From: Bacteroidia bacterium
GTDB lineage: Bacteria > Bacteroidota > Bacteroidia > Flavobacteriales > Flavobacteriaceae
Reading direction: 5' to 3'
NCBI GenBank assembly: GCA_030427585.1
Contig: JAUIBW010000010.1
Span: 62,001-126,000, forward strand
Length of the DNA stretch: 64,000 bases
In this document: piece after piece, positions 1-64,000 of the stretch
How the letters are laid out: every line of letters begins with the position of its first letter
Numbering within the stretch: the stretch's first letter is position 1
Notes under the pieces: generated by a model
Told to the model about the DNA's origin: nothing
What the model saw: only the letters and a program-made list of their open reading frames with translations
Databases searched by the model: none
Position numbers and translations under genes: made by a program

Positions 1-2
1 TC

Positions 3-3000
3 CCTGATCTTAGGGTATCTAAAGAGGATTTACCGATTTTTAATTACGAGGTTACAGCAGATGTTATCGATATAAACGGAGAAACACGTAGCACCACAAC
101 AATAGTTAATGTGGGATATCATACGGTAACGGCTGCTATTACAATCAAAGATAAGATTGATAAAACGCAAAAAGACAACACACTTACAATAACTACCATT
201 AACCTAAATAATGAGTCTGTTGCTGCCAAAGGAACGGTTAAGATTTATAAACTGAAAGCTCCTAAAAAACCTATGCGAATTCGCCCATGGAAAGCGCCTG
301 ATTATGAAGGTTTCAAAGAAGAAAAATTTGCAGAATTATTCCCACATGATGCTTTTAAAAATGAGCATGATTATCGAACATGGGATAAAGGAACTATGGT
401 ACTGGATAAATCATTTAATACTGCATCGACAAAAGAAAATGAAATAGGAACACAACAACTTTCTTTGGGTAATATTAAAAAGTGGGAATCTGGTAAGTAT
501 GTTGTCGAACTAAATACCAAAGATCGATTCGGTCAGGATGTAAAGGATATACAATATATTACGTTATACAGTCAGGAAGATAAAAATATCAGTGATCAGC
601 AATTATTTGAAATCACTACCAATAAATCGACTTATAAAATTGGAGATGAAGCGATTGTAAAATTTAGTTCTGCTTCAGAAGATATAACAATAACAGTAGA
701 CATAGAGAAGAACCATAACATCATCGAAACGAAACTTATTAAGCTTTCAAAGAATAGTAAAACTATCAAAATTCCGGTAACAAAAGAAGATCTGGGAGGG
801 TTTTCAATAGGATACAGCTACCTAAATTATAATGGATATCAAAGCGGAGCAATGATAATCCCTGTACCTTATGAGCCTACAGAACTTAGCATAGAAACCA
901 AAACCTTTAGAGACAAATTACTTCCTGGTCAACAGGAAACCTGGAGTTTTACGATCAAAGGCCCTAAAGGTAATAAGGTAAGTGCAGAACTATTGGCGAG
1001 CATGTACGATGCCTCTTTAGATCAGTTCAGGCCTCATCAATGGTATTTTGATCCTATCAATCGACCTACATATTATACACAGAGTAAACGACATGCTACA
1101 CAGAGTTTCGGAGTGCTCACATTTAGGTTACAAAACCACAATAACCCATCATATCATTATAGTAGCCAGGGGTACGATCAACTCAACTGGTATGGTTTAT
1201 ATTTTGGTCAACAATATTTTGGACGAAATAGAAATTACGACATTATGGAGAGTGGTGCTCCTGCACCAATGATGAAAAGATCTGCTGCTAAATCTGCCGT
1301 TGCCAATGAAGTTGCCATGGAAGAAGCAGAATTTAATGCTGACGATGGAGTTGCCGGGGATGCTGCCGAAAAAGACAAAGAAGAAAGTAAAGCAGAAAAA
1401 CCACAAGAACAACAATCTCTTGAAGGTGTTAAAATTCGGAAAAATCTACAGGAAACTGCTTTTTTCTTTCCACAATTAACCACTGATGCAGAAGGTAATG
1501 TAAGTTTTAATTTTACTGCTCCCGAAGCATTAACAAAATGGAAATTACAGCTGCTGTCACATACCAAAGGGTTAAATGCAGCAACTACAACTTTAGAAAC
1601 AGTAACTCAAAAAGAGTTGATGATTCTTCCTAATCCTCCCAGATTTTTACGAGAAGGCGATAGGATTGTGTTAAGTTCTAAAATATCAAACCTTGCTACC
1701 AAAGATCTTAATGGTATTGTAGAGTTACAATTATTTGATGCTTTAACTAATAAAACGATAGACACAAAGCTTCAAAACAATAATGCTCGTCAAAATTTTA
1801 TGGTAAAAGCCAAAGGAAACACTAATGTATCCTGGGAGCTTCAAATTCCTGATGATGTACAAACAGTTCAATATAAAATCATAGCTAAAGCAGGAGATTT
1901 TTCTGATGGCGAACAAAATGTACTTCCGGTATTAAGTAATCGAATGTTGGTTACCGAGACATTACCCATGTGGATTCGTTCTGATCAAACAAAGACATTT
2001 ACATTAGATAAATTAAAAGATAACACTTCTAATACATTAAAACACCATAAGCTTACTCTAGAGATGACTTCTAACCCAGCTTGGTATGCTGTACAGGCAT
2101 TGCCATACCTTATGGAGTATCCATTTGAGTGCGCAGAGCAAACATTTTCGAGATATTATGCAAATAGCCTGGCCAGTCATATTGCTAATTCTAATCCTAG
2201 AATTCAGGAAGTATTTAACCAATGGAAATCTAGTGATGCCCTTCTAAGTAACCTTGAAAAAAACCAGGAATTAAAATCCCTGATGATTCAGGAGACGCCT
2301 TGGTTACGTGATGCGCAAAGCGAAACAGAACAAAAGAAACGAATTGCTTTGCTGTTTGATCTTAACAAAATGAACAACGAATTACAATCGGCATTAAACA
2401 AATTAAAACAAATGCAGTATGGTTCTGGAGGATTTCCATGGTTTCAGGGAGGAAGAGAAAATAGATTCATCACACAACATATTATTGCAGGGTTCGGGCA
2501 TTTAAAAAAGCTAGGCATCACGCAATATGATGGCGATACCTCTACTATGCTACAAAATGCAGTTCGTTTTCTGGATGCAGAGTTTGTAAAAGAATACGAG
2601 GAACTTAAGCGCTATTGTGAAAAAAATAAGGTTGATATCAATAAAAACCATTTAAGCTATACCCAGATTCATTACTTGTATATGCGTAGTTTCTTTACCA
2701 ATATCAAAAGGCCAAAAAACACCAATGAAGCGTGGAACTACTACTTGGGACAATCTAAAAAATATTGGTTAAGTCAGAGTTTATATGCACAAGGATTATT
2801 AGCCCTAATAACACACAGAAACGATGATAACACGACAGCTAATAAAATCATAAGATCACTTGATGAAAAAAGTATATCTAATGAAGAATTAGGAATGTAT
2901 TGGAAATCTAATACGGCGAGTTGGTTCTGGTATCAGGCTCCAATTGAAACTCAATCTTTAATGATTGAAGTCTTTTCTGAAGTGGAAATCGAACCTAAAC

Positions 3001-3779
3001 GTACCGAAATTGTTGATAACCTAAAAGTTTGGTTACTTAAAAACAAACAAACCAATCGTTGGAAAACCACCAAAGCTACTTCTGATGCTGTATATGCATT
3101 ATTACTACAAGGTAGTGATTGGTTATCGGTTACCGATATGGTAGACATCGTATTGGGAGATCAAAAAATTGATCCAGGTAAAATCGAAGATGTAAAGGTT
3201 GAAGCAGGAACAGGATATTTTAAAACCTCATGGAGTGGTAATGAAATAAAACCTAATATGGCTACTGCTAAAATCTCTAAAAAAGGAAAAGGTATTGCAT
3301 GGGGAGCTTTATACTGGCAATATTTTGAAGAGCTAGATAAAATCACTTCAGCAAAAACACCACTTTCTTTAAAGAAAAAGTTGTTCTTAAAGAAGAACAC
3401 AGATACTGGCGAGGAAATTACAGAAATTACTTCAAAAACCAAGTTAGAGTTAGGTGATCTGATAAGAGTACGTATCGAATTGAGATCTGATCGCGCAATG
3501 GAGTTCGTTCATATGAAAGATATGAGAGCATCTGGCCTGGAGCCCATCAATGTAATCTCTCAATATAAATGGCAAGATGGTTTAGGATATTACGAAAGTA
3601 CGAAAGATGCATCTACAAACTTTTTCTTTGACTATTTACCGAAAGGAGTATATGTTTTTGAGTATGACCTTCGTGTTAATAATAAAGGAGATTTTTCTAA
3701 TGGCATCACCACGATACAAAGTATGTATGCACCAGAGTTCTCCAGTCATTCTGAAGGAATCAGAGTAACGATCAAATAG
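3..3779 (+). CDS. Alpha-2-macroglobulin family protein (5' end outside window)
   Basis: The frame is open from base 3, so the true start lies upstream; 1,258 codons are visible. Bacterial alpha-2-macroglobulins are large envelope proteins thought to trap attacking proteases through a reactive thioester. A CAEQ motif (codons from 2130, visible residue 710) lies in the context YPFECAEQTFSRYY and matches the thioester Cys-x-Glu-Gln. Upstream is a charged, low-complexity Ala/Glu/Lys stretch (about 1250-1430) followed by the macroglobulin-like segment APEALTKWKLQLLS. A helical TED-like domain follows the thioester. Codon use matches the neighbours. The missing N-terminus should carry the signal peptide; a lipoprotein anchor is possible but not visible. 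Family call is confident; the protease-trap role is inferred from the family. Confidence 0.9.
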   Translation, partial: PDLRVSKEDLPIFNYEVTADVIDINGETRSTTTIVNVGYHTVTAAITIKDKIDKTQKDNTLTITTINLNNESVAAKGTVKIYKLKAPKKPMRIRPWKAPDYEGFKEEKFAELFPHDAFKNEHDYRTWDKGTMVLDKSFNTASTKENEIGTQQLSLGNIKKWESGKYVVELNTKDRFGQDVKDIQYITLYSQEDKNISDQQLFEITTNKSTYKIGDEAIVKFSSASEDITITVDIEKNHNIIETKLIKLSKNSKTIKIPVTKEDLGGFSIGYSYLNYNGYQSGAMIIPVPYEPTELSIETKTFRDKLLPGQQETWSFTIKGPKGNKVSAELLASMYDASLDQFRPHQWYFDPINRPTYYTQSKRHATQSFGVLTFRLQNHNNPSYHYSSQGYDQLNWYGLYFGQQYFGRNRNYDIMESGAPAPMMKRSAAKSAVANEVAMEEAEFNADDGVAGDAAEKDKEESKAEKPQEQQSLEGVKIRKNLQETAFFFPQLTTDAEGNVSFNFTAPEALTKWKLQLLSHTKGLNAATTTLETVTQKELMILPNPPRFLREGDRIVLSSKISNLATKDLNGIVELQLFDALTNKTIDTKLQNNNARQNFMVKAKGNTNVSWELQIPDDVQTVQYKIIAKAGDFSDGEQNVLPVLSNRMLVTETLPMWIRSDQTKTFTLDKLKDNTSNTLKHHKLTLEMTSNPAWYAVQALPYLMEYPFECAEQTFSRYYANSLASHIANSNPRIQEVFNQWKSSDALLSNLEKNQELKSLMIQETPWLRDAQSETEQKKRIALLFDLNKMNNELQSALNKLKQMQYGSGGFPWFQGGRENRFITQHIIAGFGHLKKLGITQYDGDTSTMLQNAVRFLDAEFVKEYEELKRYCEKNKVDINKNHLSYTQIHYLYMRSFFTNIKRPKNTNEAWNYYLGQSKKYWLSQSLYAQGLLALITHRNDDNTTANKIIRSLDEKSISNEELGMYWKSNTASWFWYQAPIETQSLMIEVFSEVEIEPKRTEIVDNLKVWLLKNKQTNRWKTTKATSDAVYALLLQGSDWLSVTDMVDIVLGDQKIDPGKIEDVKVEAGTGYFKTSWSGNEIKPNMATAKISKKGKGIAWGALYWQYFEELDKITSAKTPLSLKKKLFLKKNTDTGEEITEITSKTKLELGDLIRVRIELRSDRAMEFVHMKDMRASGLEPINVISQYKWQDGLGYYESTKDASTNFFFDYLPKGVYVFEYDLRVNNKGDFSNGITTIQSMYAPEFSSHSEGIRVTIK

Positions 3780-3877
3780 AATAATACATTTCTTTTAATT
3801 ATTTTAGTCTTCTTCAAGTTTACCGGGTATTATTCGGTATTCTTGAAGAAGACTAATTATTATTCAGACTTTATCTC

Positions 3878-4540
3878 ATGAGGATAATCAAAAAGATATT
3901 AAAATACATTGGGATCATTTTAATACTCCCGGCATTATATCTTACCATATCTCTTGTATTAACTTATATTCCAGTAAATGGAAAACAAGATAGTAAAGAA
4001 AAAAATCACACCATTTATCTAAGCTCTAATGGTGTTCATTTAGAAATTATCATTTCCAAAAATGACTTAAATACGAGTGTATTAGAAGATCAGTTAATCA
4101 CTCCTCAGGCGCAATATTTTTCATTTGGCTGGGGTGACAAGAATTTTTATGTCGAAACCCCACTATGGGCCGATCTTACTTTTGTTAATGGATTTCAAGC
4201 CTTATTTCTTAATACTCCAACCTTATTACATGTTACCAGGTATTCTTCTATGCAAGAGGATTGGGTCGCTCTAAAAGTCAATCAAAAACAGCTTAAAAAG
4301 ATAAACCAATATATCTCTGCTACTTTTAGATTAAATGACGAAAATAAAAAAATAGTATTACCAGGTTTAGGGTATTACAAAAACGATGACTTTTATGAAG
4401 CTACAGGAAATTACACCTGCTTTAATACCTGTAATAGCTGGGTTAACACCGGATTAAAACAAAGTGATATAAAAGCGTGTCTATGGACCCCATTTGATTT
4501 TGGATTACTGAATATGCACAAAAATCAATCTGACAAATAA
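3878..4540 (+). CDS. TIGR02117/DUF2459 family membrane-anchored protein
   Basis: A 220-residue protein with one N-terminal membrane helix (about residues 9-30), followed by an extracytoplasmic domain. It resembles the TIGR02117 (DUF2459) family through a sequence of features: an early IYLSSNGVHLEI segment, the FGWGDKNFY stretch near the middle, and the C-terminal Cys-rich NYTCFNTCNSW. The family has no established biochemical role that I know of. The gene starts about 100 bp after the macroglobulin gene on the same strand and ends at a strong bidirectional terminator shared with the convergent fasciclin gene. Confidence 0.8.
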   Translation: MRIIKKILKYIGIILILPALYLTISLVLTYIPVNGKQDSKEKNHTIYLSSNGVHLEIIISKNDLNTSVLEDQLITPQAQYFSFGWGDKNFYVETPLWADLTFVNGFQALFLNTPTLLHVTRYSSMQEDWVALKVNQKQLKKINQYISATFRLNDENKKIVLPGLGYYKNDDFYEATGNYTCFNTCNSWVNTGLKQSDIKACLWTPFDFGLLNMHKNQSDK

Positions 4541-4543
4541 AAA

Positions 4544-4574
4544 AGACCTGTCTGATTTTATAACCGACAGGTCT
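4544..4574. terminator. Bidirectional intrinsic terminator
   Basis: A perfect 9-bp inverted repeat (agacctgtc / gacaggtct) has a 13-base loop. A-rich sequence on the left and A/T on the right allow it to end both the TIGR02117 gene (+) and the fasciclin gene (-), which converge here. Confidence 0.8.
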
Positions 4575-4596
4575 AAAAATATCATAAAAATATGAT

Positions 4597-5193
4597 TTAT
4601 TTCTTAGGCATCATTACTGCATCTATAGTATGGATAAGTCCATTAGATGCTTTTACATCTGTAGTCACCAGATTACCTCCATTACCCATTTTATCAATAA
4701 GAAAAACTTTATCCTCTTTCATCGTAGCAGTCAATAGTGTTCCTCCTATTGTTTTTAATTCAATACTACCGTTACCCTCCTTGATTTTCTCAATCAGACT
4801 TTCCTCTGTAACTACTTCTGGTAAGATATGACAATTTAAAATAGCCTTTAATTTCTCTTTATGTTCAGGTCGTAATAACTTTTCTACAGTATCAGGGTGC
4901 AATTTTTCAAATGCTAAATTTACAGGGGCAAAGATGGTATACGCTCCTTCATTATTTAATGATTCTTTCAATTCGGTAACCTTAACAGCAGAGGTAAGTG
5001 TAGAAAATCCTTTATCCATAGCAGCAAATTCGAGTATAGTGGGTAGTTTTTCCTTAACTGTTTCCGAAGGTATCACATTCTGCGCTATTAGTTTTTCGTT
5101 TTGTGTAGTTCTATCATTTTTCGTTTCACTACAAGCGGTCAATAATAACAATCCGGATAAAGCAAAAACTGGTAATACATTTCTAATTTTCAT
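4597..5193 (-). CDS. Fasciclin (FAS1) domain lipoprotein
   Basis: A 198-residue protein that begins with a lipoprotein signal peptide ending in LLLTACSETK, so the mature protein should be lipidated at the Cys of LTAC. The rest is a single FAS1 domain. It contains the family's typical central YTIFAPVNLAFEKL segment, then LKAILNCHILPE and a C-terminal GLIHTIDAVMMPK. FAS1 domains act in adhesion or cell-envelope interactions. The gene is monocistronic: it converges with its downstream neighbour at the terminator and has a gene-poor region upstream. Confidence 0.9.
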   Translation of the reverse strand: MKIRNVLPVFALSGLLLLTACSETKNDRTTQNEKLIAQNVIPSETVKEKLPTILEFAAMDKGFSTLTSAVKVTELKESLNNEGAYTIFAPVNLAFEKLHPDTVEKLLRPEHKEKLKAILNCHILPEVVTEESLIEKIKEGNGSIELKTIGGTLLTATMKEDKVFLIDKMGNGGNLVTTDVKASNGLIHTIDAVMMPKK

Positions 5194-5505
5194 TGTAAGA
5201 GTTTTTCGTTTTTTTGTTTATATGAAAACGGTATAGAAGTATTTTTCTTTGGTAAATTTTGGTTAAACATATCTTAACAAAACACTAAATTCATTATTCG
5301 ACAAGTTTTAAGAACCAAAGAACACTGCCACACCATTACTCTATAAAGGTAGCAGGGATGGTAAAATTATAAGCATTAACTTATTATCCGTAACATTTCT
5401 TCTAGTATTCGTTTTTAGCCATACTCATAATGATTTTCTTAATCTAGATTATTTTTTGATCATCTTATATTCTGAATTTTATCTTAAATAAATAAAATCA
5501 AAGAC
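5194..5505. other. Intergenic region without a visible gene
   Basis: This stretch lies upstream of the minus-strand fasciclin gene and should hold its promoter. I see no open frame with coding character, no tRNA and no clear -7 box. It leads into the gene remnants that begin at 5506. Confidence 0.5.
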
Positions 5506-5650
5506 ATGGAAACAGATAGAATCAATATTAGCGAGATTAATCTAAACGCTTACAAGCCCATTTTAGCATTTTATGATGATATAAAAAAGTTCATTATCTG
5601 ATTTAGAGTTTTTATTGATAGAAATTAGGGATTCACAAATGATGGATTAA
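5506..5650 (+). pseudogene. Remnant of an AhpD-like/carboxymuconolactone decarboxylase family gene
   Basis: An ATG at 5506 opens a 31-codon frame (METDRINISEINLNAYKP...) that resembles the N-terminus of flavobacterial carboxymuconolactone decarboxylase (AhpD-like) proteins, where RINI and a following Asn-x-x-Ala-Tyr are typical. It stops at 5599. A different frame (from 5603) then reads LEFLLIEIRDSQMMD before another stop. That resembles the family's LIxIRASQING segment but lacks the catalytic CxxC. This looks like a frameshifted, truncated relic. The match is by eye over short stretches. Confidence 0.55.
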
Positions 5651-5742
5651 ATGATAAGTTGTATCAATTTATGGAATAGAATAAGAAGAGCCACTTTAAT
5701 GACTCCTATACCTTCTCAAGAATAATTATTTTTTTTATATCA

Positions 5743-5883
5743 ATGAAGATTATCTATATCAAACTCTTTCTAAGAGTAAATATTGCTTTAGGTTTTTTAT
5801 CCGCAGTAGCAGACCGATTTGGACTTAGTATAATCAAAGAAAAATATCTCGAAATCGATACGTTTCGGGTTATATCAACATAA
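5743..5883 (+). pseudogene. N-terminal remnant of a DoxX-family membrane protein
   Basis: The 46-codon frame reads MKIIYIKLFLRVNIALGFLS followed by AVADRFGL. This matches the conserved first helix of DoxX-family proteins (LFLRxALGxxFLSAVADRFG). After that the sequence diverges and stops, leaving only about a third of a normal DoxX protein. It lies 90 bp after the AhpD-like remnant on the same strand, so the two could be the decayed remains of one small operon. Confidence 0.55.
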
Positions 5884-5938
5884 TTCTATTTACATAATAT
5901 ATTTAGAGCCAAATACAAAAAGTAAATCAAATTTTTAA

Positions 5939-6934
5939 TTATTTAAACATTAACCAAAGTTTATCTTTTAACTCTTGCAACCCTTGTTGTGCTACCGAGG
6001 AAATAAACAGGTAAGGAACCTTGAGTTGCTGATCTAACTCAATCTTCAATTCTTCTTTTAGTTCATCATCTAACATATCAGATTTCGATATTGCTATAAG
6101 TCTTTTTTTATCTAATAAATCAGGATTGTAACGACGTAGTTCATCCAAAAGGATTTCATATTGTGCTTTAATATCAGGGGCATCTGCCGGAATCAAAAAC
6201 AACAAGGTTGAATTGCGTTCGATATGACGTAAAAAACGATGACCTATACCTTTACCCTCTGCTGCTCCTTCTATAATACCAGGAATATCGGCCATCACAA
6301 AAGTTTGAAAATCTCTATATTCTACAATACCTAGATTTGGTTTAAGTGTAGTAAACTCATAATCTGCAATTTTCGGTTTTGCAGCGGTTATAACCGACAG
6401 TAAAGTAGATTTTCCTGCATTTGGAAACCCTACCAATCCAACATCTGCCAGTACTTTAAGTTCTAGAGTAACATCATGTTCTTGCCCTTCTACACCTGAT
6501 TGGGCATAGCGAGGAGTTTGGTTCGTTGGGCTTTTAAAATGCCAGTTACCTCTACCTCCCATACCGCCTTCGGCAGCAATATATTCTTGGCCTACCTCTG
6601 TAATTTCTTTAATAATATCTTGTGTTTCGGTATCCCGAATTACAGTCCCCAAAGGTACATCTATATAAATATCTTCTCCATCGGCTCCTGTACTCCTGCT
6701 TTTACTTCCGTGCCCTCCGTGACCAGCTCTTAGATGGCGCTTAAATTTAAGGTGATGTAATGTCCACATATTAGGGTTTGCACGAATAATAACATGACCA
6801 CCACGGCCTCCATCACCACCATCGGGTCCTCCTTTGGTAATGTATTTCTCACGATGTAAATGTGCAGATCCTTTCCCTCCGTTTCCGGAAGTTATATGTA
6901 ATTTTACATAATCTACAAAATTTCCTTCTGTCAT
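5939..6934 (-). CDS. obgE: GTPase ObgE/CgtA
   Basis: A 331-residue Obg GTPase, which acts in ribosome large-subunit assembly and stress signalling. The glycine-rich Obg fold covers about residues 3-158 ([26 protein letters not shown]). The G domain follows, with the P-loop GFPNAGKST at 169-177, DIPG at 216-219 and SKSD at 283-286 in place of the usual NKxD. The protein ends soon after the G domain, so the C-terminal OCT domain found in some homologues is absent. It lies downstream of the HPRT-adenylate kinase gene on the same strand with an 87-bp gap, and could be co-transcribed with it. Confidence 0.97.
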
Positions 6935-7021
6935 AATTCGTTTCCTATATCACCCTAATAAAAATCAGGAATATTTCAGTTTTATCTTTACTATACCGAG
7001 TTAAGATTCGGTTTTCACAAA

Positions 7022-8128
7022 CTAAAGTTTGTCTATTACGCTACTCAATCTCTCTGTAATTTCATCGATACCTCCTACTCCATCTACTCCAAAATATTTA
7101 TCTTGTTTTTGATAATAATTCTTTAAAATAGCTGTTTCGTCGTAATATACTTTAATACGATTACGTATCACTTTTTCGTCTGCATCATCGGGTCGCCCTG
7201 ATGTTTTTCCTCTTTCTAGTAATCGCTGTACTAATACTTCATCATCTACCTCTAAAGCTACCATTGCACTAACCATTGCCCCTTTTGACTCTAGCAATTT
7301 ATCTAGTGAGTCTGCCTGAGCTTCAGTTCTAGGAAATCCATCAAAAATAAAACCTTTAGCCTCTTGGTTTTTATCAACTTCGGCATTAAGCATATTAATC
7401 GTAACCTCATCAGGTACCAATTGGCCTTTATCGATATATGATTTTGCCAAAGTACCTAACTCTGTTTCATTTTTTATGTTGTATCTAAACACATCTCCTG
7501 TAGAGATATGTACCAGATTATATTTTTGTTTTAAAACTTCTGCTTGTGTTCCTTTTCCCGCTCCCGGAGGTCCGAATAACACCAAATTTGTCATGTCGTT
7601 TGGTTTTAATTGATAAACTTCTGTAAGGTTACGCCCTAATCCTTTATAATCAAGTCCATATCCTACAATAAATCGGTTAGGGATTTCTATCCCAATATAA
7701 TTTATATTAATTTTTTTAGTATATGCTTCGGGTTTGTAAAATAGAGTAGCGATTTTGTATGTTAAGCACCCTTTTTCTACTAACATTTCTATTAGCACTT
7801 CGATCGTATTACCTGTATCTACAATATCCTCTAAGATCACCACTGTTCTTCCTGTAACCTCTTCACCAAGCCCAACCAGCTCTTTAACCTCATGTGTAGT
7901 TTCTGTTCCTTCGTACGAAGCTAGTTTCACGAAACTAATTTCACAATCATAATCAAACCTTTTCAAAACCTCTGAAGCAAATATAAACGCACCATTTAAC
8001 ACTCCTATAAATAAAGGGTTTTTATTTGCCAAATCTTGATTTAATCCTGCAGAGACCTTATCTATTGCAGTCCCTATTTCTTCCTCACTTATAAAAGGAA
8101 CAAACTGTAAATCGTGCAATTTTACCAT
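7022..8128 (-). CDS. adk: Hypoxanthine phosphoribosyltransferase-adenylate kinase fusion
   Basis: One uninterrupted 368-residue frame carries two enzymes of purine nucleotide metabolism. Residues 1 to about 175 form a hypoxanthine-type phosphoribosyltransferase with the PRPP loop ILEDIVDTGNT at about 98-108. Residues 179-368 form a complete adenylate kinase that starts with its own Met (MTNLVLFGPPGAGKGT; P-loop 186-194) and has the FDGFPRT and GRxDD motifs. The lid region is short, without zinc Cys residues. The fusion would join purine base salvage (base + PRPP to NMP) with AMP phosphorylation. I recall such fusions in flavobacteria, so this is probably lineage-typical. The purine genes purK/purE are divergently transcribed next door. 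Confidence 0.93.
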   Translation of the reverse strand: MVKLHDLQFVPFISEEEIGTAIDKVSAGLNQDLANKNPLFIGVLNGAFIFASEVLKRFDYDCEISFVKLASYEGTETTHEVKELVGLGEEVTGRTVVILEDIVDTGNTIEVLIEMLVEKGCLTYKIATLFYKPEAYTKKININYIGIEIPNRFIVGYGLDYKGLGRNLTEVYQLKPNDMTNLVLFGPPGAGKGTQAEVLKQKYNLVHISTGDVFRYNIKNETELGTLAKSYIDKGQLVPDEVTINMLNAEVDKNQEAKGFIFDGFPRTEAQADSLDKLLESKGAMVSAMVALEVDDEVLVQRLLERGKTSGRPDDADEKVIRNRIKVYYDETAILKNYYQKQDKYFGVDGVGGIDEITERLSSVIDKL

Positions 8129-8431
8129 CCTATTTTATACTTGTTCTGGTTTGATTTTTTAATTTAAAGCCGCAAAGATAGTGATTAGAAATGAGCATAA
8201 CTAAGAATTACGACATCAACCTTCTTACAACTACAAGCAGTTTGAAATGCTCGTTGTATAAAATCTTAGATAGATCCAGATTAGTATAGGTTTAATTATC
8301 AACATATAAAAAGATATACCAACCAAATAAGCCTTATTATGGTTAACTTATTGCATTTACCTTACATTATTGTGGTTATTCCTTCTGAAAAAATTATTTT
8401 TGCATTTTAAGATAAATTTGAAACCCCGAAA
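8129..8431. promoter_or_regulatory. Divergent promoter region between the HPRT-ADK fusion and purK
   Basis: This 303-bp region separates two divergent purine-related genes. On the plus strand a TATTTTTG -7 box lies at 8395-8402, with a TTG at 8370-8372 (22-bp spacer) as a possible -33 element. A second TAAATTTG match lies at 8413-8420, eleven bases before the purK ATG. I saw no purine riboswitch fold. Confidence 0.5.
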
Positions 8432-9586
8432 ATGACAAATTTTTTCTCGTCAAACTTTAAGTTAGGAATATTAGGAGGAGGTCAGTTAGGTAAGATGATG
8501 CTTTATGACACCCGAAAATATGACATCCAGACATATGTCCTCGACCCAAGTCAAGATGCTCCTTGCAAAATTGCATGTGATCATTTTCAACAAGGTAATT
8601 TGATGGATTATGAGACTGTTTATGATTTTGGAAAAAAGGTAGATGTACTCACTTTTGAAATTGAGACAGTAAATCTAGAAGCTTTGGTCCAGCTAGAGAA
8701 AGAAGGCAAAAAAGTCTATCCAAGTTCCAAAACTCTGGAAAAAATACAAAATAAAGGAGAACAGAAGCTTTTCTACCAAGAAAACAAAATTCCTACTGCA
8801 GCATTTACAAGGTTTTCTAATAAGGCTCACCTTACTGAAGGAATTACCAATAATAGAATCAAACTTCCATTTGTTTGGAAAAGTACACAGGGAGGATATG
8901 ATGGCAAAGGTGTTTCAATTATTAGGTCAGGAGCCGATTTGGCAAAACTTCCTGACACAGAATGCATTGCCGAACATTTAGTTGGTTTTAAAAATGAATT
9001 AGCCGTAATCGTTGTTCGCAATCCTAGTGGAGAAATCAAAACTTATCCTGTAGTAGAGATGGAGTTTCACCCAGAGGCTAATCAGGTAGAATATGTGATT
9101 TGCCCTGCAAGAATTGATTCTAAAATTGCTCAAAAAGCAATAAGAATTGCCGAGAAAGTGTCTAAAGCCTTTGGCCATGTAGGAGTACTGGCTGTAGAAA
9201 TGTTTCAAACACTAGATGATGAGATTCTTGTAAATGAAGTTGCTCCAAGGCCACATAACAGTGGGCATTATAGTATCGAAGCCAGCTATACTAATCAATT
9301 CGAACAACACATAAGAGCTATCCTAGATTTGCCTTTGGGAGCTACAGAAAGTAAAGTAGGTGGTATTATGGTTAATCTGGTAGGTAAAGAAGGGCATACA
9401 GGAGATGTTATTTATAAAAACATAGAAGAAATCATGAAAATGAAGGGCGTTACTCCCCATATTTATGGTAAAAAACAGACACGTCCTTATAGAAAAATGG
9501 GACATGTTACTATAGTTCATGAAAACATAGATGAGGCTCGAAAAATAGCTGAAAAAGTAAAAAACACAATACAAGTAATTAGTTAA
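8432..9586 (+). CDS. purK: 5-(carboxyamino)imidazole ribonucleotide synthase (PurK)
   Basis: A 384-residue ATP-grasp enzyme that carboxylates AIR to N5-CAIR using ATP and bicarbonate in de novo purine synthesis. The N-terminus KLGILGGGQLGKMM is the characteristic PurK opening. The central ATP-grasp domain shows LPFVWKSTQGGYDGKG and the metal/ATP-binding EVAPRPHNSGHYSIEA. It is followed after 92 bp by purE on the same strand, so the two enzymes of consecutive steps are encoded together. Confidence 0.97.
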   Translation: MTNFFSSNFKLGILGGGQLGKMMLYDTRKYDIQTYVLDPSQDAPCKIACDHFQQGNLMDYETVYDFGKKVDVLTFEIETVNLEALVQLEKEGKKVYPSSKTLEKIQNKGEQKLFYQENKIPTAAFTRFSNKAHLTEGITNNRIKLPFVWKSTQGGYDGKGVSIIRSGADLAKLPDTECIAEHLVGFKNELAVIVVRNPSGEIKTYPVVEMEFHPEANQVEYVICPARIDSKIAQKAIRIAEKVSKAFGHVGVLAVEMFQTLDDEILVNEVAPRPHNSGHYSIEASYTNQFEQHIRAILDLPLGATESKVGGIMVNLVGKEGHTGDVIYKNIEEIMKMKGVTPHIYGKKQTRPYRKMGHVTIVHENIDEARKIAEKVKNTIQVIS

Positions 9587-9678
9587 CAAAGGTATAGGAA
9601 CTTGTTTTATATACCTTCATACTCTATCATGATTACTATTTTTTTGATAAACAAATACTAACAATAATAAATAATATA

Positions 9679-10164
9679 ATGAGCAAGGTGGGAATAATAA
9701 TGGGTAGTACCAGTGATATGCCAGTAATGGAAAAAGCTATCGAAGTATTACAAGGTTTTGATATCGAAGTCGAAGTAGATATTGTTTCGGCACATCGTAC
9801 CCCAGAAAAATTGTTTGATTATGCTAAAAATGCTCATACCAGAGGCATGAAAGTTATTATTGCTGGTGCTGGTGGTGCTGCTCATCTTCCTGGAATGGTA
9901 GCTTCATTATCTCCTCTACCAGTGATTGGGGTTCCTGTTAAGTCACGTAACTCTATCGATGGATGGGACTCTGTTTTATCTATTTTACAAATGCCCGGTG
10001 GAGTTCCAGTAGCTACTGTAGCTTTAGATGGTGCGCTCAATGCTGGCATTTTGGCGGCACAAATTATAGGCGCAAATGATACATGTGTTTTAGATAAAAT
10101 CTTAATCTACAAAGAAGGATTAAAGCAAAAAGTCATCGAAGGAGCTAAGCAGATAAAAAAATAA
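9679..10164 (+). CDS. purE: N5-carboxyaminoimidazole ribonucleotide mutase (PurE)
   Basis: A 161-residue class I PurE that rearranges N5-CAIR to CAIR. Typical motifs are GSTSDMPVM near the N-terminus, the SAHRTPE active-site loop, AGAGGAAHLPG and PVIGVPVKS. Length is normal. It is the second gene of a purK-purE pair and ends right at an intrinsic terminator. Confidence 0.97.
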   Translation: MSKVGIIMGSTSDMPVMEKAIEVLQGFDIEVEVDIVSAHRTPEKLFDYAKNAHTRGMKVIIAGAGGAAHLPGMVASLSPLPVIGVPVKSRNSIDGWDSVLSILQMPGGVPVATVALDGALNAGILAAQIIGANDTCVLDKILIYKEGLKQKVIEGAKQIKK

Positions 10165-10165
10165 A

Positions 10166-10193
10166 AAAAGAGTCACTTTTCAGTGACTCTTTT
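10166..10193 (+). terminator. Intrinsic terminator after purE
   Basis: A perfect 12-bp inverted repeat (aaaagagtcact / agtgactctttt) with a 4-base loop begins at the purE stop codon and ends in a T run. Confidence 0.9.
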
Positions 10194-10442
10194 GAATATC
10201 AGGTCTTACATAAGAATATAACAATATTTATTAACCAACTTAAATATATTACACAAAAAATTCATCGTAAGACCATTACTCTTAAAACCTACAACAAAGG
10301 TAAAACCTTACTTTAATTACACAATAAAAGTAATGCTAAAATATTTATAGTTTTCGATGAAATACATATTTAATCGATAAAAAACAATGATTAAGATTTA
10401 TTTAACATTTTTTTGATCGAAAAAACAGACAGTAAAACAATC

Positions 10443-10474
10443 TTTTTGCTAAAAAACCCGATTTTTAGCAAAAA
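10443..10474. repeat. Perfect 13-bp hairpin
   Basis: tttttgctaaaaa (10443-10455) is exactly complementary to tttttagcaaaaa (10462-10474) around the 6-base loop acccga. The stem is AT-rich. It stands directly before a second GC-richer hairpin. Confidence 0.6.
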
Positions 10475-10484
10475 ATAGAAGACA

Positions 10485-10510
10485 AAAGAGCTGCAAAAAT
10501 GCAGCTCTTT
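10485..10510. terminator. Terminator-like hairpin
   Basis: aaagagctgc (10485-10494) pairs perfectly with gcagctcttt (10501-10510) around the loop aaaaat. It resembles an intrinsic terminator. No protein gene ends just before it on either strand, so it may terminate an unannotated short transcript. Confidence 0.5.
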
Positions 10511-10741
10511 CGATATATTTGGTCTTTGCATTAGAACAATTATTTATATTCATACCCCAAATAAAAATAATCTTTTATTCTAAATACCAGACCATACTAA
10601 TAAACCTAATCAAATCTATTGGTATAAAATTTAGTTTAATGAAAAACGCCTATAACCTAGGCACATTTTTCGACAAAAGGCTTTTTTTTTCGATGTAAGA
10701 ACACATAACATAAAAAAATAAGAAGAAATCATTAATACACA

Positions 10742-12763
10742 ATGAACAATCCACTATTAAAATCATTTGATGCTGCTCCCTTTTCAGAAATAAGACCAGA
10801 TCATTTTTTACCGGCTATAAAAAACGGTATTTCTATTGCCAAAAAACAAGTTGATGCAATAGTCTCTAATTCTGAACCACCTTCATTTTCTAATACTATA
10901 GAAGCTCTAGAATATTGCGGAGAACTGCTAGATAGAGTAACCAGTGTCTTTTTTAATTTAAATAGCGCTGAGACTAATGAGGAAATTCAGAAAATAGCGC
11001 AAGAAGCCTCTCCCTTACTTTCAGAGTTTAGTAATGACATAGCACTTAATCTCGACTTATTTAAGAGAATCGAAGTAGTGTATACACAAAAAGAATCATT
11101 AGATCTTAATCCAGAACAATCTAGGCTTCTTGAAAAAAGATATAAATCATTCTCAAGAAATGGAGCTAATCTTCCTGATGAAAAAAAAGAAAAACTAAGA
11201 GAGGTTGATAAAGAGCTTTCGACACTAAGCCTAAAATTTGGCGAAAATGTCTTGGCCGAGACTAATAAATTTGAAATGTTGCTTACCGACGAATCTGATC
11301 TAGCTGGTTTACCAGAAGGAGCTAAGGAAGCAGCTAAATCTATGGCAGAAGCAAAAGGTAAAAAAGGATGGTTAATCACTCTGGATTACCCAAGTTACAT
11401 TCCTTTTATTACTTATGCCGATAATCGAGAGTTACGTAAAAAACTAGCTCTTGCTTTTGGATCCAAAGGGTTTCACAACGATGATCTTGATAACCAGAAA
11501 ATTGTTTTAAAAATTGCAAAGCTTAGACATCAGCGTGCTCTTCTTTTAGGATATTCTTCTCATGCAGATTACATTCTGGAAGAACGAATGGCAGAAACTC
11601 CTAATACTGTATTTTCTTTTTTAAATGAAATTTTAGAAAAGGCCAAACCTGCAGCAGAAAGAGAATTTAAACAATTAGCATCTTATGCTAAGGGATTAGA
11701 TGGGATTGATCACTTACAAAAATGGGATGGCGCTTACTATTCTGAAAAACTAAAACAAAAACTCTTTGACCTTGATGATGAGAAACTGAAACCTTATTTC
11801 AAGCTAGAAAATGTAATTGAAGGTGTTTTTACTATAGCGCATAAATTATTTGGCCTTCAGTTTAAAGAAGTTAATAATGTAGACAAATATCATGAAGAAG
11901 TAAAAACCTATCATGTTACTGATACTGAAGGTAATTTTGTTTCGTTGTTTTATGCCGATTTTCATCCCAGACCTGGGAAACGGAATGGTGCATGGATGAC
12001 ATCTTATAAATCGCAAATGAGGAAGAATGATAAAAACATAAGACCTCATGTTTCTATTGTTTGTAACTTCACCAAACCTACGCCTAGTAGACCATCTTTA
12101 TTAACGTTTAATGAGGTAACCACACTATTTCATGAATTTGGTCATGCACTACATGGTATGCTAGCCAATACTACCTACCCTGGTTTGTCGGGAACTAGTG
12201 TATACTGGGATTTTGTAGAATTACCTAGTCAAGTTATGGAAAATTGGTGTTATGAAAAAGAAGCTTTAGAGATTTTTGCAAAACATTATGAAACTGGTGA
12301 AGTAATTCCTATGAAATATGTAGAAAAAATAAAAGAATCTGCAACGTTTATGGAAGGTATGGCTACACTGCGTCAATTGAGTTTTGGACTACTCGACATG
12401 TCATGGCATGCACAAGATCCTAGCCATATAAAAGATGTAAAAACACATGAGAAAACTACTTTTTCGGCAACTTCTTTATATCCAAATGTAGAAGAAAACT
12501 GTATGAGCACAGCTTTTTCGCATATTTTTCAAGGAGGATATTCTGCTGGGTATTACTCTTATAAATGGGCAGAAGTATTAGATGCCGATGCTTTTGAATA
12601 TTTTAAAGAAAATGGAATTTTTAATCGTGAAATCGCTACCAAATTTAAAGATCATGTGCTATCTAAAGGAGGTACAGAAAACCCAATGACTCTTTATAAA
12701 CGTTTTAGAGGGAAAGAACCTAAGCCTGAAGCGTTATTAAAACGAGCAGGATTAATTAAATAA
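10742..12763 (+). CDS. M3 family oligopeptidase (peptidyl-dipeptidase Dcp/OpdA-like)
   Basis: A 673-residue zinc metallopeptidase of the M3 (thimet oligopeptidase) family, which cleaves short peptides. The signature HEFGHALHG starts at residue 464 (nt 12131), in the context TTLFHEFGHALHGML. The third ligand region, ELPSQVMENW, follows some 30 residues later. No signal peptide is apparent, so it should be cytoplasmic. Length fits the family. The gene is flanked by a structured upstream region and a terminator, so it is probably monocistronic. Confidence 0.95.
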   Translation: MNNPLLKSFDAAPFSEIRPDHFLPAIKNGISIAKKQVDAIVSNSEPPSFSNTIEALEYCGELLDRVTSVFFNLNSAETNEEIQKIAQEASPLLSEFSNDIALNLDLFKRIEVVYTQKESLDLNPEQSRLLEKRYKSFSRNGANLPDEKKEKLREVDKELSTLSLKFGENVLAETNKFEMLLTDESDLAGLPEGAKEAAKSMAEAKGKKGWLITLDYPSYIPFITYADNRELRKKLALAFGSKGFHNDDLDNQKIVLKIAKLRHQRALLLGYSSHADYILEERMAETPNTVFSFLNEILEKAKPAAEREFKQLASYAKGLDGIDHLQKWDGAYYSEKLKQKLFDLDDEKLKPYFKLENVIEGVFTIAHKLFGLQFKEVNNVDKYHEEVKTYHVTDTEGNFVSLFYADFHPRPGKRNGAWMTSYKSQMRKNDKNIRPHVSIVCNFTKPTPSRPSLLTFNEVTTLFHEFGHALHGMLANTTYPGLSGTSVYWDFVELPSQVMENWCYEKEALEIFAKHYETGEVIPMKYVEKIKESATFMEGMATLRQLSFGLLDMSWHAQDPSHIKDVKTHEKTTFSATSLYPNVEENCMSTAFSHIFQGGYSAGYYSYKWAEVLDADAFEYFKENGIFNREIATKFKDHVLSKGGTENPMTLYKRFRGKEPKPEALLKRAGLIK

Positions 12764-12773
12764 AAAATACCAT

Positions 12774-12811
12774 ACAAGGTCTGTTGAAGCAAAAGACTTA
12801 ACAGACCTTGT
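12774..12811. terminator. Intrinsic terminator after the M3 peptidase
   Basis: acaaggtctgtt (12774-12785) pairs exactly with aacagaccttgt (12800-12811), a 12-bp stem with a 14-base loop, immediately after the peptidase stop codon. Confidence 0.8.
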
Positions 12812-13258
12812 TTAGTAGTCCCATACATTCTTTATCAAATTATAATTATCGTTTTTTGTATATTAGAATTTCTAAAACACTGTTTTCGGGGTAGCAGAAT
12901 TAATTATAATTATGTAACTTCTTGTGTTTTATTTTTTTAAAACACTCTTAACTATATGTGTTCACCTAATTACACTCTAAAGTCAAAAAAACATAAACAA
13001 AAGGTATCATTTTTTTAATTTAAAATGTGTGCCGGTGAAAATTTACTTTTTCTCATAATTTCTACTTAAAATTAAGATTACTATTCTACTTTTAAATAGT
13101 TCTGTTTTCAAGGAAGCTTACATTGTTTTTTAAAGGTTATTTCTTGTTATTACTATATATTTTAGTAGGTTACTTAAGGTTTCATTTATTCATCAACAAT
13201 AGTTTAAAAACGGATTTAATAATTAACTTTGAGCTTTAGGTAAAAAACATATTTTATA
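12812..13258. other. Intergenic region upstream of the AraC-led accessory block
   Basis: No coding frame is visible. It contains a TCGGGGTA motif at 12886-12893 that recurs in two other intergenic regions of this window. A TAACTTTG -7 box at 13224-13231 is followed by a leader of about 24 bases before the AraC gene. Confidence 0.45.
13224..13231 (+). promoter_or_regulatory. -7 promoter box of the AraC-type regulator gene
   Basis: TAACTTTG fits the Bacteroidota -7 consensus TAnnTTTG. No clear TTG -33 element is seen at the expected distance, so an activator may be needed. Confidence 0.45.
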
Positions 13259-14281
13259 ATGTGGTCTAACATCATAAACGTCTTTACAATTTCTATTGAT
13301 TTAATTTTACTTTTTATACTTTTTACACTTCCAGCAAAAAAAGCAGAGAAAAATAAATCTTTAATACTTCTACTTAATGCCTTACTCATACATCTTTTGG
13401 CAGAGCAATTGCTAATTAAAAGTTTAATTTCAGTTTACTCATTTTCAATAATCACAGTTTCTATGGTCGTAATATATGGCCCTGCATTATATTCCTATAC
13501 AAGGAATCTTTATGGATTAAAAACAAAAGGTATGGGCTACCATATTTTTTTCTATGAATTAATATTAGTTATTATATGGTATACCAATCTAAAAACGGAT
13601 TATGTTTTTCCTCAATGGGCATACAGTCTTTATTACACCAGTATATTAATTATATATTTTTTATTTAGTCTTTCAGTAATTAAAAACAATAAGAAAGAAC
13701 TTAATAAAAATAATTCATGGTCCATATCCTTAGGAATTGGTTTTGGGATACTTGTGCTGTTGCAAATTATGGAAGCTTTATGGATAAATTTTGATAAGGT
13801 TTCGGCAGTCGAAACGGCTTATTTGTTTACAATGTTACAAAACGTTTCTTGTTGTGTTTTTATGTTAATGGCCATTAAACAAATAGTTACAAACCCTCAA
13901 TTATTTTCTGGAGTGCAACTACGAATTTTAAATTCATATAAAACAGGTATTAATACTCAAGAACTAAATCTGATTTTAGAATTTGTAAAAACAAAAAAGG
14001 CATATAAAGACTCTAAACTTAATCGTTACATTATTTCTGATGCTACCGGACTAAACACTAACTTAATTTCAAAAATTATCAATTCAGCTTTCGGAAAAAA
14101 TCTAAATGTGTGGATTAATGATTTTAGAATTGACGAAGCAAAAATTTTGCTTAAAGAAACTTCTTTAAGCATAAAGGAAATTTATTTTGAGGTTGGTTTT
14201 AATTCTAAATCGGCTTTCAATAATTCTTTTAAAAAGAAAGTGGGTCAAACTCCTTCAGAATACAGGTTAAGTCTCGACTAA
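13259..14281 (+). CDS. Membrane-embedded AraC family transcriptional regulator
   Basis: A 340-residue protein. The first ~220 residues contain about seven hydrophobic helices. The last ~95 residues form an AraC-type double helix-turn-helix (INDFRIDEAKILLKET, then IKEIYFEVGFNSKSAFNNSF and the terminal KKKVGQTPSEYR). This architecture is common in Bacteroidetes and suggests direct sensing in the membrane. It is the first gene of an accessory block on one strand (13.2-19.4 kb) with a 107-bp gap to the next gene, so it may control those genes. The signal it senses is unknown. Confidence 0.9.
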   Translation: MWSNIINVFTISIDLILLFILFTLPAKKAEKNKSLILLLNALLIHLLAEQLLIKSLISVYSFSIITVSMVVIYGPALYSYTRNLYGLKTKGMGYHIFFYELILVIIWYTNLKTDYVFPQWAYSLYYTSILIIYFLFSLSVIKNNKKELNKNNSWSISLGIGFGILVLLQIMEALWINFDKVSAVETAYLFTMLQNVSCCVFMLMAIKQIVTNPQLFSGVQLRILNSYKTGINTQELNLILEFVKTKKAYKDSKLNRYIISDATGLNTNLISKIINSAFGKNLNVWINDFRIDEAKILLKETSLSIKEIYFEVGFNSKSAFNNSFKKKVGQTPSEYRLSLD

Positions 14282-14388
14282 TCATTTCATAAACATTTAA
14301 TATCTTTTTTTAGTTCTGAATTACATTTCAGAACCATTACTATGTTTTTATTAGTTTTTTTTGAACTTTAAAAGTTAAGATAACTATT

Positions 14389-15273
14389 ATGAAATTCAAA
14401 TTAAACTTTTTACTTACATTAATATCATTAATAATGCTCAATTGTTCATCAGACGATTCAATTGACACTTCTCCAACAGCTCAACCATCAAGTGTTCAAG
14501 TTGTAACAATTGCCACTCTTAATGCCGCAGATGGCTTAGTGTTAGATCAATCTGGAAATATCTATGCATCCAATTATGGCAGTGATATTGTATATAAAAT
14601 TGATACTAGCAATAGTGTCACAACATTCATAAACAATCAAGATGGTGCAGCAGGTATGGTATATGACGATCAAGGATTCATGTATTTGGCAAGATATGAA
14701 AGTGCAGATATTGTAAAGATTTCTGCCGATGGAAATACTGTTGAAATCTATGCTTCAGCTGTGCCAGCTCCTATTGCATTAGATTTGGATTCTGAGGGTA
14801 ATTTGTATACCAATAACAATGTTAATAGTGCTATTACTAAAATTGATACAAATGGTAATAAAACTTCAATGAGTATAAGTCTATTTAACAATAGTAGCTT
14901 GACAATAGACGATAACGACAATATTTATGTATCTGATTATGATTCTGGAAAAATCATTAAAATAGATGCTAACACAAATCAAGAAAGTACATTTGCCAAT
15001 TTGCCAATTTCTGGTGGTGTAGGCTATATAGTTTATTCAAACGGAAATTTTTATGCAACAACCATTACAGATCAGTTAATATTCAAAATAAACCTTAATG
15101 GAGCGTATGAAGTTATAGCAGGCATTCAATCGCAAGCTGGTGTACAAGATGGTAGTGGCAATGTAGCTACCTTTAATAGACCAATTGGTATTGTAGCAAC
15201 GCCTAATGGAGAAACCTTATATGTAGCACAAAATGGAGGCTCTGGTGCTATCCGTATGATTACTGGATTTTAA
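14389..15273 (+). CDS. NHL/SMP-30-like beta-propeller lipoprotein
   Basis: A 294-residue lipoprotein. The signal peptide ends in LIMLNCSSDDS. The acidic SDD just after Cys resembles the flavobacterial lipoprotein export signal for surface display (inference). The mature part has repeated segments of the type GLVLDQSGNIYASNYGSD and LTIDDNDNIYVSDYDSGK, the repeat style of NHL or SMP-30/gluconolactonase beta-propellers. Enzyme activity cannot be read from the sequence. It is followed after 51 bp by a secreted amidohydrolase, so a role in binding or processing the same small molecule is possible. Confidence 0.8.
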   Translation: MKFKLNFLLTLISLIMLNCSSDDSIDTSPTAQPSSVQVVTIATLNAADGLVLDQSGNIYASNYGSDIVYKIDTSNSVTTFINNQDGAAGMVYDDQGFMYLARYESADIVKISADGNTVEIYASAVPAPIALDLDSEGNLYTNNNVNSAITKIDTNGNKTSMSISLFNNSSLTIDDNDNIYVSDYDSGKIIKIDANTNQESTFANLPISGGVGYIVYSNGNFYATTITDQLIFKINLNGAYEVIAGIQSQAGVQDGSGNVATFNRPIGIVATPNGETLYVAQNGGSGAIRMITGF

Positions 15274-15324
15274 AATAAAAATACAATGGGTTCTGCTCAT
15301 AAATTAATATTAACTCAATAAAAC

Positions 15325-16743
15325 ATGAAACTATTAAAATTATTTACTCTTTTCTCCATTTTAAACATAGGGTGTGTGTTTTCGCAAGAGATAATAATTA
15401 AAAATGCGAAAATAATTAATGTCGAGAAAGGCATTGTTGAGGGCTCTCGAAATATTTATATTGAAAATGGCCTAATAAAGAAAATAACCTACACCAATAA
15501 TAAATTAAATAACAATGCCAAGGTTATTGATGCTAATGGTAATTATATAATGCCTGGATTCATTGAATCCCATGTGCATGTTGCTATTGGTGCTGTAAAA
15601 CTTAAGTTTGAAAATAAGAAGCCTTTTTTAGCAGTTGACTTAATAGATGAAATACCAGATTTAACTCTCAAGTTAATGCTTTCTAATGGAATTACAAGTG
15701 CCAGAGACCCTGGCGGTCTTACAGAAGTTACGGTAAGAACGAAAAATAATGTCGAATCAGGCAAACTTCTTGGACCTGAGCTTTTTGTTGCCGGAAATAT
15801 TTTGGACACCCTAAAGTTTGAAAACCTTACTACTCAAATTAAAACACACAAGGATATTATAGATGAAATTAATAACCAAAAGAAAAAAGGAGTTGATTTT
15901 ATTAAATTATATACAAGTTTATCTCCTGAACAATTAGAAGTGGGAATTAATCATGCAAGAAAAATTGGACTCAAAAGCATCTCTCATTTACATACAACAT
16001 CTTGGACTGAAGCTGCGAAATTAAAACTGGATAATATTGTGCACATTATTCCTGGAAACGAGAGACTGTTGCCTAAAGATAAACGAAAAGAATACTTAAA
16101 ATATGCAAATTTAGGAGCTATAGCATTCTATAAATGGTTTGAGTATGTTGATTTAGAAAGTAAAGAAATAAGTGAAATGATAAAAGCTTTAAAAGATAAT
16201 AATGTCTCTGTAGACCCCACTCTTGTTCCATTTCACTCTGCTTTTTTTGGGGATACAGGAAATTATCAAAGCCAGGAATCACTTAAATATTTACCTAAAC
16301 CGTTGTTAGAGAATTGGAAAACTACATTTAATTTTAATTTGGGTTGGAAAGCAAAAGATTATGAAATAGCCCATAAGGTATGGCCGAAAGTTGAGCAATT
16401 AGTTAGAATGCTTCACAAAAACGGAATAATGCTTACGGCTGGGACAGATGCAAATAACCCATACATGGTTCCTGGTTTTAGTTATCATCAAGAATTACAA
16501 TTACTTAAAAAATGTGGATTATCTAACCAAGAAGTACTAAAAATAGCAATTATTAATGGTGCAAAACTTTTAGGTATTGAAAACAAGGTTGGTAAGGTTA
16601 AAAAAGGATATCAAGCAGACCTTATTATATTAAAAGAAAATCCATTAGAGGATATTACAAACACTAGTTCGGTTTACAAAGTAATTGTTAATGGTAAGTC
16701 ATATGAAAAAGAGGATATACTAAATGAACTTAAACGTAACTAA
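15325..16743 (+). CDS. Secreted amidohydrolase family protein
   Basis: A 472-residue metal-dependent amidohydrolase with an N-terminal signal peptide (about residues 1-21, ending VFSQ). Metal-ligand motifs are present in order: HxH at 83/85 (ESHVHV), the bridging Lys at 195 (VDFIKLYTS), His at 222/224 and 241, and Asp376 (TAGTDAN). This resembles the imidazolonepropionase-like or Xaa-Pro dipeptidase-like secreted amidohydrolases. The substrate is not predictable. It sits between a beta-propeller lipoprotein and a serine hydrolase lipoprotein, which suggests a periplasmic or surface catabolic set. Confidence 0.88.
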   Translation: MKLLKLFTLFSILNIGCVFSQEIIIKNAKIINVEKGIVEGSRNIYIENGLIKKITYTNNKLNNNAKVIDANGNYIMPGFIESHVHVAIGAVKLKFENKKPFLAVDLIDEIPDLTLKLMLSNGITSARDPGGLTEVTVRTKNNVESGKLLGPELFVAGNILDTLKFENLTTQIKTHKDIIDEINNQKKKGVDFIKLYTSLSPEQLEVGINHARKIGLKSISHLHTTSWTEAAKLKLDNIVHIIPGNERLLPKDKRKEYLKYANLGAIAFYKWFEYVDLESKEISEMIKALKDNNVSVDPTLVPFHSAFFGDTGNYQSQESLKYLPKPLLENWKTTFNFNLGWKAKDYEIAHKVWPKVEQLVRMLHKNGIMLTAGTDANNPYMVPGFSYHQELQLLKKCGLSNQEVLKIAIINGAKLLGIENKVGKVKKGYQADLIILKENPLEDITNTSSVYKVIVNGKSYEKEDILNELKRN

Positions 16744-16857
16744 AGTTTTCTAAAATAACACTTCAGTATACTTTATAGAAAAAACCAACCTCAAATAAAT
16801 ATTAAAATATATAAGATAAAAACTAATCCATCCACTGTAAAAATTCAAAATAAGAAC

Positions 16858-18069
16858 ATGAATACTAGAATCAGTAACATTTTAAGAGTAACAAGCTTAT
16901 TAACAATTTTATTTTTAATCTTGACTTCTATTGGATGCAATAAAGATGATAACCCGCTAACATCCATTAATAATCAACAACCTAACTCAGAAAACTCTTC
17001 GTATGACTATTCTATTCCTGAAGAAAAACAAGATGGTTGGTCAGTTGCAAGTGTTGAGAATGTTAACGTTGATAAGATGTTATTAGAAGAAGCTATATCA
17101 AAAATCGTTGATGGTAAATTCGTCAATATTTCTTCTGTTTTAATTGCTCGTGATGGTCAATTAATAGTCGATGAGCTGTTTCGAACAACTTTAGATAATA
17201 ATGATGCCGCAGTAAGCAATACCAACCTAAACATCCATACAATGCAATCAGCTACAAAAAGTTTTGCTTCTGCACTTATGGGTATTGCGATTGACAAGGG
17301 TTTTATAGACTCGATTGATACAAGTTTTTACAGTTTATTCCCAGAATACAGTGGTTTTGAAAACTGGAGTGATAGTAAAAGTGAGATAACTGTAGAAAAT
17401 GTTTTAACCATGCAACATGGTTGGCAATATAATGAGTGGGACTATCCGATAGAAAATGATCAAAACACACTATTTTTCATATACCGCAACTATTCTGACT
17501 TTGTAAAAGGATTGTTGGATCTACCTATGGGTTCTGACCCAGGTAAGTCTTTTGTTTATTCTACAATGGCTTCTCATGCGATAGGAGCCGCTATTAGTAG
17601 TAAATCCAATAAAAGTGTTCCCGATTTTGCACAAGAATATCTTTTCGGGCCTTTACAATTTGATACAACTTACTGGCTTTTTAGTCCAACTAATAGGGCT
17701 ATGACAGGATGTTGCTTATTTATCTCAGGAAGAGATATGATTAAACTTGGACAGCTCTATTTAGATAAAGGTAAATGGAAAGGAAAACAAATAATATCAT
17801 CCGATTGGATTGAAAAATCTATAACTAGAGCTGTCGATTTAAATCTAGGGTTTACAGATGGGTATGGTTATCAATGGTGGATGAAAGAATTTATAGTAAA
17901 CGGACAATCTGTAGACGCTTTTTTTGCGGCCGGTAATGGCGGTCAATTCATATATGTATTTCCAAGTTTAAATGCTGTGATTTCTTTTACTGGAGAAAAT
18001 TACGGTTCTCAAACTATGTATCAAGTCACATCCTTACTCGAAGATCACCTTTTAAAAGCTTTGAAGTAA
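16858..18069 (+). CDS. Beta-lactamase-fold serine hydrolase lipoprotein
   Basis: A 403-residue lipoprotein (signal peptide ending LTSIGCNKDD) with the class C beta-lactamase/esterase fold. The catalytic Ser-x-x-Lys is S131-A-T-K134 (MQSATKSF). The Tyr motif is Y234-S-T in place of the common Y-x-N. The C-terminal GNGGQ stands in the place of the usual H/K-x-G motif. Such proteins are usually esterases or peptidases rather than true beta-lactamases. The 114-bp gap to the amidohydrolase and the same strand suggest co-expression. There is no hint of resistance function. Confidence 0.88.
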   Translation: MNTRISNILRVTSLLTILFLILTSIGCNKDDNPLTSINNQQPNSENSSYDYSIPEEKQDGWSVASVENVNVDKMLLEEAISKIVDGKFVNISSVLIARDGQLIVDELFRTTLDNNDAAVSNTNLNIHTMQSATKSFASALMGIAIDKGFIDSIDTSFYSLFPEYSGFENWSDSKSEITVENVLTMQHGWQYNEWDYPIENDQNTLFFIYRNYSDFVKGLLDLPMGSDPGKSFVYSTMASHAIGAAISSKSNKSVPDFAQEYLFGPLQFDTTYWLFSPTNRAMTGCCLFISGRDMIKLGQLYLDKGKWKGKQIISSDWIEKSITRAVDLNLGFTDGYGYQWWMKEFIVNGQSVDAFFAAGNGGQFIYVFPSLNAVISFTGENYGSQTMYQVTSLLEDHLLKALK

Positions 18070-18172
18070 ACCTATCGCAAATCTTTACTTGTTGCCAAAA
18101 ATACATAAGCGTAATGCCGCTGAAAGGGATAAAATTAATAGAATCGAATTGGTAAAACTAAAAACGTTTGTA

Positions 18173-19366
18173 ATGATTAAAAAACGACTTCGCTCTAATC
18201 TCTTGAACTTGATTTTAATATTATTTGTTTTCAAGTATGATAATGTTAATGCACAAGAATATTATAGAACAATGCCATTTACGCATACGCCTTTGTATGC
18301 CTTGAAGGGAGCCTTCAAAACTTCTGGAGCTATCTATTCAATGGCTGTTTATAGTTTTAATAAAGAGAATAATAAGTTACAAAGTATTATTTACGAGTTA
18401 AATGGAAGGCCTAAACCATTTTATGACAACTACACTTCAAGTACTTTTGTTTTTGCATCAATAAATGAGTTTGAATATAAAGGAAATGAAATTATTGTTA
18501 AGCATTTTGACTATCTCAAAAGACCGTATAAAGATAAACCCACTACATCTAAATATCAATTAGATAATATGGGAAGGATTATTAAACTCGCCTATTTTGA
18601 TAATGATGGAAACGCAGCAGAATTAAATGGAATTCACAACTACAACTGGATATATTTTAAGAATAAAATAGGTGAGATTAGATATAACAAAGAAGGTACA
18701 ATACAGCCTATTAATAGTTGGTTTCCTTATGATTGGGCTCTTCTAGAATTTGATAGGGATAACAATCTCATATCAATCATCGAAACCGATGAAAACTGGA
18801 ATATTAAAGGCGATTCAGTTAAGATTCAATTTACTATCGAAAATAATGAAATTAAAAAGTGGGTTGCAATAAATACAAAAACAAGTCAAAAAACAAGTAA
18901 TACTGGCTCAGGCGCAAGTGAAACAAGACATGATTATGACTCAAACGGTTATTTAATTAGGACAAGATTCTTTGACACAAATAGTAATAGAATGAGATCT
19001 AAATGGGGGCACATGGGTTTTGTTAGGAAGTATAACGATTATGGCAACAGACTGAGTTATAATTTTATCGACGTAAATGACAAAAAAACAATATCGGCTA
19101 GAAAATACAGTGGGCAAAAGTTTGTCTGGGATTCAAAAGGGCTATATAGAATACTCACATATTATATAGATTCAGAAGGCAATCCAATGGTAAGGCCATC
19201 TGTTGGGTACTCTCAAATTGAATACATTTATAATTCTGATGGTGTAGAAATAGGTAGAGTGCTTAAAGATATTGAAGGAAACATTTTCTGCAAAGAAAAA
19301 CAGGAATCATTCATACTTTTAAAAAATCATGACAACAAGTTTAAAAAAATATATTTGTGTGAATAG
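18173..19366 (+). CDS. Secreted protein of unknown function
   Basis: I choose the ATG at 18173 because it opens a signal peptide (MIKKRLRSNLLNLILILFVF, ending NVNAQ). An earlier TTG at 18089 would add 28 charged residues before it. The 397-residue product is extracytoplasmic. It contains several motifs like YDSNGYLIRTRFFDTNSN and FVWDSKGLYRILTYYID, which resemble the short YD/WG-type beta repeats of bacterial secreted proteins. I do not recognise a family. It is the last gene of the accessory block and has no visible terminator. Confidence 0.7.
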   Translation: MIKKRLRSNLLNLILILFVFKYDNVNAQEYYRTMPFTHTPLYALKGAFKTSGAIYSMAVYSFNKENNKLQSIIYELNGRPKPFYDNYTSSTFVFASINEFEYKGNEIIVKHFDYLKRPYKDKPTTSKYQLDNMGRIIKLAYFDNDGNAAELNGIHNYNWIYFKNKIGEIRYNKEGTIQPINSWFPYDWALLEFDRDNNLISIIETDENWNIKGDSVKIQFTIENNEIKKWVAINTKTSQKTSNTGSGASETRHDYDSNGYLIRTRFFDTNSNRMRSKWGHMGFVRKYNDYGNRLSYNFIDVNDKKTISARKYSGQKFVWDSKGLYRILTYYIDSEGNPMVRPSVGYSQIEYIYNSDGVEIGRVLKDIEGNIFCKEKQESFILLKNHDNKFKKIYLCE

Positions 19367-19613
19367 CCTTGTTAAGATAATTTATTTGTTGAGCATTTAA
19401 AAATAAGACTTATATAAAACAAAAAATACTGATAATCATATAATTAATAGTGTTTTATTTCCTCTTGAAAAAGGTTTGTCGGGGTATAGAAATGATAATA
19501 TTATTCTTTTTTTTGAACTAAAGCCCATTAATATTAAAGCTCAAGAATAGCTATCTATTTTTAGAATTAAATAGTGTTATACCTAATTCATATTAATTAA
19601 ATTATTGTAAAAA

Positions 19614-19759
19614 ATGAAAAAACAATTTTAACTTTAGGGAAGGTCTTAAGTAAAACCTAGCAAAGAAGTATTAACGGTGGCAGGTACACAGAATGTAATT
19701 CTGATTCTGATTGCCTTAATAATATATCATGCTATTATTTTGCTTTGTATAAAAACTGA
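19614..19759 (+). pseudogene. Broken double-glycine leader, cysteine-rich peptide gene
   Basis: After an ATG at 19614 the A-run is one base short for the good frame. From 19622 the frame reads TILTLGKVLSKT, then TAG, then QRSINGG, then RYTECNSDSDCLNNISCYY to a TGA at 19757. The leader pattern (ILxLxGKxLxKxEQxxINGG) and the C-x5-C core match the intact peptide gene at 57216. Two lesions (a start-proximal frameshift and an amber codon in place of Glu/Gln) make expression of a normal peptide unlikely. Stop-codon readthrough would not repair the missing start frame. Confidence 0.7.
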
Positions 19760-19916
19760 AATATGTGCCTTTAAACAATTTTGTTAATACCTCTCTGATT
19801 GTCCTTTGTTAATGTGTAGATCATTTGTTCTCTTAAGAGTTCATAAATGTGAGATATCTATGCTTTATATAACTTCTGATCTCTTGGGGCAAACAATAGA
19901 AGTATTTTAATAATAA

Positions 19917-19951
19917 AAAAGCAGATGCATTAGTAAAATGTATCTGCTTTT
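19917..19951. terminator. Bidirectional terminator-like hairpin
   Basis: aaaagcagatgcat (19917-19930) pairs with atgtatctgctttt (19938-19951), a 14-bp stem with one G-T pair and a 7-base loop. It lies downstream of the broken peptide gene and may have ended its transcript. Confidence 0.65.
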
Positions 19952-20222
19952 CTTGTTTTAAGAGGAATATATTTTTCCTCGAATTATGACGAGTTTGTAT
20001 GCCAAATTCAAAATTCAAACAATCATTTTGGGATTGAAAATATTGTTTGCGCAATTTCTATTATTTCTTGTGTATTTGTCGTTTCTTTTTTTTTGGCCTA
20101 TCTCAAAATAAGTGAAACAAAGTTTCGTAAGAAAAAGATTTTCCTTAATAGAACTCTAGATACCGTAATATGTCTAATTCTATCACTAATTAAGTGCATA
20201 AATCATATTAGGATAGTTATCA

Positions 20223-20281
20223 ATAATCCCATCTTAACTTTTTTGTTGGTGAGAATAAAAAACAAGTTAAGATGGGATTAT
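20223..20281 (-). terminator. Long hairpin terminator of the M28 peptidase gene
   Basis: ataatcccatcttaactt (20223-20240) is exactly complementary to aagttaagatgggattat (20264-20281), an 18-bp stem. The loop side adds T-rich and A-rich runs. It begins 15 bp after the stop codon of the minus-strand M28 gene. Confidence 0.75.
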
Positions 20282-20295
20282 ATGATATGTTATAA

Positions 20296-22674
20296 TTATT
20301 TTATAATCATCTGTTTTGTAGCACTTTTTGCCCCATTAAAAAGTGTCAAAAAGTATACTCCTGTAGAAAATTTAGAAGTATTGATTTGAGTAACTTTATT
20401 TTTAAGCCTAATCTCTCGTACAATATTTCCTTTTACATCTGCAATCAATATACTTCCTGATTTCCATAGTTCATTATTAACAGTGATCTCTATATGATCT
20501 TCTGTTACAGGATTTGGATAAAAATCAAAAGACATGCTATCATCTTCTAATAGATCAACAGTAGAGCTTCTTGCAAATAGTGCTCCACATGATCCGATAC
20601 GAATCCAACCAGTATTAGTTCTTTCATAAAGACTACCTTGATAGGTCACTCGATCTCCAGGCTGATAATTGGTAGAGGAATTATATGGTGGGATACCAGC
20701 ACAAGGGTCACTGCTTCCTCCTGTAGTGGTTACATTTACCACATTACTTGCAGCAGATACATTGCCTGCAGCATCTTTTGCTTTTACACTAAATGTATAT
20801 GCGGTACTAGCTGTTAACCCTGTGATGTTAGCAGTGGTTCCAGAAACAGAAGTTTCAACCGCATTTCCTTTATACACATCATATCCAGTCACTCCTACAT
20901 TATCTGTAGAAGATGTCCATGATAGCGTTAAGGTGGTTTGCGCTACATTTGATGAAGCTAATCCCGAAGGAGCAGAAGGCGCTTGGATATCTCCCCCACC
21001 AGATCCTCCGATAACAACAGTATAATCTTCTACTTCTCCATATTCAAAAGATTCACAAGCTGTAGGAATCGCATTATATTTCATAGAAACTCTCATTCTT
21101 GTGCTTCCATTTTTTGCACTGGCAGGTACAGTAAAACTACCACTTACCGGTGTTGTTTTTGAAGCTGCTTTGCTCCAAACCAATTCGCCAGAATCTGCAA
21201 AATCTTTATCTTGATTATAATCAATCCATACTGCATATCCCTCATCATAAGTACTTCCCGACCATTTTGGTGTTACTGTAATAGTATGTGATGTTCCTTT
21301 AGAAAGATTAGTGGTTTCTGCTGTAAAATCGCTATACCCTCCGCTTCCAGCTGCAGAGGTTTTATTAATTGTTCCCAAAGCTACTTTACCAATATACTCA
21401 TCTGATGTTTTTTGCCCATTAGAAGTACAATATCCTGTTGGAGGGTTCCCTCCACCGGCATTAGAAACTTCTATAAGATATTCTAAAGCTAATTTTGCAA
21501 ATTTGGCAGCATGTGTTGCATTCGCAGTAGGAAAATTAGATGATGTATCTCCTGAAGTATGAATCTTAGGATTACTTTCTCTGAATTTAGCTTCAATAGG
21601 AAATGCTGTTTCATATCCTTGTTGTGCAAAACTATGGTGATCAGAACATCCATAGTTACAAGCAGAAGTACCATATGTAATTTTATGTGTTCCCGAAGCA
21701 TTATAATGATCCATTAATCTAGTCAAAAAATTATTCAAAGAAGTACTATTATATGAATCGGTTGTGATAAAAATATCATTTGTAGACCCTTTATAATTAG
21801 TCATATCCAACTGTACATAACTCACTATATTAACATTGCGATTCTTATAATCTCTTGCTATTTCTTTAGATCCTACCAGACCTATTTCTTCTGCAGCAAA
21901 TGCCATAAACTCTACTGTTCTTTTTGGCTTGTAATTCATACTAAACAACACTCTGGCAACTTCGGTTATTGTTGCAATACCAGAAGCATTATCATCTGCT
22001 CCCGGAGCATTATTCTGATTACTCGGTGATGTCGAATCCAAATGTCCTCCTAAAACCACATATTCATTTGGTTTTTCTGTACCGGTAATCGTCATAATAA
22101 CAGACGGCATTTGGGAACCAGAATGATTAACCAATCTAACCGATACATCACTACGATTACCAGCAAGTCCTTCCCATTTTGCTTTTAAGTCTGTAGAAGC
22201 CCTCTTTGCACTAGCTTTAGTGTGATAACGGGTACCATAATTCTCAAGCTCTTTAATTTGTCTATCAATATTAGTGTTATTAACCAACCCTAAACTTTGA
22301 TTTACCAATTGATCCTGAGTAATCTCAAAAGCAACTGCTGCTTTTGTTAGGGATTGATTTTTTGATTTTTGAATCGAATTAGCTTTTATTATTGCTTCAA
22401 TAGCCGCTTTTTCTGAAGTTTCATAAAAATACCCCGGTCCATGCCTTAATCCAGTGTGATGTAGCTCTTCTGCCGAATGTTCATTTAACATTACGGCACT
22501 ATATTCGTTAACCGACTTAATAATTTTTACATCATTTGGGTGATTCTTTTTTAGTTTCAATGCATCCTGAGTATCCATCGTTGCATGAAACATTTTTGAT
22601 CGTTCCTGCGCATAAATACATGACGTTAATACGCTTAGCGACACCGCTAAAAAAAATAGATTTAGTTTTCTCAT
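20296..22674 (-). CDS. Type IX-secreted M28 metallopeptidase with GEVED, FnIII and C-terminal sorting domains
   Basis: A 792-residue multidomain exoenzyme. A signal peptide ends in CIYAQ, followed by a propeptide-like region. The M28 aminopeptidase domain (about 150-400) has the zinc-binding GGHLDS, PGADDNASG and AAEEIGLVGS motifs. Next comes a GEVED-type beta domain ending in YGEVEDYTVVIGG, a fibronectin III domain (APSAPSGLAS to NVVNVTT) and a short CBM5/12-like module (NYQPGDRVTYQGSLYERT). The tail, DFYPNPVTEDHIEI to TKQMIIK, is a type A sorting domain of the type IX system. The protein is therefore probably exported across the outer membrane with PorV (encoded at 62.8-64 kb). It is monocistronic. 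Confidence 0.93.
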   Translation of the reverse strand: MRKLNLFFLAVSLSVLTSCIYAQERSKMFHATMDTQDALKLKKNHPNDVKIIKSVNEYSAVMLNEHSAEELHHTGLRHGPGYFYETSEKAAIEAIIKANSIQKSKNQSLTKAAVAFEITQDQLVNQSLGLVNNTNIDRQIKELENYGTRYHTKASAKRASTDLKAKWEGLAGNRSDVSVRLVNHSGSQMPSVIMTITGTEKPNEYVVLGGHLDSTSPSNQNNAPGADDNASGIATITEVARVLFSMNYKPKRTVEFMAFAAEEIGLVGSKEIARDYKNRNVNIVSYVQLDMTNYKGSTNDIFITTDSYNSTSLNNFLTRLMDHYNASGTHKITYGTSACNYGCSDHHSFAQQGYETAFPIEAKFRESNPKIHTSGDTSSNFPTANATHAAKFAKLALEYLIEVSNAGGGNPPTGYCTSNGQKTSDEYIGKVALGTINKTSAAGSGGYSDFTAETTNLSKGTSHTITVTPKWSGSTYDEGYAVWIDYNQDKDFADSGELVWSKAASKTTPVSGSFTVPASAKNGSTRMRVSMKYNAIPTACESFEYGEVEDYTVVIGGSGGGDIQAPSAPSGLASSNVAQTTLTLSWTSSTDNVGVTGYDVYKGNAVETSVSGTTANITGLTASTAYTFSVKAKDAAGNVSAASNVVNVTTTGGSSDPCAGIPPYNSSTNYQPGDRVTYQGSLYERTNTGWIRIGSCGALFARSSTVDLLEDDSMSFDFYPNPVTEDHIEITVNNELWKSGSILIADVKGNIVREIRLKNKVTQINTSKFSTGVYFLTLFNGAKSATKQMIIK

Positions 22675-23281
22675 CGTTAGTTTAGTTTGTTGAGTTTATA
22701 ATTTGTGTTTGTGTAGTAGCTAAAGTACATAATATCAAAATTGAACAAAAGATGTTTTATCATAGAATAATCAAGGTAAATCCGTAATAATCCATCAATT
22801 ATGAAGAAGGTAAAAAGTGAATGCTTTTTAAAAAATCATCATCTATAAAAATATGATATCGTTCATTCATCAATAGTAAAAACAAGCCTATTTCTACCAG
22901 GCTATATTATACGTACCACCAAAGATTAAAGTGTTATCTAAAATCTACACCTTACCTCTTGTAATACTAAGTTCTTTTGTGAAGTGATGTTATAGATCCG
23001 GGAGGAATCCCAAGTCGCATAGCAAATGTTCCTAAGTAGGTTATTAAGTTTCATAAGTTGATTTTGTGTATTTAAGTAGACTAAACTATCAAAAAAGTCC
23101 TGCCTGGCCAATATAAGTATGTCCTAAATCAATGAAAAGATGTCCTAAAACACAATTTAATACACTCTTTAGCTATAGTATAACCAATACATCACATCAA
23201 AATAGTACTGATTCGGGGTATAGATTATTTTTAATATTTCAATATTTTTTGAAAGTTTGAAATTTTTTATATATTTGTAAC
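22675..23281. other. 607-bp divergent intergenic region
   Basis: It separates the M28 peptidase (-) from the GbsR-type regulator (+). No convincing gene is visible. A minus-strand frame around 22985-23050 contains MRLGIPPGSITSLHKRT, which looks coding-like but is very short and unassigned. A TCGGGGTA motif lies at 23213-23220, just upstream of the regulator promoter. Confidence 0.4.
23249..23277 (+). promoter_or_regulatory. Promoter of the GbsR-type regulator, predicted leaderless
   Basis: TTG at 23249-23251 and TATATTTG at 23270-23277 fit the -33 and TAnnTTTG -7 elements with an 18-bp spacer. The -7 box ends only four bases before the ATG at 23282, so transcription should start at or next to the start codon. 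Confidence 0.65.
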
Positions 23282-23785
23282 ATGAATTATGATGAAGCAA
23301 AAAATAAGTTTATTTCTACCTGGGGATCTTTAGGAACCTTATGGGGCATCAATAAAGCAATGGCACAGATCCATGCTTTATTATTAATATCTCCAGAACC
23401 TCTTTCTATGGAAGACATTATGGAACAATTACAAATCTCTAGAGGTAACACCAGTATGAATTTACGTCAATTAATGGATTGGGGTATTGTTTTCAAAGAG
23501 AATAAAATGGGAGAGCGAAAAGAATATTTTACCTCAGAGAAGGATGTACAAGAACTAGCAAGACAAATCGCCAAAGAAAGAAGTAGAAGAGAGTTACAAC
23601 CAACTATTAAAATCCTAAAAGATGTTTCTAACATTGATGAAGATGGGACCGCAAAAACCAAAGAATTAATAAAACAAACCAAGGCATTACATGAAATGGC
23701 CGATACATTAGATACTTTAATGAATAGAGTTATTGGTCAGGATCATAATTGGATCACAAAAGCATTAGTGAAATTAATTAAATAA
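23282..23785 (+). CDS. GbsR/MarR family transcriptional regulator
   Basis: A 167-residue winged-helix protein of the GbsR-like MarR group. The N-terminal KFISTWGSLGTLWGINKAMA and the helix-turn-helix MEDIMEQLQISRGNTSMNLRQ are typical of the flavobacterial members. The ATG at 23282 is kept because this family starts with the MxYxEAKNKF segment, although it leaves almost no 5' leader. An intrinsic terminator follows. A second promoter region lies before the next gene, so the regulator may be transcribed separately and could act on the operon downstream. Confidence 0.9.
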   Translation: MNYDEAKNKFISTWGSLGTLWGINKAMAQIHALLLISPEPLSMEDIMEQLQISRGNTSMNLRQLMDWGIVFKENKMGERKEYFTSEKDVQELARQIAKERSRRELQPTIKILKDVSNIDEDGTAKTKELIKQTKALHEMADTLDTLMNRVIGQDHNWITKALVKLIK

Positions 23786-23801
23786 AAAAGTACCGTAAAC
23801 A

Positions 23802-23824
23802 AAAAAGGAGGCGTTCTCCTTTTT
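23802..23824 (+). terminator. Intrinsic terminator after the GbsR-type regulator
   Basis: aaaaaggag (23802-23810) pairs with ctccttttt (23816-23824) around the 5-base loop gcgtt, followed by a T-rich tail. Confidence 0.8.
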
Positions 23825-23837
23825 ATTTTTAATTATA

Positions 23838-23857
23838 GTTTCAATTTTTTCTGAAAC
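23838..23857. promoter_or_regulatory. Inverted repeat upstream of the membrane protein gene
   Basis: gtttca (23838-23843) and tgaaac (23852-23857) flank an 8-base T-rich spacer, 18 bp before the ATG at 23875. The regulator's own promoter has a similar tgaaag/gaaa element, so this could be an operator of the GbsR-type protein. This is inference. Confidence 0.35.
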
Positions 23858-23874
23858 TTTAAAATTACAAAAAC

Positions 23875-24318
23875 ATGAAATTTAATATTCCAAACTGGTT
23901 GATTATTACAGGAGGCATCGGTCAAATATTCACTGCATTAATATATCCTTATATAAGGCACAAGGTATTTGATTGGTATACTGATATAAAGCAGCTAAAG
24001 CCACTCAATCAAGAAATCGCAAAAACATACGGGAGATATATCCAAGGGCTTAATTTTTCTTTTGGATTGATAGCAATCTTACTTCCCTCCCACCTTAAGG
24101 AACAATCTGAATTGGCAATTGCATTAACCGGACTAATTGCAGCGTACTGGGTTGGTAAAGTTGCAACCCAAATAGCATATTACCCTATGTACGAAATTCC
24201 AAAGAAAAGGATATTCAAAATAGGAAGTTATGTTATGAATTGCCTATTCATCCTTTTTGCCTCTGTTTATGCTTTATTGTTAATCTATAATTGTATTGGT
24301 TTTTTTAACCTCTACTAA
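23875..24318 (+). CDS. Small integral membrane protein of unknown function
   Basis: A 147-residue protein with about four hydrophobic segments (about residues 8-27, 54-71, 79-97 and 117-142). I do not recognise a family. It is the first gene of a tight run with a methyltransferase (12-bp gap), an epimerase and an SRPBCC protein, which suggests a membrane-associated role in the same pathway. Confidence 0.75.
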   Translation: MKFNIPNWLIITGGIGQIFTALIYPYIRHKVFDWYTDIKQLKPLNQEIAKTYGRYIQGLNFSFGLIAILLPSHLKEQSELAIALTGLIAAYWVGKVATQIAYYPMYEIPKKRIFKIGSYVMNCLFILFASVYALLLIYNCIGFFNLY

Positions 24319-24330
24319 AACTATATCATC

Positions 24331-25212
24331 ATGAGTACACTTACCATTTTACACAAACTAAGGCTTAAAAAATCTGCTACAAAAGAAAAAATAATCAGGT
24401 TTTATGATGAAGCTACAGAAGATTATGAGTTCTGGAGCACCGATTTCAATATGCATTTTGGATACTATATTCCTTTTAAAACCAGTATTCTAAAAAGGGA
24501 TTCTATGCTTAACGAAATGAATCAGCAGGTTTTTGATCGCTTACAAGTTCCTAAACAAAATTCGCTTGTAACAGATCTGGGATGTGGTATTGGCGGGGCG
24601 ATACAGTATGGATTAAGAAAATACCCCCTACTACATATCATTGGTGTAACACTTTCTTCTTTTCAGGTAAGAGAGGGAAATAAAAGATTACAACATAAAA
24701 ATGGATTGATTTTAGAAGAAAATTATTGCCATACATCTTTCAAAACCAACAGTGTAGATGGAGCTTATGCCATAGAAAGTTTTTGTCATTCGGGACACAG
24801 TAAAGAAGCACTTCAGGAAGCATACAGAATACTAAAGTCCGGATCCAAATTAGTGATAGCCGATGCGTTCTTAAAAAAAGACGAAGAGCAATTATGTATC
24901 GGTAGTAATTATTGTTATGAACAACTTTGTAAAGGATGGAGTCTAGAAGGTTTAGGAAGTATCAAAAAAGTAGAACAGACATTAAGACATATAGGTTTTA
25001 AGAATATAAATATCGAAGATGTATCATTTAGAGTTGCTCCTTCGGTTCTTCATGTTCCCTTCGCAATTACGGGATTTATGCTAAAAAAACTATGTAGAAA
25101 AGAAACCCTAAAACCACAAAGCTGGAAAAACTTAAAAGGATCACTATTTGCATTACTTTCTGGTCTGCATATCAAAAGTTTTGGATATTATTTAATCACT
25201 GTAGAAAAATGA
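24331..25212 (+). CDS. Class I SAM-dependent methyltransferase
   Basis: A 293-residue methyltransferase. The N-terminal FYDEATEDYEFWSTDFNMHFGYY resembles the lipid/quinone/tocopherol-type small-molecule methyltransferases. Motif I is VTDLGCGIGG (about residues 80-89), followed by IGVTLSSFQV and the post-I acidic segment VDGAYAIESFCHS. A hydrophobic small molecule is the likely substrate, but it cannot be named. It lies between the membrane protein and the TIGR01777 epimerase with short gaps, so it is operon-borne. Confidence 0.88.
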   Translation: MSTLTILHKLRLKKSATKEKIIRFYDEATEDYEFWSTDFNMHFGYYIPFKTSILKRDSMLNEMNQQVFDRLQVPKQNSLVTDLGCGIGGAIQYGLRKYPLLHIIGVTLSSFQVREGNKRLQHKNGLILEENYCHTSFKTNSVDGAYAIESFCHSGHSKEALQEAYRILKSGSKLVIADAFLKKDEEQLCIGSNYCYEQLCKGWSLEGLGSIKKVEQTLRHIGFKNINIEDVSFRVAPSVLHVPFAITGFMLKKLCRKETLKPQSWKNLKGSLFALLSGLHIKSFGYYLITVEK

Positions 25213-25225
25213 AATTAGAAAACAT

Positions 25226-26134
25226 ATGAAAAAAATAGTTATAGCAGCAGGAACAGGTTTTCTTGGAAAGATACTTGTAGAATATTTTAAAACGAAAGCA
25301 GAAACTATTACAATTCTAACTCGTGGAAAAAGCAGAACAGAAAATAACGTTCAATTTATTCATTGGAATGCAAAAACCTCTGGAGATTGTATACAAGAAC
25401 TAGAGAATTCAGAAATATTAATCAACTTAACAGGTAAATCAGTAGATTGCAGATATACCCAAAAGAATAAAGATCTTATTTTGAATTCAAGAGTGATCTC
25501 AACCTCTATTCTGGGAGAAAGTATACGTAAATGCAAAAACCCTCCCAAAATCTGGTTAAACTCATCAACAGCAACCATTTACAGACATTCTTTAGATAAA
25601 GAAATGAATGAAATTGATGGAGAAATAGGAACTGGTTTTTCTGTTGATGTCGCTACATCATGGGAAAAAACTTTTTTTAACCAACAAACCCCAAAAACCA
25701 GAAAAATTGCATTAAGAACATCTATTGTCTTAGGAGAAAAGGGAGGAGCTTTGCCATCAATTCTTAATTTAATCAAAATTGGGTTAGGTGGAAAACAAGG
25801 TAATGGGAATCAAAAATTAAGCTGGATACACGAAGTAGACTTTGCAAGAAGTATCGAATTTATTATTAAAAACTCTAGCATTGAAGGTGTGATAAATATT
25901 GTTTCACCTAAACCAGTAACCAACTTAGTTTTTATGAAAACACTTAGGGAAGTTATAAAAATCCCTTTTGGAGTTCCTATTTCAAAGCCTATACTTCAGC
26001 TTGGAGCCAGAATCATCAACACAGAAGCTGAACTTGTACTCAAAAGTAGAAATGTAATTCCTTCAAAACTCATAAATAATGGATTTCAGTTCTCATATCC
26101 CGAACTTAAACCGGCATTAATTTCACTTACTTAG
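25226..26134 (+). CDS. TIGR01777 family epimerase/oxidoreductase
   Basis: A 302-residue extended SDR of the TIGR01777 (SDR39U1-like) family. The nucleotide-binding loop is AAGTGFLG (residues 7-14). The middle has LINLTGKSVDCRYT and WLNSSTATIYRH. The C-terminal ~50 residues (PFGVPISKPILQLGARII to FQFSYPELKPAL) match the DUF1731 tail. The family often neighbours SRPBCC proteins, as it does here (6-bp gap). The substrate is unknown. Confidence 0.93.
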   Translation: MKKIVIAAGTGFLGKILVEYFKTKAETITILTRGKSRTENNVQFIHWNAKTSGDCIQELENSEILINLTGKSVDCRYTQKNKDLILNSRVISTSILGESIRKCKNPPKIWLNSSTATIYRHSLDKEMNEIDGEIGTGFSVDVATSWEKTFFNQQTPKTRKIALRTSIVLGEKGGALPSILNLIKIGLGGKQGNGNQKLSWIHEVDFARSIEFIIKNSSIEGVINIVSPKPVTNLVFMKTLREVIKIPFGVPISKPILQLGARIINTEAELVLKSRNVIPSKLINNGFQFSYPELKPALISLT

Positions 26135-26140
26135 AAAATT

Positions 26141-26626
26141 ATGACAACTATACGACTAACAACTCAAATAAAATCCCCTGTTGAAGAGGTATTTGATATA
26201 GCTAGAAGTATTGACTTTCATATGATATCTGCAGATAGAACTAAAGAGAAAGCCATAGCAGGAAAAACTTCGGGATTAATTCAATTAGGGGAAACCGTTA
26301 CCTGGAGAGGGCAACATTTTGGAATTTTTCTCATTCACAAAAGCATAATTACAGAGTATGAATCCCCAAATAACTTTACTGATGAAATGATTAAAGGATA
26401 TTTTAAGTTTTTTAAACATCAACACCTTTTTTATACAACAACATTTGGAACAGAAATGATCGATATACTCGAATACGAAACACCTTACGGTATTTTAGGT
26501 AAATTATTTAATAATCTAGCTCTAAAAAAACATCTTACTCAATTTCTTAATGCCCGTAATCAATCTATAAAACTATATTTAGAATCCAAAAATGCAGTAA
26601 AATTACATCATAATAACTGTTTGTAA
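26141..26626 (+). CDS. SRPBCC family (ligand-binding/cyclase-like) protein
   Basis: A 161-residue START/SRPBCC-like protein: TTQIKSPVEEVFDIARSIDF at the N-terminus, GETVTWRGQHFG in the sheet, and a C-terminal helix beginning LKKHLTQFLNARN. Such proteins bind hydrophobic ligands. It starts 6 bp after the TIGR01777 gene; pairing of these two families is common. Together they look like one functional unit. Confidence 0.88.
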   Translation: MTTIRLTTQIKSPVEEVFDIARSIDFHMISADRTKEKAIAGKTSGLIQLGETVTWRGQHFGIFLIHKSIITEYESPNNFTDEMIKGYFKFFKHQHLFYTTTFGTEMIDILEYETPYGILGKLFNNLALKKHLTQFLNARNQSIKLYLESKNAVKLHHNNCL

Positions 26627-26693
26627 GGATTCAATATTCATAGACACAAAATACTGATTCGTTAAAGCGTTTATAGGATTCAACTTTTTATCC

Positions 26694-26701
26694 TATTTTT
26701 G
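26694..26701 (+). promoter_or_regulatory. -7 promoter box of the ECF sigma factor gene
   Basis: TATTTTTG matches TAnnTTTG. It overlaps the possible GTG start at 26699, which therefore cannot be in the mRNA body. This supports the ATG at 26726 as the true start, with a leader of about 20 bases. Confidence 0.55.
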
Positions 26702-26725
26702 GTGAATATAACAACAGGAAATATA

Positions 26726-27280
26726 ATGTCAGCAAATACCATAGATCCAAATACGTGGGTGGATAAATACAGTGATTACCTATTCAACTATACCATTGTA
26801 AGAGTTGATGATAAAGAAATTGCCCAAGATTTAGTACAGGAAACATTCTTTGCGGGACTTAAATCCATGAAAAATTTTAAAGGCGAAGCTAGTGAGCGTA
26901 CCTGGCTTATTTCTATTCTGAAAAGAAAAATCATCGATCACTATCGTAAAATTAATAGTAACAAAGGTAAAGCAGAGGTAAGAATGAGCTACACCTCTGA
27001 CTCTGAAACCGAAGGTGATTGGTTAGAAGAACGTGTAGCAGATCCTTTTGATGGTAATGCAGAAGGCGAGATCGAAAACGAAGAGTTAGGTCTAGCTATA
27101 CATGATTGCATGGGAAAATTACCTCAAAAACAAGCTCTTATTTTTAAATTAAAAACAATACAAGGTTTCGACACTGAAGCTATTTGTAATGAATTTGATA
27201 TCACTGCGTCTAACCTATGGGTGATCATCCATAGAGCACGTACAGCTATGGCCGAATGCCTAGAAAAAAATTGGTTTTAG
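26726..27280 (+). CDS. ECF-type sigma-70 factor (TIGR02943-like)
   Basis: A 184-residue sigma factor. Region 2 includes AQDLVQETFFAGLKSMKNFK and the TWLISILKRKIIDHYRK segment. Region 4 is KLPQKQALIFKLKTIQGFDT followed by the helix-turn-helix NEFDITASNLWVIIHRARTA. I choose the ATG at 26726 because the GTG at 26699 lies inside the -7 box. It is followed after 5 bp by a zinc-finger anti-sigma-like protein, the usual arrangement for this family. The regulon and signal are unknown; proximity suggests the SRPBCC/epimerase operon. Confidence 0.92.
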   Translation: MSANTIDPNTWVDKYSDYLFNYTIVRVDDKEIAQDLVQETFFAGLKSMKNFKGEASERTWLISILKRKIIDHYRKINSNKGKAEVRMSYTSDSETEGDWLEERVADPFDGNAEGEIENEELGLAIHDCMGKLPQKQALIFKLKTIQGFDTEAICNEFDITASNLWVIIHRARTAMAECLEKNWF

Positions 27281-27285
27281 GAAAA

Positions 27286-27537
27286 ATGAGTAATAAAAAG
27301 AAGGGAATAATAGTAAGTTGTTCAGAAGCAAATCACTTCTGTGACAAAAATCAGTATAAAGAAGCCACTTTTTGGGAAAAAGTAAAGCTAAATATACATT
27401 TGATTTATTGCAGAGCTTGTAGAAAGTATACTGCAAAAAACATGAAATTAACCAAATTGGTAAAAAACCCAAAGGTAATTAGTATTAACCGTTCTGATAA
27501 AGAAGCAATGAAAGAACAACTAAAACAAAGAATGTAA
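27286..27537 (+). CDS. Small zinc-finger anti-sigma-like protein
   Basis: An 83-residue soluble protein (ATG at 27286; an earlier in-frame start would overlap the sigma gene). It carries the anti-sigma zinc pattern: an N-terminal Cys pair (SCSEANHFCDKNQ), then H-x3-C-x2-C in IHLIYCRACRKY. There is no membrane segment. It starts 5 bp after the ECF sigma gene, so translation is probably coupled. Homologues in this genus group are, from memory, sometimes mislabelled as glycine dehydrogenase because gcvP is close by. Its likely role is to hold or modulate the sigma factor. Confidence 0.8.
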   Translation: MSNKKKGIIVSCSEANHFCDKNQYKEATFWEKVKLNIHLIYCRACRKYTAKNMKLTKLVKNPKVISINRSDKEAMKEQLKQRM

Positions 27538-27592
27538 TCCTAAATAATTATAGTATAATACCCTCGAATAAAAGAATTATCCAAATAATATA

Positions 27593-27850
27593 ATGAAAAC
27601 TACAAGTAAGAATAAAGTATTTGTATCCTGCGAAGAAGCAAAATTTATTTGCGATAAAAATCAATATGGTGAAGCTTCTTTTCTCGAAATAATAAAACTT
27701 AATATTCGCCTGGTGTATTGTAAAGTAACACGAGCGTATTCCAAAAGAAACACAAAACTTACAAAAACCATTAACAAGTCTAAAACACAATCGATCAGTG
27801 CTTCAGATAAAGAAGCAATGAAAAAAGAAATAACAAAGAGAATTAACTAA
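27593..27850 (+). CDS. Divergent tandem paralogue of the anti-sigma-like protein
   Basis: An 85-residue protein that aligns end to end with the preceding gene product (VSCEEAKFICDKNQYGEASF against VSCSEANHFCDKNQYKEATF, and a shared SDKEAMK near the C-terminus). The zinc site is altered: H-x3-C-x2-C has become R-x3-C-x2-T (IRLVYCKVTRAY). It probably cannot bind zinc in the same way. It sits 55 bp downstream in the same direction and its last 8 bases overlap the convergent UbiA-like gene. Confidence 0.75.
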   Translation: MKTTSKNKVFVSCEEAKFICDKNQYGEASFLEIIKLNIRLVYCKVTRAYSKRNTKLTKTINKSKTQSISASDKEAMKKEITKRIN

Positions 27851-28673
27851 ATAAAGATTCTAGAATAACGAGGATTATTAACCACATTATAGGAATACTC
27901 TCAACCCAAAAAGAGCAATAATATTCTGATTGCTTCTTATCTGTTCCCCACAAAAAGAATAAACTTATTGTAGTTATCAATATAGTACTCAAAATTTCTA
28001 TCGATGATAGTAACTCATCTTTTACAGCAGTTAATAATAAAAAGATAACCAATAAAATACTACCAAAAAGCTTAGTTCTTGTTACTCCAATTTTTTGCGG
28101 AATTGTTTCTAATGCTACATCATCGTACTGCAAATCTCTTACCTCGAAAGGTAACATCATAACCACTATAAATAAAAACCGCTGAATCATTTCTATTAAA
28201 AAATTTAAATTCAGATTTCCTTTAACATGTACTAATGGAACCAATACAGTCATACCAGCCCAGACCATCCCGATAATAAAGATTTTCGTCCCTGCAAGAC
28301 TCCTTAAATTCTTCTTGTTAGGAAAAATAGGAACAACATACAAAACAGTAAGTGCTATAAATGGCGCCATGTAAATCCACGTATTAATTGACACTCCAAA
28401 CGAAAGATAGATAAAAGACAAGCAACTCAAAATGGTTAAAACACGAATTCCTTTCATCGATTTGGTCAATCTTCTGTGGTAAAGTTTAGAGACTTTAGAA
28501 TATTTCACAAAATTATATGCCGTAATAGCCCCTAAAAAAGAAAAAAGGATATAGATATATTGGTTTGATATCCCATACTTCATAAAGGTAACTTGCACCA
28601 AGGCACAAATAGCCAAAGCAACATGAATACTACTATTAATATAGAATCTGAATATATTTTTTAAGGTTTTCAC
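27843..28673 (-). CDS. UbiA prenyltransferase-like membrane protein
   Basis: A 276-residue protein with about eight hydrophobic helices. The C-terminal half keeps a UbiA-like Asp motif, LPFEVRDLQYDD, followed by IPQKIGVTRTKLFG. The first Asp-rich motif (NDxxDxxxD) is replaced by AYNFVKYSKVSKLYHR, so a normal prenyltransferase reaction is doubtful. It is encoded on the opposite strand to the sigma operon and to gcvP, with its start about 136 bp from the gcvP start. Confidence 0.7.
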   Translation of the reverse strand: MKTLKNIFRFYINSSIHVALAICALVQVTFMKYGISNQYIYILFSFLGAITAYNFVKYSKVSKLYHRRLTKSMKGIRVLTILSCLSFIYLSFGVSINTWIYMAPFIALTVLYVVPIFPNKKNLRSLAGTKIFIIGMVWAGMTVLVPLVHVKGNLNLNFLIEMIQRFLFIVVMMLPFEVRDLQYDDVALETIPQKIGVTRTKLFGSILLVIFLLLTAVKDELLSSIEILSTILITTISLFFLWGTDKKQSEYYCSFWVESIPIMWLIILVILESLFS

Positions 28674-28772
28674 GTTATTTATTAGGGGTTATGTGTTAAC
28701 AAAACCCGAATTTGGTTAAAAACTTGATAGGTCTAGGTTAATTAATTGTGAAAGTTTTAGCAATTAAATATG

Positions 28773-28780
28773 TATTTTTG
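28773..28780 (+). promoter_or_regulatory. -7 promoter box of gcvP
   Basis: TATTTTTG matches TAnnTTTG; a TTG lies at 28746-28748. This gives a leader of about 25 bases before the ATG at 28810. I see no glycine riboswitch in the short upstream region. Confidence 0.5.
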
Positions 28781-28809
28781 AAATCTCAATTTCAACTGTT
28801 TTTTTCGTT

Positions 28810-31665
28810 ATGAAAACCGATTCCTTTAAACTACGTCATATAGGTCCATCAACAAAAGATCTTGGCGAGATGTTAAACACAATTAAAGCAGATTCTTTAG
28901 AACAATTAATATATGAAACTGTTCCTGATGATATTCTTTTAAAAAAATCTTTAAATCTAGATTTTGCTTTAAGCGAACAAGAATATTCTGCACATATACA
29001 AAAGCTTTCAGCAAAAAATAAAGTATTCAAAACTTATATCGGTTTAGGATACCACGAAGCTAGTTTGCCCGCAGTTATACAACGTAATATCCTAGAAAAC
29101 CCAGGATGGTATACTGCATATACTCCCTATCAGGCAGAAATTGCGCAAGGCCGATTAGAAGCTTTGCTAAATTACCAAACCATGATCTGTGATCTTACCG
29201 GTATGGAATTGGCTAACGCCTCTTTATTAGATGAGAGTACGGCTGCTGCAGAAGCAATGACTATGCTATTTGCTATACGATCCAGAGATCAGAAAAAAAA
29301 TAATGTAAACAAATTTTTTGTTTCAGAAGAAATATTGCCACAAACACTTTCCTTGTTACAAACAAGAGCGGTTCCTCTTGATATTCAATTGGTAGTAGGA
29401 GATCATCAACAATTTGATTTTTCGACCGAGTTTTATGGTGCTATTTTGCAGTACCCAGGTAAATCGGGTCAGGTTTATGATTATGCCAATTTTGTTGAAA
29501 AAGCTCACCAGGCAGAAATCAAGGTTGCTGTAGCTGCAGATATATTAAGTTTAGTAGCATTAAAATCTCCGGGAAGCTTTGATGCCGATGTCGTAGTGGG
29601 AACTACACAACGTTTTGGAATCCCTCTTGGATATGGTGGGCCACATGCTGGTTTTTTTGCCACAAGAGAAGCCTATAAAAGAACTATTCCCGGCAGAATT
29701 ATAGGAGTTACTCAAGATTTAAATGGAGGTCGTGCCTTACGAATGGCATTACAAACACGTGAACAACATATTAAACGAGATAAAGCAACTTCTAATATCT
29801 GTACAGCGCAAGTACTATTAGCTGTTATGGCCGGAATGTACAGCGTATATCACGGTCCAAAAGGTCTAAGCTATATTGCCTCAAAAGTTAACACATCGGC
29901 AATAACATTAAGTGCCGAATTAGAAAAATTAGGTTTCAATCAACTTAATACTGCATATTTTGATACCATTCGTATACAAGGTGATGCAACCAAAATAAAA
30001 GAAATCGCAGAAGCTCATGCAGTAAATTTCTTCTATCCAGATTCTGATACTGTTTCGATTTCATTAAACGAAGCAACAACAATTGAAGACCTAAATACGA
30101 TCTTATCAATTTTTGCAAAAGTTGAAGGAAAAGAATATACTCCAATTCAGAAAATTGATACTTCAAATACTATAGATAAAAACCTGAGACGTAATACCGA
30201 TTTTCTAACAAATGAGGTATTCAATTCTTACCATTCTGAGACAGAATTGATGCGTTATATTAAAAAATTAGAACGAAAAGATCTGTCATTAAACCACTCT
30301 ATGATTCCGTTAGGATCTTGTACAATGAAACTTAATGCGGCCTCAGAAATGTTGCCACTTAGTGATCCACAATGGGGAAACATTCACCCTTTTGTTCCGG
30401 TACACCAAGCTCAGGGATATCAAGAGGTTCTAAAAAAACTCGAAGAACAGCTTACAGAAATCACAGGATTTGCAGCCACCTCTTTACAACCAAACTCTGG
30501 CGCACAAGGAGAATTTGCCGGATTAATGGTAATTAGAGCATATCATGAGTCAAATGGAGATCATCATCGTAATATTTGTTTAATTCCTTCATCTGCTCAT
30601 GGCACAAATCCCGCTTCTGCAGTAATGGCAGGAATGAAAGTAATTGTTACCAAAGCCACAGAAGAAGGTAATATTGATATAGATGACCTAAGAGAAAAAG
30701 CACTAAAGTATAAAGATAACCTTGCCGCTTTAATGGTTACCTATCCGTCTACACATGGTGTATATGAATCGGGGATTAGAGAAATCACTCAAATTATTCA
30801 TGATAACGGCGGACAAGTATATATGGATGGTGCCAATATGAACGCACAGGTAGGTTTAACCAATCCAGGGGCTATTGGTGCAGATGTATGTCACCTTAAT
30901 TTACACAAAACTTTTGCTATACCTCATGGTGGCGGTGGCCCTGGTGTTGGACCAATTTGTGTTGCAGAACAACTGGTTCCCTTTTTACCTGGTAGTCCCA
31001 TTATTACTACAGGAGGAGATCAAGCAATAACAGCAATTTCTGCAGCTCCCTGGGGATCTGCCTTAGCATGTTTGATATCTTATGGATATATCACTATGCT
31101 TGGTGTAAATGGATTAAAAGAAGCTACCCAATACGCTATTTTAAACGCTAATTATATTAAAGAACGCTTAGATGGGCATTACAATGTGTTGTATGTAGGA
31201 GAAAAAGGAAGAGCTGCCCATGAAATGATTCTAGACTGTAGACCATTTAAAGCAAATGGTATAGAAGTTACCGATATTGCAAAACGACTTATGGATTATG
31301 GATTTCATGCTCCAACAGTTTCTTTCCCGGTAGCAGGAACCATTATGATCGAACCTACCGAAAGTGAAAGTAAAGCAGAACTAGATCGTTTTTGTGATGC
31401 CATGATTGCGATACGTAAGGAAATAGCAGAAGCTACTGCTGACAATCCAAATAACGTAATGAAAAATGCACCTCATACACTGGCTATGCTTACAGCAGAC
31501 TCCTGGGATTTTCCATATTCTAGAGAACAAGCAGCATATCCATTATCATATGTAGCCGATAATAAGTTTTGGCCCTCTGTTCGTCGTGTAGATGATGCCT
31601 ATGGTGATAGAAACTTAATTTGTACCTGCGCTCCTATTGAAGAGTATATGGAAACAGAGGCTTAA
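28810..31665 (+). CDS. gcvP: Glycine dehydrogenase (decarboxylating), P-protein
   Basis: A full-length 951-residue P-protein of the glycine cleavage system, which decarboxylates glycine and passes the aminomethyl group to the H-protein lipoyl arm. The N-terminal half opens with [17 protein letters not shown]. The PLP lysine is K700 in [16 protein letters not shown]. Neither gcvT nor gcvH is next to it, so the system is scattered. The gene is flanked by its own promoter and a terminator. Confidence 0.98.
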
Positions 31666-31690
31666 AAGATTTATTATTACATAAATGATT

Positions 31691-31718
31691 AAGGAGGTAA
31701 CTTTATGGTTGCCTCTTT
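31691..31718 (+). terminator. Intrinsic terminator after gcvP
   Basis: aaggaggtaac (31691-31701) pairs with gttgcctcttt (31708-31718), an 11-bp stem with two G-T pairs, followed by T residues. Confidence 0.75.
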
Positions 31719-32052
31719 TTTGTTAACGATACTATAATTAAAAAAGTAAGCATAATTAGAATATCAATACCAGGATATAATGATCCAGTATACATCTCAT
31801 ATCAATTTATAGTAACACAGATGTAATTTTTAAAACTGCACAATAAACCTATAAAATGAACCATAACAATTAAAGGTAATACCAACCGAGATGTTCAATG
31901 GTGAAATCAAAAATTCGAATACCTTAATTAAAAGCAATCAACAGATGAGTAATTCCATCTGACAACTAAAAAATAATAAAAAGAACAGATGAAACGAGCA
32001 TTAAGAAAATTAAAAAATTCTTCACAAAAGAGAATGTTTACATTTTTTAATG

Positions 32053-32081
32053 TGAGAACGGAGTGGTTACACACGTTCTCA
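32053..32081. repeat. Hairpin upstream of the globin gene
   Basis: tgagaacg (32053-32060) pairs with cgttctca (32074-32081). An inner gtg/cac stem closes a GTTA loop. It lies 47 bp before the globin start and could be a terminator or leader element. Confidence 0.5.
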
Positions 32082-32127
32082 ATTTTATAATTAATTTATT
32101 TTCAGATAATTACTAAAATTTAAACGT

Positions 32128-32493
32128 ATGAAAGATATTACTACAAGACAAGACATAGAATTCTTAATGAATGCCTTTTATAAAGACGCTTTTACAGATC
32201 CTACAATTGGTATATTTTTTACCGAAATTGCAAAAATTAATCTTGAAGAGCATATTCCGGAAATCACAGATTTTTGGGAACAACAATTATTTAGAACAGG
32301 AAATTATAAAAAGAATGTGATGCAGATTCATAAAAACTTAAGCAGTAAAAAAAAGTTAGAAAAAATCCATTTCGATACTTGGCTATCTTTGTTTCACAAA
32401 ACGGTAGATCGTAATTTTAAAGGAGAAAAAGCACACCTTATCAAAACAAGAGCCTTATCCATTGTAACAGTTATGCAATTAAAAATAGAATAA
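32128..32493 (+). CDS. Group III truncated haemoglobin
   Basis: A 121-residue haem protein of the group III (trHbP) type. DIEFLMNAFYKDAFTDPTIG at the N-terminus and the HFDTWLSLFHKTVD segment (residues 81-94) are typical. H81 is the likely proximal haem ligand and W85 the conserved G8 Trp. These proteins bind oxygen or nitric oxide and may protect against nitrosative or oxidative stress. It is followed after 47 bp by a methyltransferase on the same strand. Confidence 0.9.
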   Translation: MKDITTRQDIEFLMNAFYKDAFTDPTIGIFFTEIAKINLEEHIPEITDFWEQQLFRTGNYKKNVMQIHKNLSSKKKLEKIHFDTWLSLFHKTVDRNFKGEKAHLIKTRALSIVTVMQLKIE

Positions 32494-32540
32494 TCTATCC
32501 AATTGTCTATTTTTACACTATAATTACTGATTTGACTATT

Positions 32541-33071
32541 ATGTACGAAGGAAATTTTCCTCACCAGCGATACCAAAAAACTTTAGAATTTCTTAGAGAA
32601 AATACACCTGCCCCTGGCATTATTCTGGATTTGGGAGTTAGAAATCCTTTTGTAGAGTTTATGGAAAAAGAGGGATATACAGTATCAAATACCTCTGGCG
32701 AAGATCTAGACTTCAATACAGAAGCGGTACAAAAAGAAGATATTCAAATTGTTACTGCCTTCGAAATTTTTGAGCACCTTGTCGCTCCTTTTAATGTTTT
32801 ACGCGACATTAAAGCAGATAAATTAGTTGCTTCTATCCCATTAAAATTATGGTTCTCTCCCGCCTATCGTAGCAAAACCGATCTATGGGACAGGCACTAC
32901 CACGAATTTGAAGATTGGCAATTTGATTGGTTACTCGAAAAAGCCGGCTGGGAAATTAAAGCAAGAAATAAGTGGACACATCCTGTTAAAAAGATTGGTT
33001 TACGACCACTATTAAGACTTTTTACACCGAGACACTATATTGTATATGCCGAGAGAATCAAAAATTCTTAG
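32541..33071 (+). CDS. SAM-dependent methyltransferase-like protein
   Basis: A 176-residue protein from the ATG at 32541 (a TTG nine bases earlier is less likely). The motif I region reads GIILDLGVRNPFVEFME, where a Pro-rich glycine-poor loop replaces the usual GxGxG. VTAFEIFEHLVAPFNVL resembles the post-motif of methyltransferase type 11/12 proteins. It precedes a glycosyltransferase by 57 bp; they may act together on a lipid or polysaccharide precursor. The substrate is unknown. Confidence 0.75.
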   Translation: MYEGNFPHQRYQKTLEFLRENTPAPGIILDLGVRNPFVEFMEKEGYTVSNTSGEDLDFNTEAVQKEDIQIVTAFEIFEHLVAPFNVLRDIKADKLVASIPLKLWFSPAYRSKTDLWDRHYHEFEDWQFDWLLEKAGWEIKARNKWTHPVKKIGLRPLLRLFTPRHYIVYAERIKNS

Positions 33072-33128
33072 CTTCTCTCTTTTTAGTTTTTTAACTTTAA
33101 ACCTGAAACCAAAAACTTCAATTATTTC

Positions 33129-33977
33129 TTGAATATATATATTATCATACCTGCTCATAATGAAGAGCGTTTTATTGCAAAGACTCTTGATTCTTTGGCT
33201 TCGCAAACACTTATTCCTACCAAAATAGTAGTAGTTAATGATCATTCTACAGACAATACAAAAGATATCATAAATGAATACGTAAATACATATGATTACA
33301 TATCCATAGTAGATACGTATACTTCTAAAAATCATATGCCGGGAAGCAAAGTGATTAATGCTTTCTATGAAGGTCTTAAAACATTAGATACAAACTATGA
33401 TATTATTTGTAAATTCGATGCAGATCTTGTTTTTCCACCAAATTACTTAGCTAAAATTGCCCATCACTTTCAGGAAAATGATAAAACAGGAATGGTAGGC
33501 GGATTTTGTTATATAGAAAAAAACAAAAAATGGGTTCTAGAAAATTTAACCAGCAAAGATCACATTAGAGGAGCATTAAAAGCATATCGCAAAACGTGTT
33601 TCGAAGATATTAATGGGCTCAAACCAGCAATGGGATGGGATACTGTAGATGAGCTATTAGCTCAATATCACAATTGGGAAATAAAAACCGACCACACCCT
33701 ACATGTCAAACACTTAAAACCAACCGGAAACACATACAACCCTAAAGCAAAATATAAACAAGGAGAAGCCTTTTATCGAATGCGATATGGTTTTTGGATT
33801 ACTCTAATTGCTTCTGTAAAATTGGCCTTGCTCAAAAAACAACCAAGCTTAATCAATGACTACTTAATAGGGTATTATAAAGCAAAGGCAAAAAATGAAG
33901 TATTCCTAGTTTCTGAAAAAGAAGGAGATTTTATACGTAAACTTCGTTGGAAGAAAATGAAAAAAAAGCTCTTATAA
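33129..33977 (+). CDS. Family 2 glycosyltransferase (TTG start)
   Basis: A 282-residue GT2 enzyme. The domain opens immediately with IYIIIPAHNEERFIAKTLDS, and the sugar-nucleotide DxD is in KFDADLVFPPNY. The start is the TTG at 33129, because the fold begins at once after it and there is no nearby upstream ATG in frame. The acceptor-side motif GWDTVDELL appears near residue 178. No transmembrane helix is obvious. It is probably co-transcribed with the methyltransferase upstream. Confidence 0.88.
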   Translation: MNIYIIIPAHNEERFIAKTLDSLASQTLIPTKIVVVNDHSTDNTKDIINEYVNTYDYISIVDTYTSKNHMPGSKVINAFYEGLKTLDTNYDIICKFDADLVFPPNYLAKIAHHFQENDKTGMVGGFCYIEKNKKWVLENLTSKDHIRGALKAYRKTCFEDINGLKPAMGWDTVDELLAQYHNWEIKTDHTLHVKHLKPTGNTYNPKAKYKQGEAFYRMRYGFWITLIASVKLALLKKQPSLINDYLIGYYKAKAKNEVFLVSEKEGDFIRKLRWKKMKKKLL

Positions 33978-34075
33978 CGAATAGTACCATTCAGAAAAAC
34001 TAGTATTTCTTTAACTTTTTTACCATAAATTATTCTTACATTGAAACATTAATTTTTTTTTTAAAAACTAATTTC

Positions 34076-35482
34076 ATGAAAATCAAACCTCTTCTTTGGG
34101 CATTAAGTTGTGTACTATGCTTAGTTGCTTGTAATAAGGAAAACAAAGCAGAAAAAGTAGATTATGTGCTTTTCTCTGGAAAAGTAAGTAACACGCTAGA
34201 AAATAAGATCAACGTATTTAGAAATAGTGATAACTTCAAAAAAGTCATATCAATTAATGAAGATGGTACATTCTCTGATACATTAAAAATTGAATCCAAA
34301 GGCTCCTATACTTTTACGATTGGTCGTGAAAGATCATCTTTGTATTTAGATCATGGGGATCAATTAGAATTAACAATAGATACTAAGCAGTTTGATGAAA
34401 GTATAAAATACACAGGTACTGCTGCAGACGCCAACAATTACCTGGCAGAAAAAGCCTTAATAGCAGAACGTCTTTTTGCTGGTGGCCCAGAAGGATATAA
34501 AAAACTTTTTATGAATGAAGTCGATGAATTTAAAAAATTAATATCCCAAAATGAACAAGCTAAAAACGACGCAATTAAAAAATATAAAGATTTAGATCCC
34601 GAATTTGTAGCTACTCAAACTAAGGATAATCGCTATGAATATTTATCAATGCTAAATAATTATCCGTCGACTCATAGTCATTATGCAAAGAAAGAAGATT
34701 ATGAAGCTCCAAAAGGTTTTTTGGATGAATTAAAAGATTTTAATATTGATAATGCCGAAGATTATGAGAAATCCAGCGCTTACAGAAGATTAAGTTCTGA
34801 TGTTTTTTATAGAGTTTCTGAAGAAAAAGCTACGAAAGATAGTATTTCTATGGATAAAGCAATGATGGAGAATTTGGCTCAGATAAAAAGTAAAAATATC
34901 AAAAATGCTTTTATGAAAAATATAGCATATCAAGTATCCCCTAGAAATGATAATGCGGCAGAATTATATGATATGCTTATGGCCGCCTCAGACGATGAAG
35001 AGTTTAAACGTGAATTGACCAATAAATTCGAAAAAATAAAAGTATTGGTTAAAGGTAATGTATCACCCGTATTTAATGATTACGAAAATTACAAAGGAGG
35101 AACAACTTCATTAAGTGATCTTAAAGGAAAATATGTATACATCGATGTTTGGGCTACCTGGTGTGGGCCTTGTAAAGCCGAAATTCCACACCTAAAAAAA
35201 ATCGAAAAACAATATCACAATAAGAATATCGAATTTGTAAGTATTTCTATTGATAAAAAACCACAACATGATGCTTGGAGAACAATGGTTAAAGAAAAGG
35301 AATTAGGTGGAGTTCAATTATTCGCAAACAATGATTGGGGGTCTCAATTTATAGTAGATTACGGAATAAGGGGCATCCCCAGATTTATCTTAATCGATCC
35401 CGAAGGTAAAATTGTAAGTGCAAGCGCACCAAGACCATCTGACCCTAAACTTATAGAGGTTTTTAAAGAACTTAGTATCTAA
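34076..35482 (+). CDS. TlpA-like thioredoxin-fold lipoprotein
   Basis: A 468-residue envelope thiol-disulfide protein. The signal peptide ends at the lipobox LVACNKEN. A DUF4369-like beta domain (about 30-130) and a helical linker precede a C-terminal TlpA/thioredoxin domain with WCGPC at residues 362-366. The cis-Pro region is RGIPRFILIDPEGKI. This modular form is common in Bacteroidetes and is thought to reduce or repair disulfides outside the cytoplasm. It is monocistronic, ended by a strong terminator. Confidence 0.93.
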   Translation: MKIKPLLWALSCVLCLVACNKENKAEKVDYVLFSGKVSNTLENKINVFRNSDNFKKVISINEDGTFSDTLKIESKGSYTFTIGRERSSLYLDHGDQLELTIDTKQFDESIKYTGTAADANNYLAEKALIAERLFAGGPEGYKKLFMNEVDEFKKLISQNEQAKNDAIKKYKDLDPEFVATQTKDNRYEYLSMLNNYPSTHSHYAKKEDYEAPKGFLDELKDFNIDNAEDYEKSSAYRRLSSDVFYRVSEEKATKDSISMDKAMMENLAQIKSKNIKNAFMKNIAYQVSPRNDNAAELYDMLMAASDDEEFKRELTNKFEKIKVLVKGNVSPVFNDYENYKGGTTSLSDLKGKYVYIDVWATWCGPCKAEIPHLKKIEKQYHNKNIEFVSISIDKKPQHDAWRTMVKEKELGGVQLFANNDWGSQFIVDYGIRGIPRFILIDPEGKIVSASAPRPSDPKLIEVFKELSI

Positions 35483-35507
35483 GATTATTCTTTCCTTGAA
35501 AAAATAC

Positions 35508-35546
35508 AAACCCTCAAATTCTAATAGTAATAGAATTTGAGGGTTT
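35508..35546 (+). terminator. Intrinsic terminator after the TlpA-like gene
   Basis: aaaccctcaaattcta (35508-35523) and tagaatttgagggttt (35531-35546) form a perfect 16-bp stem with a 7-base loop. Confidence 0.9.
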
Positions 35547-35601
35547 ACTTTAAATAGACCTCTTATTTCCCTTTTTTATAGCAATTCTGATTTAAAAAAA
35601 G

Positions 35602-35615
35602 ACAGACTTGTCTAT
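35602..35615. promoter_or_regulatory. Operator copy 1 for the TetR-type regulator
   Basis: ACAGAC-TT-GTCTAT is one base from the perfect palindrome ACAGAC-TT-GTCTGT found before the SDR gene. It overlaps the TTG (35608-35610) that serves as the -33 element of the TetR gene, so binding would block its own transcription. Confidence 0.7.
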
Positions 35616-35639
35616 TTTTAAAATTATTTTGTAGTTTTG
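35608..35639 (+). promoter_or_regulatory. Promoter of the TetR-type gene, predicted leaderless
   Basis: TTG at 35608-35610 and TAGTTTTG at 35632-35639 (21-bp spacer) fit the Bacteroidota -33/-7 elements. The -7 box ends four bases before the GTG start at 35644. Confidence 0.6.
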
Positions 35640-35643
35640 TTCT

Positions 35644-36207
35644 GTGAGACACTCTTTAGTAAGACAACATATCATCGAAATTGCCTCTGATCTCTTTTAC
35701 CAAAAAGGATATAATCGTACTGGTATAAATGAAATTATAAAAGAAGCAGGTATTGCAAAAGCAACCCTATACAATCATTTTGCATCAAAAGAAGATATCT
35801 GTCTTGCTTATCTTCGATTTAGAAATAATCTCTTTACAAAAAATATAAAAACCTTTGTGAGTAATGCTAAAAAAGGAAAAGATCAATTGTATGCTTTGTT
35901 TCATTTTCTTATAGAATTTTTTACAGAAAAAGATTTTAATGGGTGTTGGTGTATAAATACTATTGCCGAAATCCCGAGAGAAAACGAAAAAATAAGAAAA
36001 GAGATACAAAAACAAAAAGAAGAATTTATCGAATTTATAAAAGAATTGGTAGAGAAGAATTGGAGTCAAAATACAACTTCAGAAAATGAAATACTGGCCA
36101 AAAAAGTTTATTTAATTTACGAAAGCTCTATTTCTGAAAGTAAATTACATCAAAATCAATGGCCAATAGCTACTGGTTTATCTCTTTGTAAAAGTATACT
36201 GAATTAA
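35644..36207 (+). CDS. TetR/AcrR family transcriptional regulator
   Basis: A 187-residue repressor starting with GTG. The N-terminal helix-turn-helix is [20 protein letters not shown] followed by [20 protein letters not shown]. The C-terminal part has a TetR-like ligand region with [12 protein letters not shown] near-palindromic operator overlaps its promoter and a perfect copy precedes the following SDR gene. This regulator therefore probably represses both itself and the SDR, with release by an unknown ligand. Confidence 0.9.
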
Positions 36208-36227
36208 AAAAATTTCATTAACTAAAG

Positions 36228-36241
36228 ACAGACTTGTCTGT
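36228..36241. promoter_or_regulatory. Operator copy 2, upstream of the SDR gene
   Basis: ACAGAC-TT-GTCTGT, a perfect 6-2-6 palindrome, lies 30 bp before the SDR start codon. It matches the operator in the TetR promoter. Confidence 0.75.
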
Positions 36242-36271
36242 TCAATTTTATTCATCTTAAAAACATTAAAA

Positions 36272-37018
36272 ATGACAACATTCAAAAACAAAACAGCTTT
36301 GGTCGTTGGCGGAACCAGTGGAATTGGTAAGGCTACCGTAAATACTTTAATTGAAGGAGGCGCTACTGTACATGTAGTCGGGAGAAATGTATCTAAAATA
36401 CCAGATGCAGATAATATAATTAAACACCAGATAGATATTACAGATACTACCAGTGTAAACGAATTGAATGATACCATTTCTGGATTAGATCGCCTAGATT
36501 ATCTTGTAAACGCATCCGGAATCTTTGGGCCAAAAGCATTTTTAGATCATACAGTAGAAGATTACGATGCTTACCAGGATCTTAATAGAGGTTTCTTTTT
36601 TATAACGCAATCTGCCGCCAAGAAAATGAAAGAAAATAATAGTGGAGCTATTGTAAATGTAGGTTCGATGTGGGCAAAACAAGCCGTAAAAGCAACTCCG
36701 TCTTCTGCTTATTCTATGCAAAAGGCAGGACTACATACGCTTACTCAACACCTGGCAATGGAGTTGGCAGATCACGGGATTAGAGTAAATGCAGTATCTC
36801 CTGCCGTAGTCGAAACTCCGGTTTATGATGGTGTTTTTGGTAGTGCCGAAGAAGCTAAAAAAGCATTGGTAGAGTTTAATAATTTTCATCCTATAGGAAG
36901 AAATGGAACTGCGCAAGATGTTGCCAACAGTATCACTTTTCTATTATCAGACAAAGCTTCCTGGGTAACCGGTGCGATATGGGATACCGATGGAGGCGTA
37001 ATTGCCGGACGTAATTAA
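36272..37018 (+). CDS. Short-chain dehydrogenase/reductase
   Basis: A 248-residue classical SDR. The cofactor loop is [11 protein letters not shown], the NAG-equivalent is NASGIFG, and the catalytic Ser/Tyr/Lys are in [11 protein letters not shown] and SAYSMQKAG. The C-terminal GAIWDTDGG resembles the FabG-like group. It is paired with the TetR regulator upstream through a shared operator, an arrangement often seen for detoxifying reductases. The substrate is unknown. Confidence 0.92.
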
Positions 37019-37028
37019 AAAAATACTT

Positions 37029-37059
37029 AAGTAAAGCCTCTTTTGTTGAGGCTTTACTT
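37029..37059 (+). terminator. Intrinsic terminator after the SDR gene
   Basis: aagtaaagcctc (37029-37040) pairs with gaggctttactt (37048-37059), a perfect 12-bp stem with a 7-base loop and a T run. Confidence 0.9.
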
Positions 37060-37076
37060 TTTTACATTTAAGCATA

Positions 37077-38129
37077 ATGAAATCAGAAGTACTTATAATT
37101 GGCGCCGGATTAACAGGATTGTTACTTGCTTATAGGTTAAAAGAGCACAATATTTCTTTTAAAATTATCGAGGCTAGAGATAGAATTGGGGGAAGAATAC
37201 ACACTGTTCTTACCGATGATGAAACACCAATAGAAATGGGTGCTACCTGGATAGGAATCCAGCATCAGGAGTTACTAAAAGTGTTAGAGGAATTAAAGCT
37301 TCCTGTTTTTGAACAATTCATAAAAGGAACTGCATTGTTTGAGTCGCAATCTACTGCCCCACCTCAGCACATACATTTACCGCCAAACCAACAACCAAGT
37401 TATCGAATACAAGGAGGAACCATTGCTTTAATAAATACTTTGGCTTCATCGCTTACTAAGGAAGAACTTATTTTAAATGATAAAGTAACGAACATTAGCT
37501 ATACCAAAAATCAATTTGAAATTAATACTGTAAATCACAACTATTATACACATAAAGTAGTAGCTACATTACCGCCTAAGCTTCTTGTAAATACTATACA
37601 ATTTACCCCTTCTTTACCTAAAGACATTATTGAAATAGCTAACAATACCCATACCTGGATGGGAGATACCATAAAATTTGGAATTGCTTATAAAAGACCA
37701 TTTTGGAAAGAAAATAAATATTCGGGAACTGTATTTAGTAATGTAGGGCCAATAACAGAATTATATGATCACTCAAACCACAAAAATACTAAATATGCCT
37801 TAAAAGGCTTTTTACAACATGAAATGTATCTGGAAACCAAAAAGAACAGAAAATCTAAAGTGATACTCCAACTTCAAAAACTATTTGGTGATCCTGCTTT
37901 AGAATACTCTCAATATAAAGAAGAGATTTGGAGAAAAAATCCTAATACTTTTAAAGACGCTAAACATTTTATCTTTCCTCATCAAAATAATGGCCATCCT
38001 ATCTATCAAAAAGATTTTTTTGACCATAACTTATTCATTGCTGGTTCAGAAACTGCAACTCAATTTGGAGGATATATGGAAGGGGCAGTTAAAAGCGCAC
38101 AATCCATATATCAAAAATTAAAAAAATAA
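37077..38129 (+). CDS. Flavin-containing amine oxidase family protein
   Basis: A 350-residue FAD protein. The dinucleotide-binding motif is LIIGAGLTGLLLAYRL (residues 5-20) with the downstream IIEARDRIGGRI. The second FAD-contact segment near the C-terminus is LFIAGSETATQFGGYMEGAV. It is shorter than typical monoamine oxidases (about 450 residues). The substrate is not predictable. It ends 3 bp from the convergent phosphatase gene. Confidence 0.88.
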   Translation: MKSEVLIIGAGLTGLLLAYRLKEHNISFKIIEARDRIGGRIHTVLTDDETPIEMGATWIGIQHQELLKVLEELKLPVFEQFIKGTALFESQSTAPPQHIHLPPNQQPSYRIQGGTIALINTLASSLTKEELILNDKVTNISYTKNQFEINTVNHNYYTHKVVATLPPKLLVNTIQFTPSLPKDIIEIANNTHTWMGDTIKFGIAYKRPFWKENKYSGTVFSNVGPITELYDHSNHKNTKYALKGFLQHEMYLETKKNRKSKVILQLQKLFGDPALEYSQYKEEIWRKNPNTFKDAKHFIFPHQNNGHPIYQKDFFDHNLFIAGSETATQFGGYMEGAVKSAQSIYQKLKK

Positions 38130-38132
38130 GTA

Positions 38133-39773
38133 TTACTCTAATACAAAGGATAACACTTTTCCTGTAGCTCCGTTAGGGAAGGTAATTCCTAATAAAGCAG
38201 AAATAGTAGGTGCAATATCCGGGATATATGTTTCTTGAGTAGTGCTCCCTTTTTGTATTCCTTGTCCAAAAAACAATAAAGGAGCATGAGTATCATAAGC
38301 TAAACCACTTCCATGAGTCGAACCTGTTTTAGAATACGATATTGTAGCAGGATCCATTACATAAACCACATCACCACTTCTCTTTTGATTAAACCCTTTT
38401 TGAATCAACGTTGCAATACCTGTAACATATTCACCTGCTTCTAACTGATTTCTGGTAAATACTCTATCAATTTGATTTTCCTGAAGTATAAAATGAGCAA
38501 GTGCTTTCTCAAGGCTTTCTGCTGATATGTTATGTTTTTGTAACATGTTATAATCAAAAAACACTTGATTGTTCGATATATTTTCGATCAATCCATCTAC
38601 TTTAAACTGTACTTTTACAAATGCTTTAACTTTGGTGATAAATGCATCTCTATCAAAATAACCTGCAGGAATCTTAACCGACTTTAAATATGATGGCACA
38701 TGTACAGCTCCATGATCTGCCGTAAGGAAAACGGTATATTGCCCCTTACCTACTTTAGTATCCAAAGCATCAAAAAAACGTTCCAAATCTTTATCTAATC
38801 GCAAATATGTATCTTCAATTTCTTTAGAATTCACTCCAAAATTATGCCCAACATAATCTGTACTAGAAAAACTTACGGTAAGAAAATCTGTCATCTTATC
38901 TGCTCCCAATTGTTCGCCTTCGATTGCAGCAATTGCAAAATCGGTGGTTAAGCTATTCCCATAAGCCGAAGCTTTAATGATATCATATCCTGCATTCTGA
39001 TCTTTTAACTTTGCCAGATCATAAGGAAACGTAGCTGTTTCTTTACCTTTATATCCGCCTTCAAACTGATTTTGATCCGGGCCGCTTTCTACATATGTAT
39101 TAATATCATAAAGGGTATTCCATACTTTTAAATAAGATTCTGCCTGATTAGAGGCATTAAATTTTTTAACCCAATCCGGTAATTCGTTACGATAATAGGT
39201 ACTGGTTATCCATTTCCCTTCATCTTTACCTCTAAACCAATATGCGCCATTGGCAGAATGGCCGGCTGGCAGAATAGCACCTCTGTCCTTTATAGCAATA
39301 CCAATTGTTTTTCCTTTCAATTGTGTATGTAATCTATTTTGATCACATATAGTAGATGTTTTCATACGATGAGGCGACATTCGCTCCATTTCACTATCCG
39401 ACCCTACTGCTTTAACCAACGAATCGCTAGCACAGTATACCATTGCTTTACCAAACTTATTATACCAATTATTAGAGATAATTCCATGATTTTTTGGTGT
39501 AGTTCCTGTATATACAGACGCATGACCAGGCCCCGTATAAGTAGGTACATAATTAAAATGATTGTTTTTACAATTAAAACCTTCATTGATCATACGCTTA
39601 AACCCTCTATCCCCAAATCGATTATAAAAACGGGTTATATAGTCGTATCGCATTTGATCTACAACAATACCAACTACCAGCTTTGGCGAACTATTGATTT
39701 GAACAGCTTCTTGCGCTTTACATGGCATGTAACACAACACAAGTAATAAGATTAGAAATACTCTTTTTGTCAT
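38133..39773 (-). CDS. pafA: PafA-type alkaline phosphatase
   Basis: A 546-residue secreted phosphatase with a signal peptide ending CKAQ. It has the residue set of the calcium-independent PafA phosphomonoesterases: the Thr nucleophile at T80 (PTYTGPGHAS), Asn in SNNWYN (101-102), and the K162-x-R164 pair (IKDRGA) that distinguishes PafA from phosphodiesterases. Zinc ligands lie in D39, STDYVGH, LTADHGA and the C-terminal DTHAPLL. It releases phosphate from organic esters outside the cell. It is monocistronic. Confidence 0.93.
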   Translation of the reverse strand: MTKRVFLILLLVLCYMPCKAQEAVQINSSPKLVVGIVVDQMRYDYITRFYNRFGDRGFKRMINEGFNCKNNHFNYVPTYTGPGHASVYTGTTPKNHGIISNNWYNKFGKAMVYCASDSLVKAVGSDSEMERMSPHRMKTSTICDQNRLHTQLKGKTIGIAIKDRGAILPAGHSANGAYWFRGKDEGKWITSTYYRNELPDWVKKFNASNQAESYLKVWNTLYDINTYVESGPDQNQFEGGYKGKETATFPYDLAKLKDQNAGYDIIKASAYGNSLTTDFAIAAIEGEQLGADKMTDFLTVSFSSTDYVGHNFGVNSKEIEDTYLRLDKDLERFFDALDTKVGKGQYTVFLTADHGAVHVPSYLKSVKIPAGYFDRDAFITKVKAFVKVQFKVDGLIENISNNQVFFDYNMLQKHNISAESLEKALAHFILQENQIDRVFTRNQLEAGEYVTGIATLIQKGFNQKRSGDVVYVMDPATISYSKTGSTHGSGLAYDTHAPLLFFGQGIQKGSTTQETYIPDIAPTISALLGITFPNGATGKVLSFVLE

Positions 39774-39886
39774 TATATTTTAAATTTAAATAGCTAAAAT
39801 ACTATTACTACAAATGTAAAACTTTAATAGAAGGTTAAATGCTATGGATAATTTTTTTTCTATTTTAGCCTTTCTAATTATAATGC

Positions 39887-40624
39887 ATGTTTTACTTAGA
39901 CGATATTGGTCGTTATTTTTTAATGTTAAAAGGCGTTTTTAGTCGAATGACTAAAGGTTCTGTAATACGGAATCTAATATTTAAAGAGATAGATGATTTA
40001 ATTATTGGTTCTTTAGGAATAACGGTATTTCTAGCCTTTTTTATTGGTGCTGTTGTTGCTATCCAAACTGCACTCAATCTTACGAATCCTCTAATTCCAA
40101 AAAAGCTCATTGCTTTTGCTTCAAGACAATCTGTAATACTTGAATTTGCTCCGACCTTTATTTCTGTTATTATGGCTGGTAAAGTAGGTTCTTTTATTAC
40201 TTCAAGCATTGGGACTATGCGAGTAACTGAACAAATCGATGCACTAGAGGTAATGGGGATCAATTCGCTTAATTATTTAGTTTTTCCTAAGATCATTGCA
40301 ATGCTTACTTATCCATTTGTTATTGCAATAGCTATGTTTACCGGAATATGTGGAGCGTACATTGCCGGAGTGTATGGTGGATTTATCTCTAGCTCAGAAT
40401 TTTTAACCGGACTACGAGAAGAGTTTATTCCTTACCACTTGGTATATGCTTTTATAAAGACTTTTTTATATTCTTTCTTACTAGCTACTATCCCATCATT
40501 TCATGGGTATTATATGAAAGGTGGAGCACTAGAAGTTGGTAAAGCAAGTACTTCTGCTTTTGTATGGACTACAGTATCTATTATTATATCTAATTATATT
40601 CTCACCCAATTATTATTAAGCTAA
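39887..40624 (+). CDS. mlaE: MlaE family ABC transporter permease
   Basis: A 245-residue permease with about five membrane helices. Family motifs are VAIQTALNLTNP, the conserved EFAPTFISVIMAGKVGS and RVTEQIDALEVMGIN. The Mla system moves phospholipid between the inner and outer membranes. Its stop codon overlaps the start of the ATPase gene (TAATG), so the two are translationally coupled. The substrate-binding MlaD component is not next to them in this window. Confidence 0.92.
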   Translation: MFYLDDIGRYFLMLKGVFSRMTKGSVIRNLIFKEIDDLIIGSLGITVFLAFFIGAVVAIQTALNLTNPLIPKKLIAFASRQSVILEFAPTFISVIMAGKVGSFITSSIGTMRVTEQIDALEVMGINSLNYLVFPKIIAMLTYPFVIAIAMFTGICGAYIAGVYGGFISSSEFLTGLREEFIPYHLVYAFIKTFLYSFLLATIPSFHGYYMKGGALEVGKASTSAFVWTTVSIIISNYILTQLLLS

Positions 40625-41388
40625 TGATAGAAGTTACTAATCTACATAAAGGTTTTAATGGAGAAAAGATTTTAAAAGGGATCACTACGACCTTTGATAG
40701 AGGTAAAACTAATCTTATCATAGGCACCAGTGGAAGTGGTAAAACCGTTTTCTTAAAATGTCTGCTTGGGCTTTTTACACCAGAACAAGGTTCTATATGC
40801 TATGATGGTAGTGTATATTCTGAACTTAATGAAGAAGAGCAAAGAAATTTACGAGAACAGATGGGAATGGTTTTTCAAGGTAGTGCATTATTCGACTCTA
40901 TGACCGTAGAAGAAAATGTAATGTTTCCTCTTATGATGTTTACCAAACAAAAGCGGGAAGAAATGTTAGAAAGAGTTCATGAGGTTTTAGATCGTGTACA
41001 TCTTGAAAATGCTGAGAAAAAATTACCCTCAGAAATTAGTGGCGGAATGCAAAAGCGTGTTGCTATTGCACGTGCTATCGTAACACGTCCCAAATATCTA
41101 TTCTGTGATGAACCTAACTCTGGACTAGATCCCAGGACAGCTATTGTTATCGATAATCTTATTAAAGAAATCACCGAAGAAAACAATATCACTACCGTAA
41201 TTAATACGCATGATATGAATTCGGTGATGGAAATTGGAGAAAAAATTGTTTTCCTAAAAAATGGTAATCTAGAATGGGAAGGTGATAAGGCTCAAATATT
41301 TAAAACCGACAATAAAGCAGTAACCGATTTTGTATACTCTTCTAATTTATTTAAAAAAGTTCGAGATGCCCAGTTAAAAGGGCTATAG
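40624..41388 (+). CDS. mlaF: MlaF-type ABC transporter ATP-binding protein
   Basis: A 254-residue ATPase with Walker A GTSGSGKT (34-41), signature ISGGMQKRVAIARA, Walker B YLFCDEPNSGLDP and the H-loop INTHDMNS. The ISGGMxKR form is typical of MlaF. It overlaps the permease gene by one base. It converges with the LysE gene about 29 bp downstream. Confidence 0.94.
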   Translation: MIEVTNLHKGFNGEKILKGITTTFDRGKTNLIIGTSGSGKTVFLKCLLGLFTPEQGSICYDGSVYSELNEEEQRNLREQMGMVFQGSALFDSMTVEENVMFPLMMFTKQKREEMLERVHEVLDRVHLENAEKKLPSEISGGMQKRVAIARAIVTRPKYLFCDEPNSGLDPRTAIVIDNLIKEITEENNITTVINTHDMNSVMEIGEKIVFLKNGNLEWEGDKAQIFKTDNKAVTDFVYSSNLFKKVRDAQLKGL

Positions 41389-41417
41389 TAACATAAAATC
41401 AATAAAAATTATCCTTA

Positions 41418-42056
41418 TTAAGTATTAGTTCGCCTTACCATCGATAACATTACTCCACTAAAAATTAATAGTGTTCCTATGATTTTATTTTGCAAGTGAA
41501 TCTTTTCTTTATTTTCAAGATATTTTTTTAATCGGGATGCAAATCTAACATACATAAAAAGACTGATGCCATCAATTACCAAATAGGTTATTCCTAATAC
41601 CAATACTTGTGGTTCAAAAGCAAGGCTTTCATCAATAAACAAGGGAAATAATGCAGCGAAAAATACAATTGCTTTTGGATTTGATGCAGACATAAAAAAA
41701 CCTTCGCTATATAATTTTAAAAAGCTCTTTTCTTTATTCTTTTTTCTGAATTGTTCGACAGTTGGTTTTGAAATAATTTTTGTCACTCCCATATATACCA
41801 AATATCCAACACCAATCCACTTTATCAGACCAAAAATTTCTCCCGAAGAAATAACAATAGATGCTAGTCCTAATGAGGATAAAAATATCTGTATCGCATT
41901 TGCCGATAAATCGCCTAATATCGTTCCAACTGTTTTTTTTGCTCCATAATTCATGCTATTCGCAGAAGCCAACAATACACTTGGCCCAGGAGTTACTGCA
42001 ATAATAAAAACCGTTCCTATAAACGAAATCCAAAGTGTAAGATTCATATCGATCAT
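41418..42056 (-). CDS. LysE family transporter (RhtB-like)
   Basis: A 212-residue membrane exporter with six hydrophobic helices. The N-terminal FIIAVTPGPSVLLASANSMN and the segment GFFMSASNPKAIVFFAALFP are hallmarks of the LysE/RhtB superfamily. It probably exports amino acids or related molecules. It lies downstream of the DapA-family gene (114-bp gap) on the same strand, so export of a product or substrate of that pathway is possible. Confidence 0.9.
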   Translation of the reverse strand: MIDMNLTLWISFIGTVFIIAVTPGPSVLLASANSMNYGAKKTVGTILGDLSANAIQIFLSSLGLASIVISSGEIFGLIKWIGVGYLVYMGVTKIISKPTVEQFRKKNKEKSFLKLYSEGFFMSASNPKAIVFFAALFPLFIDESLAFEPQVLVLGITYLVIDGISLFMYVRFASRLKKYLENKEKIHLQNKIIGTLLIFSGVMLSMVRRTNT

Positions 42057-42084
42057 TTTATAAATTACCTTAAAAATAATACAA

Positions 42085-42096
42085 TTACAATTGTAA
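42085..42096. promoter_or_regulatory. Palindrome upstream of the LysE gene
   Basis: TTACAATTGTAA is a perfect 12-bp palindrome, 29 bp upstream of the LysE start. A related palindrome precedes the cupin gene at a similar distance (43579-43596). Confidence 0.35.
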
Positions 42097-42170
42097 ATCT
42101 AGGATTAGTACTAAAACAGGTAATATTCTACTTACCTATTTACTTAAAGATATTCTATTTTTCTTTTACT

Positions 42171-43076
42171 TCAACCTATTACTTTTTCAATACTATATTT
42201 CGATTTTTCTAAAATGATTTTTAGTTCATTCTTTTCTATATCGGTTAATGGTTTTAATGGGCTTCTCAAGTTTCCTCCTTCTTCTCCTAAAATAGTTAAA
42301 CCTGCCTTAACTGCTCTTGGTAATCCTTTGTTTACTATAAATTTCAGAAGATTAATCTGCTTATAAAATATGTCCTGCGCATGTCGTAAGTCATTTTCCC
42401 GAATAGCATCATACAATGCAATATTAAGTTCGGGGATAAGGTTTGGTGCCGCTGTACACCATCCCATTGCACCAGCAGAAAGAGCTGCTAATGCCAAAGG
42501 GTTTGAACCATTATAAAAAGCTACATCTTCACCTAATTCCTTTCTTAAATAGTGCATACGTTGCACATCACCCGTGCTTTCTTTAATCATAGTAACATTA
42601 GGGATTTCCAACAAACGTTTTAGCAATGCAGGCGACATGTCTACTCCACTTGTAGCGGGGTTATTATAAGCCATAATCGGAATAGAAATCTGCTTTGCTA
42701 CCGTGTCATAGTGCCTAACGATCTCGTTATCTGTTAATTTCCAGTAACTCATTGGGATAATCATAACTGCTGTAGCACCAGCTTTTTCTGCAAACTTAGC
42801 ATGATACACCGTTCTTTCTGTTGTTAGATTCGAAACTCCAACCAAAACAGGAAGTCGTTGATTAACTTGTTGAATTGTTGCTTCGGTTATCGCTTCTTTT
42901 TCCTGATCTGTAAGGTATGGAAGTACACCTGTACTTCCTAAAGGAGCAATACCATGAGATCCATTTCTTATTAATCGTTCTAAAAGTTTTTTAAACAAAT
43001 CAATATCTACTTTTTCATTAGTATCGAATGGTGTAATAGGATAAGCAATCACGCCTTTAAATGGTACATTTTTCAT
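42171..43076 (-). CDS. Dihydrodipicolinate synthase/N-acetylneuraminate lyase family protein
   Basis: A 301-residue class I aldolase-type lyase. The Schiff-base lysine is K165 (TMIKESTGD), the proton-shuttle tyrosine Y137 (MAYNNP), and the pyruvate carboxylate-binding motif GSTG lies at 47-50. Clear DapA genes usually have GTTGE here, so a pyruvate- or keto-acid-dependent aldolase other than lysine synthesis is likely. It is encoded with a cupin protein (21-bp gap) and divergent to a MocR regulator. The sugar or amino-acid substrate is unknown. Confidence 0.88.
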   Translation of the reverse strand: MKNVPFKGVIAYPITPFDTNEKVDIDLFKKLLERLIRNGSHGIAPLGSTGVLPYLTDQEKEAITEATIQQVNQRLPVLVGVSNLTTERTVYHAKFAEKAGATAVMIIPMSYWKLTDNEIVRHYDTVAKQISIPIMAYNNPATSGVDMSPALLKRLLEIPNVTMIKESTGDVQRMHYLRKELGEDVAFYNGSNPLALAALSAGAMGWCTAAPNLIPELNIALYDAIRENDLRHAQDIFYKQINLLKFIVNKGLPRAVKAGLTILGEEGGNLRSPLKPLTDIEKNELKIILEKSKYSIEKVIG

Positions 43077-43097
43077 TATGTATATTTTTTTGATGAT

Positions 43098-43559
43098 TTA
43101 TAAATCTCTTCCTTCTTCTTCGCGAAGTGCTACACCTAGGTTTTGAAGCTGAGGCGCATTTTCACTAGCAATGTATTTTGCACTTTTTGTACTACTCAAA
43201 TTTTTATGGCGATGCCAGGTCCAACTGGGAATGTAAACAGCATCTCCTGCTTTCCAATCTACCCTCTTATCTTCTATTTCGGTATACCCCTCTCCTTCGA
43301 TTACATATAGTAATGTTTCATACGTATGCCTGTGTTTGTTTGTCATTTGATCTGGCAACAAACCACCAATCGTCATACTTACATTTTTACTAGGTAGGTC
43401 GATAAAAAAAACAGGATGTTTTCTTTCTGTAGAGAACTGATCATGTACCCCTGCATTTTCTACATTTTTATGTATTAATGTATCGGGCATTACAAATTTT
43501 GGTCTTGCAAAAGTTTCATGAAAATCTTTTGAACTGAATTTTTTTTCTTTAGTTTCCAT
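43098..43559 (-). CDS. Cupin domain protein
   Basis: A 153-residue single-cupin protein. Metal-binding His/Glu residues lie in KHRHTYETLLYVIEGEGY (about residues 74-91) and the second motif in YIPSWTWHRHKN. It could be a small dioxygenase, isomerase or sensor. It leads the operon with the DapA-family lyase and is transcribed divergently from the MocR regulator. Confidence 0.88.
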   Translation of the reverse strand: METKEKKFSSKDFHETFARPKFVMPDTLIHKNVENAGVHDQFSTERKHPVFFIDLPSKNVSMTIGGLLPDQMTNKHRHTYETLLYVIEGEGYTEIEDKRVDWKAGDAVYIPSWTWHRHKNLSSTKSAKYIASENAPQLQNLGVALREEEGRDL

Positions 43560-43578
43560 TGTTTTCTAATTTTTTGTT

Positions 43579-43596
43579 CATTGTATTATTACAATG
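43579..43596. promoter_or_regulatory. Palindrome upstream of the cupin gene
   Basis: CATTGTA-ttat-TACAATG is an 18-bp inverted repeat, 20 bp before the cupin start on the minus strand. Confidence 0.4.
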
Positions 43597-43613
43597 TAAA
43601 AGTATTTGATATT

Positions 43614-43657
43614 TGGACTATCTTTATGGTACAGAAAATACATAAATAGATAGTCCA
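43614..43657. promoter_or_regulatory. Inverted-repeat operator between cupin and MocR genes
   Basis: tggactatct (43614-43623) and its exact complement agatagtcca (43648-43657) are separated by 24 bp. The right half ends one base before the MocR ATG. MocR regulators commonly bind such paired sites in divergent promoters. Confidence 0.65.
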
Positions 43658-43658
43658 G

Positions 43659-45074
43659 ATGCTTAGACCTTGGAAACTTCAAATTAAAATCGATCTTACC
43701 AGTAAGAAAGCTATATATCTGCAAATTGCAGATGCTATTATTGATGCGATTAAAAACGAGCAATTACATAAAAACCAGACCTTGCCGGGAAGCAGGCAAT
43801 TAGCAGAATTAATAAAAGTAAATAGGAATACAGTTGTTGAAGGTTTAAATGTCTTAATTGCAGAAGGATGGCTTGTTTCTAAAGAAAGAAAAGGAACATT
43901 TGTAGCCAATGTCTTTCCTAAACAGGACCAACATAAAAACATATATAGAAAAAATACTTTTGATAATGAGCATTTATCAAAACCCTTAATCGTTTTTGAT
44001 GATGGATTTCCTGATAGTAGACTTGCTCCAACCGTAGCATTAGCAAGAGCATACAGGCAAATTTTTAACCGCAAAGCTCGTTGGCAAATGATGGGGTACA
44101 GTAATGAACTAGGGGATTCTGAGTTTAGAAATGCAATGGTACAAATGCTAAATTTTAAGCGAGGGATGAATATTTCAATTCATGAAATTTGCATCACCAG
44201 AGGTAGCCAAATGGCAATGTATTTAACAAGTCAATGTTTATTAAAAAAAAATGATTTTGTATTAATAGAAAACCCAGGTTATAAACCAGCATGGCAAGCT
44301 TTTGAGAGTATTGGAGCCAATCTTCTTCCTGTTTCGATAGATGATCAAGGGTTAAGTATTGATGATGTGAAGTATTATTTAAAAAAATATAAAAAGATAA
44401 AAGCAATATACACGACTCCTCATCATCAATTTCCTACAACTGTAACCATGAGCTTACAAAGACGTTTAGAGTTAATCTCATTATCTAATCAATACGGATT
44501 TACCATTATTGAAGATGATTATGATAATGAATTTCATTTTGGATATAGGCCTGTTTTACCAATTTCTAGTTTTGATAACGTTCAGTATTTTATTTATATA
44601 GGAACATTAAGTAAGATCATTGCACCTGCCCTACGGATTGGTTATTTAGTGGGAAGTCAAAGTTTTATAAAAAAGGCAGGAAATCTTCGTAAAATTATTG
44701 ATGTACAGGGTGATAATATCATGGAGCAAGCTATTTTACAATTAATCAGAGACGGAGAAGTAAAACGTCATTTAAAAAAAACCTCGGCGATATACAAAGC
44801 CAAAAGGGACTATTTCGAGACCTTACTGCATACCTATCTAAAAGAAAAAGTATCTTTTAGTAAACCAGATGGAGGGCTAGCTTTTTGGCTAATGCCTAAA
44901 AAAGAAGTAGATGTTTTTCAGGTTGTCAAAAAGCTAAACATGCAAGGTATAGATATCATTACGCCTAATAAATTTAGTTTTAACAAACCCATACATGGTT
45001 TCCGTTTAGGATATGCATCATTATCTGAAGAGCATTTAAAAAAAGGGATTATTGCACTTTCTAAATTATTATAA
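43659..45074 (+). CDS. MocR family regulator (GntR helix-turn-helix plus aminotransferase domain)
   Basis: A 471-residue fusion. The N-terminal GntR winged helix covers about residues 10-80 (LPGSRQLAELIKVNRNTVVE). A fold-type I aminotransferase domain follows, with IEDDYDNEFHF and the PLP lysine in YIGTLSKIIAPALRIGY. MocR proteins use PLP or an aminoaldehyde/amino acid adduct as effector rather than catalysing transamination. The divergent cupin/DapA-family operon is the probable target. Confidence 0.93.
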   Translation: MLRPWKLQIKIDLTSKKAIYLQIADAIIDAIKNEQLHKNQTLPGSRQLAELIKVNRNTVVEGLNVLIAEGWLVSKERKGTFVANVFPKQDQHKNIYRKNTFDNEHLSKPLIVFDDGFPDSRLAPTVALARAYRQIFNRKARWQMMGYSNELGDSEFRNAMVQMLNFKRGMNISIHEICITRGSQMAMYLTSQCLLKKNDFVLIENPGYKPAWQAFESIGANLLPVSIDDQGLSIDDVKYYLKKYKKIKAIYTTPHHQFPTTVTMSLQRRLELISLSNQYGFTIIEDDYDNEFHFGYRPVLPISSFDNVQYFIYIGTLSKIIAPALRIGYLVGSQSFIKKAGNLRKIIDVQGDNIMEQAILQLIRDGEVKRHLKKTSAIYKAKRDYFETLLHTYLKEKVSFSKPDGGLAFWLMPKKEVDVFQVVKKLNMQGIDIITPNKFSFNKPIHGFRLGYASLSEEHLKKGIIALSKLL

Positions 45075-45106
45075 TGAGATATCACACAACCCCAATCATT
45101 CTGTTC

Positions 45107-45394
45107 TCATTGATGATAATGATTTAAATCTGTTGTACTCATTACGGGAGTGAACTCTATTATACTATATTCTGCTACTTCTTTTTCTATTAGTGGATCT
45201 TTATCTAATATTTCATAAACTTCTTCTTTTGAGTCGCAATTAGCAATTACAATTCCTCCTGTTCTAGGTGATTTGGGCCCTCCTATTATAAATTTCCCTG
45301 TGTTGTATTGTTCTGAGATATAACTACGGTGAGCTTCAGTAAAACGATTAACTTCTTCTATTGGTTTAACAAAATTAAAATTGATAATAAACAT
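45107..45394 (-). CDS. YciI family protein
   Basis: A 95-residue small alpha+beta protein. HRSYISEQYNTGKFIIGGPK is the typical YciI/YCII segment with the conserved His (about residue 23), and DPLIEKEVAEYSIIEFTPV closes the domain. The function of YciI is unclear; some are small dehydrogenase-like enzymes. It is the last gene of the HxlR-nudC-DinB operon, 10 bp after the DinB gene. Confidence 0.85.
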   Translation of the reverse strand: MFIINFNFVKPIEEVNRFTEAHRSYISEQYNTGKFIIGGPKSPRTGGIVIANCDSKEEVYEILDKDPLIEKEVAEYSIIEFTPVMSTTDLNHYHQ

Positions 45395-45404
45395 TGTATA
45401 TTTT

Positions 45405-45956
45405 TTAGTTCTTGGTTATTACTTTGATATCTAAATACCGTTCTTTTATGATATTGAAATGTCTTAGTTCATGCCCTGCTATATGGTATGCTAACCCTCT
45501 AACAGTTCTATTATTAATATTCCCAACAGACGTGCCACTTCGCATAAAACAATCATCTGGTAAATATTTAAAAAGCGCTATGGTTGATTTTCTTACCATC
45601 TCATATTCATCAAATATACTTTCTAAGCTTCGCTCATTGGCTTTAGAATATACTGCATAATCTTTTTCTTCAAATCCAGGCAAAGGTGTTTTATCATTTC
45701 TTGCATATCGCAATGCTCGATACGAAAAAATACGTTCATCATCAATAATATGTACCAGGATCTCTTTAATAGTCCACTTATTCTTAGCATACCTGTGATA
45801 CAGTTTTTCTTCTGGTAAATTGTATATAAAGTTTTTGATGGTAATAAAATTATCCCACAAATGATTTAAAACTTCGCCATCATCCTGCAACAAGTCCATA
45901 TATATGCTAGAGTAAGCAGGAAACTCACCAGAAACAGGTTTATCAATTTTCCTCAT
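45405..45956 (-). CDS. DinB family protein
   Basis: A 183-residue four-helix bundle of the DinB/YfiT type. The presumed metal-binding histidines lie in EILVHIIDDERIF and AYHIAGHELRHFNI. Many DinB proteins are thiol transferases (bacillithiol or similar) or stress proteins. It overlaps the nudC gene by 4 bp, showing translational coupling. Confidence 0.88.
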   Translation of the reverse strand: MRKIDKPVSGEFPAYSSIYMDLLQDDGEVLNHLWDNFITIKNFIYNLPEEKLYHRYAKNKWTIKEILVHIIDDERIFSYRALRYARNDKTPLPGFEEKDYAVYSKANERSLESIFDEYEMVRKSTIALFKYLPDDCFMRSGTSVGNINNRTVRGLAYHIAGHELRHFNIIKERYLDIKVITKN

Positions 45957-46870
45957 AACATTTTGTTTAGATTATTATTCGCCCAGGTTTCTATTAAAAA
46001 TCTGGCTATAGAATCTGGCCTCGAAAGTGTTAGCTCTTCTTTTAATACGCTCTTATGTATTTGTTCTGCCGAAAACCAGGCTGCTTCTTTAATTTCTTCG
46101 CCATCTACCACAAATTCTGTGTGTTCTACCTCGGCAACAAATCCCATCATTAAGGAAGATGAAAATGACCATGGTTGGGAATCAATGTAACGTAAATTAG
46201 TTACATCTACATTCACTTCTTCTTTCATTTCTCTTACCACAGCATCTTCAAGGCTTTCGCCAATTTCTACAAATCCTGCAAATGTGGAACACATATATCC
46301 ATTATCAATTTTTCTTTTATTCAATAGACATAAGGGTTGTCCTTCTTTTGGTTTATACTCAATAAGCACGATGATAGCTGGAGAGATTTGTGGGTAGAAA
46401 ACAGTAGAGCATTTTGGGTTTTTACATTTTTTGCTATGCCCATTTTCCCAGCTTTTAGTGTCTGCTCCACAAGCACCACAAAACCTGGTTATTTTATGCC
46501 ACTTATTAATCCCCAAGGCATACGCCAAAAGCGCTGCTTGTTCATTTTCTAATTGATCTACTAAATCTCTAATATCATAAAACTGACCTCCTTTTAAAAT
46601 TTTTGAAACATTTTTTATATCTGCTTCTGTTAACTCGGCTGTCCATATTTTTTTGTCTTTCTGCACTCCTAAAAAAGAGCTGTTGAGTGAGATCTGATCA
46701 AAGAGTTCTAATGGAAACATGGCTAATTCTTTACTTTCCCTTTCTTGAAAGAAGTAAAATTTATGCTGAAACGAGATAATCAAAACATCATTTGCAGAAA
46801 CTACTGAAGGAGTTCTTCTGTTTTCTGCAGCTCTATCAAAAAACGGATTACTATAATATTGTTTTTTCAT
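45953..46870 (-). CDS. nudC: NAD(+) diphosphatase (NudC-like Nudix hydrolase)
   Basis: A 305-residue Nudix enzyme. The zinc ribbon is FCGACGADTKS and KKCKNPKCS. The Nudix box GFVEIGESLEDAVVREMKEEVN has Asn at the last Gly of the consensus. The NudC-specific motif appears as SQPWSFSSSLM, where family consensus is SQPWPFPxS. It hydrolyses NAD(H) to NMN(H) and AMP, and may remove NAD caps from RNA. It overlaps both neighbours by 4 bp within an operon led by an HxlR regulator. Confidence 0.9.
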   Translation of the reverse strand: MKKQYYSNPFFDRAAENRRTPSVVSANDVLIISFQHKFYFFQERESKELAMFPLELFDQISLNSSFLGVQKDKKIWTAELTEADIKNVSKILKGGQFYDIRDLVDQLENEQAALLAYALGINKWHKITRFCGACGADTKSWENGHSKKCKNPKCSTVFYPQISPAIIVLIEYKPKEGQPLCLLNKRKIDNGYMCSTFAGFVEIGESLEDAVVREMKEEVNVDVTNLRYIDSQPWSFSSSLMMGFVAEVEHTEFVVDGEEIKEAAWFSAEQIHKSVLKEELTLSRPDSIARFLIETWANNNLNKML

Positions 46871-47199
46871 TTCGAGGTATAATTATTTGCCCAGGTTTTT
46901 GCCCATTTACCTAGTGGAGATAATAATTCGAACAGCTCTTTTCCTTGCTCAGTTAGCACATATCCATCAATAGAACGCTCTATAAGATGAGATTCTGTCA
47001 ACTCCTTTAATCTCTTATTTAGCGTAGTGGGAGAAATTGATTCGCAATACTCTTGTAACTTCCTAAATGTACTTGGACCTCTATACAGATGCCATATTAT
47101 TCCCATAGCCCAACTTCTTCCTAACAAATCAAAAAGAGCCATGATAGGTTGTCCGGTTTTTGATCCTCTAACTGGTTTTCCTGGTTTTGGTGTTGCCAT
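46867..47199 (-). CDS. HxlR family transcriptional regulator
   Basis: A 110-residue winged-helix regulator. I choose the start at 47199 (MATPKPGKPVRGSK) because the upstream extension to 47256 runs through the palindromic operator and reads unlike a protein. Core motifs are LLGRSWAMGIIWHLYRGPS and SPTTLNKRLKELTESHLIER. HxlR proteins often respond to reactive aldehydes, quinones or redox stress. It overlaps the nudC gene by 4 bp. Repeated TGTAGC sites upstream suggest autoregulation of the whole operon. Confidence 0.9.
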   Translation of the reverse strand: MATPKPGKPVRGSKTGQPIMALFDLLGRSWAMGIIWHLYRGPSTFRKLQEYCESISPTTLNKRLKELTESHLIERSIDGYVLTEQGKELFELLSPLGKWAKTWANNYTSK

Positions 47200-47209
47200 A
47201 TCACAAATT

Positions 47210-47246
47210 GCTACATATTTAATAGCAAAGCTACATAAAGTGTAGC
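47210..47246. promoter_or_regulatory. Triple GCTACA operator upstream of the HxlR gene
   Basis: GCTACA occurs at 47210-47215 and 47230-47235, and its complement TGTAGC at 47241-47246. The last two form GCTACA-n5-TGTAGC, a palindromic operator. They lie 11-47 bp upstream of the HxlR start. Confidence 0.6.
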
Positions 47247-47314
47247 AATAAATCAATAAAAATAACTTTTATGTGTACAGGTAGCGTTATCAGTAGTATT
47301 GCATAGCAAAAAAC

Positions 47315-47350
47315 AGAAGACAATTTGATCCCAAACTCAAATTGCCTTCT
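47315..47350. terminator. Terminator-like hairpin between HxlR and the monooxygenase-like gene
   Basis: agaagacaatttga (47315-47328) pairs with tcaaattgccttct (47337-47350), a 14-bp stem with one G-T type mismatch and an 8-base loop. It follows the 3' end of the minus-strand gene at 47406. Confidence 0.65.
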
Positions 47351-47405
47351 ATTACATAAAAAAATAGCCACTAATAGGTGTCTCTTTTTCTAAAGAGAGT
47401 AGGTT

Positions 47406-47822
47406 CTAATTTCTAAAAACAGAATAGACTCTAACATCTGGGGCGCTTTCTAGATAAGGTTTTAATTCTCTAACCACATCTTTTTCGAATAAGTTCGATG
47501 ACAGGTATGCTTTTGCATCTGCTTCAGATTTAAAACCATGCATCACCTGCACATCTTAGGTTCTTAGGATCAATTCTTTTGATACTGCTCCTTTGATTTG
47601 TTTTAAAAATGGCTCTTTGTATTTAAGATATATACCTGCAGCACGTTCTCGATTTTCTGATTTGATTTTCAGGGTAATTTGTAAATAGGCATTTGTTTCT
47701 GCTTTTTTGTCCATTGTCATTGATGTTAATGTTAATAACACTATTGTCGCGAATATTGGCAATAGTCTGATCGAAAATTTAAATTTTGATTTCATTGCAT
47801 TCATAATTTTGTTACAGAACAA
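47406..47822 (-). pseudogene. Monooxygenase-like secreted protein interrupted by an in-frame stop
   Basis: The frame from about 47822 (better start ATG at 47795, MKSKFKFSIRLLPIF) has a signal peptide and reads to a TAA at 47556-47558. The same frame continues without another stop as DVQVMHGFKSEADAKAYLSS and ends in a TAG at 47406. The two parts together resemble a secreted antibiotic biosynthesis monooxygenase-like (ferredoxin-fold) protein of about 130 residues. A single base change (GAA to TAA) would explain it. A sequencing error or a genuine truncation cannot be separated here. Confidence 0.6.
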
Positions 47823-47878
47823 AAGTAGCTTGTAACAAGACTCAAGAAAATGGACAAAACCTACTATAATTAGTAAAT

Positions 47879-48754
47879 TTAGGAAATCGTTTTCCTAAAC
47901 TCTGAGGGGGAGATTTTAAGATGTTTTTTAAAATACTTGATAAAATAATAAGGATCTTGAAATCCCAAATCATATCCTATTTGGTTTATTCGAGCATTAG
48001 TATGCACCAATTTTCTTTTGGCTTCTAAAAGAATTCTATCGGTAATCACTTGCGAAGTTGTTTTTCCCATTTCGGATTTAATAATAGCATTAAGTGTTTT
48101 TGTTGAAATAGAAAGACGATCTGCATAATTAGATACAGGCCAATTTTGATTAAAGTTATGTTCTAAAAGATCTCTAAACTTGAGATATGTAAAATTGCGG
48201 CTTGAGTCGGTTTTGATTGTTGTATCATTTTTTCGCTTCTCACGTTCTATACGAAGCAAAAAAGCTTTTAGCACATTAGATAGAATCATTTGGTTACCAA
48301 ATTCACCACTATTTTTCGTTTCATTTTCTATTTGCTGAAAATAGCTTAAAATCTGGCACTCCTGCTCACCAGAAACCTGATAGAAGGGTTCTTGATAATT
48401 ATTAAATATAGAATAGGTAAGAAAAAAGTTGATGTCGGTTTCGTTATTTAAAATAAATGACTCATTAAAATGAAGTAACAAACCGTTATAATCCTGGCGT
48501 TGTTCAAAAAAATGAACCTGATTTTTGGCGATAAAAAAAATCCTGTTTTTTTTAATATCATACTCTTCAAAATCTATAAAATGCTTTCCTTTATTGCTTT
48601 TAAACCAAATGATTTGATAAAAACTATGTGTATGTGGTTTTGAAGAGTGCTGGGAATGTATTTTTTGATATTCGGCCAAATCATAAATATCGAATTGCCT
48701 CTTTTGAGGTTCATCTTTTAGAAAATGATATTTTTCAATTTCTTGTTCTGACAT
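47879..48754 (-). CDS. AraC family transcriptional regulator
   Basis: A 291-residue soluble AraC protein. The N-terminal cupin-like sensor contains SSKPHTHSFYQIIWF. The C-terminal helix-turn-helix pair includes YADRLSISTKTLNAIIKSEM and IGYDLGFQDPYYFIKYFKKH, ending SPSEFRKT. It is the last of three minus-strand genes (DUF4269, hydrolase, AraC) with short gaps, though the 36-bp gap before it could hold a promoter. The target is unknown. Confidence 0.92.
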   Translation of the reverse strand: MSEQEIEKYHFLKDEPQKRQFDIYDLAEYQKIHSQHSSKPHTHSFYQIIWFKSNKGKHFIDFEEYDIKKNRIFFIAKNQVHFFEQRQDYNGLLLHFNESFILNNETDINFFLTYSIFNNYQEPFYQVSGEQECQILSYFQQIENETKNSGEFGNQMILSNVLKAFLLRIEREKRKNDTTIKTDSSRNFTYLKFRDLLEHNFNQNWPVSNYADRLSISTKTLNAIIKSEMGKTTSQVITDRILLEAKRKLVHTNARINQIGYDLGFQDPYYFIKYFKKHLKISPSEFRKTIS

Positions 48755-48790
48755 TACTTTTGCTTCATACTATCCTCGAAATGAAACTTA

Positions 48791-49573
48791 TTATGCGGAA
48801 TATACTTTTTTAATAATTTCTCTTATATCGGTATAGAAATGCTTTGAATTTTCTATCATATGCCAGTGTCCCACACCTTTATAAAGCTTATTTGGAATAT
48901 TGTGCTCTTTTATAAAGTTCTGGGTGTCTTTGGGAGTATCTAAATCACCCCATATGTATATCTTATTACAAGTTAAGTCTCTAAACTCAAACCCGCATTG
49001 GTTATCCTTAATGTGCTCCTGACTTGTAATCCCCCAATTACGCATTCCCCGAGGCTCGGCAAGTCTAAAGCTGCAATAATATCTTTTGTACCGTTCCTCT
49101 TCTATGGCATTTTCAAAAATCTTTTTTTCGAAAAATTGGGCAAATTCTTCTGCTGTATTGTATTGTAACGGTTTACTCGAAAAATAGCTATCTGCCTCTG
49201 TTAGATTTCCTTCTATATTAATATAGTAATTAATCCTACTTGCTAATTGTTGGCAAACCCAGGTTCCTATAAGTGCGCCAATCGAATGTGCTACAATATT
49301 TATTTCTACATCGTTCTCTATTTCTTTTTCTATTACTTTCGAAAGCAAATCTGCCTGCGCTTTAATCGATACATAGTTAGAATTTACAGGGCTAACTCCA
49401 AACCCAGGAAGATCTACAACATAAAGATTAAATCCTGATGCAAGATTAGAGTTAAAAACCTCTTTATATGCTAAACCAGAATCGGCAAATCCATGTAAAA
49501 ACCAAATCGATTGTTTGGTTTTATCTACAATATTATACCTTATAAATATATCATCAAGGACTTTTATTTTCAT
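48791..49573 (-). CDS. Alpha/beta hydrolase
   Basis: A 260-residue alpha/beta hydrolase. The oxyanion segment is WFLHGFADSG, the nucleophile elbow VAHSIGALIG (A-x-S-x-G instead of G-x-S-x-G), the acid in IWGDLDTPKD and the catalytic His in KGVGHWHMIEN. No signal peptide is seen. It starts 6 bp after the DUF4269 gene, so they are co-transcribed. Confidence 0.9.
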   Translation of the reverse strand: MKIKVLDDIFIRYNIVDKTKQSIWFLHGFADSGLAYKEVFNSNLASGFNLYVVDLPGFGVSPVNSNYVSIKAQADLLSKVIEKEIENDVEINIVAHSIGALIGTWVCQQLASRINYYINIEGNLTEADSYFSSKPLQYNTAEEFAQFFEKKIFENAIEEERYKRYYCSFRLAEPRGMRNWGITSQEHIKDNQCGFEFRDLTCNKIYIWGDLDTPKDTQNFIKEHNIPNKLYKGVGHWHMIENSKHFYTDIREIIKKVYSA

Positions 49574-49579
49574 ATGTTT

Positions 49580-50104
49580 TTAGTATCTCAAATTTAATAG
49601 TTCCTTATAAGGATCTCCTTTCAAACCTAAGAGTTTAGCAAATGCTTGTTCGGTTTTCACTCCTTTAGATTTTAATTCCTTTATTTTGGACCGAAACTCG
49701 ATTCCTTTTTCCTTCAAAATTTTATATTCTACAACCATATGCCTATACGCGTCCTGTTGTTCGGCAGGAATATTTTGCCCAAAAATCTCTATATCAAATC
49801 CATTGGATCGAAACCGGCAAACCGTTCTTTTTGTTTCACCATATGTTCGAGTCGAAATCGTAAAGTCTTTTTCTTTTTGAAATGATCTGATAATTAAGCT
49901 TGTAAATTTTGCATGATCTTCGCATTCGCAAATAATATCCAGGTCGCTTTGTGGTACATCAATAGCAATTGGTATAGTTCCTGTTAAGATAGGGGTATAT
50001 GCTCTCAGTATCTGCATAATATCTAACCTCAACAAAGTATCATATGCTTTTCTTTGTCGAGTATTTCCAAATTTTAAATACGCTATAGTTCTAAAATCTA
50101 TCAT
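49580..50104 (-). CDS. DUF4269 domain protein
   Basis: A 174-residue protein resembling DUF4269: TGTIPIAIDVPQSDLDIICE looks like a degenerate nucleotidyltransferase-type core with an acidic SDLD, and the C-terminal AFAKLLGLKGDPYKELL is typical. No function is established. It leads the hydrolase/AraC group. Confidence 0.82.
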   Translation of the reverse strand: MIDFRTIAYLKFGNTRQRKAYDTLLRLDIMQILRAYTPILTGTIPIAIDVPQSDLDIICECEDHAKFTSLIIRSFQKEKDFTISTRTYGETKRTVCRFRSNGFDIEIFGQNIPAEQQDAYRHMVVEYKILKEKGIEFRSKIKELKSKGVKTEQAFAKLLGLKGDPYKELLNLRY

Positions 50105-50271
50105 GACTGATGAAACAAAAACTATGATTAGTGTAAGGTATAAAACGGCTATAAAAAATGTTATAAAATTAAGTTAATGCCAACCAAAATAGTTATTTGA
50201 TCATCTTATCTTTACTGTAGAAGTATTAAATATAATCAATTTCATTAGCTCATTAGACTACTTTACCTAAT

Positions 50272-51717
50272 TCATTCTACATACAATGTATCGGCTTTCA
50301 TTTCTTTAGTAATCCATTCTCGTAATTTGTTTACTCTAATATCATTAAGACTATCAGATACCTGAAATTTCCACTTAGGGAAGATAACTTGCACAGTATC
50401 TACTTTTAAGAAATTAGATTTTTGCACCTCGCCGTACCCTAGCTCTGCTAGGTCTGGGAATCTTATTTTTGCATCTTTGGCTATACTTGCATATGGCATT
50501 ACAGTGACCGGAATCACCTTATTTGCTTCCTTAAGTTGAGTTTCCAGACCAGCTATCTTAATCTTAAGGTCTTCAATTTCATCCAGAAGCTTATCATTTT
50601 CTTTTTCTACACGATTTAACTGCACTATAGACCTATCATATGCTTTGGATATCTGGTCAATACCTCTCGACTTATTACCATTTATTGCCAACGTAAAATC
50701 ACTAATACTTGTATACTTTTTAATTTCATTTTGCAAATCACTTACGGTTGCCTCATTAATCTCTCCATCAAAATATAATTTTATAGATTCATTATTATAA
50801 TCATAGAAATCTTTTCTAAGGTATAAGTTTTCATTAGCATCAATTTCATTAGCTTTAAATGCTTTATAATCCCGTTCTGCATTACTTTCATTAAGAGTTA
50901 CATAAAATGTATAACTCGCAGGTATCATTACCAATATTGCCAGTAAAGAGGCAAGTCGTGCTATACGCTTTCTTTTTGCGGAATTAGCATATCGCAACAT
51001 CGGAAAACGTAATAATTTAGAAACGATAAATGTAGATAATGCAATAAATGTAGCATTAATAGAAAACAAATACAGCGCTCCAAGGGCATACTCTAATTTC
51101 CACTCTGCAATACCATATCCTACCGTACATAGTGGTGGCATTAATGCAGTAGCAATAGCTACTCCCGCTATAGCATTAGGCATTGTTCCTTTTTTAGATT
51201 TGGCGACAATTAGTGCCAAACCTCCAAAAACTGCGACTAATACATCCAGGATAGTAGGTGCCGTCCTAGATTCTAACTCGGGAGTTAATTCTGTTAAAGG
51301 AGAAACCCAAAAATATAATGTAGCAGCAAGAACACTTAGACCTACCATTACCCCCAGATTGACCAGAGATCTTTTTAATGTGTCAATATCATTAATAGCG
51401 ATAGATAATCCAACTCCAACAATTGGTCCCATTAACGGAGAAATTAACATCGCTCCTATTACTACTGCCGTAGAACTTACATTAAGACCAATAGACGCTA
51501 CAAATACCGAAAAAATAAGAATCCAGGCATTATGCCCTTTAAAAGGGATATCATTTTTAACATCCTCTATTGTTTGATCTTTATCTGTCTCTGATCTTAT
51601 GTCTAATAGTTCTCTAACAAATGTATTAGCACTGGCAAAAAGGCCTTTGGCATCTCTCTTTACTGTTTCTGCCATCTCGTCCTGATCAGGAACAGGTTGA
51701 TTTGTGTTTTCTGTCAT
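50272..51717 (-). CDS. DUF389 (TIGR00341) membrane protein
   Basis: A 481-residue membrane protein. The DUF389 core (about residues 55-250) has repeated glycine-rich helices such as VVIGAMLISPLMGPIVGVGL and IAGVAIATALMPPLCTVGYG. A C-terminal periplasmic or cytoplasmic tail (about 270-480) includes a coiled-coil-like stretch (NRVEKENDKLLDEIEDLKIK). The function is unknown. It follows the mannose-1-phosphate guanylyltransferase by 6 bp on the same strand. Confidence 0.88.
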   Translation of the reverse strand: MTENTNQPVPDQDEMAETVKRDAKGLFASANTFVRELLDIRSETDKDQTIEDVKNDIPFKGHNAWILIFSVFVASIGLNVSSTAVVIGAMLISPLMGPIVGVGLSIAINDIDTLKRSLVNLGVMVGLSVLAATLYFWVSPLTELTPELESRTAPTILDVLVAVFGGLALIVAKSKKGTMPNAIAGVAIATALMPPLCTVGYGIAEWKLEYALGALYLFSINATFIALSTFIVSKLLRFPMLRYANSAKRKRIARLASLLAILVMIPASYTFYVTLNESNAERDYKAFKANEIDANENLYLRKDFYDYNNESIKLYFDGEINEATVSDLQNEIKKYTSISDFTLAINGNKSRGIDQISKAYDRSIVQLNRVEKENDKLLDEIEDLKIKIAGLETQLKEANKVIPVTVMPYASIAKDAKIRFPDLAELGYGEVQKSNFLKVDTVQVIFPKWKFQVSDSLNDIRVNKLREWITKEMKADTLYVE

Positions 51718-51723
51718 TGTACT

Positions 51724-52809
51724 TTATCCGTATTGTTCTCCGTAGGTTTCTTTTACTTTATTAAGCACCTTTTTAATATCCTGTTCTTTCTTTTTGGGAT
51801 AAATCAAAAGTACTTCTTCTTTATCTATAATGATATAATCTTTAAGTCCGTCGACTATCACAATTTTATCACCAGATGTTCTAATCATATTACCAGAGGC
51901 ATCTTCGGGTAATACTCTCGCATTAACTACAGCATTACCAGATTCTGTTTTATCTAATTTATCATATAACGACCCCCAGGTCCCTAGGTCATTCCAATCA
52001 AAAGTTGCCGGAAGCACATATACATTATCTGCTTTCTCCAAAATAGCATAATCGATAGATATATTCTCTGCCAGCGGGTATTTTTTTTGTATAAAATCGT
52101 TCTCCTGCATTGTATTATAGACAACTGACCCTTTTTCGAATAAAGCAGTCATTTGCTGCTGAAATTTTGCAAAAGCAGTTATAATACTTTGTACACTCCA
52201 GATAAAGATCCCGGCATTCCATAAAAAATTTCCTTCACTTAAAAACTTTTTGGCAGTGTCATAATCTGGTTTCTCTGTAAACTGGGTTACTTTTTTCTTG
52301 GCTTCTTCACTTTCTTTATCATATTGAATATAACCATATCCCGTATTAGGAAATGTGGGTTGAATTCCTAGGGTCATCAAAATATCATGTTCTAAACATG
52401 CAGTAAAACTATATTCTAGATTTGCTATAAATGCATTTTCATCTTCGATCCAATGGTCACTAGGGGCAACTACCATTACTGCATCGGGGTTTTCCTTTTG
52501 AATCTTTAATGCTGCATACAGAATACATGGTGCCGTATTTCGCATTGCTGGTTCGGTTACTACCTGTCTTTGCTCTGCTTCTGGTAGTTGTTTTAAAACC
52601 AAATCATTATATCGCTCGTTGGTAAGAATAAATATATTTTCTTTAGGAACAATCTTAGCCAGACGCAAAAATGTACGTTGGATCAGTGTTTCTCCTGTTC
52701 CTAACATATCGTGGAACTGTTTTGGAAACTCTGAAGTGCTCACAGGCCAAAACCTTGATCCTACTCCACCTGCCATCAATATTGCATAATAATTTTTGTT
52801 CATAATCAA
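51724..52809 (-). CDS. manC: Mannose-1-phosphate guanylyltransferase
   Basis: A 361-residue nucleotidyltransferase making GDP-mannose for cell-surface glycans. The pyrophosphorylase loop reads MAGGVGSRFWPVSTSEFPKQ, with Ser-Thr-Ser in place of the usual Ser-Arg. VVAPSDHWI and FTEKPDYDTAKKFL are further family motifs, and FDWNDLGTWGSLY lies near the C-terminus. There is no fused isomerase domain. It overlaps the SprT gene by 4 bp and precedes DUF389 by 6 bp. Confidence 0.93.
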   Translation of the reverse strand: MIMNKNYYAILMAGGVGSRFWPVSTSEFPKQFHDMLGTGETLIQRTFLRLAKIVPKENIFILTNERYNDLVLKQLPEAEQRQVVTEPAMRNTAPCILYAALKIQKENPDAVMVVAPSDHWIEDENAFIANLEYSFTACLEHDILMTLGIQPTFPNTGYGYIQYDKESEEAKKKVTQFTEKPDYDTAKKFLSEGNFLWNAGIFIWSVQSIITAFAKFQQQMTALFEKGSVVYNTMQENDFIQKKYPLAENISIDYAILEKADNVYVLPATFDWNDLGTWGSLYDKLDKTESGNAVVNARVLPEDASGNMIRTSGDKIVIVDGLKDYIIIDKEEVLLIYPKKKEQDIKKVLNKVKETYGEQYG

Positions 52810-53402
52810 TTTAATAATTCAACTTCTGCGTTTGGGTTAAAAAGGTAAATTCTGCCTGTATTGAGCTCTACGCATTCATAACGTTTTACTTTCTTATTAC
52901 CTTTCTTAAAGACTTTTCCATTGTATAAACGGAAGACACTTCCGAGGGGTAACTCAAAGATATAATTTTTATCATTAGCGGGGTCATATTGTTTTAATGC
53001 TAATGATAATTTTTCATCGGTATCACTACTAGCTCTTGGATTTTTAAAATGATGTGCTATAACAGGTAATAATTTAACTGGGAATACTTCGGGATTAATA
53101 TAGGGCAGCATTAATTGCTGAAAGGTTCTTTTCCATTCTATCCCATGTGGTTTTATATAACGCCCATACTTTTCAAAAGCTACGAGATGTGCTATTTCAT
53201 GAATCAACGTAATGAGAAAACGATATCTATTAAGAGAAGCATTTACGGTAATCTGGTGTCTCCCGTCTGGCATTTTACGATAATCTCCATGTCGCGTAAC
53301 TCTTTCATTTACGATTTTAAGGTGTACATTGCATTTTATGATAAGATCAAACACCTTATCTACAGATCGTTCTGGAATATATTTCCTTAATATTTCTTTC
53401 AA
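52806..53402 (-). CDS. SprT-like zinc metalloprotease domain protein
   Basis: A 198-residue SprT-like protein. The zinc motif HEIAHLVAF starts at residue 68, with a third histidine at 86 in KPHGIEWKRTF. A conserved zinc-ribbon-like C-terminus is not evident; only one Cys (YECVE) is present. SprT domains are related to the DNA-protein crosslink protease SPRTN. It starts the three-gene operon with manC and DUF389. Confidence 0.88.
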   Translation of the reverse strand: MKEILRKYIPERSVDKVFDLIIKCNVHLKIVNERVTRHGDYRKMPDGRHQITVNASLNRYRFLITLIHEIAHLVAFEKYGRYIKPHGIEWKRTFQQLMLPYINPEVFPVKLLPVIAHHFKNPRASSDTDEKLSLALKQYDPANDKNYIFELPLGSVFRLYNGKVFKKGNKKVKRYECVELNTGRIYLFNPNAEVELLN

Positions 53403-53445
53403 ATGCTCAAAATTATTAATCTTCCTTTTACTTGCGCAAAATACA

Positions 53446-53478
53446 AAATTAAGCGCACGAGAATAGCACGCTTAATTT
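53446..53478 (-). terminator. Terminator after the DUF4349 gene
   Basis: aaattaagcg (53446-53455) and cgcttaattt (53469-53478) form a 10-bp stem with a 13-base loop, just past the stop codon of the minus-strand DUF4349 gene and before the SprT gene. Confidence 0.7.
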
Positions 53479-53486
53479 AATATTTT

Positions 53487-54374
53487 TCACTTTCTTATCC
53501 ATTTAAAATACACAAAGATTACACCTCCTAATACTAGTAGTGGCCAGATATAAAACAATAGCAATGTTAGGTTTTCTATAATCGACCAACCAAAAGATAA
53601 TCCATGTTTTGCTTTGTCTAAAAAATGAGGTTTGTACCCTGCAGGTTCATCTTTTGGAATTATAGTTTGGTATACATCTACCTGGATCGTACTATAAGAC
53701 ACTTTATTGCTTAAATATTTTAATCTTCCTTGAGCAGATTCAATTTCTTCCTGAAGCAAACTAAGCTTTTCTTCGGTCTTCAAAATATCTTCTACTGTTT
53801 TAGCTTTTGTTCTTAAAATGGTTTCATAACGCTCTTTTACATCCAACTTTGTTTGTAATCGTGATGTAATATCAATATATTCTTTGGTTACATCTACTGT
53901 AGATATGTTTTTATAATCCACAAATTCTGCCAACCCACAAACACTATCCAAAACAGTATCAAACTGGTCTTGAGGAATTCTGATCGTAAAACGATTTTCT
54001 TTAGTATAATTTGTATTTGTAAATCGCTCATCAGAAATATATCCTTGATATTGTAAAGCAATTTTTTTAGCCAATACCGTTGCCTCTTCAACATCTTTCA
54101 CTTTGATTTTACAATTAGCATTCTTAATAATCTTTAGTGTAGTGTCTATATTGTCTTTTTTAGTTTTCATTCTATCATTATCTAGTAGTGTAGCTTCTTT
54201 TGTTTGTTTTCCAGATTCAATACTTGACAATACAGGAGTTTCTCCTGTATCTTCGAGCATAATATGTTCTGATTCTAATGCATATTTGTTTTCACTATTC
54301 GCACAAGAATATCCTAATAAGGCAACTCCAATTAAAATTATTATTCTGCTTATTTTAAATTTGTTCGTTTTCAT
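53487..54374 (-). CDS. DUF4349 lipoprotein
   Basis: A 295-residue envelope protein. The lipoprotein signal ends at LLGYSCANSEN. The DUF4349 domain (about 75-250) contains CKIKVKDVEEATVLAKKIA and a long helical region (TVEDILKTEEKLSLLQEEIE) likely to form a coiled coil. A C-terminal transmembrane helix (LTLLLFYIWPLLVLGGVIFV) is followed by KWIRK. It is transcribed divergently from the gene at 54501, sharing a 126-bp region with a palindrome. Confidence 0.87.
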   Translation of the reverse strand: MKTNKFKISRIIILIGVALLGYSCANSENKYALESEHIMLEDTGETPVLSSIESGKQTKEATLLDNDRMKTKKDNIDTTLKIIKNANCKIKVKDVEEATVLAKKIALQYQGYISDERFTNTNYTKENRFTIRIPQDQFDTVLDSVCGLAEFVDYKNISTVDVTKEYIDITSRLQTKLDVKERYETILRTKAKTVEDILKTEEKLSLLQEEIESAQGRLKYLSNKVSYSTIQVDVYQTIIPKDEPAGYKPHFLDKAKHGLSFGWSIIENLTLLLFYIWPLLVLGGVIFVYFKWIRK

Positions 54375-54457
54375 TTTTATATTTTTTATCTTGTTAAACT
54401 GAAAACAAACTTAAAAGCTAACTTTATTTATCAATTGTAGAATACTTGTAGAGGGAT

Positions 54458-54473
54458 TGTAAAATATTTTACA
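54458..54473. promoter_or_regulatory. Perfect palindrome in the divergent promoter region
   Basis: TGTAAAATATTTTACA is an exact 16-bp palindrome lying 84 bp upstream of the DUF4349 start and 28 bp before the next gene. It could be an operator shared by both. Confidence 0.45.
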
Positions 54474-54500
54474 AAACACAAAAAAACTCATTATCAAAAC

Positions 54501-55415
54501 ATTACCACTATAACTTCTGAAGAAAAAATATTATTCGATCTCCTTAAAAAAGCTGTTGCGCAACAGTTTCTAAAGGAGAATACTGCTTCGAGTTATGATA
54601 TTTCTGAATGGAAAGGGCAGGATATTATATGGTTTCAAGAAGATTTACAAAAACAAGTAAAAGCTTCTATTAGCGAAAAATCTTTCTATAGTTATTTTAA
54701 AAATTCTTCAGAAAAATTACCTCGTATTGACATCCTTAATCTACTCTCACAGTATTGTGAATACAGAAACTGGAACGACTTTAAAAGTAATCATACCATT
54801 TCTTCAAACCCTGCAAAGACAATAGATATTCCTAAATGGTTTTGGATGGCGCCTTTAAGTCTAGGCATATTGATCCTCGTATACTTCTTAATTCCTAAAC
54901 AGAACACCTTTAGTTTTTGTTTTATCGATCAGGATAGAAATCGACCTATTACTAAGGTTCCTATTGATATTATCATACTAAACGATGAAGAATCTCCTTT
55001 TTATTCAAAAAGTGATAGTACCGGTTGTTTTACCTGGAAAACCAAAGATGATTTTATTCGTTTTGTAGTTCAGTCTCCTTACCATAAGACCGATACTATA
55101 TATAGAATAGCCTCTTCTGATCGTCGTGAGGATGTACATATCAAAACAGATGATTATGCCTTAATGCTTCATTATTATGCTAATGGAAAAGTTAATGATT
55201 GGAAAAACAGACGAAAAGAATTATCTAGAATAATTGCTAATGACGCCACCATTTTTCAGATACTACCGCAGCGATTAGGTATTGAAATGTATGCCAAAGA
55301 TGAATTTATAAATAAACTAACCACACCAACACAAAGCCTAAAAAATATTGAGATTATAGAGTCCCGAAGATTAAATGGACAAATTGTTAAACTAAAGTTC
55401 AGGATCAAATCATGA
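54501..55415 (+). CDS. Single-pass membrane protein with an apparent ATT start
   Basis: The frame is open from 54441. The first canonical start codon is the ATG at 54846, inside a hydrophobic segment, which would cut the protein in half. Coding-like sequence continues upstream: TSEEKILFDLLKKAVAQQFL, then YDISEWKGQDIIWFQEDLQK and LPRIDILNLLSQYCEYRNWN. No ATG, GTG or TTG occurs in frame between 54441 and 54846. I therefore place the start at ATT 54501, giving about 304 residues: a cytoplasmic domain, a helix (WFWMAPLSLGILILVYFLIP, about residues 114-133) and an extracytoplasmic C-terminal domain. The function is unknown, and the start could instead be a mutated ATG. Confidence 0.6.
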   Translation: MTTITSEEKILFDLLKKAVAQQFLKENTASSYDISEWKGQDIIWFQEDLQKQVKASISEKSFYSYFKNSSEKLPRIDILNLLSQYCEYRNWNDFKSNHTISSNPAKTIDIPKWFWMAPLSLGILILVYFLIPKQNTFSFCFIDQDRNRPITKVPIDIIILNDEESPFYSKSDSTGCFTWKTKDDFIRFVVQSPYHKTDTIYRIASSDRREDVHIKTDDYALMLHYYANGKVNDWKNRRKELSRIIANDATIFQILPQRLGIEMYAKDEFINKLTTPTQSLKNIEIIESRRLNGQIVKLKFRIKS

Positions 55416-55497
55416 AAGCCCATAATGGGCACTTAATAAAACATTACCAACCAAAATAAATCAAGTTTAACAGCAATGGTTTATAAAATTTACATAG

Positions 55498-55959
55498 ATG
55501 AAAAGATTGATATACATCATAATAGTGTTTTTATTCTTATTAGGTTGCGCCAATAATACGTCTAAATCTATGGAAATGGATACTGTAGAGAGTTTTGAAA
55601 AAGTAGAAGAACAATCTGATCTTTCTGAAGACGATGCTTACACTCTTATTATTACTCAAAAACTACAGGAATATCTAGACAAAAAAACATTAGCCAAGAC
55701 CAATCCCGATTTTACTATCGATACAAATAAAAATGAATTCCTCTCTACAGAAGAAGGGGCACAGCTTAAACATATTAATTTTATTACTCCTTTTGAAACG
55801 GTTTCAGATTCGGTAAAAAAAGTAACAACACAAGTTGTTCTTGAACACCAAACGGATACTATTATTACATTGATCAAAACATCTACGATTACTATTGACA
55901 ACGAAGTTTTTAAAACCCATAAAATAGAGTTCGAAAAAACAGAAGGTGTACAAAATTAA
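55498..55959 (+). CDS. Small lipoprotein of unknown function
   Basis: A 153-residue lipoprotein with signal peptide MKRLIYIIIVFLFLLGCANN. The mature part is acidic and lacks a domain I recognise. It follows the ATT-start membrane protein by 82 bp on the same strand and ends at a terminator, so the two may be one transcript. Confidence 0.7.
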   Translation: MKRLIYIIIVFLFLLGCANNTSKSMEMDTVESFEKVEEQSDLSEDDAYTLIITQKLQEYLDKKTLAKTNPDFTIDTNKNEFLSTEEGAQLKHINFITPFETVSDSVKKVTTQVVLEHQTDTIITLIKTSTITIDNEVFKTHKIEFEKTEGVQN

Positions 55960-55960
55960 T

Positions 55961-55995
55961 AAAGCCATTGATTTAAGGGTATAATCAATGGCTTT
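55961..55995 (+). terminator. Intrinsic terminator after the small lipoprotein gene
   Basis: aaagccattgatt (55961-55973) pairs with aatcaatggcttt (55983-55995), a 13-bp stem with a 9-base loop. Confidence 0.85.
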
Positions 55996-56040
55996 TCTAA
56001 TTCTATTTACAATATCAAAGATATAGTAGATCAAAACTGT

Positions 56041-56832
56041 TTACCAAGCCCAAACTTTGTATGATGATACTTTATCATTCCATGATTTTTTCCAGAACCA
56101 CCATCCCGATAAAGTATAATTTCTTAAATCATTTGCTCCGGCAGCAGTTTGATAATATGGAGAATAAAAATTCAAGGTTCTACCGTTATAACAACTATGT
56201 TGATATAATCTTACATATGCTCTTCTTCCCCACGGTTTAGTGAGTCTAAGAGAAGACATATGGTCATTGTACCCTCCCAAATTCCAATCTTTGTAATAGT
56301 ATTTATTAGTTCTTCGTATACCTGTCATTTCTGTAACATAGTTAATATGATAATAGAAATAAAAGGTTCCGGTACCATTAATAGACCCATCAACACAAGC
56401 TCCTTTTGTTCCTCGCTGTTCTGATCTTTCTTTAGGAAAATCTCCTGCTAGTTTAGCTATATATTCATCTACCTCATCATTAGTATTAAAAACTTTTACA
56501 TTAATGGTTGTTTCTCCTTCTTTTTGATCTTCAAAAAACAATCCTTGAGGAGCATCTTTTTTTCCAAAAATACGTTCTGCCATTTGCACATCTCCATCTA
56601 CTTTTACTATTTCAGATTCCTTGGTATCTAAAACATAAAGGACTTTAAATTTTTCCCCGTAATAATCATAATTGTGCACGATTTCTACAATTCCTCGTTC
56701 GGGAGCTTTATTCTGAAGATCTTTAGTTGATTCTACACCAGATTCTTCGATAGTTAATTCGTCTTTATTACAACTTGTAAAGACAAAAAGCATCATAACT
56801 AACACTGCACAGAGTTTAATAATTAGTTTCAT
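56041..56832 (-). CDS. Beta/gamma-crystallin-like surface lipoprotein
   Basis: A 263-residue lipoprotein. The signal ends at VFTSCNKDELTIEE; the acidic residues after Cys resemble a surface-export signal. The C-terminal ~70 residues look like a beta/gamma-crystallin domain: two calcium-binding motifs of the form [N/D][N/D]xx[S/T]S, NDHMSS and NDKVSS, plus a Greek-key Y-x4-[FY]-x-G (YQHSCYNG). The middle (residues 75-140) is unassigned. The domain probably binds calcium and lies outside the cell. It is monocistronic. Confidence 0.7.
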   Translation of the reverse strand: MKLIIKLCAVLVMMLFVFTSCNKDELTIEESGVESTKDLQNKAPERGIVEIVHNYDYYGEKFKVLYVLDTKESEIVKVDGDVQMAERIFGKKDAPQGLFFEDQKEGETTINVKVFNTNDEVDEYIAKLAGDFPKERSEQRGTKGACVDGSINGTGTFYFYYHINYVTEMTGIRRTNKYYYKDWNLGGYNDHMSSLRLTKPWGRRAYVRLYQHSCYNGRTLNFYSPYYQTAAGANDLRNYTLSGWWFWKKSWNDKVSSYKVWAW

Positions 56833-56971
56833 TTTTTATGGTTTTAAGATTCCTACTCTATTTAAGGCTTTTCGGAGTTCGCCTATAGTTTTGGTTAGGG
56901 TGCTATTAATCATTTTTGGCGCCTTTAAAACTCTTAATAGCATATGTAAATGTATTCTTTTTCCTTTGAGT

Positions 56972-56996
56972 AAAAAGGGGGAAATATCCCCTTTTT
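56972..56996. terminator. Terminator-like hairpin
   Basis: aaaaagggg (56972-56980) pairs with ccccttttt (56988-56996) around a 7-base loop. It is symmetrical enough to work on either strand. Confidence 0.55.
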
Positions 56997-57034
56997 CACA
57001 AAAGAATACCTTACACATTATATGCATATCCATC

Positions 57035-57088
57035 AAAACAGATAATGGTTACCCATTACATATCTAATGAATAACCATTATCTGTTTT
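57035..57088. terminator. Long hairpin, bidirectional
   Basis: aaaacagataatggtta (57035-57051) is exactly complementary to taaccattatctgtttt (57072-57088), a 17-bp stem. An inner catta/taatg pairing lies in the 20-base loop. It stands alone upstream of the peptide promoter. Confidence 0.65.
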
Positions 57089-57171
57089 ATTAAAAAATCA
57101 ACTATTGCTTCTAGTCATAAAAGTACAAGGAAGAGTGTGTTTTTTGTAGCATTTTAATAATAAATGAAATA

Positions 57172-57179
57172 TACATTTG
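57172..57179 (+). promoter_or_regulatory. -7 promoter box of the double-glycine peptide gene
   Basis: TACATTTG matches TAnnTTTG; a TTG lies 25 bp upstream (57144-57146). The leader to the ATG at 57216 is about 33 bases. Confidence 0.5.
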
Positions 57180-57215
57180 AAATAGAACAATTTATTAATC
57201 TTTAAATCATAAATC

Positions 57216-57404
57216 ATGTTAAACAAAATTCTAAATTTAAATGGTAAAACACTTAACAAAAGCGAACAAAAACTAATTAACGGGGGAGAAATACAATTCC
57301 CTATAGGCTGCAGAACAAGAGCAGATTGCATAAGAGTGACAGGGGAGTTTGACTGGGATTGTTCTCGCAGAATTGGAGGATCAGGAATTTGCGTACCTCT
57401 ATAG
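57216..57404 (+). CDS. Double-glycine leader, cysteine-rich peptide (bacteriocin-like)
   Basis: A 62-residue peptide. The leader, MLNKILNLNGKTLNKSEQKL then INGG (residues 21-24), has the hydrophobic spacing and terminal Gly-Gly of ComC/bacteriocin-type leaders cut by C39 peptidase ABC exporters. The 38-residue core has four cysteines at 32, 38, 49 and 59 (C-x5-C-x10-C-x9-C), which suggests two disulfides. No exporter, immunity gene or modifying enzyme is seen nearby, so it would need a transporter encoded elsewhere. The gene has its own promoter and terminator. A pheromone or signal role is as likely as a toxin. Confidence 0.75.
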   Translation: MLNKILNLNGKTLNKSEQKLINGGEIQFPIGCRTRADCIRVTGEFDWDCSRRIGGSGICVPL

Positions 57405-57468
57405 AGGTATCATCTATGATTCTTTACTTATCTATATCAAAACATTAAAGTGTTTTTGCATTAGAATT

Positions 57469-57504
57469 TATCCGGATTATGTACTTCAAACCATAATCCG
57501 GATA
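57469..57504 (+). terminator. Intrinsic terminator after the peptide gene
   Basis: tatccggattatg (57469-57481) pairs with cataatccggata (57492-57504), a perfect 13-bp stem with a 10-base loop and a T-rich tail. Confidence 0.85.
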
Positions 57505-57548
57505 TCTTTTTCTGAGTTCTTATGTATTTCAGAGCTATATAATAATTT

Positions 57549-58229
57549 TTAAGGTGTACTACTAGACACCTGAAGGACTTTTCCGTTATAAAATTTATTT
57601 CCGGTTAAGGAGAATCCTTTTATATATTCTGCCATTTCTATAGCTGTTAAAGGCGCCTGATACCCGGGAAATGCTTCTTCCAGCATTTCGGTCTGCACAG
57701 CTCCAAGAGCAAGAACATTAAAACCAATACCACTTTCTTTATATTCTTCTGCCAATAGCTCGTTTAAGGTAATCACTGCACCTTTGCTAGAACTATAAGC
57801 GGCTAACCCAGGAAATTTCATACTTCCTTGTATCCCTCCCATACTACTCACTGTAACTACATGACTACCGGGTTTCATATGTGGTAAAGTCAAACGAGTA
57901 ATTTCTGCTACTCCAAAAACATTTACCTTATACACTTCTTCAAAATCCTGAGTAGAGATTTCACCAAAAGGTTTATTTAGTAATTTACCGGCGTTATTGA
58001 TCAAAATATCTACCTGTTTCCAAGTAGAAGAGATATAGCTACTCATCTTTTCAAGATCTTTGGGGTTACAGATATCAAAAGAAAATGTATGTATATTTTT
58101 ATGTTGAAGAACATCGATAGGTTTTTCATTCCTCGATAATGCCAACACCTGATGACCTTCGTCGGCAAATAGTTTTGCCATTTCATACCCAATACCCCTA
58201 CTTGCGCCTGTTATGATAATATTTTTCAT
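57549..58229 (-). CDS. Short-chain dehydrogenase/reductase
   Basis: A 226-residue SDR. Motifs are IITGASRGIGYEMAK, LINNAGKLL and the catalytic AAYSSSKGAV with Ser in TVSSMGG. It is short and lacks the extended C-terminus of some SDRs. The substrate is unknown. It follows the M28 lipoprotein gene (-) by a 66-bp gap, without sharing an obvious operon. Confidence 0.92.
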   Translation of the reverse strand: MKNIIITGASRGIGYEMAKLFADEGHQVLALSRNEKPIDVLQHKNIHTFSFDICNPKDLEKMSSYISSTWKQVDILINNAGKLLNKPFGEISTQDFEEVYKVNVFGVAEITRLTLPHMKPGSHVVTVSSMGGIQGSMKFPGLAAYSSSKGAVITLNELLAEEYKESGIGFNVLALGAVQTEMLEEAFPGYQAPLTAIEMAEYIKGFSLTGNKFYNGKVLQVSSSTP

Positions 58230-58295
58230 TCTTCGCTAAAATTAAGTCATATGAAAAATCGTATATTTTTTGACTTTTCAGACCATCTCTTTTTA

Positions 58296-59267
58296 TTAAT
58301 TTAACTTAATTTCTTTATCCGATGTATTTGCCATTTTTGTAAGTACAGGAAAGCAGCTATTAATAAGTTCTGCCATAAACTCAAAATTCATTTCAGATAT
58401 TTCATCATCTACATGGTGGTAATAGTCATAGTTAGTAAAATCGAAAGTAGAAATGGTCTGACATGGCACTTTAAATTGCTCATAGAACGGATAATTATCG
58501 CTTCTTCTAAACAATTGAAATTCTTTGGCTTTTGGCAAATACCCTATCAGTTCTGAACCTGCATATTCATTCATTTTCTGAGCCATATTAGACATTTCAT
58601 ATCCTGTGATATAGGCTTTATATGGTTTATCATTTAATGGCACTCCTATCATTTCAAAATTAACCATAGCATACACATTAATATTCTTTTCTTTTAACAC
58701 CTCTGCCAGATGCGTCGATCCCAATAATCCTCTTTCTTCTGCGCCAAACAGCACAAAAAGAATACTACGTTTGTTATTTTTTAATCGAGCAAATTGTTTA
58801 GCCAGAGAAATTACCGCACTGCTTCCTGCTGCATTATCATTAGCACCATTAGCAATTACATCGCCATTAACTTCTTTTCCTGTACCTATATGATCAAAAT
58901 GTGCTCCTACTATGATAAATTCTTTCGATAATTCATCATCTGTACCTTTAAGAAACCCAACAACGTTATATGTTGCTGTTCCTTTTGCATCAAAAGCATC
59001 TCTATAGGTTTCAAAATAAGGTGCTATCTTATTTTTTTTAAACTCTTCTTCAATAAATTTCGCGGCTTTTTCTAAACCTTCACTTCCGGTATCTCTTCCT
59101 TTTAGCTCATCACTAGCTAAAAAATTCATTATAGCTGCAACATCAGAAACTTTAGTTTTTTCTGCAGAAGCATTTTCTACTGTTTTAGTTTGTGATTGAG
59201 CTATTGTTCCTTGCTTACAATTGATAAATAAAATCGAAATCAGGATGATTAATATGTTCTTTGTCAT
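58296..59267 (-). CDS. M28 family metallopeptidase, lipoprotein
   Basis: A 323-residue aminopeptidase-type enzyme. The signal peptide ends FINCKQ, an unusual lipobox with Asn before Cys. Zinc-ligand motifs are GAHFDHIGTG, NGANDNAAGSS, LFGAEERGLLGS and the C-terminal YDYYHHVDDEI. It probably cleaves N-terminal amino acids in the periplasm or at the surface. It is smaller than the type IX-secreted M28 enzyme at 20.3 kb and has no sorting tail. Confidence 0.92.
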   Translation of the reverse strand: MTKNILIILISILFINCKQGTIAQSQTKTVENASAEKTKVSDVAAIMNFLASDELKGRDTGSEGLEKAAKFIEEEFKKNKIAPYFETYRDAFDAKGTATYNVVGFLKGTDDELSKEFIIVGAHFDHIGTGKEVNGDVIANGANDNAAGSSAVISLAKQFARLKNNKRSILFVLFGAEERGLLGSTHLAEVLKEKNINVYAMVNFEMIGVPLNDKPYKAYITGYEMSNMAQKMNEYAGSELIGYLPKAKEFQLFRRSDNYPFYEQFKVPCQTISTFDFTNYDYYHHVDDEISEMNFEFMAELINSCFPVLTKMANTSDKEIKLN

Positions 59268-59347
59268 AAAAATATGTTTTGGATAAAGTTAAAAAATCCC
59301 GCTTCATTAGAAGCAGGATTGAATATGAATATTATACTAGCAGTCAT

Positions 59348-60958
59348 CTACGCAAGCATAGTAACCGGATTTTCAAGATACTGTTTTAACGTTTGTAAAA
59401 ACTGGGCTCCTGTTGCTCCATCTACAGTTCTGTGATCACAAGCTAAGGTCACTTTCATTGTATTACCAACTACGATCTGACCATCTTTAACAACTGGTTT
59501 TTCTACAATTGCACCAACCGAAAGTATAGCCGAATTAGGTTGATTAATGATAGAAGTAAATTCCTGAATTCCAAACATCCCTAGATTGGATACCGTAAAT
59601 GTACTACCACTCATTTCTTGCGGAGTTAATTTTTTGTTACGGGCTCTACCTGCCAAATCTTTAACCTTAGCCCCTATCTGCGTAAGAGACATCTGATCTG
59701 TAAAAGGTAAAACAGGAACTACCAATCCATCTGGTACCGCTACAGCAACCCCAACATTAATGTGCTTAGCATATCTGGTCGCTACATCTGTCCACTGCGT
59801 ATTAACCTGCGGATGTTTACGAAGTGCCAATGCACAAGCTTTAACTACCATATCATTAAAAGATACTTTAACATCTGGTAATTCATTAATCCTCTTACGC
59901 GATGTCATTGCATTTTCCATATTTACCTCGATGGTAAGGTAGTAGTGTGGCGCATTAAATTTTGAAGCCGAAAGACTTTTTGCAATAGCTTTACGCATTT
60001 GCGAATTTTTCACTTCTTCAAAACTTTCTTCTCCTGCTGGAGTATATGTTTGTATTACAGGAGTAGAAGCTGTTTCTTTAACCGGTTGTGATGTACTATC
60101 ACTAGTTGCTACAGAAGGTGTAAATGATTCTACATCTTTCTTAACAACACGCCCATTTTCGCCTGTTCCTTTTACCAGAGAAAGGTCTATTCCTTTATCT
60201 GCTGCTATTTTTTTTGCTAACGGAGAAGCAAATATTCGTCCTCCCGATGTTCCATTTCTTTCTGCAGTTGCAACTGTCGTTTCTACTTTTTCTTCTTTTG
60301 CAGGTGTAGCTTCTTGTACTGCTCCTGTTGCAGGAACGCCATCTTTAAGTGCAGATACATCTGTTCCTACAGGGCCAATTATTGCCAATAAAACATCTAC
60401 CGGAGCAGTTTGTCCTTCTTCTATTCCAATATGCAACAAGGTTCCGTTATAGAATGACTCAAACTCCATAGTAGCCTTATCTGTCTCTATTTCGGCTAGA
60501 ATATCCCCTTCTTCAACAGTATCACCTACTTTTTTTAACCAGGTAGCTACGGTTCCTTCTTCCATTGTATCACTAAGACGAGGCATAGTAATAATCTCTA
60601 CGCCATCAGGAATGGTAGTAGTTTGATTAGAAACGGGGGCTGATTCTTCAGCTTTTTCCTCTTTTACCGATTCTGTATTAGGTGCTGTATTTCCGTTTAA
60701 TAGATCAGAAATATCTTCATTTTCTTCTCCGATAATTGCGAGTAATTGATCTACCGGAGCTGTCTCGCCTTCTTCAATCCCTACATGAAGCAGTGTTCCT
60801 TCATAAAAGGACTCAAACTCCATTGTCGCTTTATCTGTTTCTATTTCAGCAAGGATATCTCCTTCACTTATTTTATCTCCTTTTTTAACAAGCCACTTCG
60901 CAACCACTCCTTCTTCCATGGTATCGCTCAATCGCGGCATATTAATTACTGTAGCCAT
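59348..60958 (-). CDS. pdhC: Pyruvate dehydrogenase E2 (dihydrolipoyl acetyltransferase)
   Basis: A 536-residue E2 that accepts the acetyl group from E1 and passes it to CoA. Two lipoyl domains (lysines at about 43 and 161, both in ETDKATMEFES) precede a peripheral-subunit-binding domain (FASPLAKKIAADKG) and the catalytic domain, whose active-site motif is DHRTVDGATG. It is 3 bp downstream of the E1-alpha gene on the same strand. Confidence 0.96.
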   Translation of the reverse strand: MATVINMPRLSDTMEEGVVAKWLVKKGDKISEGDILAEIETDKATMEFESFYEGTLLHVGIEEGETAPVDQLLAIIGEENEDISDLLNGNTAPNTESVKEEKAEESAPVSNQTTTIPDGVEIITMPRLSDTMEEGTVATWLKKVGDTVEEGDILAEIETDKATMEFESFYNGTLLHIGIEEGQTAPVDVLLAIIGPVGTDVSALKDGVPATGAVQEATPAKEEKVETTVATAERNGTSGGRIFASPLAKKIAADKGIDLSLVKGTGENGRVVKKDVESFTPSVATSDSTSQPVKETASTPVIQTYTPAGEESFEEVKNSQMRKAIAKSLSASKFNAPHYYLTIEVNMENAMTSRKRINELPDVKVSFNDMVVKACALALRKHPQVNTQWTDVATRYAKHINVGVAVAVPDGLVVPVLPFTDQMSLTQIGAKVKDLAGRARNKKLTPQEMSGSTFTVSNLGMFGIQEFTSIINQPNSAILSVGAIVEKPVVKDGQIVVGNTMKVTLACDHRTVDGATGAQFLQTLKQYLENPVTMLA

Positions 60959-60961
60959 AAT

Positions 60962-61963
60962 CTATTGTGGTTTGTGTGGTAAAAATGGATAATTATCCTG
61001 TTCGTATACAACGTCATACATCACATTCTTCTCTGGGAATGGTGATTCTTCGGCAAATTTTTGACATTCTGCCACTCTATCTTTTACTCGTTTATCTATT
61101 ACTGCAATTTCTTCATCGGTAGCATATTTTTTATCTTTAATAATATCCAAAACCTGAGTAATCGGATCTATTTTTTGATATTCTGCCACCTCTTCTTTGG
61201 TACGATATTTTTGTGCATCACTCATAGAATGCCCTCTATATCTATATGTTTTCAGTTCTAAAAATGTTGGTCCACCACCAGTTCTTGCTCTGGTAATTGC
61301 TTCATCCATTGCTTCGGCAACTTTTATTGGATTCATTGCATCTACTGGTCCACATGGCATTTCGTACCCTAATCCCAACTTCCATATATCTGGATGATTA
61401 GCTGTTCTTTCTACAGATGTTCCCATTGCATAACCGTTATTTTCTACACAAAACACTACTGGTAAATTCCAAAGCATTGCTAAGTTAAACGTCTCATGCA
61501 ATGATCCCTGTCTGGTAGCTCCATCACCCATAAAAGTTAGTGTAACCGAGTCTCTTTTATTATACTTATCTGCAAATGCTAAACCTGCTCCCAAAGGGAT
61601 TTGTCCACCAACAATTCCATGTCCTCCATAGAATCGATGTTCTTTAGAGAAAATATGCATTGATCCTCCTAAACCTTGAGAAGTACCGGTACCTTTACCA
61701 TATAATTCTGCCATTACTCGCTTTGGGTCAACACCCATGCCAATAGGCTGCACATGATTACGATATGCAGTAATCATACGATCTTTGGTAAGATCCATAG
61801 CATGTAAAGCTCCCGCCAAAATTGCTTCCTGACCATTGTATAAGTGTAAAAAACCTCTTACTTTTTGTTGAATATAAACTTGAGCTAACTTATCCTCGAA
61901 TTTTCTCCAGAAAAGCATTTCTTCGTACCAATTTAGGTAAACATCTTTGGTTATCTTTTTCAT
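60962..61963 (-). CDS. pdhA: Pyruvate dehydrogenase E1 component, alpha subunit
   Basis: A 333-residue thiamine-diphosphate enzyme. The ThDP motif starts at GDGATRQGSLHE (146) and ends at VENNGYAM, and the phosphorylation-loop equivalent is YRYRGHSMSDAQKYR. The E1-beta gene is not next to it here, so it must lie elsewhere. It is directly followed by E2 (3-bp gap), so the two are co-expressed. Confidence 0.96.
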   Translation of the reverse strand: MKKITKDVYLNWYEEMLFWRKFEDKLAQVYIQQKVRGFLHLYNGQEAILAGALHAMDLTKDRMITAYRNHVQPIGMGVDPKRVMAELYGKGTGTSQGLGGSMHIFSKEHRFYGGHGIVGGQIPLGAGLAFADKYNKRDSVTLTFMGDGATRQGSLHETFNLAMLWNLPVVFCVENNGYAMGTSVERTANHPDIWKLGLGYEMPCGPVDAMNPIKVAEAMDEAITRARTGGGPTFLELKTYRYRGHSMSDAQKYRTKEEVAEYQKIDPITQVLDIIKDKKYATDEEIAVIDKRVKDRVAECQKFAEESPFPEKNVMYDVVYEQDNYPFLPHKPQ

Positions 61964-62110
61964 TTAGTTGTACTGATGTATGTCTAAAAAACTAGCTACA
62001 AAACTAGTCATTATTTAATTTTTTCTCTTATTTTTTAAGAGAACGAAAAACAAAAATAACATATTCGAAATTAAGGAAAAAGGAGTTTGCAGATAAAATC
62101 AACGAAAACG

Positions 62111-62593
62111 TTATAAATATGAATTATCAAAAATAAGTGGTAATATATTAGACAAAGAAGGTGATTTAACCACTTTTCCTGTTTCTCCCATAAAATAAAT
62201 AGCTATTGGTATATTTTGTTTTACCTCATATTCTGCTATCGCTTGTCTACAGGCACCACAAGGAGGTGTAGGGGTTAGTAATTGATATTTTAAAGATTTA
62301 GCAGAAAGTGCCATAGTAATAACAGGAACCTCTGGAAAATTAGCTCCGGCATAATATATAGCTGTACGTTCTGCACACAGCCCTGAAGGATAGCAGGCAT
62401 TTTCTTGGTTATTTCCTAAAACTACCTCTCCATTCTCTAATAAAAGTGCAGCTCCAACTAAAAACTCAGAATAAGGAGCATATGCCTTATCTCTAATTGC
62501 AATAGATTGCTGCATCAATTCCTGAATATTTTCTGGTAACTCATCAAATGAATCATATACCTGTAAGACAGATTTTATTTCTATTTCTTTCAC
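62111..62593 (-). CDS. cdd: Cytidine deaminase
   Basis: A 160-residue enzyme that converts cytidine to uridine. The zinc site uses C73 and catalytic E75 in GLCAERTAIYY and C112/C115 in PPCGACRQAI; a homotetrameric form with three cysteine ligands fits. FLVGAALLLENG is typical. It lies between pdhA and porV, an arrangement I recall in flavobacteria, with more than 140 bp of spacing on each side. Confidence 0.95.
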   Translation of the reverse strand: MKEIEIKSVLQVYDSFDELPENIQELMQQSIAIRDKAYAPYSEFLVGAALLLENGEVVLGNNQENACYPSGLCAERTAIYYAGANFPEVPVITMALSAKSLKYQLLTPTPPCGACRQAIAEYEVKQNIPIAIYFMGETGKVVKSPSLSNILPLIFDNSYL

Positions 62594-62763
62594 ACGTTTA
62601 AATTTTAGTAATTTCTTAATGCTCGTTTCATGCGTCTATTAATATTGCTTTCTAACTCTTCATACAGTATTATTTGGTCACACAGCCTTCAAACACCCTA
62701 CAAAGCATATCGTATTCCTAAATTTGAACTACAAATAAAAGTATTACAATGTACTATAAACAA

Positions 62764-62797
62764 AAAAAGTATCAAACCCTTCGGCTTGATACTTTTT
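62764..62797. terminator. Intrinsic terminator after porV
   Basis: aaaaagtatcaa (62764-62775) pairs with ttgatacttttt (62786-62797), a 12-bp stem; the loop contains cttcgg. It follows the porV stop codon on the minus strand. Confidence 0.85.
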
Positions 62798-62830
62798 ATA
62801 TTAGTATAGTATATCTTCTAGTCGTAATAT

Positions 62831-64000
62831 TTAGTCGTAATATTCGTCTCCAAAATTAAAGGAAAGGCCAAAACGCAGTGTTCCTTCTAGCGGGCTTCTA
62901 ACTTTAGAAGTAGAAAATAAATAAGATATATCTAAGTTTACAATATTATATCTGAAACCTGCACCTAGAGATAGGAACTTACGCGCTCCTTTTTCTTCAG
63001 ATTCATTAAAGTACCCTGCTCTAAAAGCAAATACATCACGATACATATATTCTGCACCTAATGCCCAGGTAATTTCTTTTAATTCTTCGCTAAACCCATC
63101 TGGCGCATCTCCCCAAGAAGAAAAAATAGATCCAAATGCACTTTTATCATTATACTCATCATTTGCAGCCTGCTGCTCTTCTGCTGTAATATCACCATCA
63201 CCATTAGTATCTGGGTCTAATGGAGTTGGCACGAGTAATTTACTAAATTCTAACGAGGGTGTAATTCGATTATCCTCATTAAGAATAAAATCGAATGCAG
63301 CTCCTAATCTAAAATTAGTAGGAATAAAGTTTTCTTGACCTGCATCGTCATATTTTATTTTTGGGCCTATATTAGAAATTGTAGCTCCTGCTCTCCATCT
63401 ACCGTTAAAAGAATTAAAAGCAATCTCATCACTTCTATAAAAACCAGCGATATCTACACCAAAACTTCCTGCTGCACTAGCATCTGCTCCCAGACCTTGT
63501 AGTCTAAGGTCAGAACGTAGGTAACGACCCGCTACAGCCATAGAGAACCGATCACTAAGTTTTAACGCATATGAAACATCAAGTGTTAATTCATTTGGTT
63601 TTTGAACATTAGGCTCATCATTAGGTCCTTGTCTAAACTCTATATCTCCTAAGCTAAAATATCTAAAACTCGCTGCTACAGCACTTCGCTCATTAAGACG
63701 ATTATAATAATTTACATTCCCCAAGAATATGTCATTAACCAGATTACTTAAATAAGGAGTATAGTTAACACCAACCCCTTGCTTATTTTTAATGAATGCA
63801 TATTTAGCTGGATTCCATTGTTGTGAAAATGCATCTGGAGACGTAGCAACCCCCTGATCTGCTAAACCAGCCGCTCTTGCATCTGCAGCTATTAATAAAA
63901 AGGGAGTAGCAGTTGTTATTGCTCTGTTTTGTTCCTGAGCCTGAGTTTTAAAAGTAAAAACTGTAACACACAATAGGCTAAGGGTTAATAATCTTTTCAT
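62831..64000 (-). CDS. porV: Type IX secretion system outer membrane protein PorV (LptO)
   Basis: A 389-residue outer-membrane beta-barrel whose start codon lies exactly at the window edge. The signal peptide is MKRLLTLSLLCVTVFTF then KTQAQE. The mature N-terminus AITTATPFLLIAADARAAGL followed by QWNPAKYAF is characteristic of PorV. The barrel ends GLSFNFGDEYYD. PorV shuttles type IX cargo proteins to the sortase complex. Upstream, outside the window, porU is expected from memory of flavobacterial gene order. Confidence 0.94.
   Translation of the reverse strand: MKRLLTLSLLCVTVFTFKTQAQEQNRAITTATPFLLIAADARAAGLADQGVATSPDAFSQQWNPAKYAFIKNKQGVGVNYTPYLSNLVNDIFLGNVNYYNRLNERSAVAASFRYFSLGDIEFRQGPNDEPNVQKPNELTLDVSYALKLSDRFSMAVAGRYLRSDLRLQGLGADASAAGSFGVDIAGFYRSDEIAFNSFNGRWRAGATISNIGPKIKYDDAGQENFIPTNFRLGAAFDFILNEDNRITPSLEFSKLLVPTPLDPDTNGDGDITAEEQQAANDEYNDKSAFGSIFSSWGDAPDGFSEELKEITWALGAEYMYRDVFAFRAGYFNESEEKGARKFLSLGAGFRYNIVNLDISYLFSTSKVRSPLEGTLRFGLSFNFGDEYYD

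What the first reader, a model, noticed from the sequence alone, without database searches (positions are those of the whole stretch)
57216..57404. Orphan double-glycine, four-cysteine peptide gene
A 62-codon gene encodes a classic Gly-Gly leader and a 38-residue core with four cysteines (C-x5-C-x10-C-x9-C). It has its own -7 box and strong terminator but no visible exporter, immunity or modification gene within the window. It may be a secreted antimicrobial or signalling peptide using a transporter in trans.
Basis: partly seen in the sequence, partly recalled or inferred. Interest (0 to 1): 0.6.

Follow-up and report, generated by a model that had tools for sequence, protein, structure and literature searches.

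The report
Exported disulfide-bonded mini-protein, dispersed family member
A marine bacterium carries a stand-alone gene for a tiny exported protein, probably held together by two disulfide bonds, which belongs to a large and very variable family that seems to share one dedicated folding-and-export machine encoded elsewhere in the genome.

Summary
In detail: 57216-57404(+) encodes a 62-aa peptide, a 24-aa Gly-Gly leader plus a 38-aa core with C-x5-C-x10-C-x9-C. It is a real gene: 98% conserved in Aquimarina atlantica, four cysteines invariant in 16 homologues, purifying selection. It is orphan only locally. Its leader marks a class with 19 members found in this genome and 292 distinct cores overall, near-constant leaders but hypervariable cores. 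Cysteine number is nearly always even (184 even, 13 odd, 4 none in 201 representatives), which points to disulfides. These genes cluster with a fusion protein, a C39-like domain without its catalytic cysteine + VKOR + thioredoxin, and often with one C39 exporter type. Two direct homologues lie inside such an operon. This genome carries the fusion on contig C41 and that exporter on C37. Best explanation: the peptide is bound through its leader, oxidised by the fusion, and cleaved and exported in trans. Leader docking, oxidation by this enzyme and activity are inferred. A lanthipeptide reading is disfavoured. New variant of a known kind: double-glycine peptides with an accessory disulfide catalyst.

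The parts
57216..57404 (+). CDS, 62 aa, stand-alone double-glycine leader peptide with four cysteines
   Evidence: orthologue and homologues; purifying selection
57216..57287 (+). 24-residue Gly-Gly leader (MLNKILNLNGKTLNKSEQKLINGG)
   Evidence: leader-class HMM (this peptide is one of the 29 seeds, so it matches by construction); L13, K15, Q18, I21, G23, G24 invariant in 17 rows
57288..57401 (+). 38-residue core, predicted mature peptide; C32, C38, C49, C59 (codons start at 57309, 57327, 57360, 57390)
   Evidence: four Cys invariant in 17 rows; AlphaFold blocks from residue 31 on have pLDDT 78-86, helix 35-42, strands 47-51 and 57-61
57172..57179 (+). possible -7 box TACATTTG (Bacteroidetes-type promoter, motif recalled)
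   Evidence: kept in A. atlantica but not upstream of the other 15 homologues; motif not enriched in the window
57470..57514 (+). intrinsic terminator: 12-bp stem ATCCGGATTATG / CATAATCCGGAT plus T-rich tail
   Evidence: z -4.63 for 57405-57525

Best explanation
The gene encodes the precursor of a small exported cystine peptide. Proposed order: (1) the 24-aa leader is recognised by a C39 exporter, most likely the ABC/C39 protein on contig C37 with its HlyD partner; (2) the membrane protein encoded on contig C41 (C39-like domain without the catalytic cysteine + VKOR + thioredoxin) docks the same leader with its C39-like domain, and its thioredoxin/VKOR modules pass electrons from the four core cysteines to quinone, making two disulfides as the peptide emerges; (3) the exporter cuts after Gly24 and releases the 38-aa peptide. 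The gene is a dispersed member of a family whose other members often stay in operon with one or both machines. Shown by computation: gene, leader class, Cys conservation and parity, linkage of the leader class to the fusion and exporter in relatives, fold of the C39-like domain, loss of its catalytic cysteine. Inferred: leader docking, disulfide formation by this enzyme, use of the C37 exporter, secretion, activity. I think an interference or toxin-like role is more likely than signalling, but only weakly.
For:: 13 invariant positions including GG and four Cys; purifying selection; VKOR hits (nearly all of them in frames of fusion length, 515-590 aa) and peptide matches agree in 50 of 52 genus genomes (42 both, 8 neither, 2 VKOR only; Fisher 6e-8); homologues of the window peptide are inside the fusion operon in G008 and G048; leader-class peptides 28 times denser within 3 kb of the fusion (111 in 344 kb against 5 in 441 kb, 58 neighbourhoods); cassettes with fusion, peptides, C37-type exporter and HlyD in Tenacibaculum and other Flavobacteriaceae; 184 even, 13 odd, 4 without Cys in 201 representative cores; 15 of 15 Cys-bearing class peptides of this genome even; 22 further representatives from newly sampled genomes, not similar to the 201, give 20 even, 1 odd, 1 without Cys. 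Pfam C39, VKOR and thioredoxin domains; catalytic Cys, His and Asp present in the three own exporters; the Cys is absent in all four fusion domains aligned, His and Asp are kept only in single rows. C39-like domain model matches ComA peptidase (E 3.6e-6, TM 0.70) and the HlyB C39-like domain (E 1.1e-4, TM 0.66).
Against: No experiment. The window gene is beside neither machine, and most of its direct homologues are not either; many sit near TPR/AraC-type regulators and lanthipeptide-type peptides. The own C37 exporter lies in a grasp-with-spasm island, so its natural client may be another peptide, and two other C39 exporters exist. The C39 match of the own C41 fusion (17.0 bits) is below Pfam's cut-off of 22. 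Of the 29 leader-HMM seeds, 7 come from fusion islands (L054, L057) and at least 3 of the 21 also lie beside fusions, so the linkage test is partly circular. 13 of 41 main-type and 8 of 17 other fusion loci show no leader-class peptide within 3 kb, nor do 11 of 17 loci of the class-wide sample within the stretch read. Genomes lacking both fusion and peptides may form one clade; this was not corrected for. The fold of the core has no significant structural match.
Confidence: 0.58

Rival explanations
1. Exported disulfide peptide, but oxidised by ordinary periplasmic or extracellular chemistry; the fusion serves only the clustered peptides.
For: The window gene is unlinked to the fusion. In E. 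coli, bactofencin A formed its disulfide without its accessory thioredoxin protein (passages of PMC5465099).
Against: Close co-occurrence of VKOR fusion and peptide family in the genus; direct homologues inside the fusion operon.
Confidence: 0.2
2. A lanthipeptide or other thioether peptide modified in trans by the genome's LanB/LanC enzymes.
For: A LanB and a LanC are encoded with C39 exporters on C50 and C56; homologues in L200 and L201 lie near LanC genes.
Against: The leader gives no NCBIfam hit whereas a neighbouring small peptide in relatives does hit the class I lanthipeptide leader; 4 of 17 direct homologues have 3 Ser/Thr for 4 Cys and 95 of 192 class cores with 4 or more Cys have fewer Ser/Thr than Cys; no Ser/Thr column is invariant.
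Confidence: 0.07
3. A signalling peptide read by a regulator of the TPR/AraC type.
For: In several relatives, and for the own paralogue on C16, the homologue lies near a gene of about 550-585 aa; three own ones (L053, L052, L049) and the one in L060 are TPR + AraC-type HTH by Pfam. Cores are mostly not cationic (29% have net positive charge).
Against: At most of these loci another small Gly-Gly peptide gene lies between regulator and homologue and is the better partner (not so in L060); the only window match to that regulator is an AraC-type HTH stretch at 14054-14263, 43 kb away; hypervariable cores fit antagonism better than signalling (inference).
Confidence: 0.2
4. A decaying relic copied out of a fusion operon and no longer functional.
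For: Isolated position, no linked partner.
Against: Orthologue in A. atlantica with no amino-acid change in the core against two silent ones there; dN/dS 0.14, though on very few substitutions; intact terminator.
Confidence: 0.08

Closest known systems
Class II double-glycine bacteriocins with a thioredoxin-type accessory protein (pediocin PA-1/PedC; bactofencin A)
   Same: ABC exporter, Cys forming disulfides, accessory protein for disulfides; PedC reported to ensure correct disulfides (passages of PMC5465099); Gly-Gly leader and C39 domain of the pediocin system recalled
   Different: Here the accessory protein is a C39-like + VKOR + thioredoxin membrane fusion, lies next to many peptides, and no immunity gene was recognised
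C39-like domain of HlyB (PDB 3zua) and C39 peptidases ComA, PCAT1, LahT
   Same: Fold of the fusion's N-domain; C39 domains bind substrate leaders (recalled; the 6mpz title names a leader complex)
   Different: The fusion domain is attached to a redox enzyme instead of an ABC exporter
Bacterial VKOR and VKOR-thioredoxin fusions
   Same: VKOR core with C-terminal thioredoxin-like domain is a known layout (passage of PMC4555120)
   Different: Extra N-terminal C39-like domain and linkage to Gly-Gly peptides
NCBIfam NF047798 leader_Chryseo 'bacteriocin-like protein'
   Same: Short leader of bacteriocin-like peptides; three related peptides of G008 score 11-14.5 bits
   Different: Below its 23.5-bit cut-off; the window peptide gives no match
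Venom or plant cystine peptides (conotoxin-like, NCR-like precursors)
   Same: Works-like analogy only: constant leader, hypervariable Cys-rich core (analogy recalled)
   Different: No homology claimed; best structural neighbours are weak (6avd Z 2.6)

Membership tests
Double-glycine leader peptides (C39 exporter substrates) | Leader of about 15-30 aa ending in GG with conserved hydrophobic positions | tested here: met
Double-glycine leader peptides (C39 exporter substrates) | A C39 exporter in the genome | tested here: met
   three, all in trans; catalytic residues present
Double-glycine leader peptides (C39 exporter substrates) | Cleavage after GG and secretion | not testable with these tools
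   needs mass spectrometry
Class IIa (pediocin-like) bacteriocins | YGNGV box in the core (named in the abstract of PMC3546714, seen in the listing) | tested here: not met
   core sequence
Class IIa (pediocin-like) bacteriocins | Linked immunity gene | tested here: inconclusive
   none recognised by eye near the window gene or in three cassettes of relatives; unknown types not excluded
Lanthipeptides | Lanthipeptide-type leader | tested here: not met
   no NCBIfam hit
Lanthipeptides | At least one Ser/Thr per ring-forming Cys | tested here: inconclusive
   window core has 4 for 4; 4 of 17 rows have 3 for 4
NF047798 leader_Chryseo | Score over the curated 23.5 bits | tested here: not met
Client class of the C39-like/VKOR/thioredoxin fusion (defined here) | Homologues encoded in the fusion operon | tested here: met
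   G008 and G048
Client class of the C39-like/VKOR/thioredoxin fusion (defined here) | Even number of core cysteines | tested here: met
   4; class statistics
Client class of the C39-like/VKOR/thioredoxin fusion (defined here) | Disulfides made by the fusion | not testable with these tools
   needs deletion plus mass spectrometry

The most novel reading that the evidence does not exclude
Flavobacteria run a venom-like peptide library: one constant leader and many hypervariable cystine scaffolds (79 spacing patterns among 107 four-Cys representatives), all handled by a leader-guided disulfide catalyst in which a dead C39 protease domain became the substrate receptor of a VKOR-thioredoxin oxidase. 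Because recognition lies in the leader alone, members such as the window gene can drift away from the operon and diversify freely.
Probability: 0.45. Interest if true: 0.8.

Novelty: new variant of a known kind. Interest (0 to 1): 0.62.

Why it matters
If true, it gives a leader-directed way of making disulfide-rich peptides in Gram-negative bacteria, explains why isolated Gly-Gly peptide genes lack partners nearby, and offers a portable catalyst (leader + fusion protein) for folding arbitrary cystine peptides. The parity result makes the hypothesis directly testable by one deletion and one mass spectrum.

Tried and rejected
Chance frame: rejected. Known families: no Pfam, NCBIfam or PADLOC match for the peptide. 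PDB sequence profile search: only E 0.57 and 0.88. Fold of the core: Foldseek nothing under E 2.8; VIA-align best 6avd Z 2.6, rmsd 1.8 over 33 residues, then ToPI1 and a ZNRF3-binding peptide at Z 2.1: hints of cystine-dense folds, not evidence. Promoter box as a family feature: rejected. Lanthipeptide and graspetide readings: disfavoured, see rivals; no ATP-grasp homologue in the window.

Parity controls: 15 lanthipeptide-type cores had 1, 2 or 3 Cys (5, 4, 6); 1239 other small ORFs showed no overall parity (389 with 1, 220 with 2, 116 with 3, 47 with 4), though 5 Cys (8) was rarer than 6 (11), perhaps through class members below the HMM cut-off. The 13 odd representatives are listed; some look like truncated ORFs (L113, L029), others look genuine (for example 5 Cys in L057, next to the fusion). 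Clustering was by difflib ratio, so remote relatives still count as separate; the trend stays at stricter cut-offs. In one search I set aside two peptides of another leader type in L051 (0 and 2 Cys). The 19 own-genome members are those in fetched stretches, not a full scan.

Rows dropped: 6 of 64 neighbourhoods (L156, L162, L172, L176, L177 and the 1-kb placeholder L186) gave no ATG-started fusion ORF with an alignment over 250 aa and were left out. In one search, 1 of 18 loci (L265, 6.5 kb) was left out as short; 11 of 17 showed no leader-class peptide and 5 of 17 no C37-type exporter. In one search, 57 distinct fusion proteins of 480 aa or more were counted: 48 have no Cys in the first 120 residues, 9 have one or two. 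The dN/dS list keeps only 22 of 136 pairs (synonymous difference between 0.02 and 0.5); 17 are at or below 0.31, and the five with the divergent L203 are 0.32-0.55. Two VKOR-positive genomes lack peptide matches: G013 (78% complete) and G039. The first LanB test in the window ran with an empty query and counts for nothing; one search repeats it.

Literature: ten searches of an open-access library listed no paper whose title or abstract start describes this fusion with Gly-Gly peptides; I saw passages only of PMC8939145, PMC3482391, PMC5465099 and PMC4555120, and PMC4555119 gave none. Most subscription papers are not held.

Full report
What is there. The nearest named relative is Aquimarina atlantica 22II-S11-z7, where the gene is 98% identical as protein and sits between the same neighbours, an SDR-type gene and a lipoprotein gene (both names recalled from the sequence). 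Coding DNA differs at 4 of 189 positions: one amino-acid change in the leader and three silent changes, one of them in the stop codon. A strong hairpin terminator follows. The promoter box is plausible but unproven.

It belongs to a family. A search of 91 related genomes found matches in 45, of which 42 are of the same genus, with 13 matches in the own genome and 16 at a looser cut-off. Seventeen sequences (window included) keep GG, four Cys, D37, G43 and W47 in every row. Of the 22 pairs close enough for dN/dS, 17 are at or below 0.31; the five that include the divergent L203 are 0.32-0.55. The surroundings of the homologues fall into three main kinds: solitary (window, A. atlantica); near a TPR/AraC-type gene, mostly with a second small Gly-Gly peptide between (for example the own paralogue on C16; in L060 without one); and inside an operon with a large membrane protein (G008 = L057, G048 = L064). 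In L063 the neighbour is another peptide of the same leader type.

The operon protein. In G008 it is 531 aa with, in order, a C39 peptidase-like domain, a VKOR domain and a thioredoxin domain; four Gly-Gly peptides follow it directly, the third being the homologue of the window peptide. The own genome has this protein on C41, again among Gly-Gly peptides and between the same flanking genes (PBP2, RodA, a nuclease-like gene; OppC-like and Ctp-like genes; names recalled from the sequence). Of 41 such loci, 30 have both flanks and 28 have at least one leader-class peptide within 3 kb. More distant forms of the fusion (about 25-35% identity) often stand beside an exporter 66-76% identical to the own C37 C39 exporter and its HlyD partner: 10 of 17 loci counted, and 12 of all 64 neighbourhoods hold that exporter. 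In Tenacibaculum, Flavobacterium and others, cassettes hold fusion, peptides, exporter and HlyD, in L205 and L215 in the order fusion - peptides - exporter - peptides - HlyD. A class-wide sample of 295 genomes gave hits to the C39-like domain in 17, own genome included; of 17 loci read, 12 have the same exporter type (57-72% identical) within the stretch and 6 have leader-class peptides.

Co-occurrence. In 52 genus genomes, VKOR hits and peptide matches are both present in 42, both absent in 8, VKOR alone in 2, peptides alone in none (Fisher 6e-8); with only genomes of at least 90% completeness 40, 5, 1 and 0. Five of the six peptide-free genomes of at least 90% completeness (G005, G007, G035, G036, G039; not G050) do have C39 matches, so an exporter alone does not predict the peptides. 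Shared ancestry of the negative genomes was not corrected for.

Why disulfides. A leader HMM, built on leaders only (29 seeds, about 24 residues), collected 420 ORFs, 292 distinct cores (189 seen in loci of the own genus, 109 elsewhere) and 201 representatives. Cys counts: 0 in 4, 1 in 1, 2 in 3, 3 in 1, 4 in 107, 5 in 9, 6 in 68, 7 in 2, 8 in 6. The excess of even numbers stays under stricter clustering. In this genome all 15 Cys-bearing class members found are even and 4 have none. Newly sampled genomes gave 24 representatives from 6 loci, 22 of them not similar to the 201: 20 even, 1 odd, 1 without Cys. Half of the cores with 4 or more Cys (95 of 192) hold fewer Ser/Thr than Cys, so lanthionines cannot use all cysteines there. 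All 57 fusion proteins counted carry CxxC in the thioredoxin part.

Why the fusion might grip the leader. The C39-like domain (alignment A3, first row from L189) is predicted at pLDDT 86.6 and matches the peptidase domains of ComA and PCAT1, the HlyB C39-like domain and the LahT-leader complex (the name LahT for 6mpz is recalled). The catalytic Cys of the three own exporters is absent in the four fusion domains aligned with them, and His and Asp survive only in single rows. A protease fold that has kept its shape and lost its nucleophile, placed on a disulfide catalyst beside leader-bearing peptides, is best read as a leader receptor. This step is inference.

The mature peptide. AlphaFold with 17 rows gives the core from residue 31 on moderate confidence (blocks of 78-86) with a helix at 35-42 and strands at 47-51 and 57-61, a layout that recalls cysteine-stabilised alpha-beta peptides, but no structural match is significant. 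Net charge of the window core is 0, and only 29% of class cores are positive, which speaks against simple membrane lysis.

Status. Gene and family: shown by computation. Two disulfides: strongly suggested. Oxidation by the C41 fusion and export by the C37 transporter: best-supported inference; the C37 exporter also sits with grasp-with-spasm-type genes and may serve several clients. Activity: open.

Noticed in passing
L053:10203-12203, L052:3101-5135, L049:12247-14322 (own genome): Three own-genome pairs of a small Gly-Gly peptide gene next to a gene of 569-585 aa; all three large proteins are TPR + AraC-type HTH by Pfam. They look like possible peptide-sensor pairs.
   Followed up: partly
L054:15107-15911 (own genome C41); similar Cys-free peptides at L068 and L168: Four tandem, nearly identical leader-class peptides without any cysteine (first one ends DPLTNEPVVDLDISQEALLPGQI) inside the fusion island; the layout table shows four Cys-free peptides in L068 and L168 too. 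Function of Cys-free members unclear.
   Followed up: no
window 56836-57036 (-): A 66-codon ORF ends 3 bases before the lipoprotein gene start and is nearly identical in A. atlantica; possible small upstream gene.
   Followed up: no
window 57039-57084 (-): Inverted repeat (20 pairs) followed by TTTT on the minus strand, about 200 bases upstream of the lipoprotein start; terminator or attenuator.
   Followed up: no
window 56041-56832 (-): Divergent lipoprotein gene with a weak beta/gamma-crystallin match (E 0.053, below cut-off), conserved in A. atlantica.
   Followed up: partly
L051 (own genome C50): Island with a LanB (Pfam Lant_dehydr_N), HlyD, C39 exporter, a second, divergent VKOR fusion and small Gly-Gly peptides of another leader type.
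   Followed up: partly
class cores, all loci: Motif C-x4-D-C occurs in 34 of 192 cores against 7 expected after shuffling (maximum 14 in 200 shuffles), so part of the diversity may share one ancestral scaffold.
   Followed up: partly
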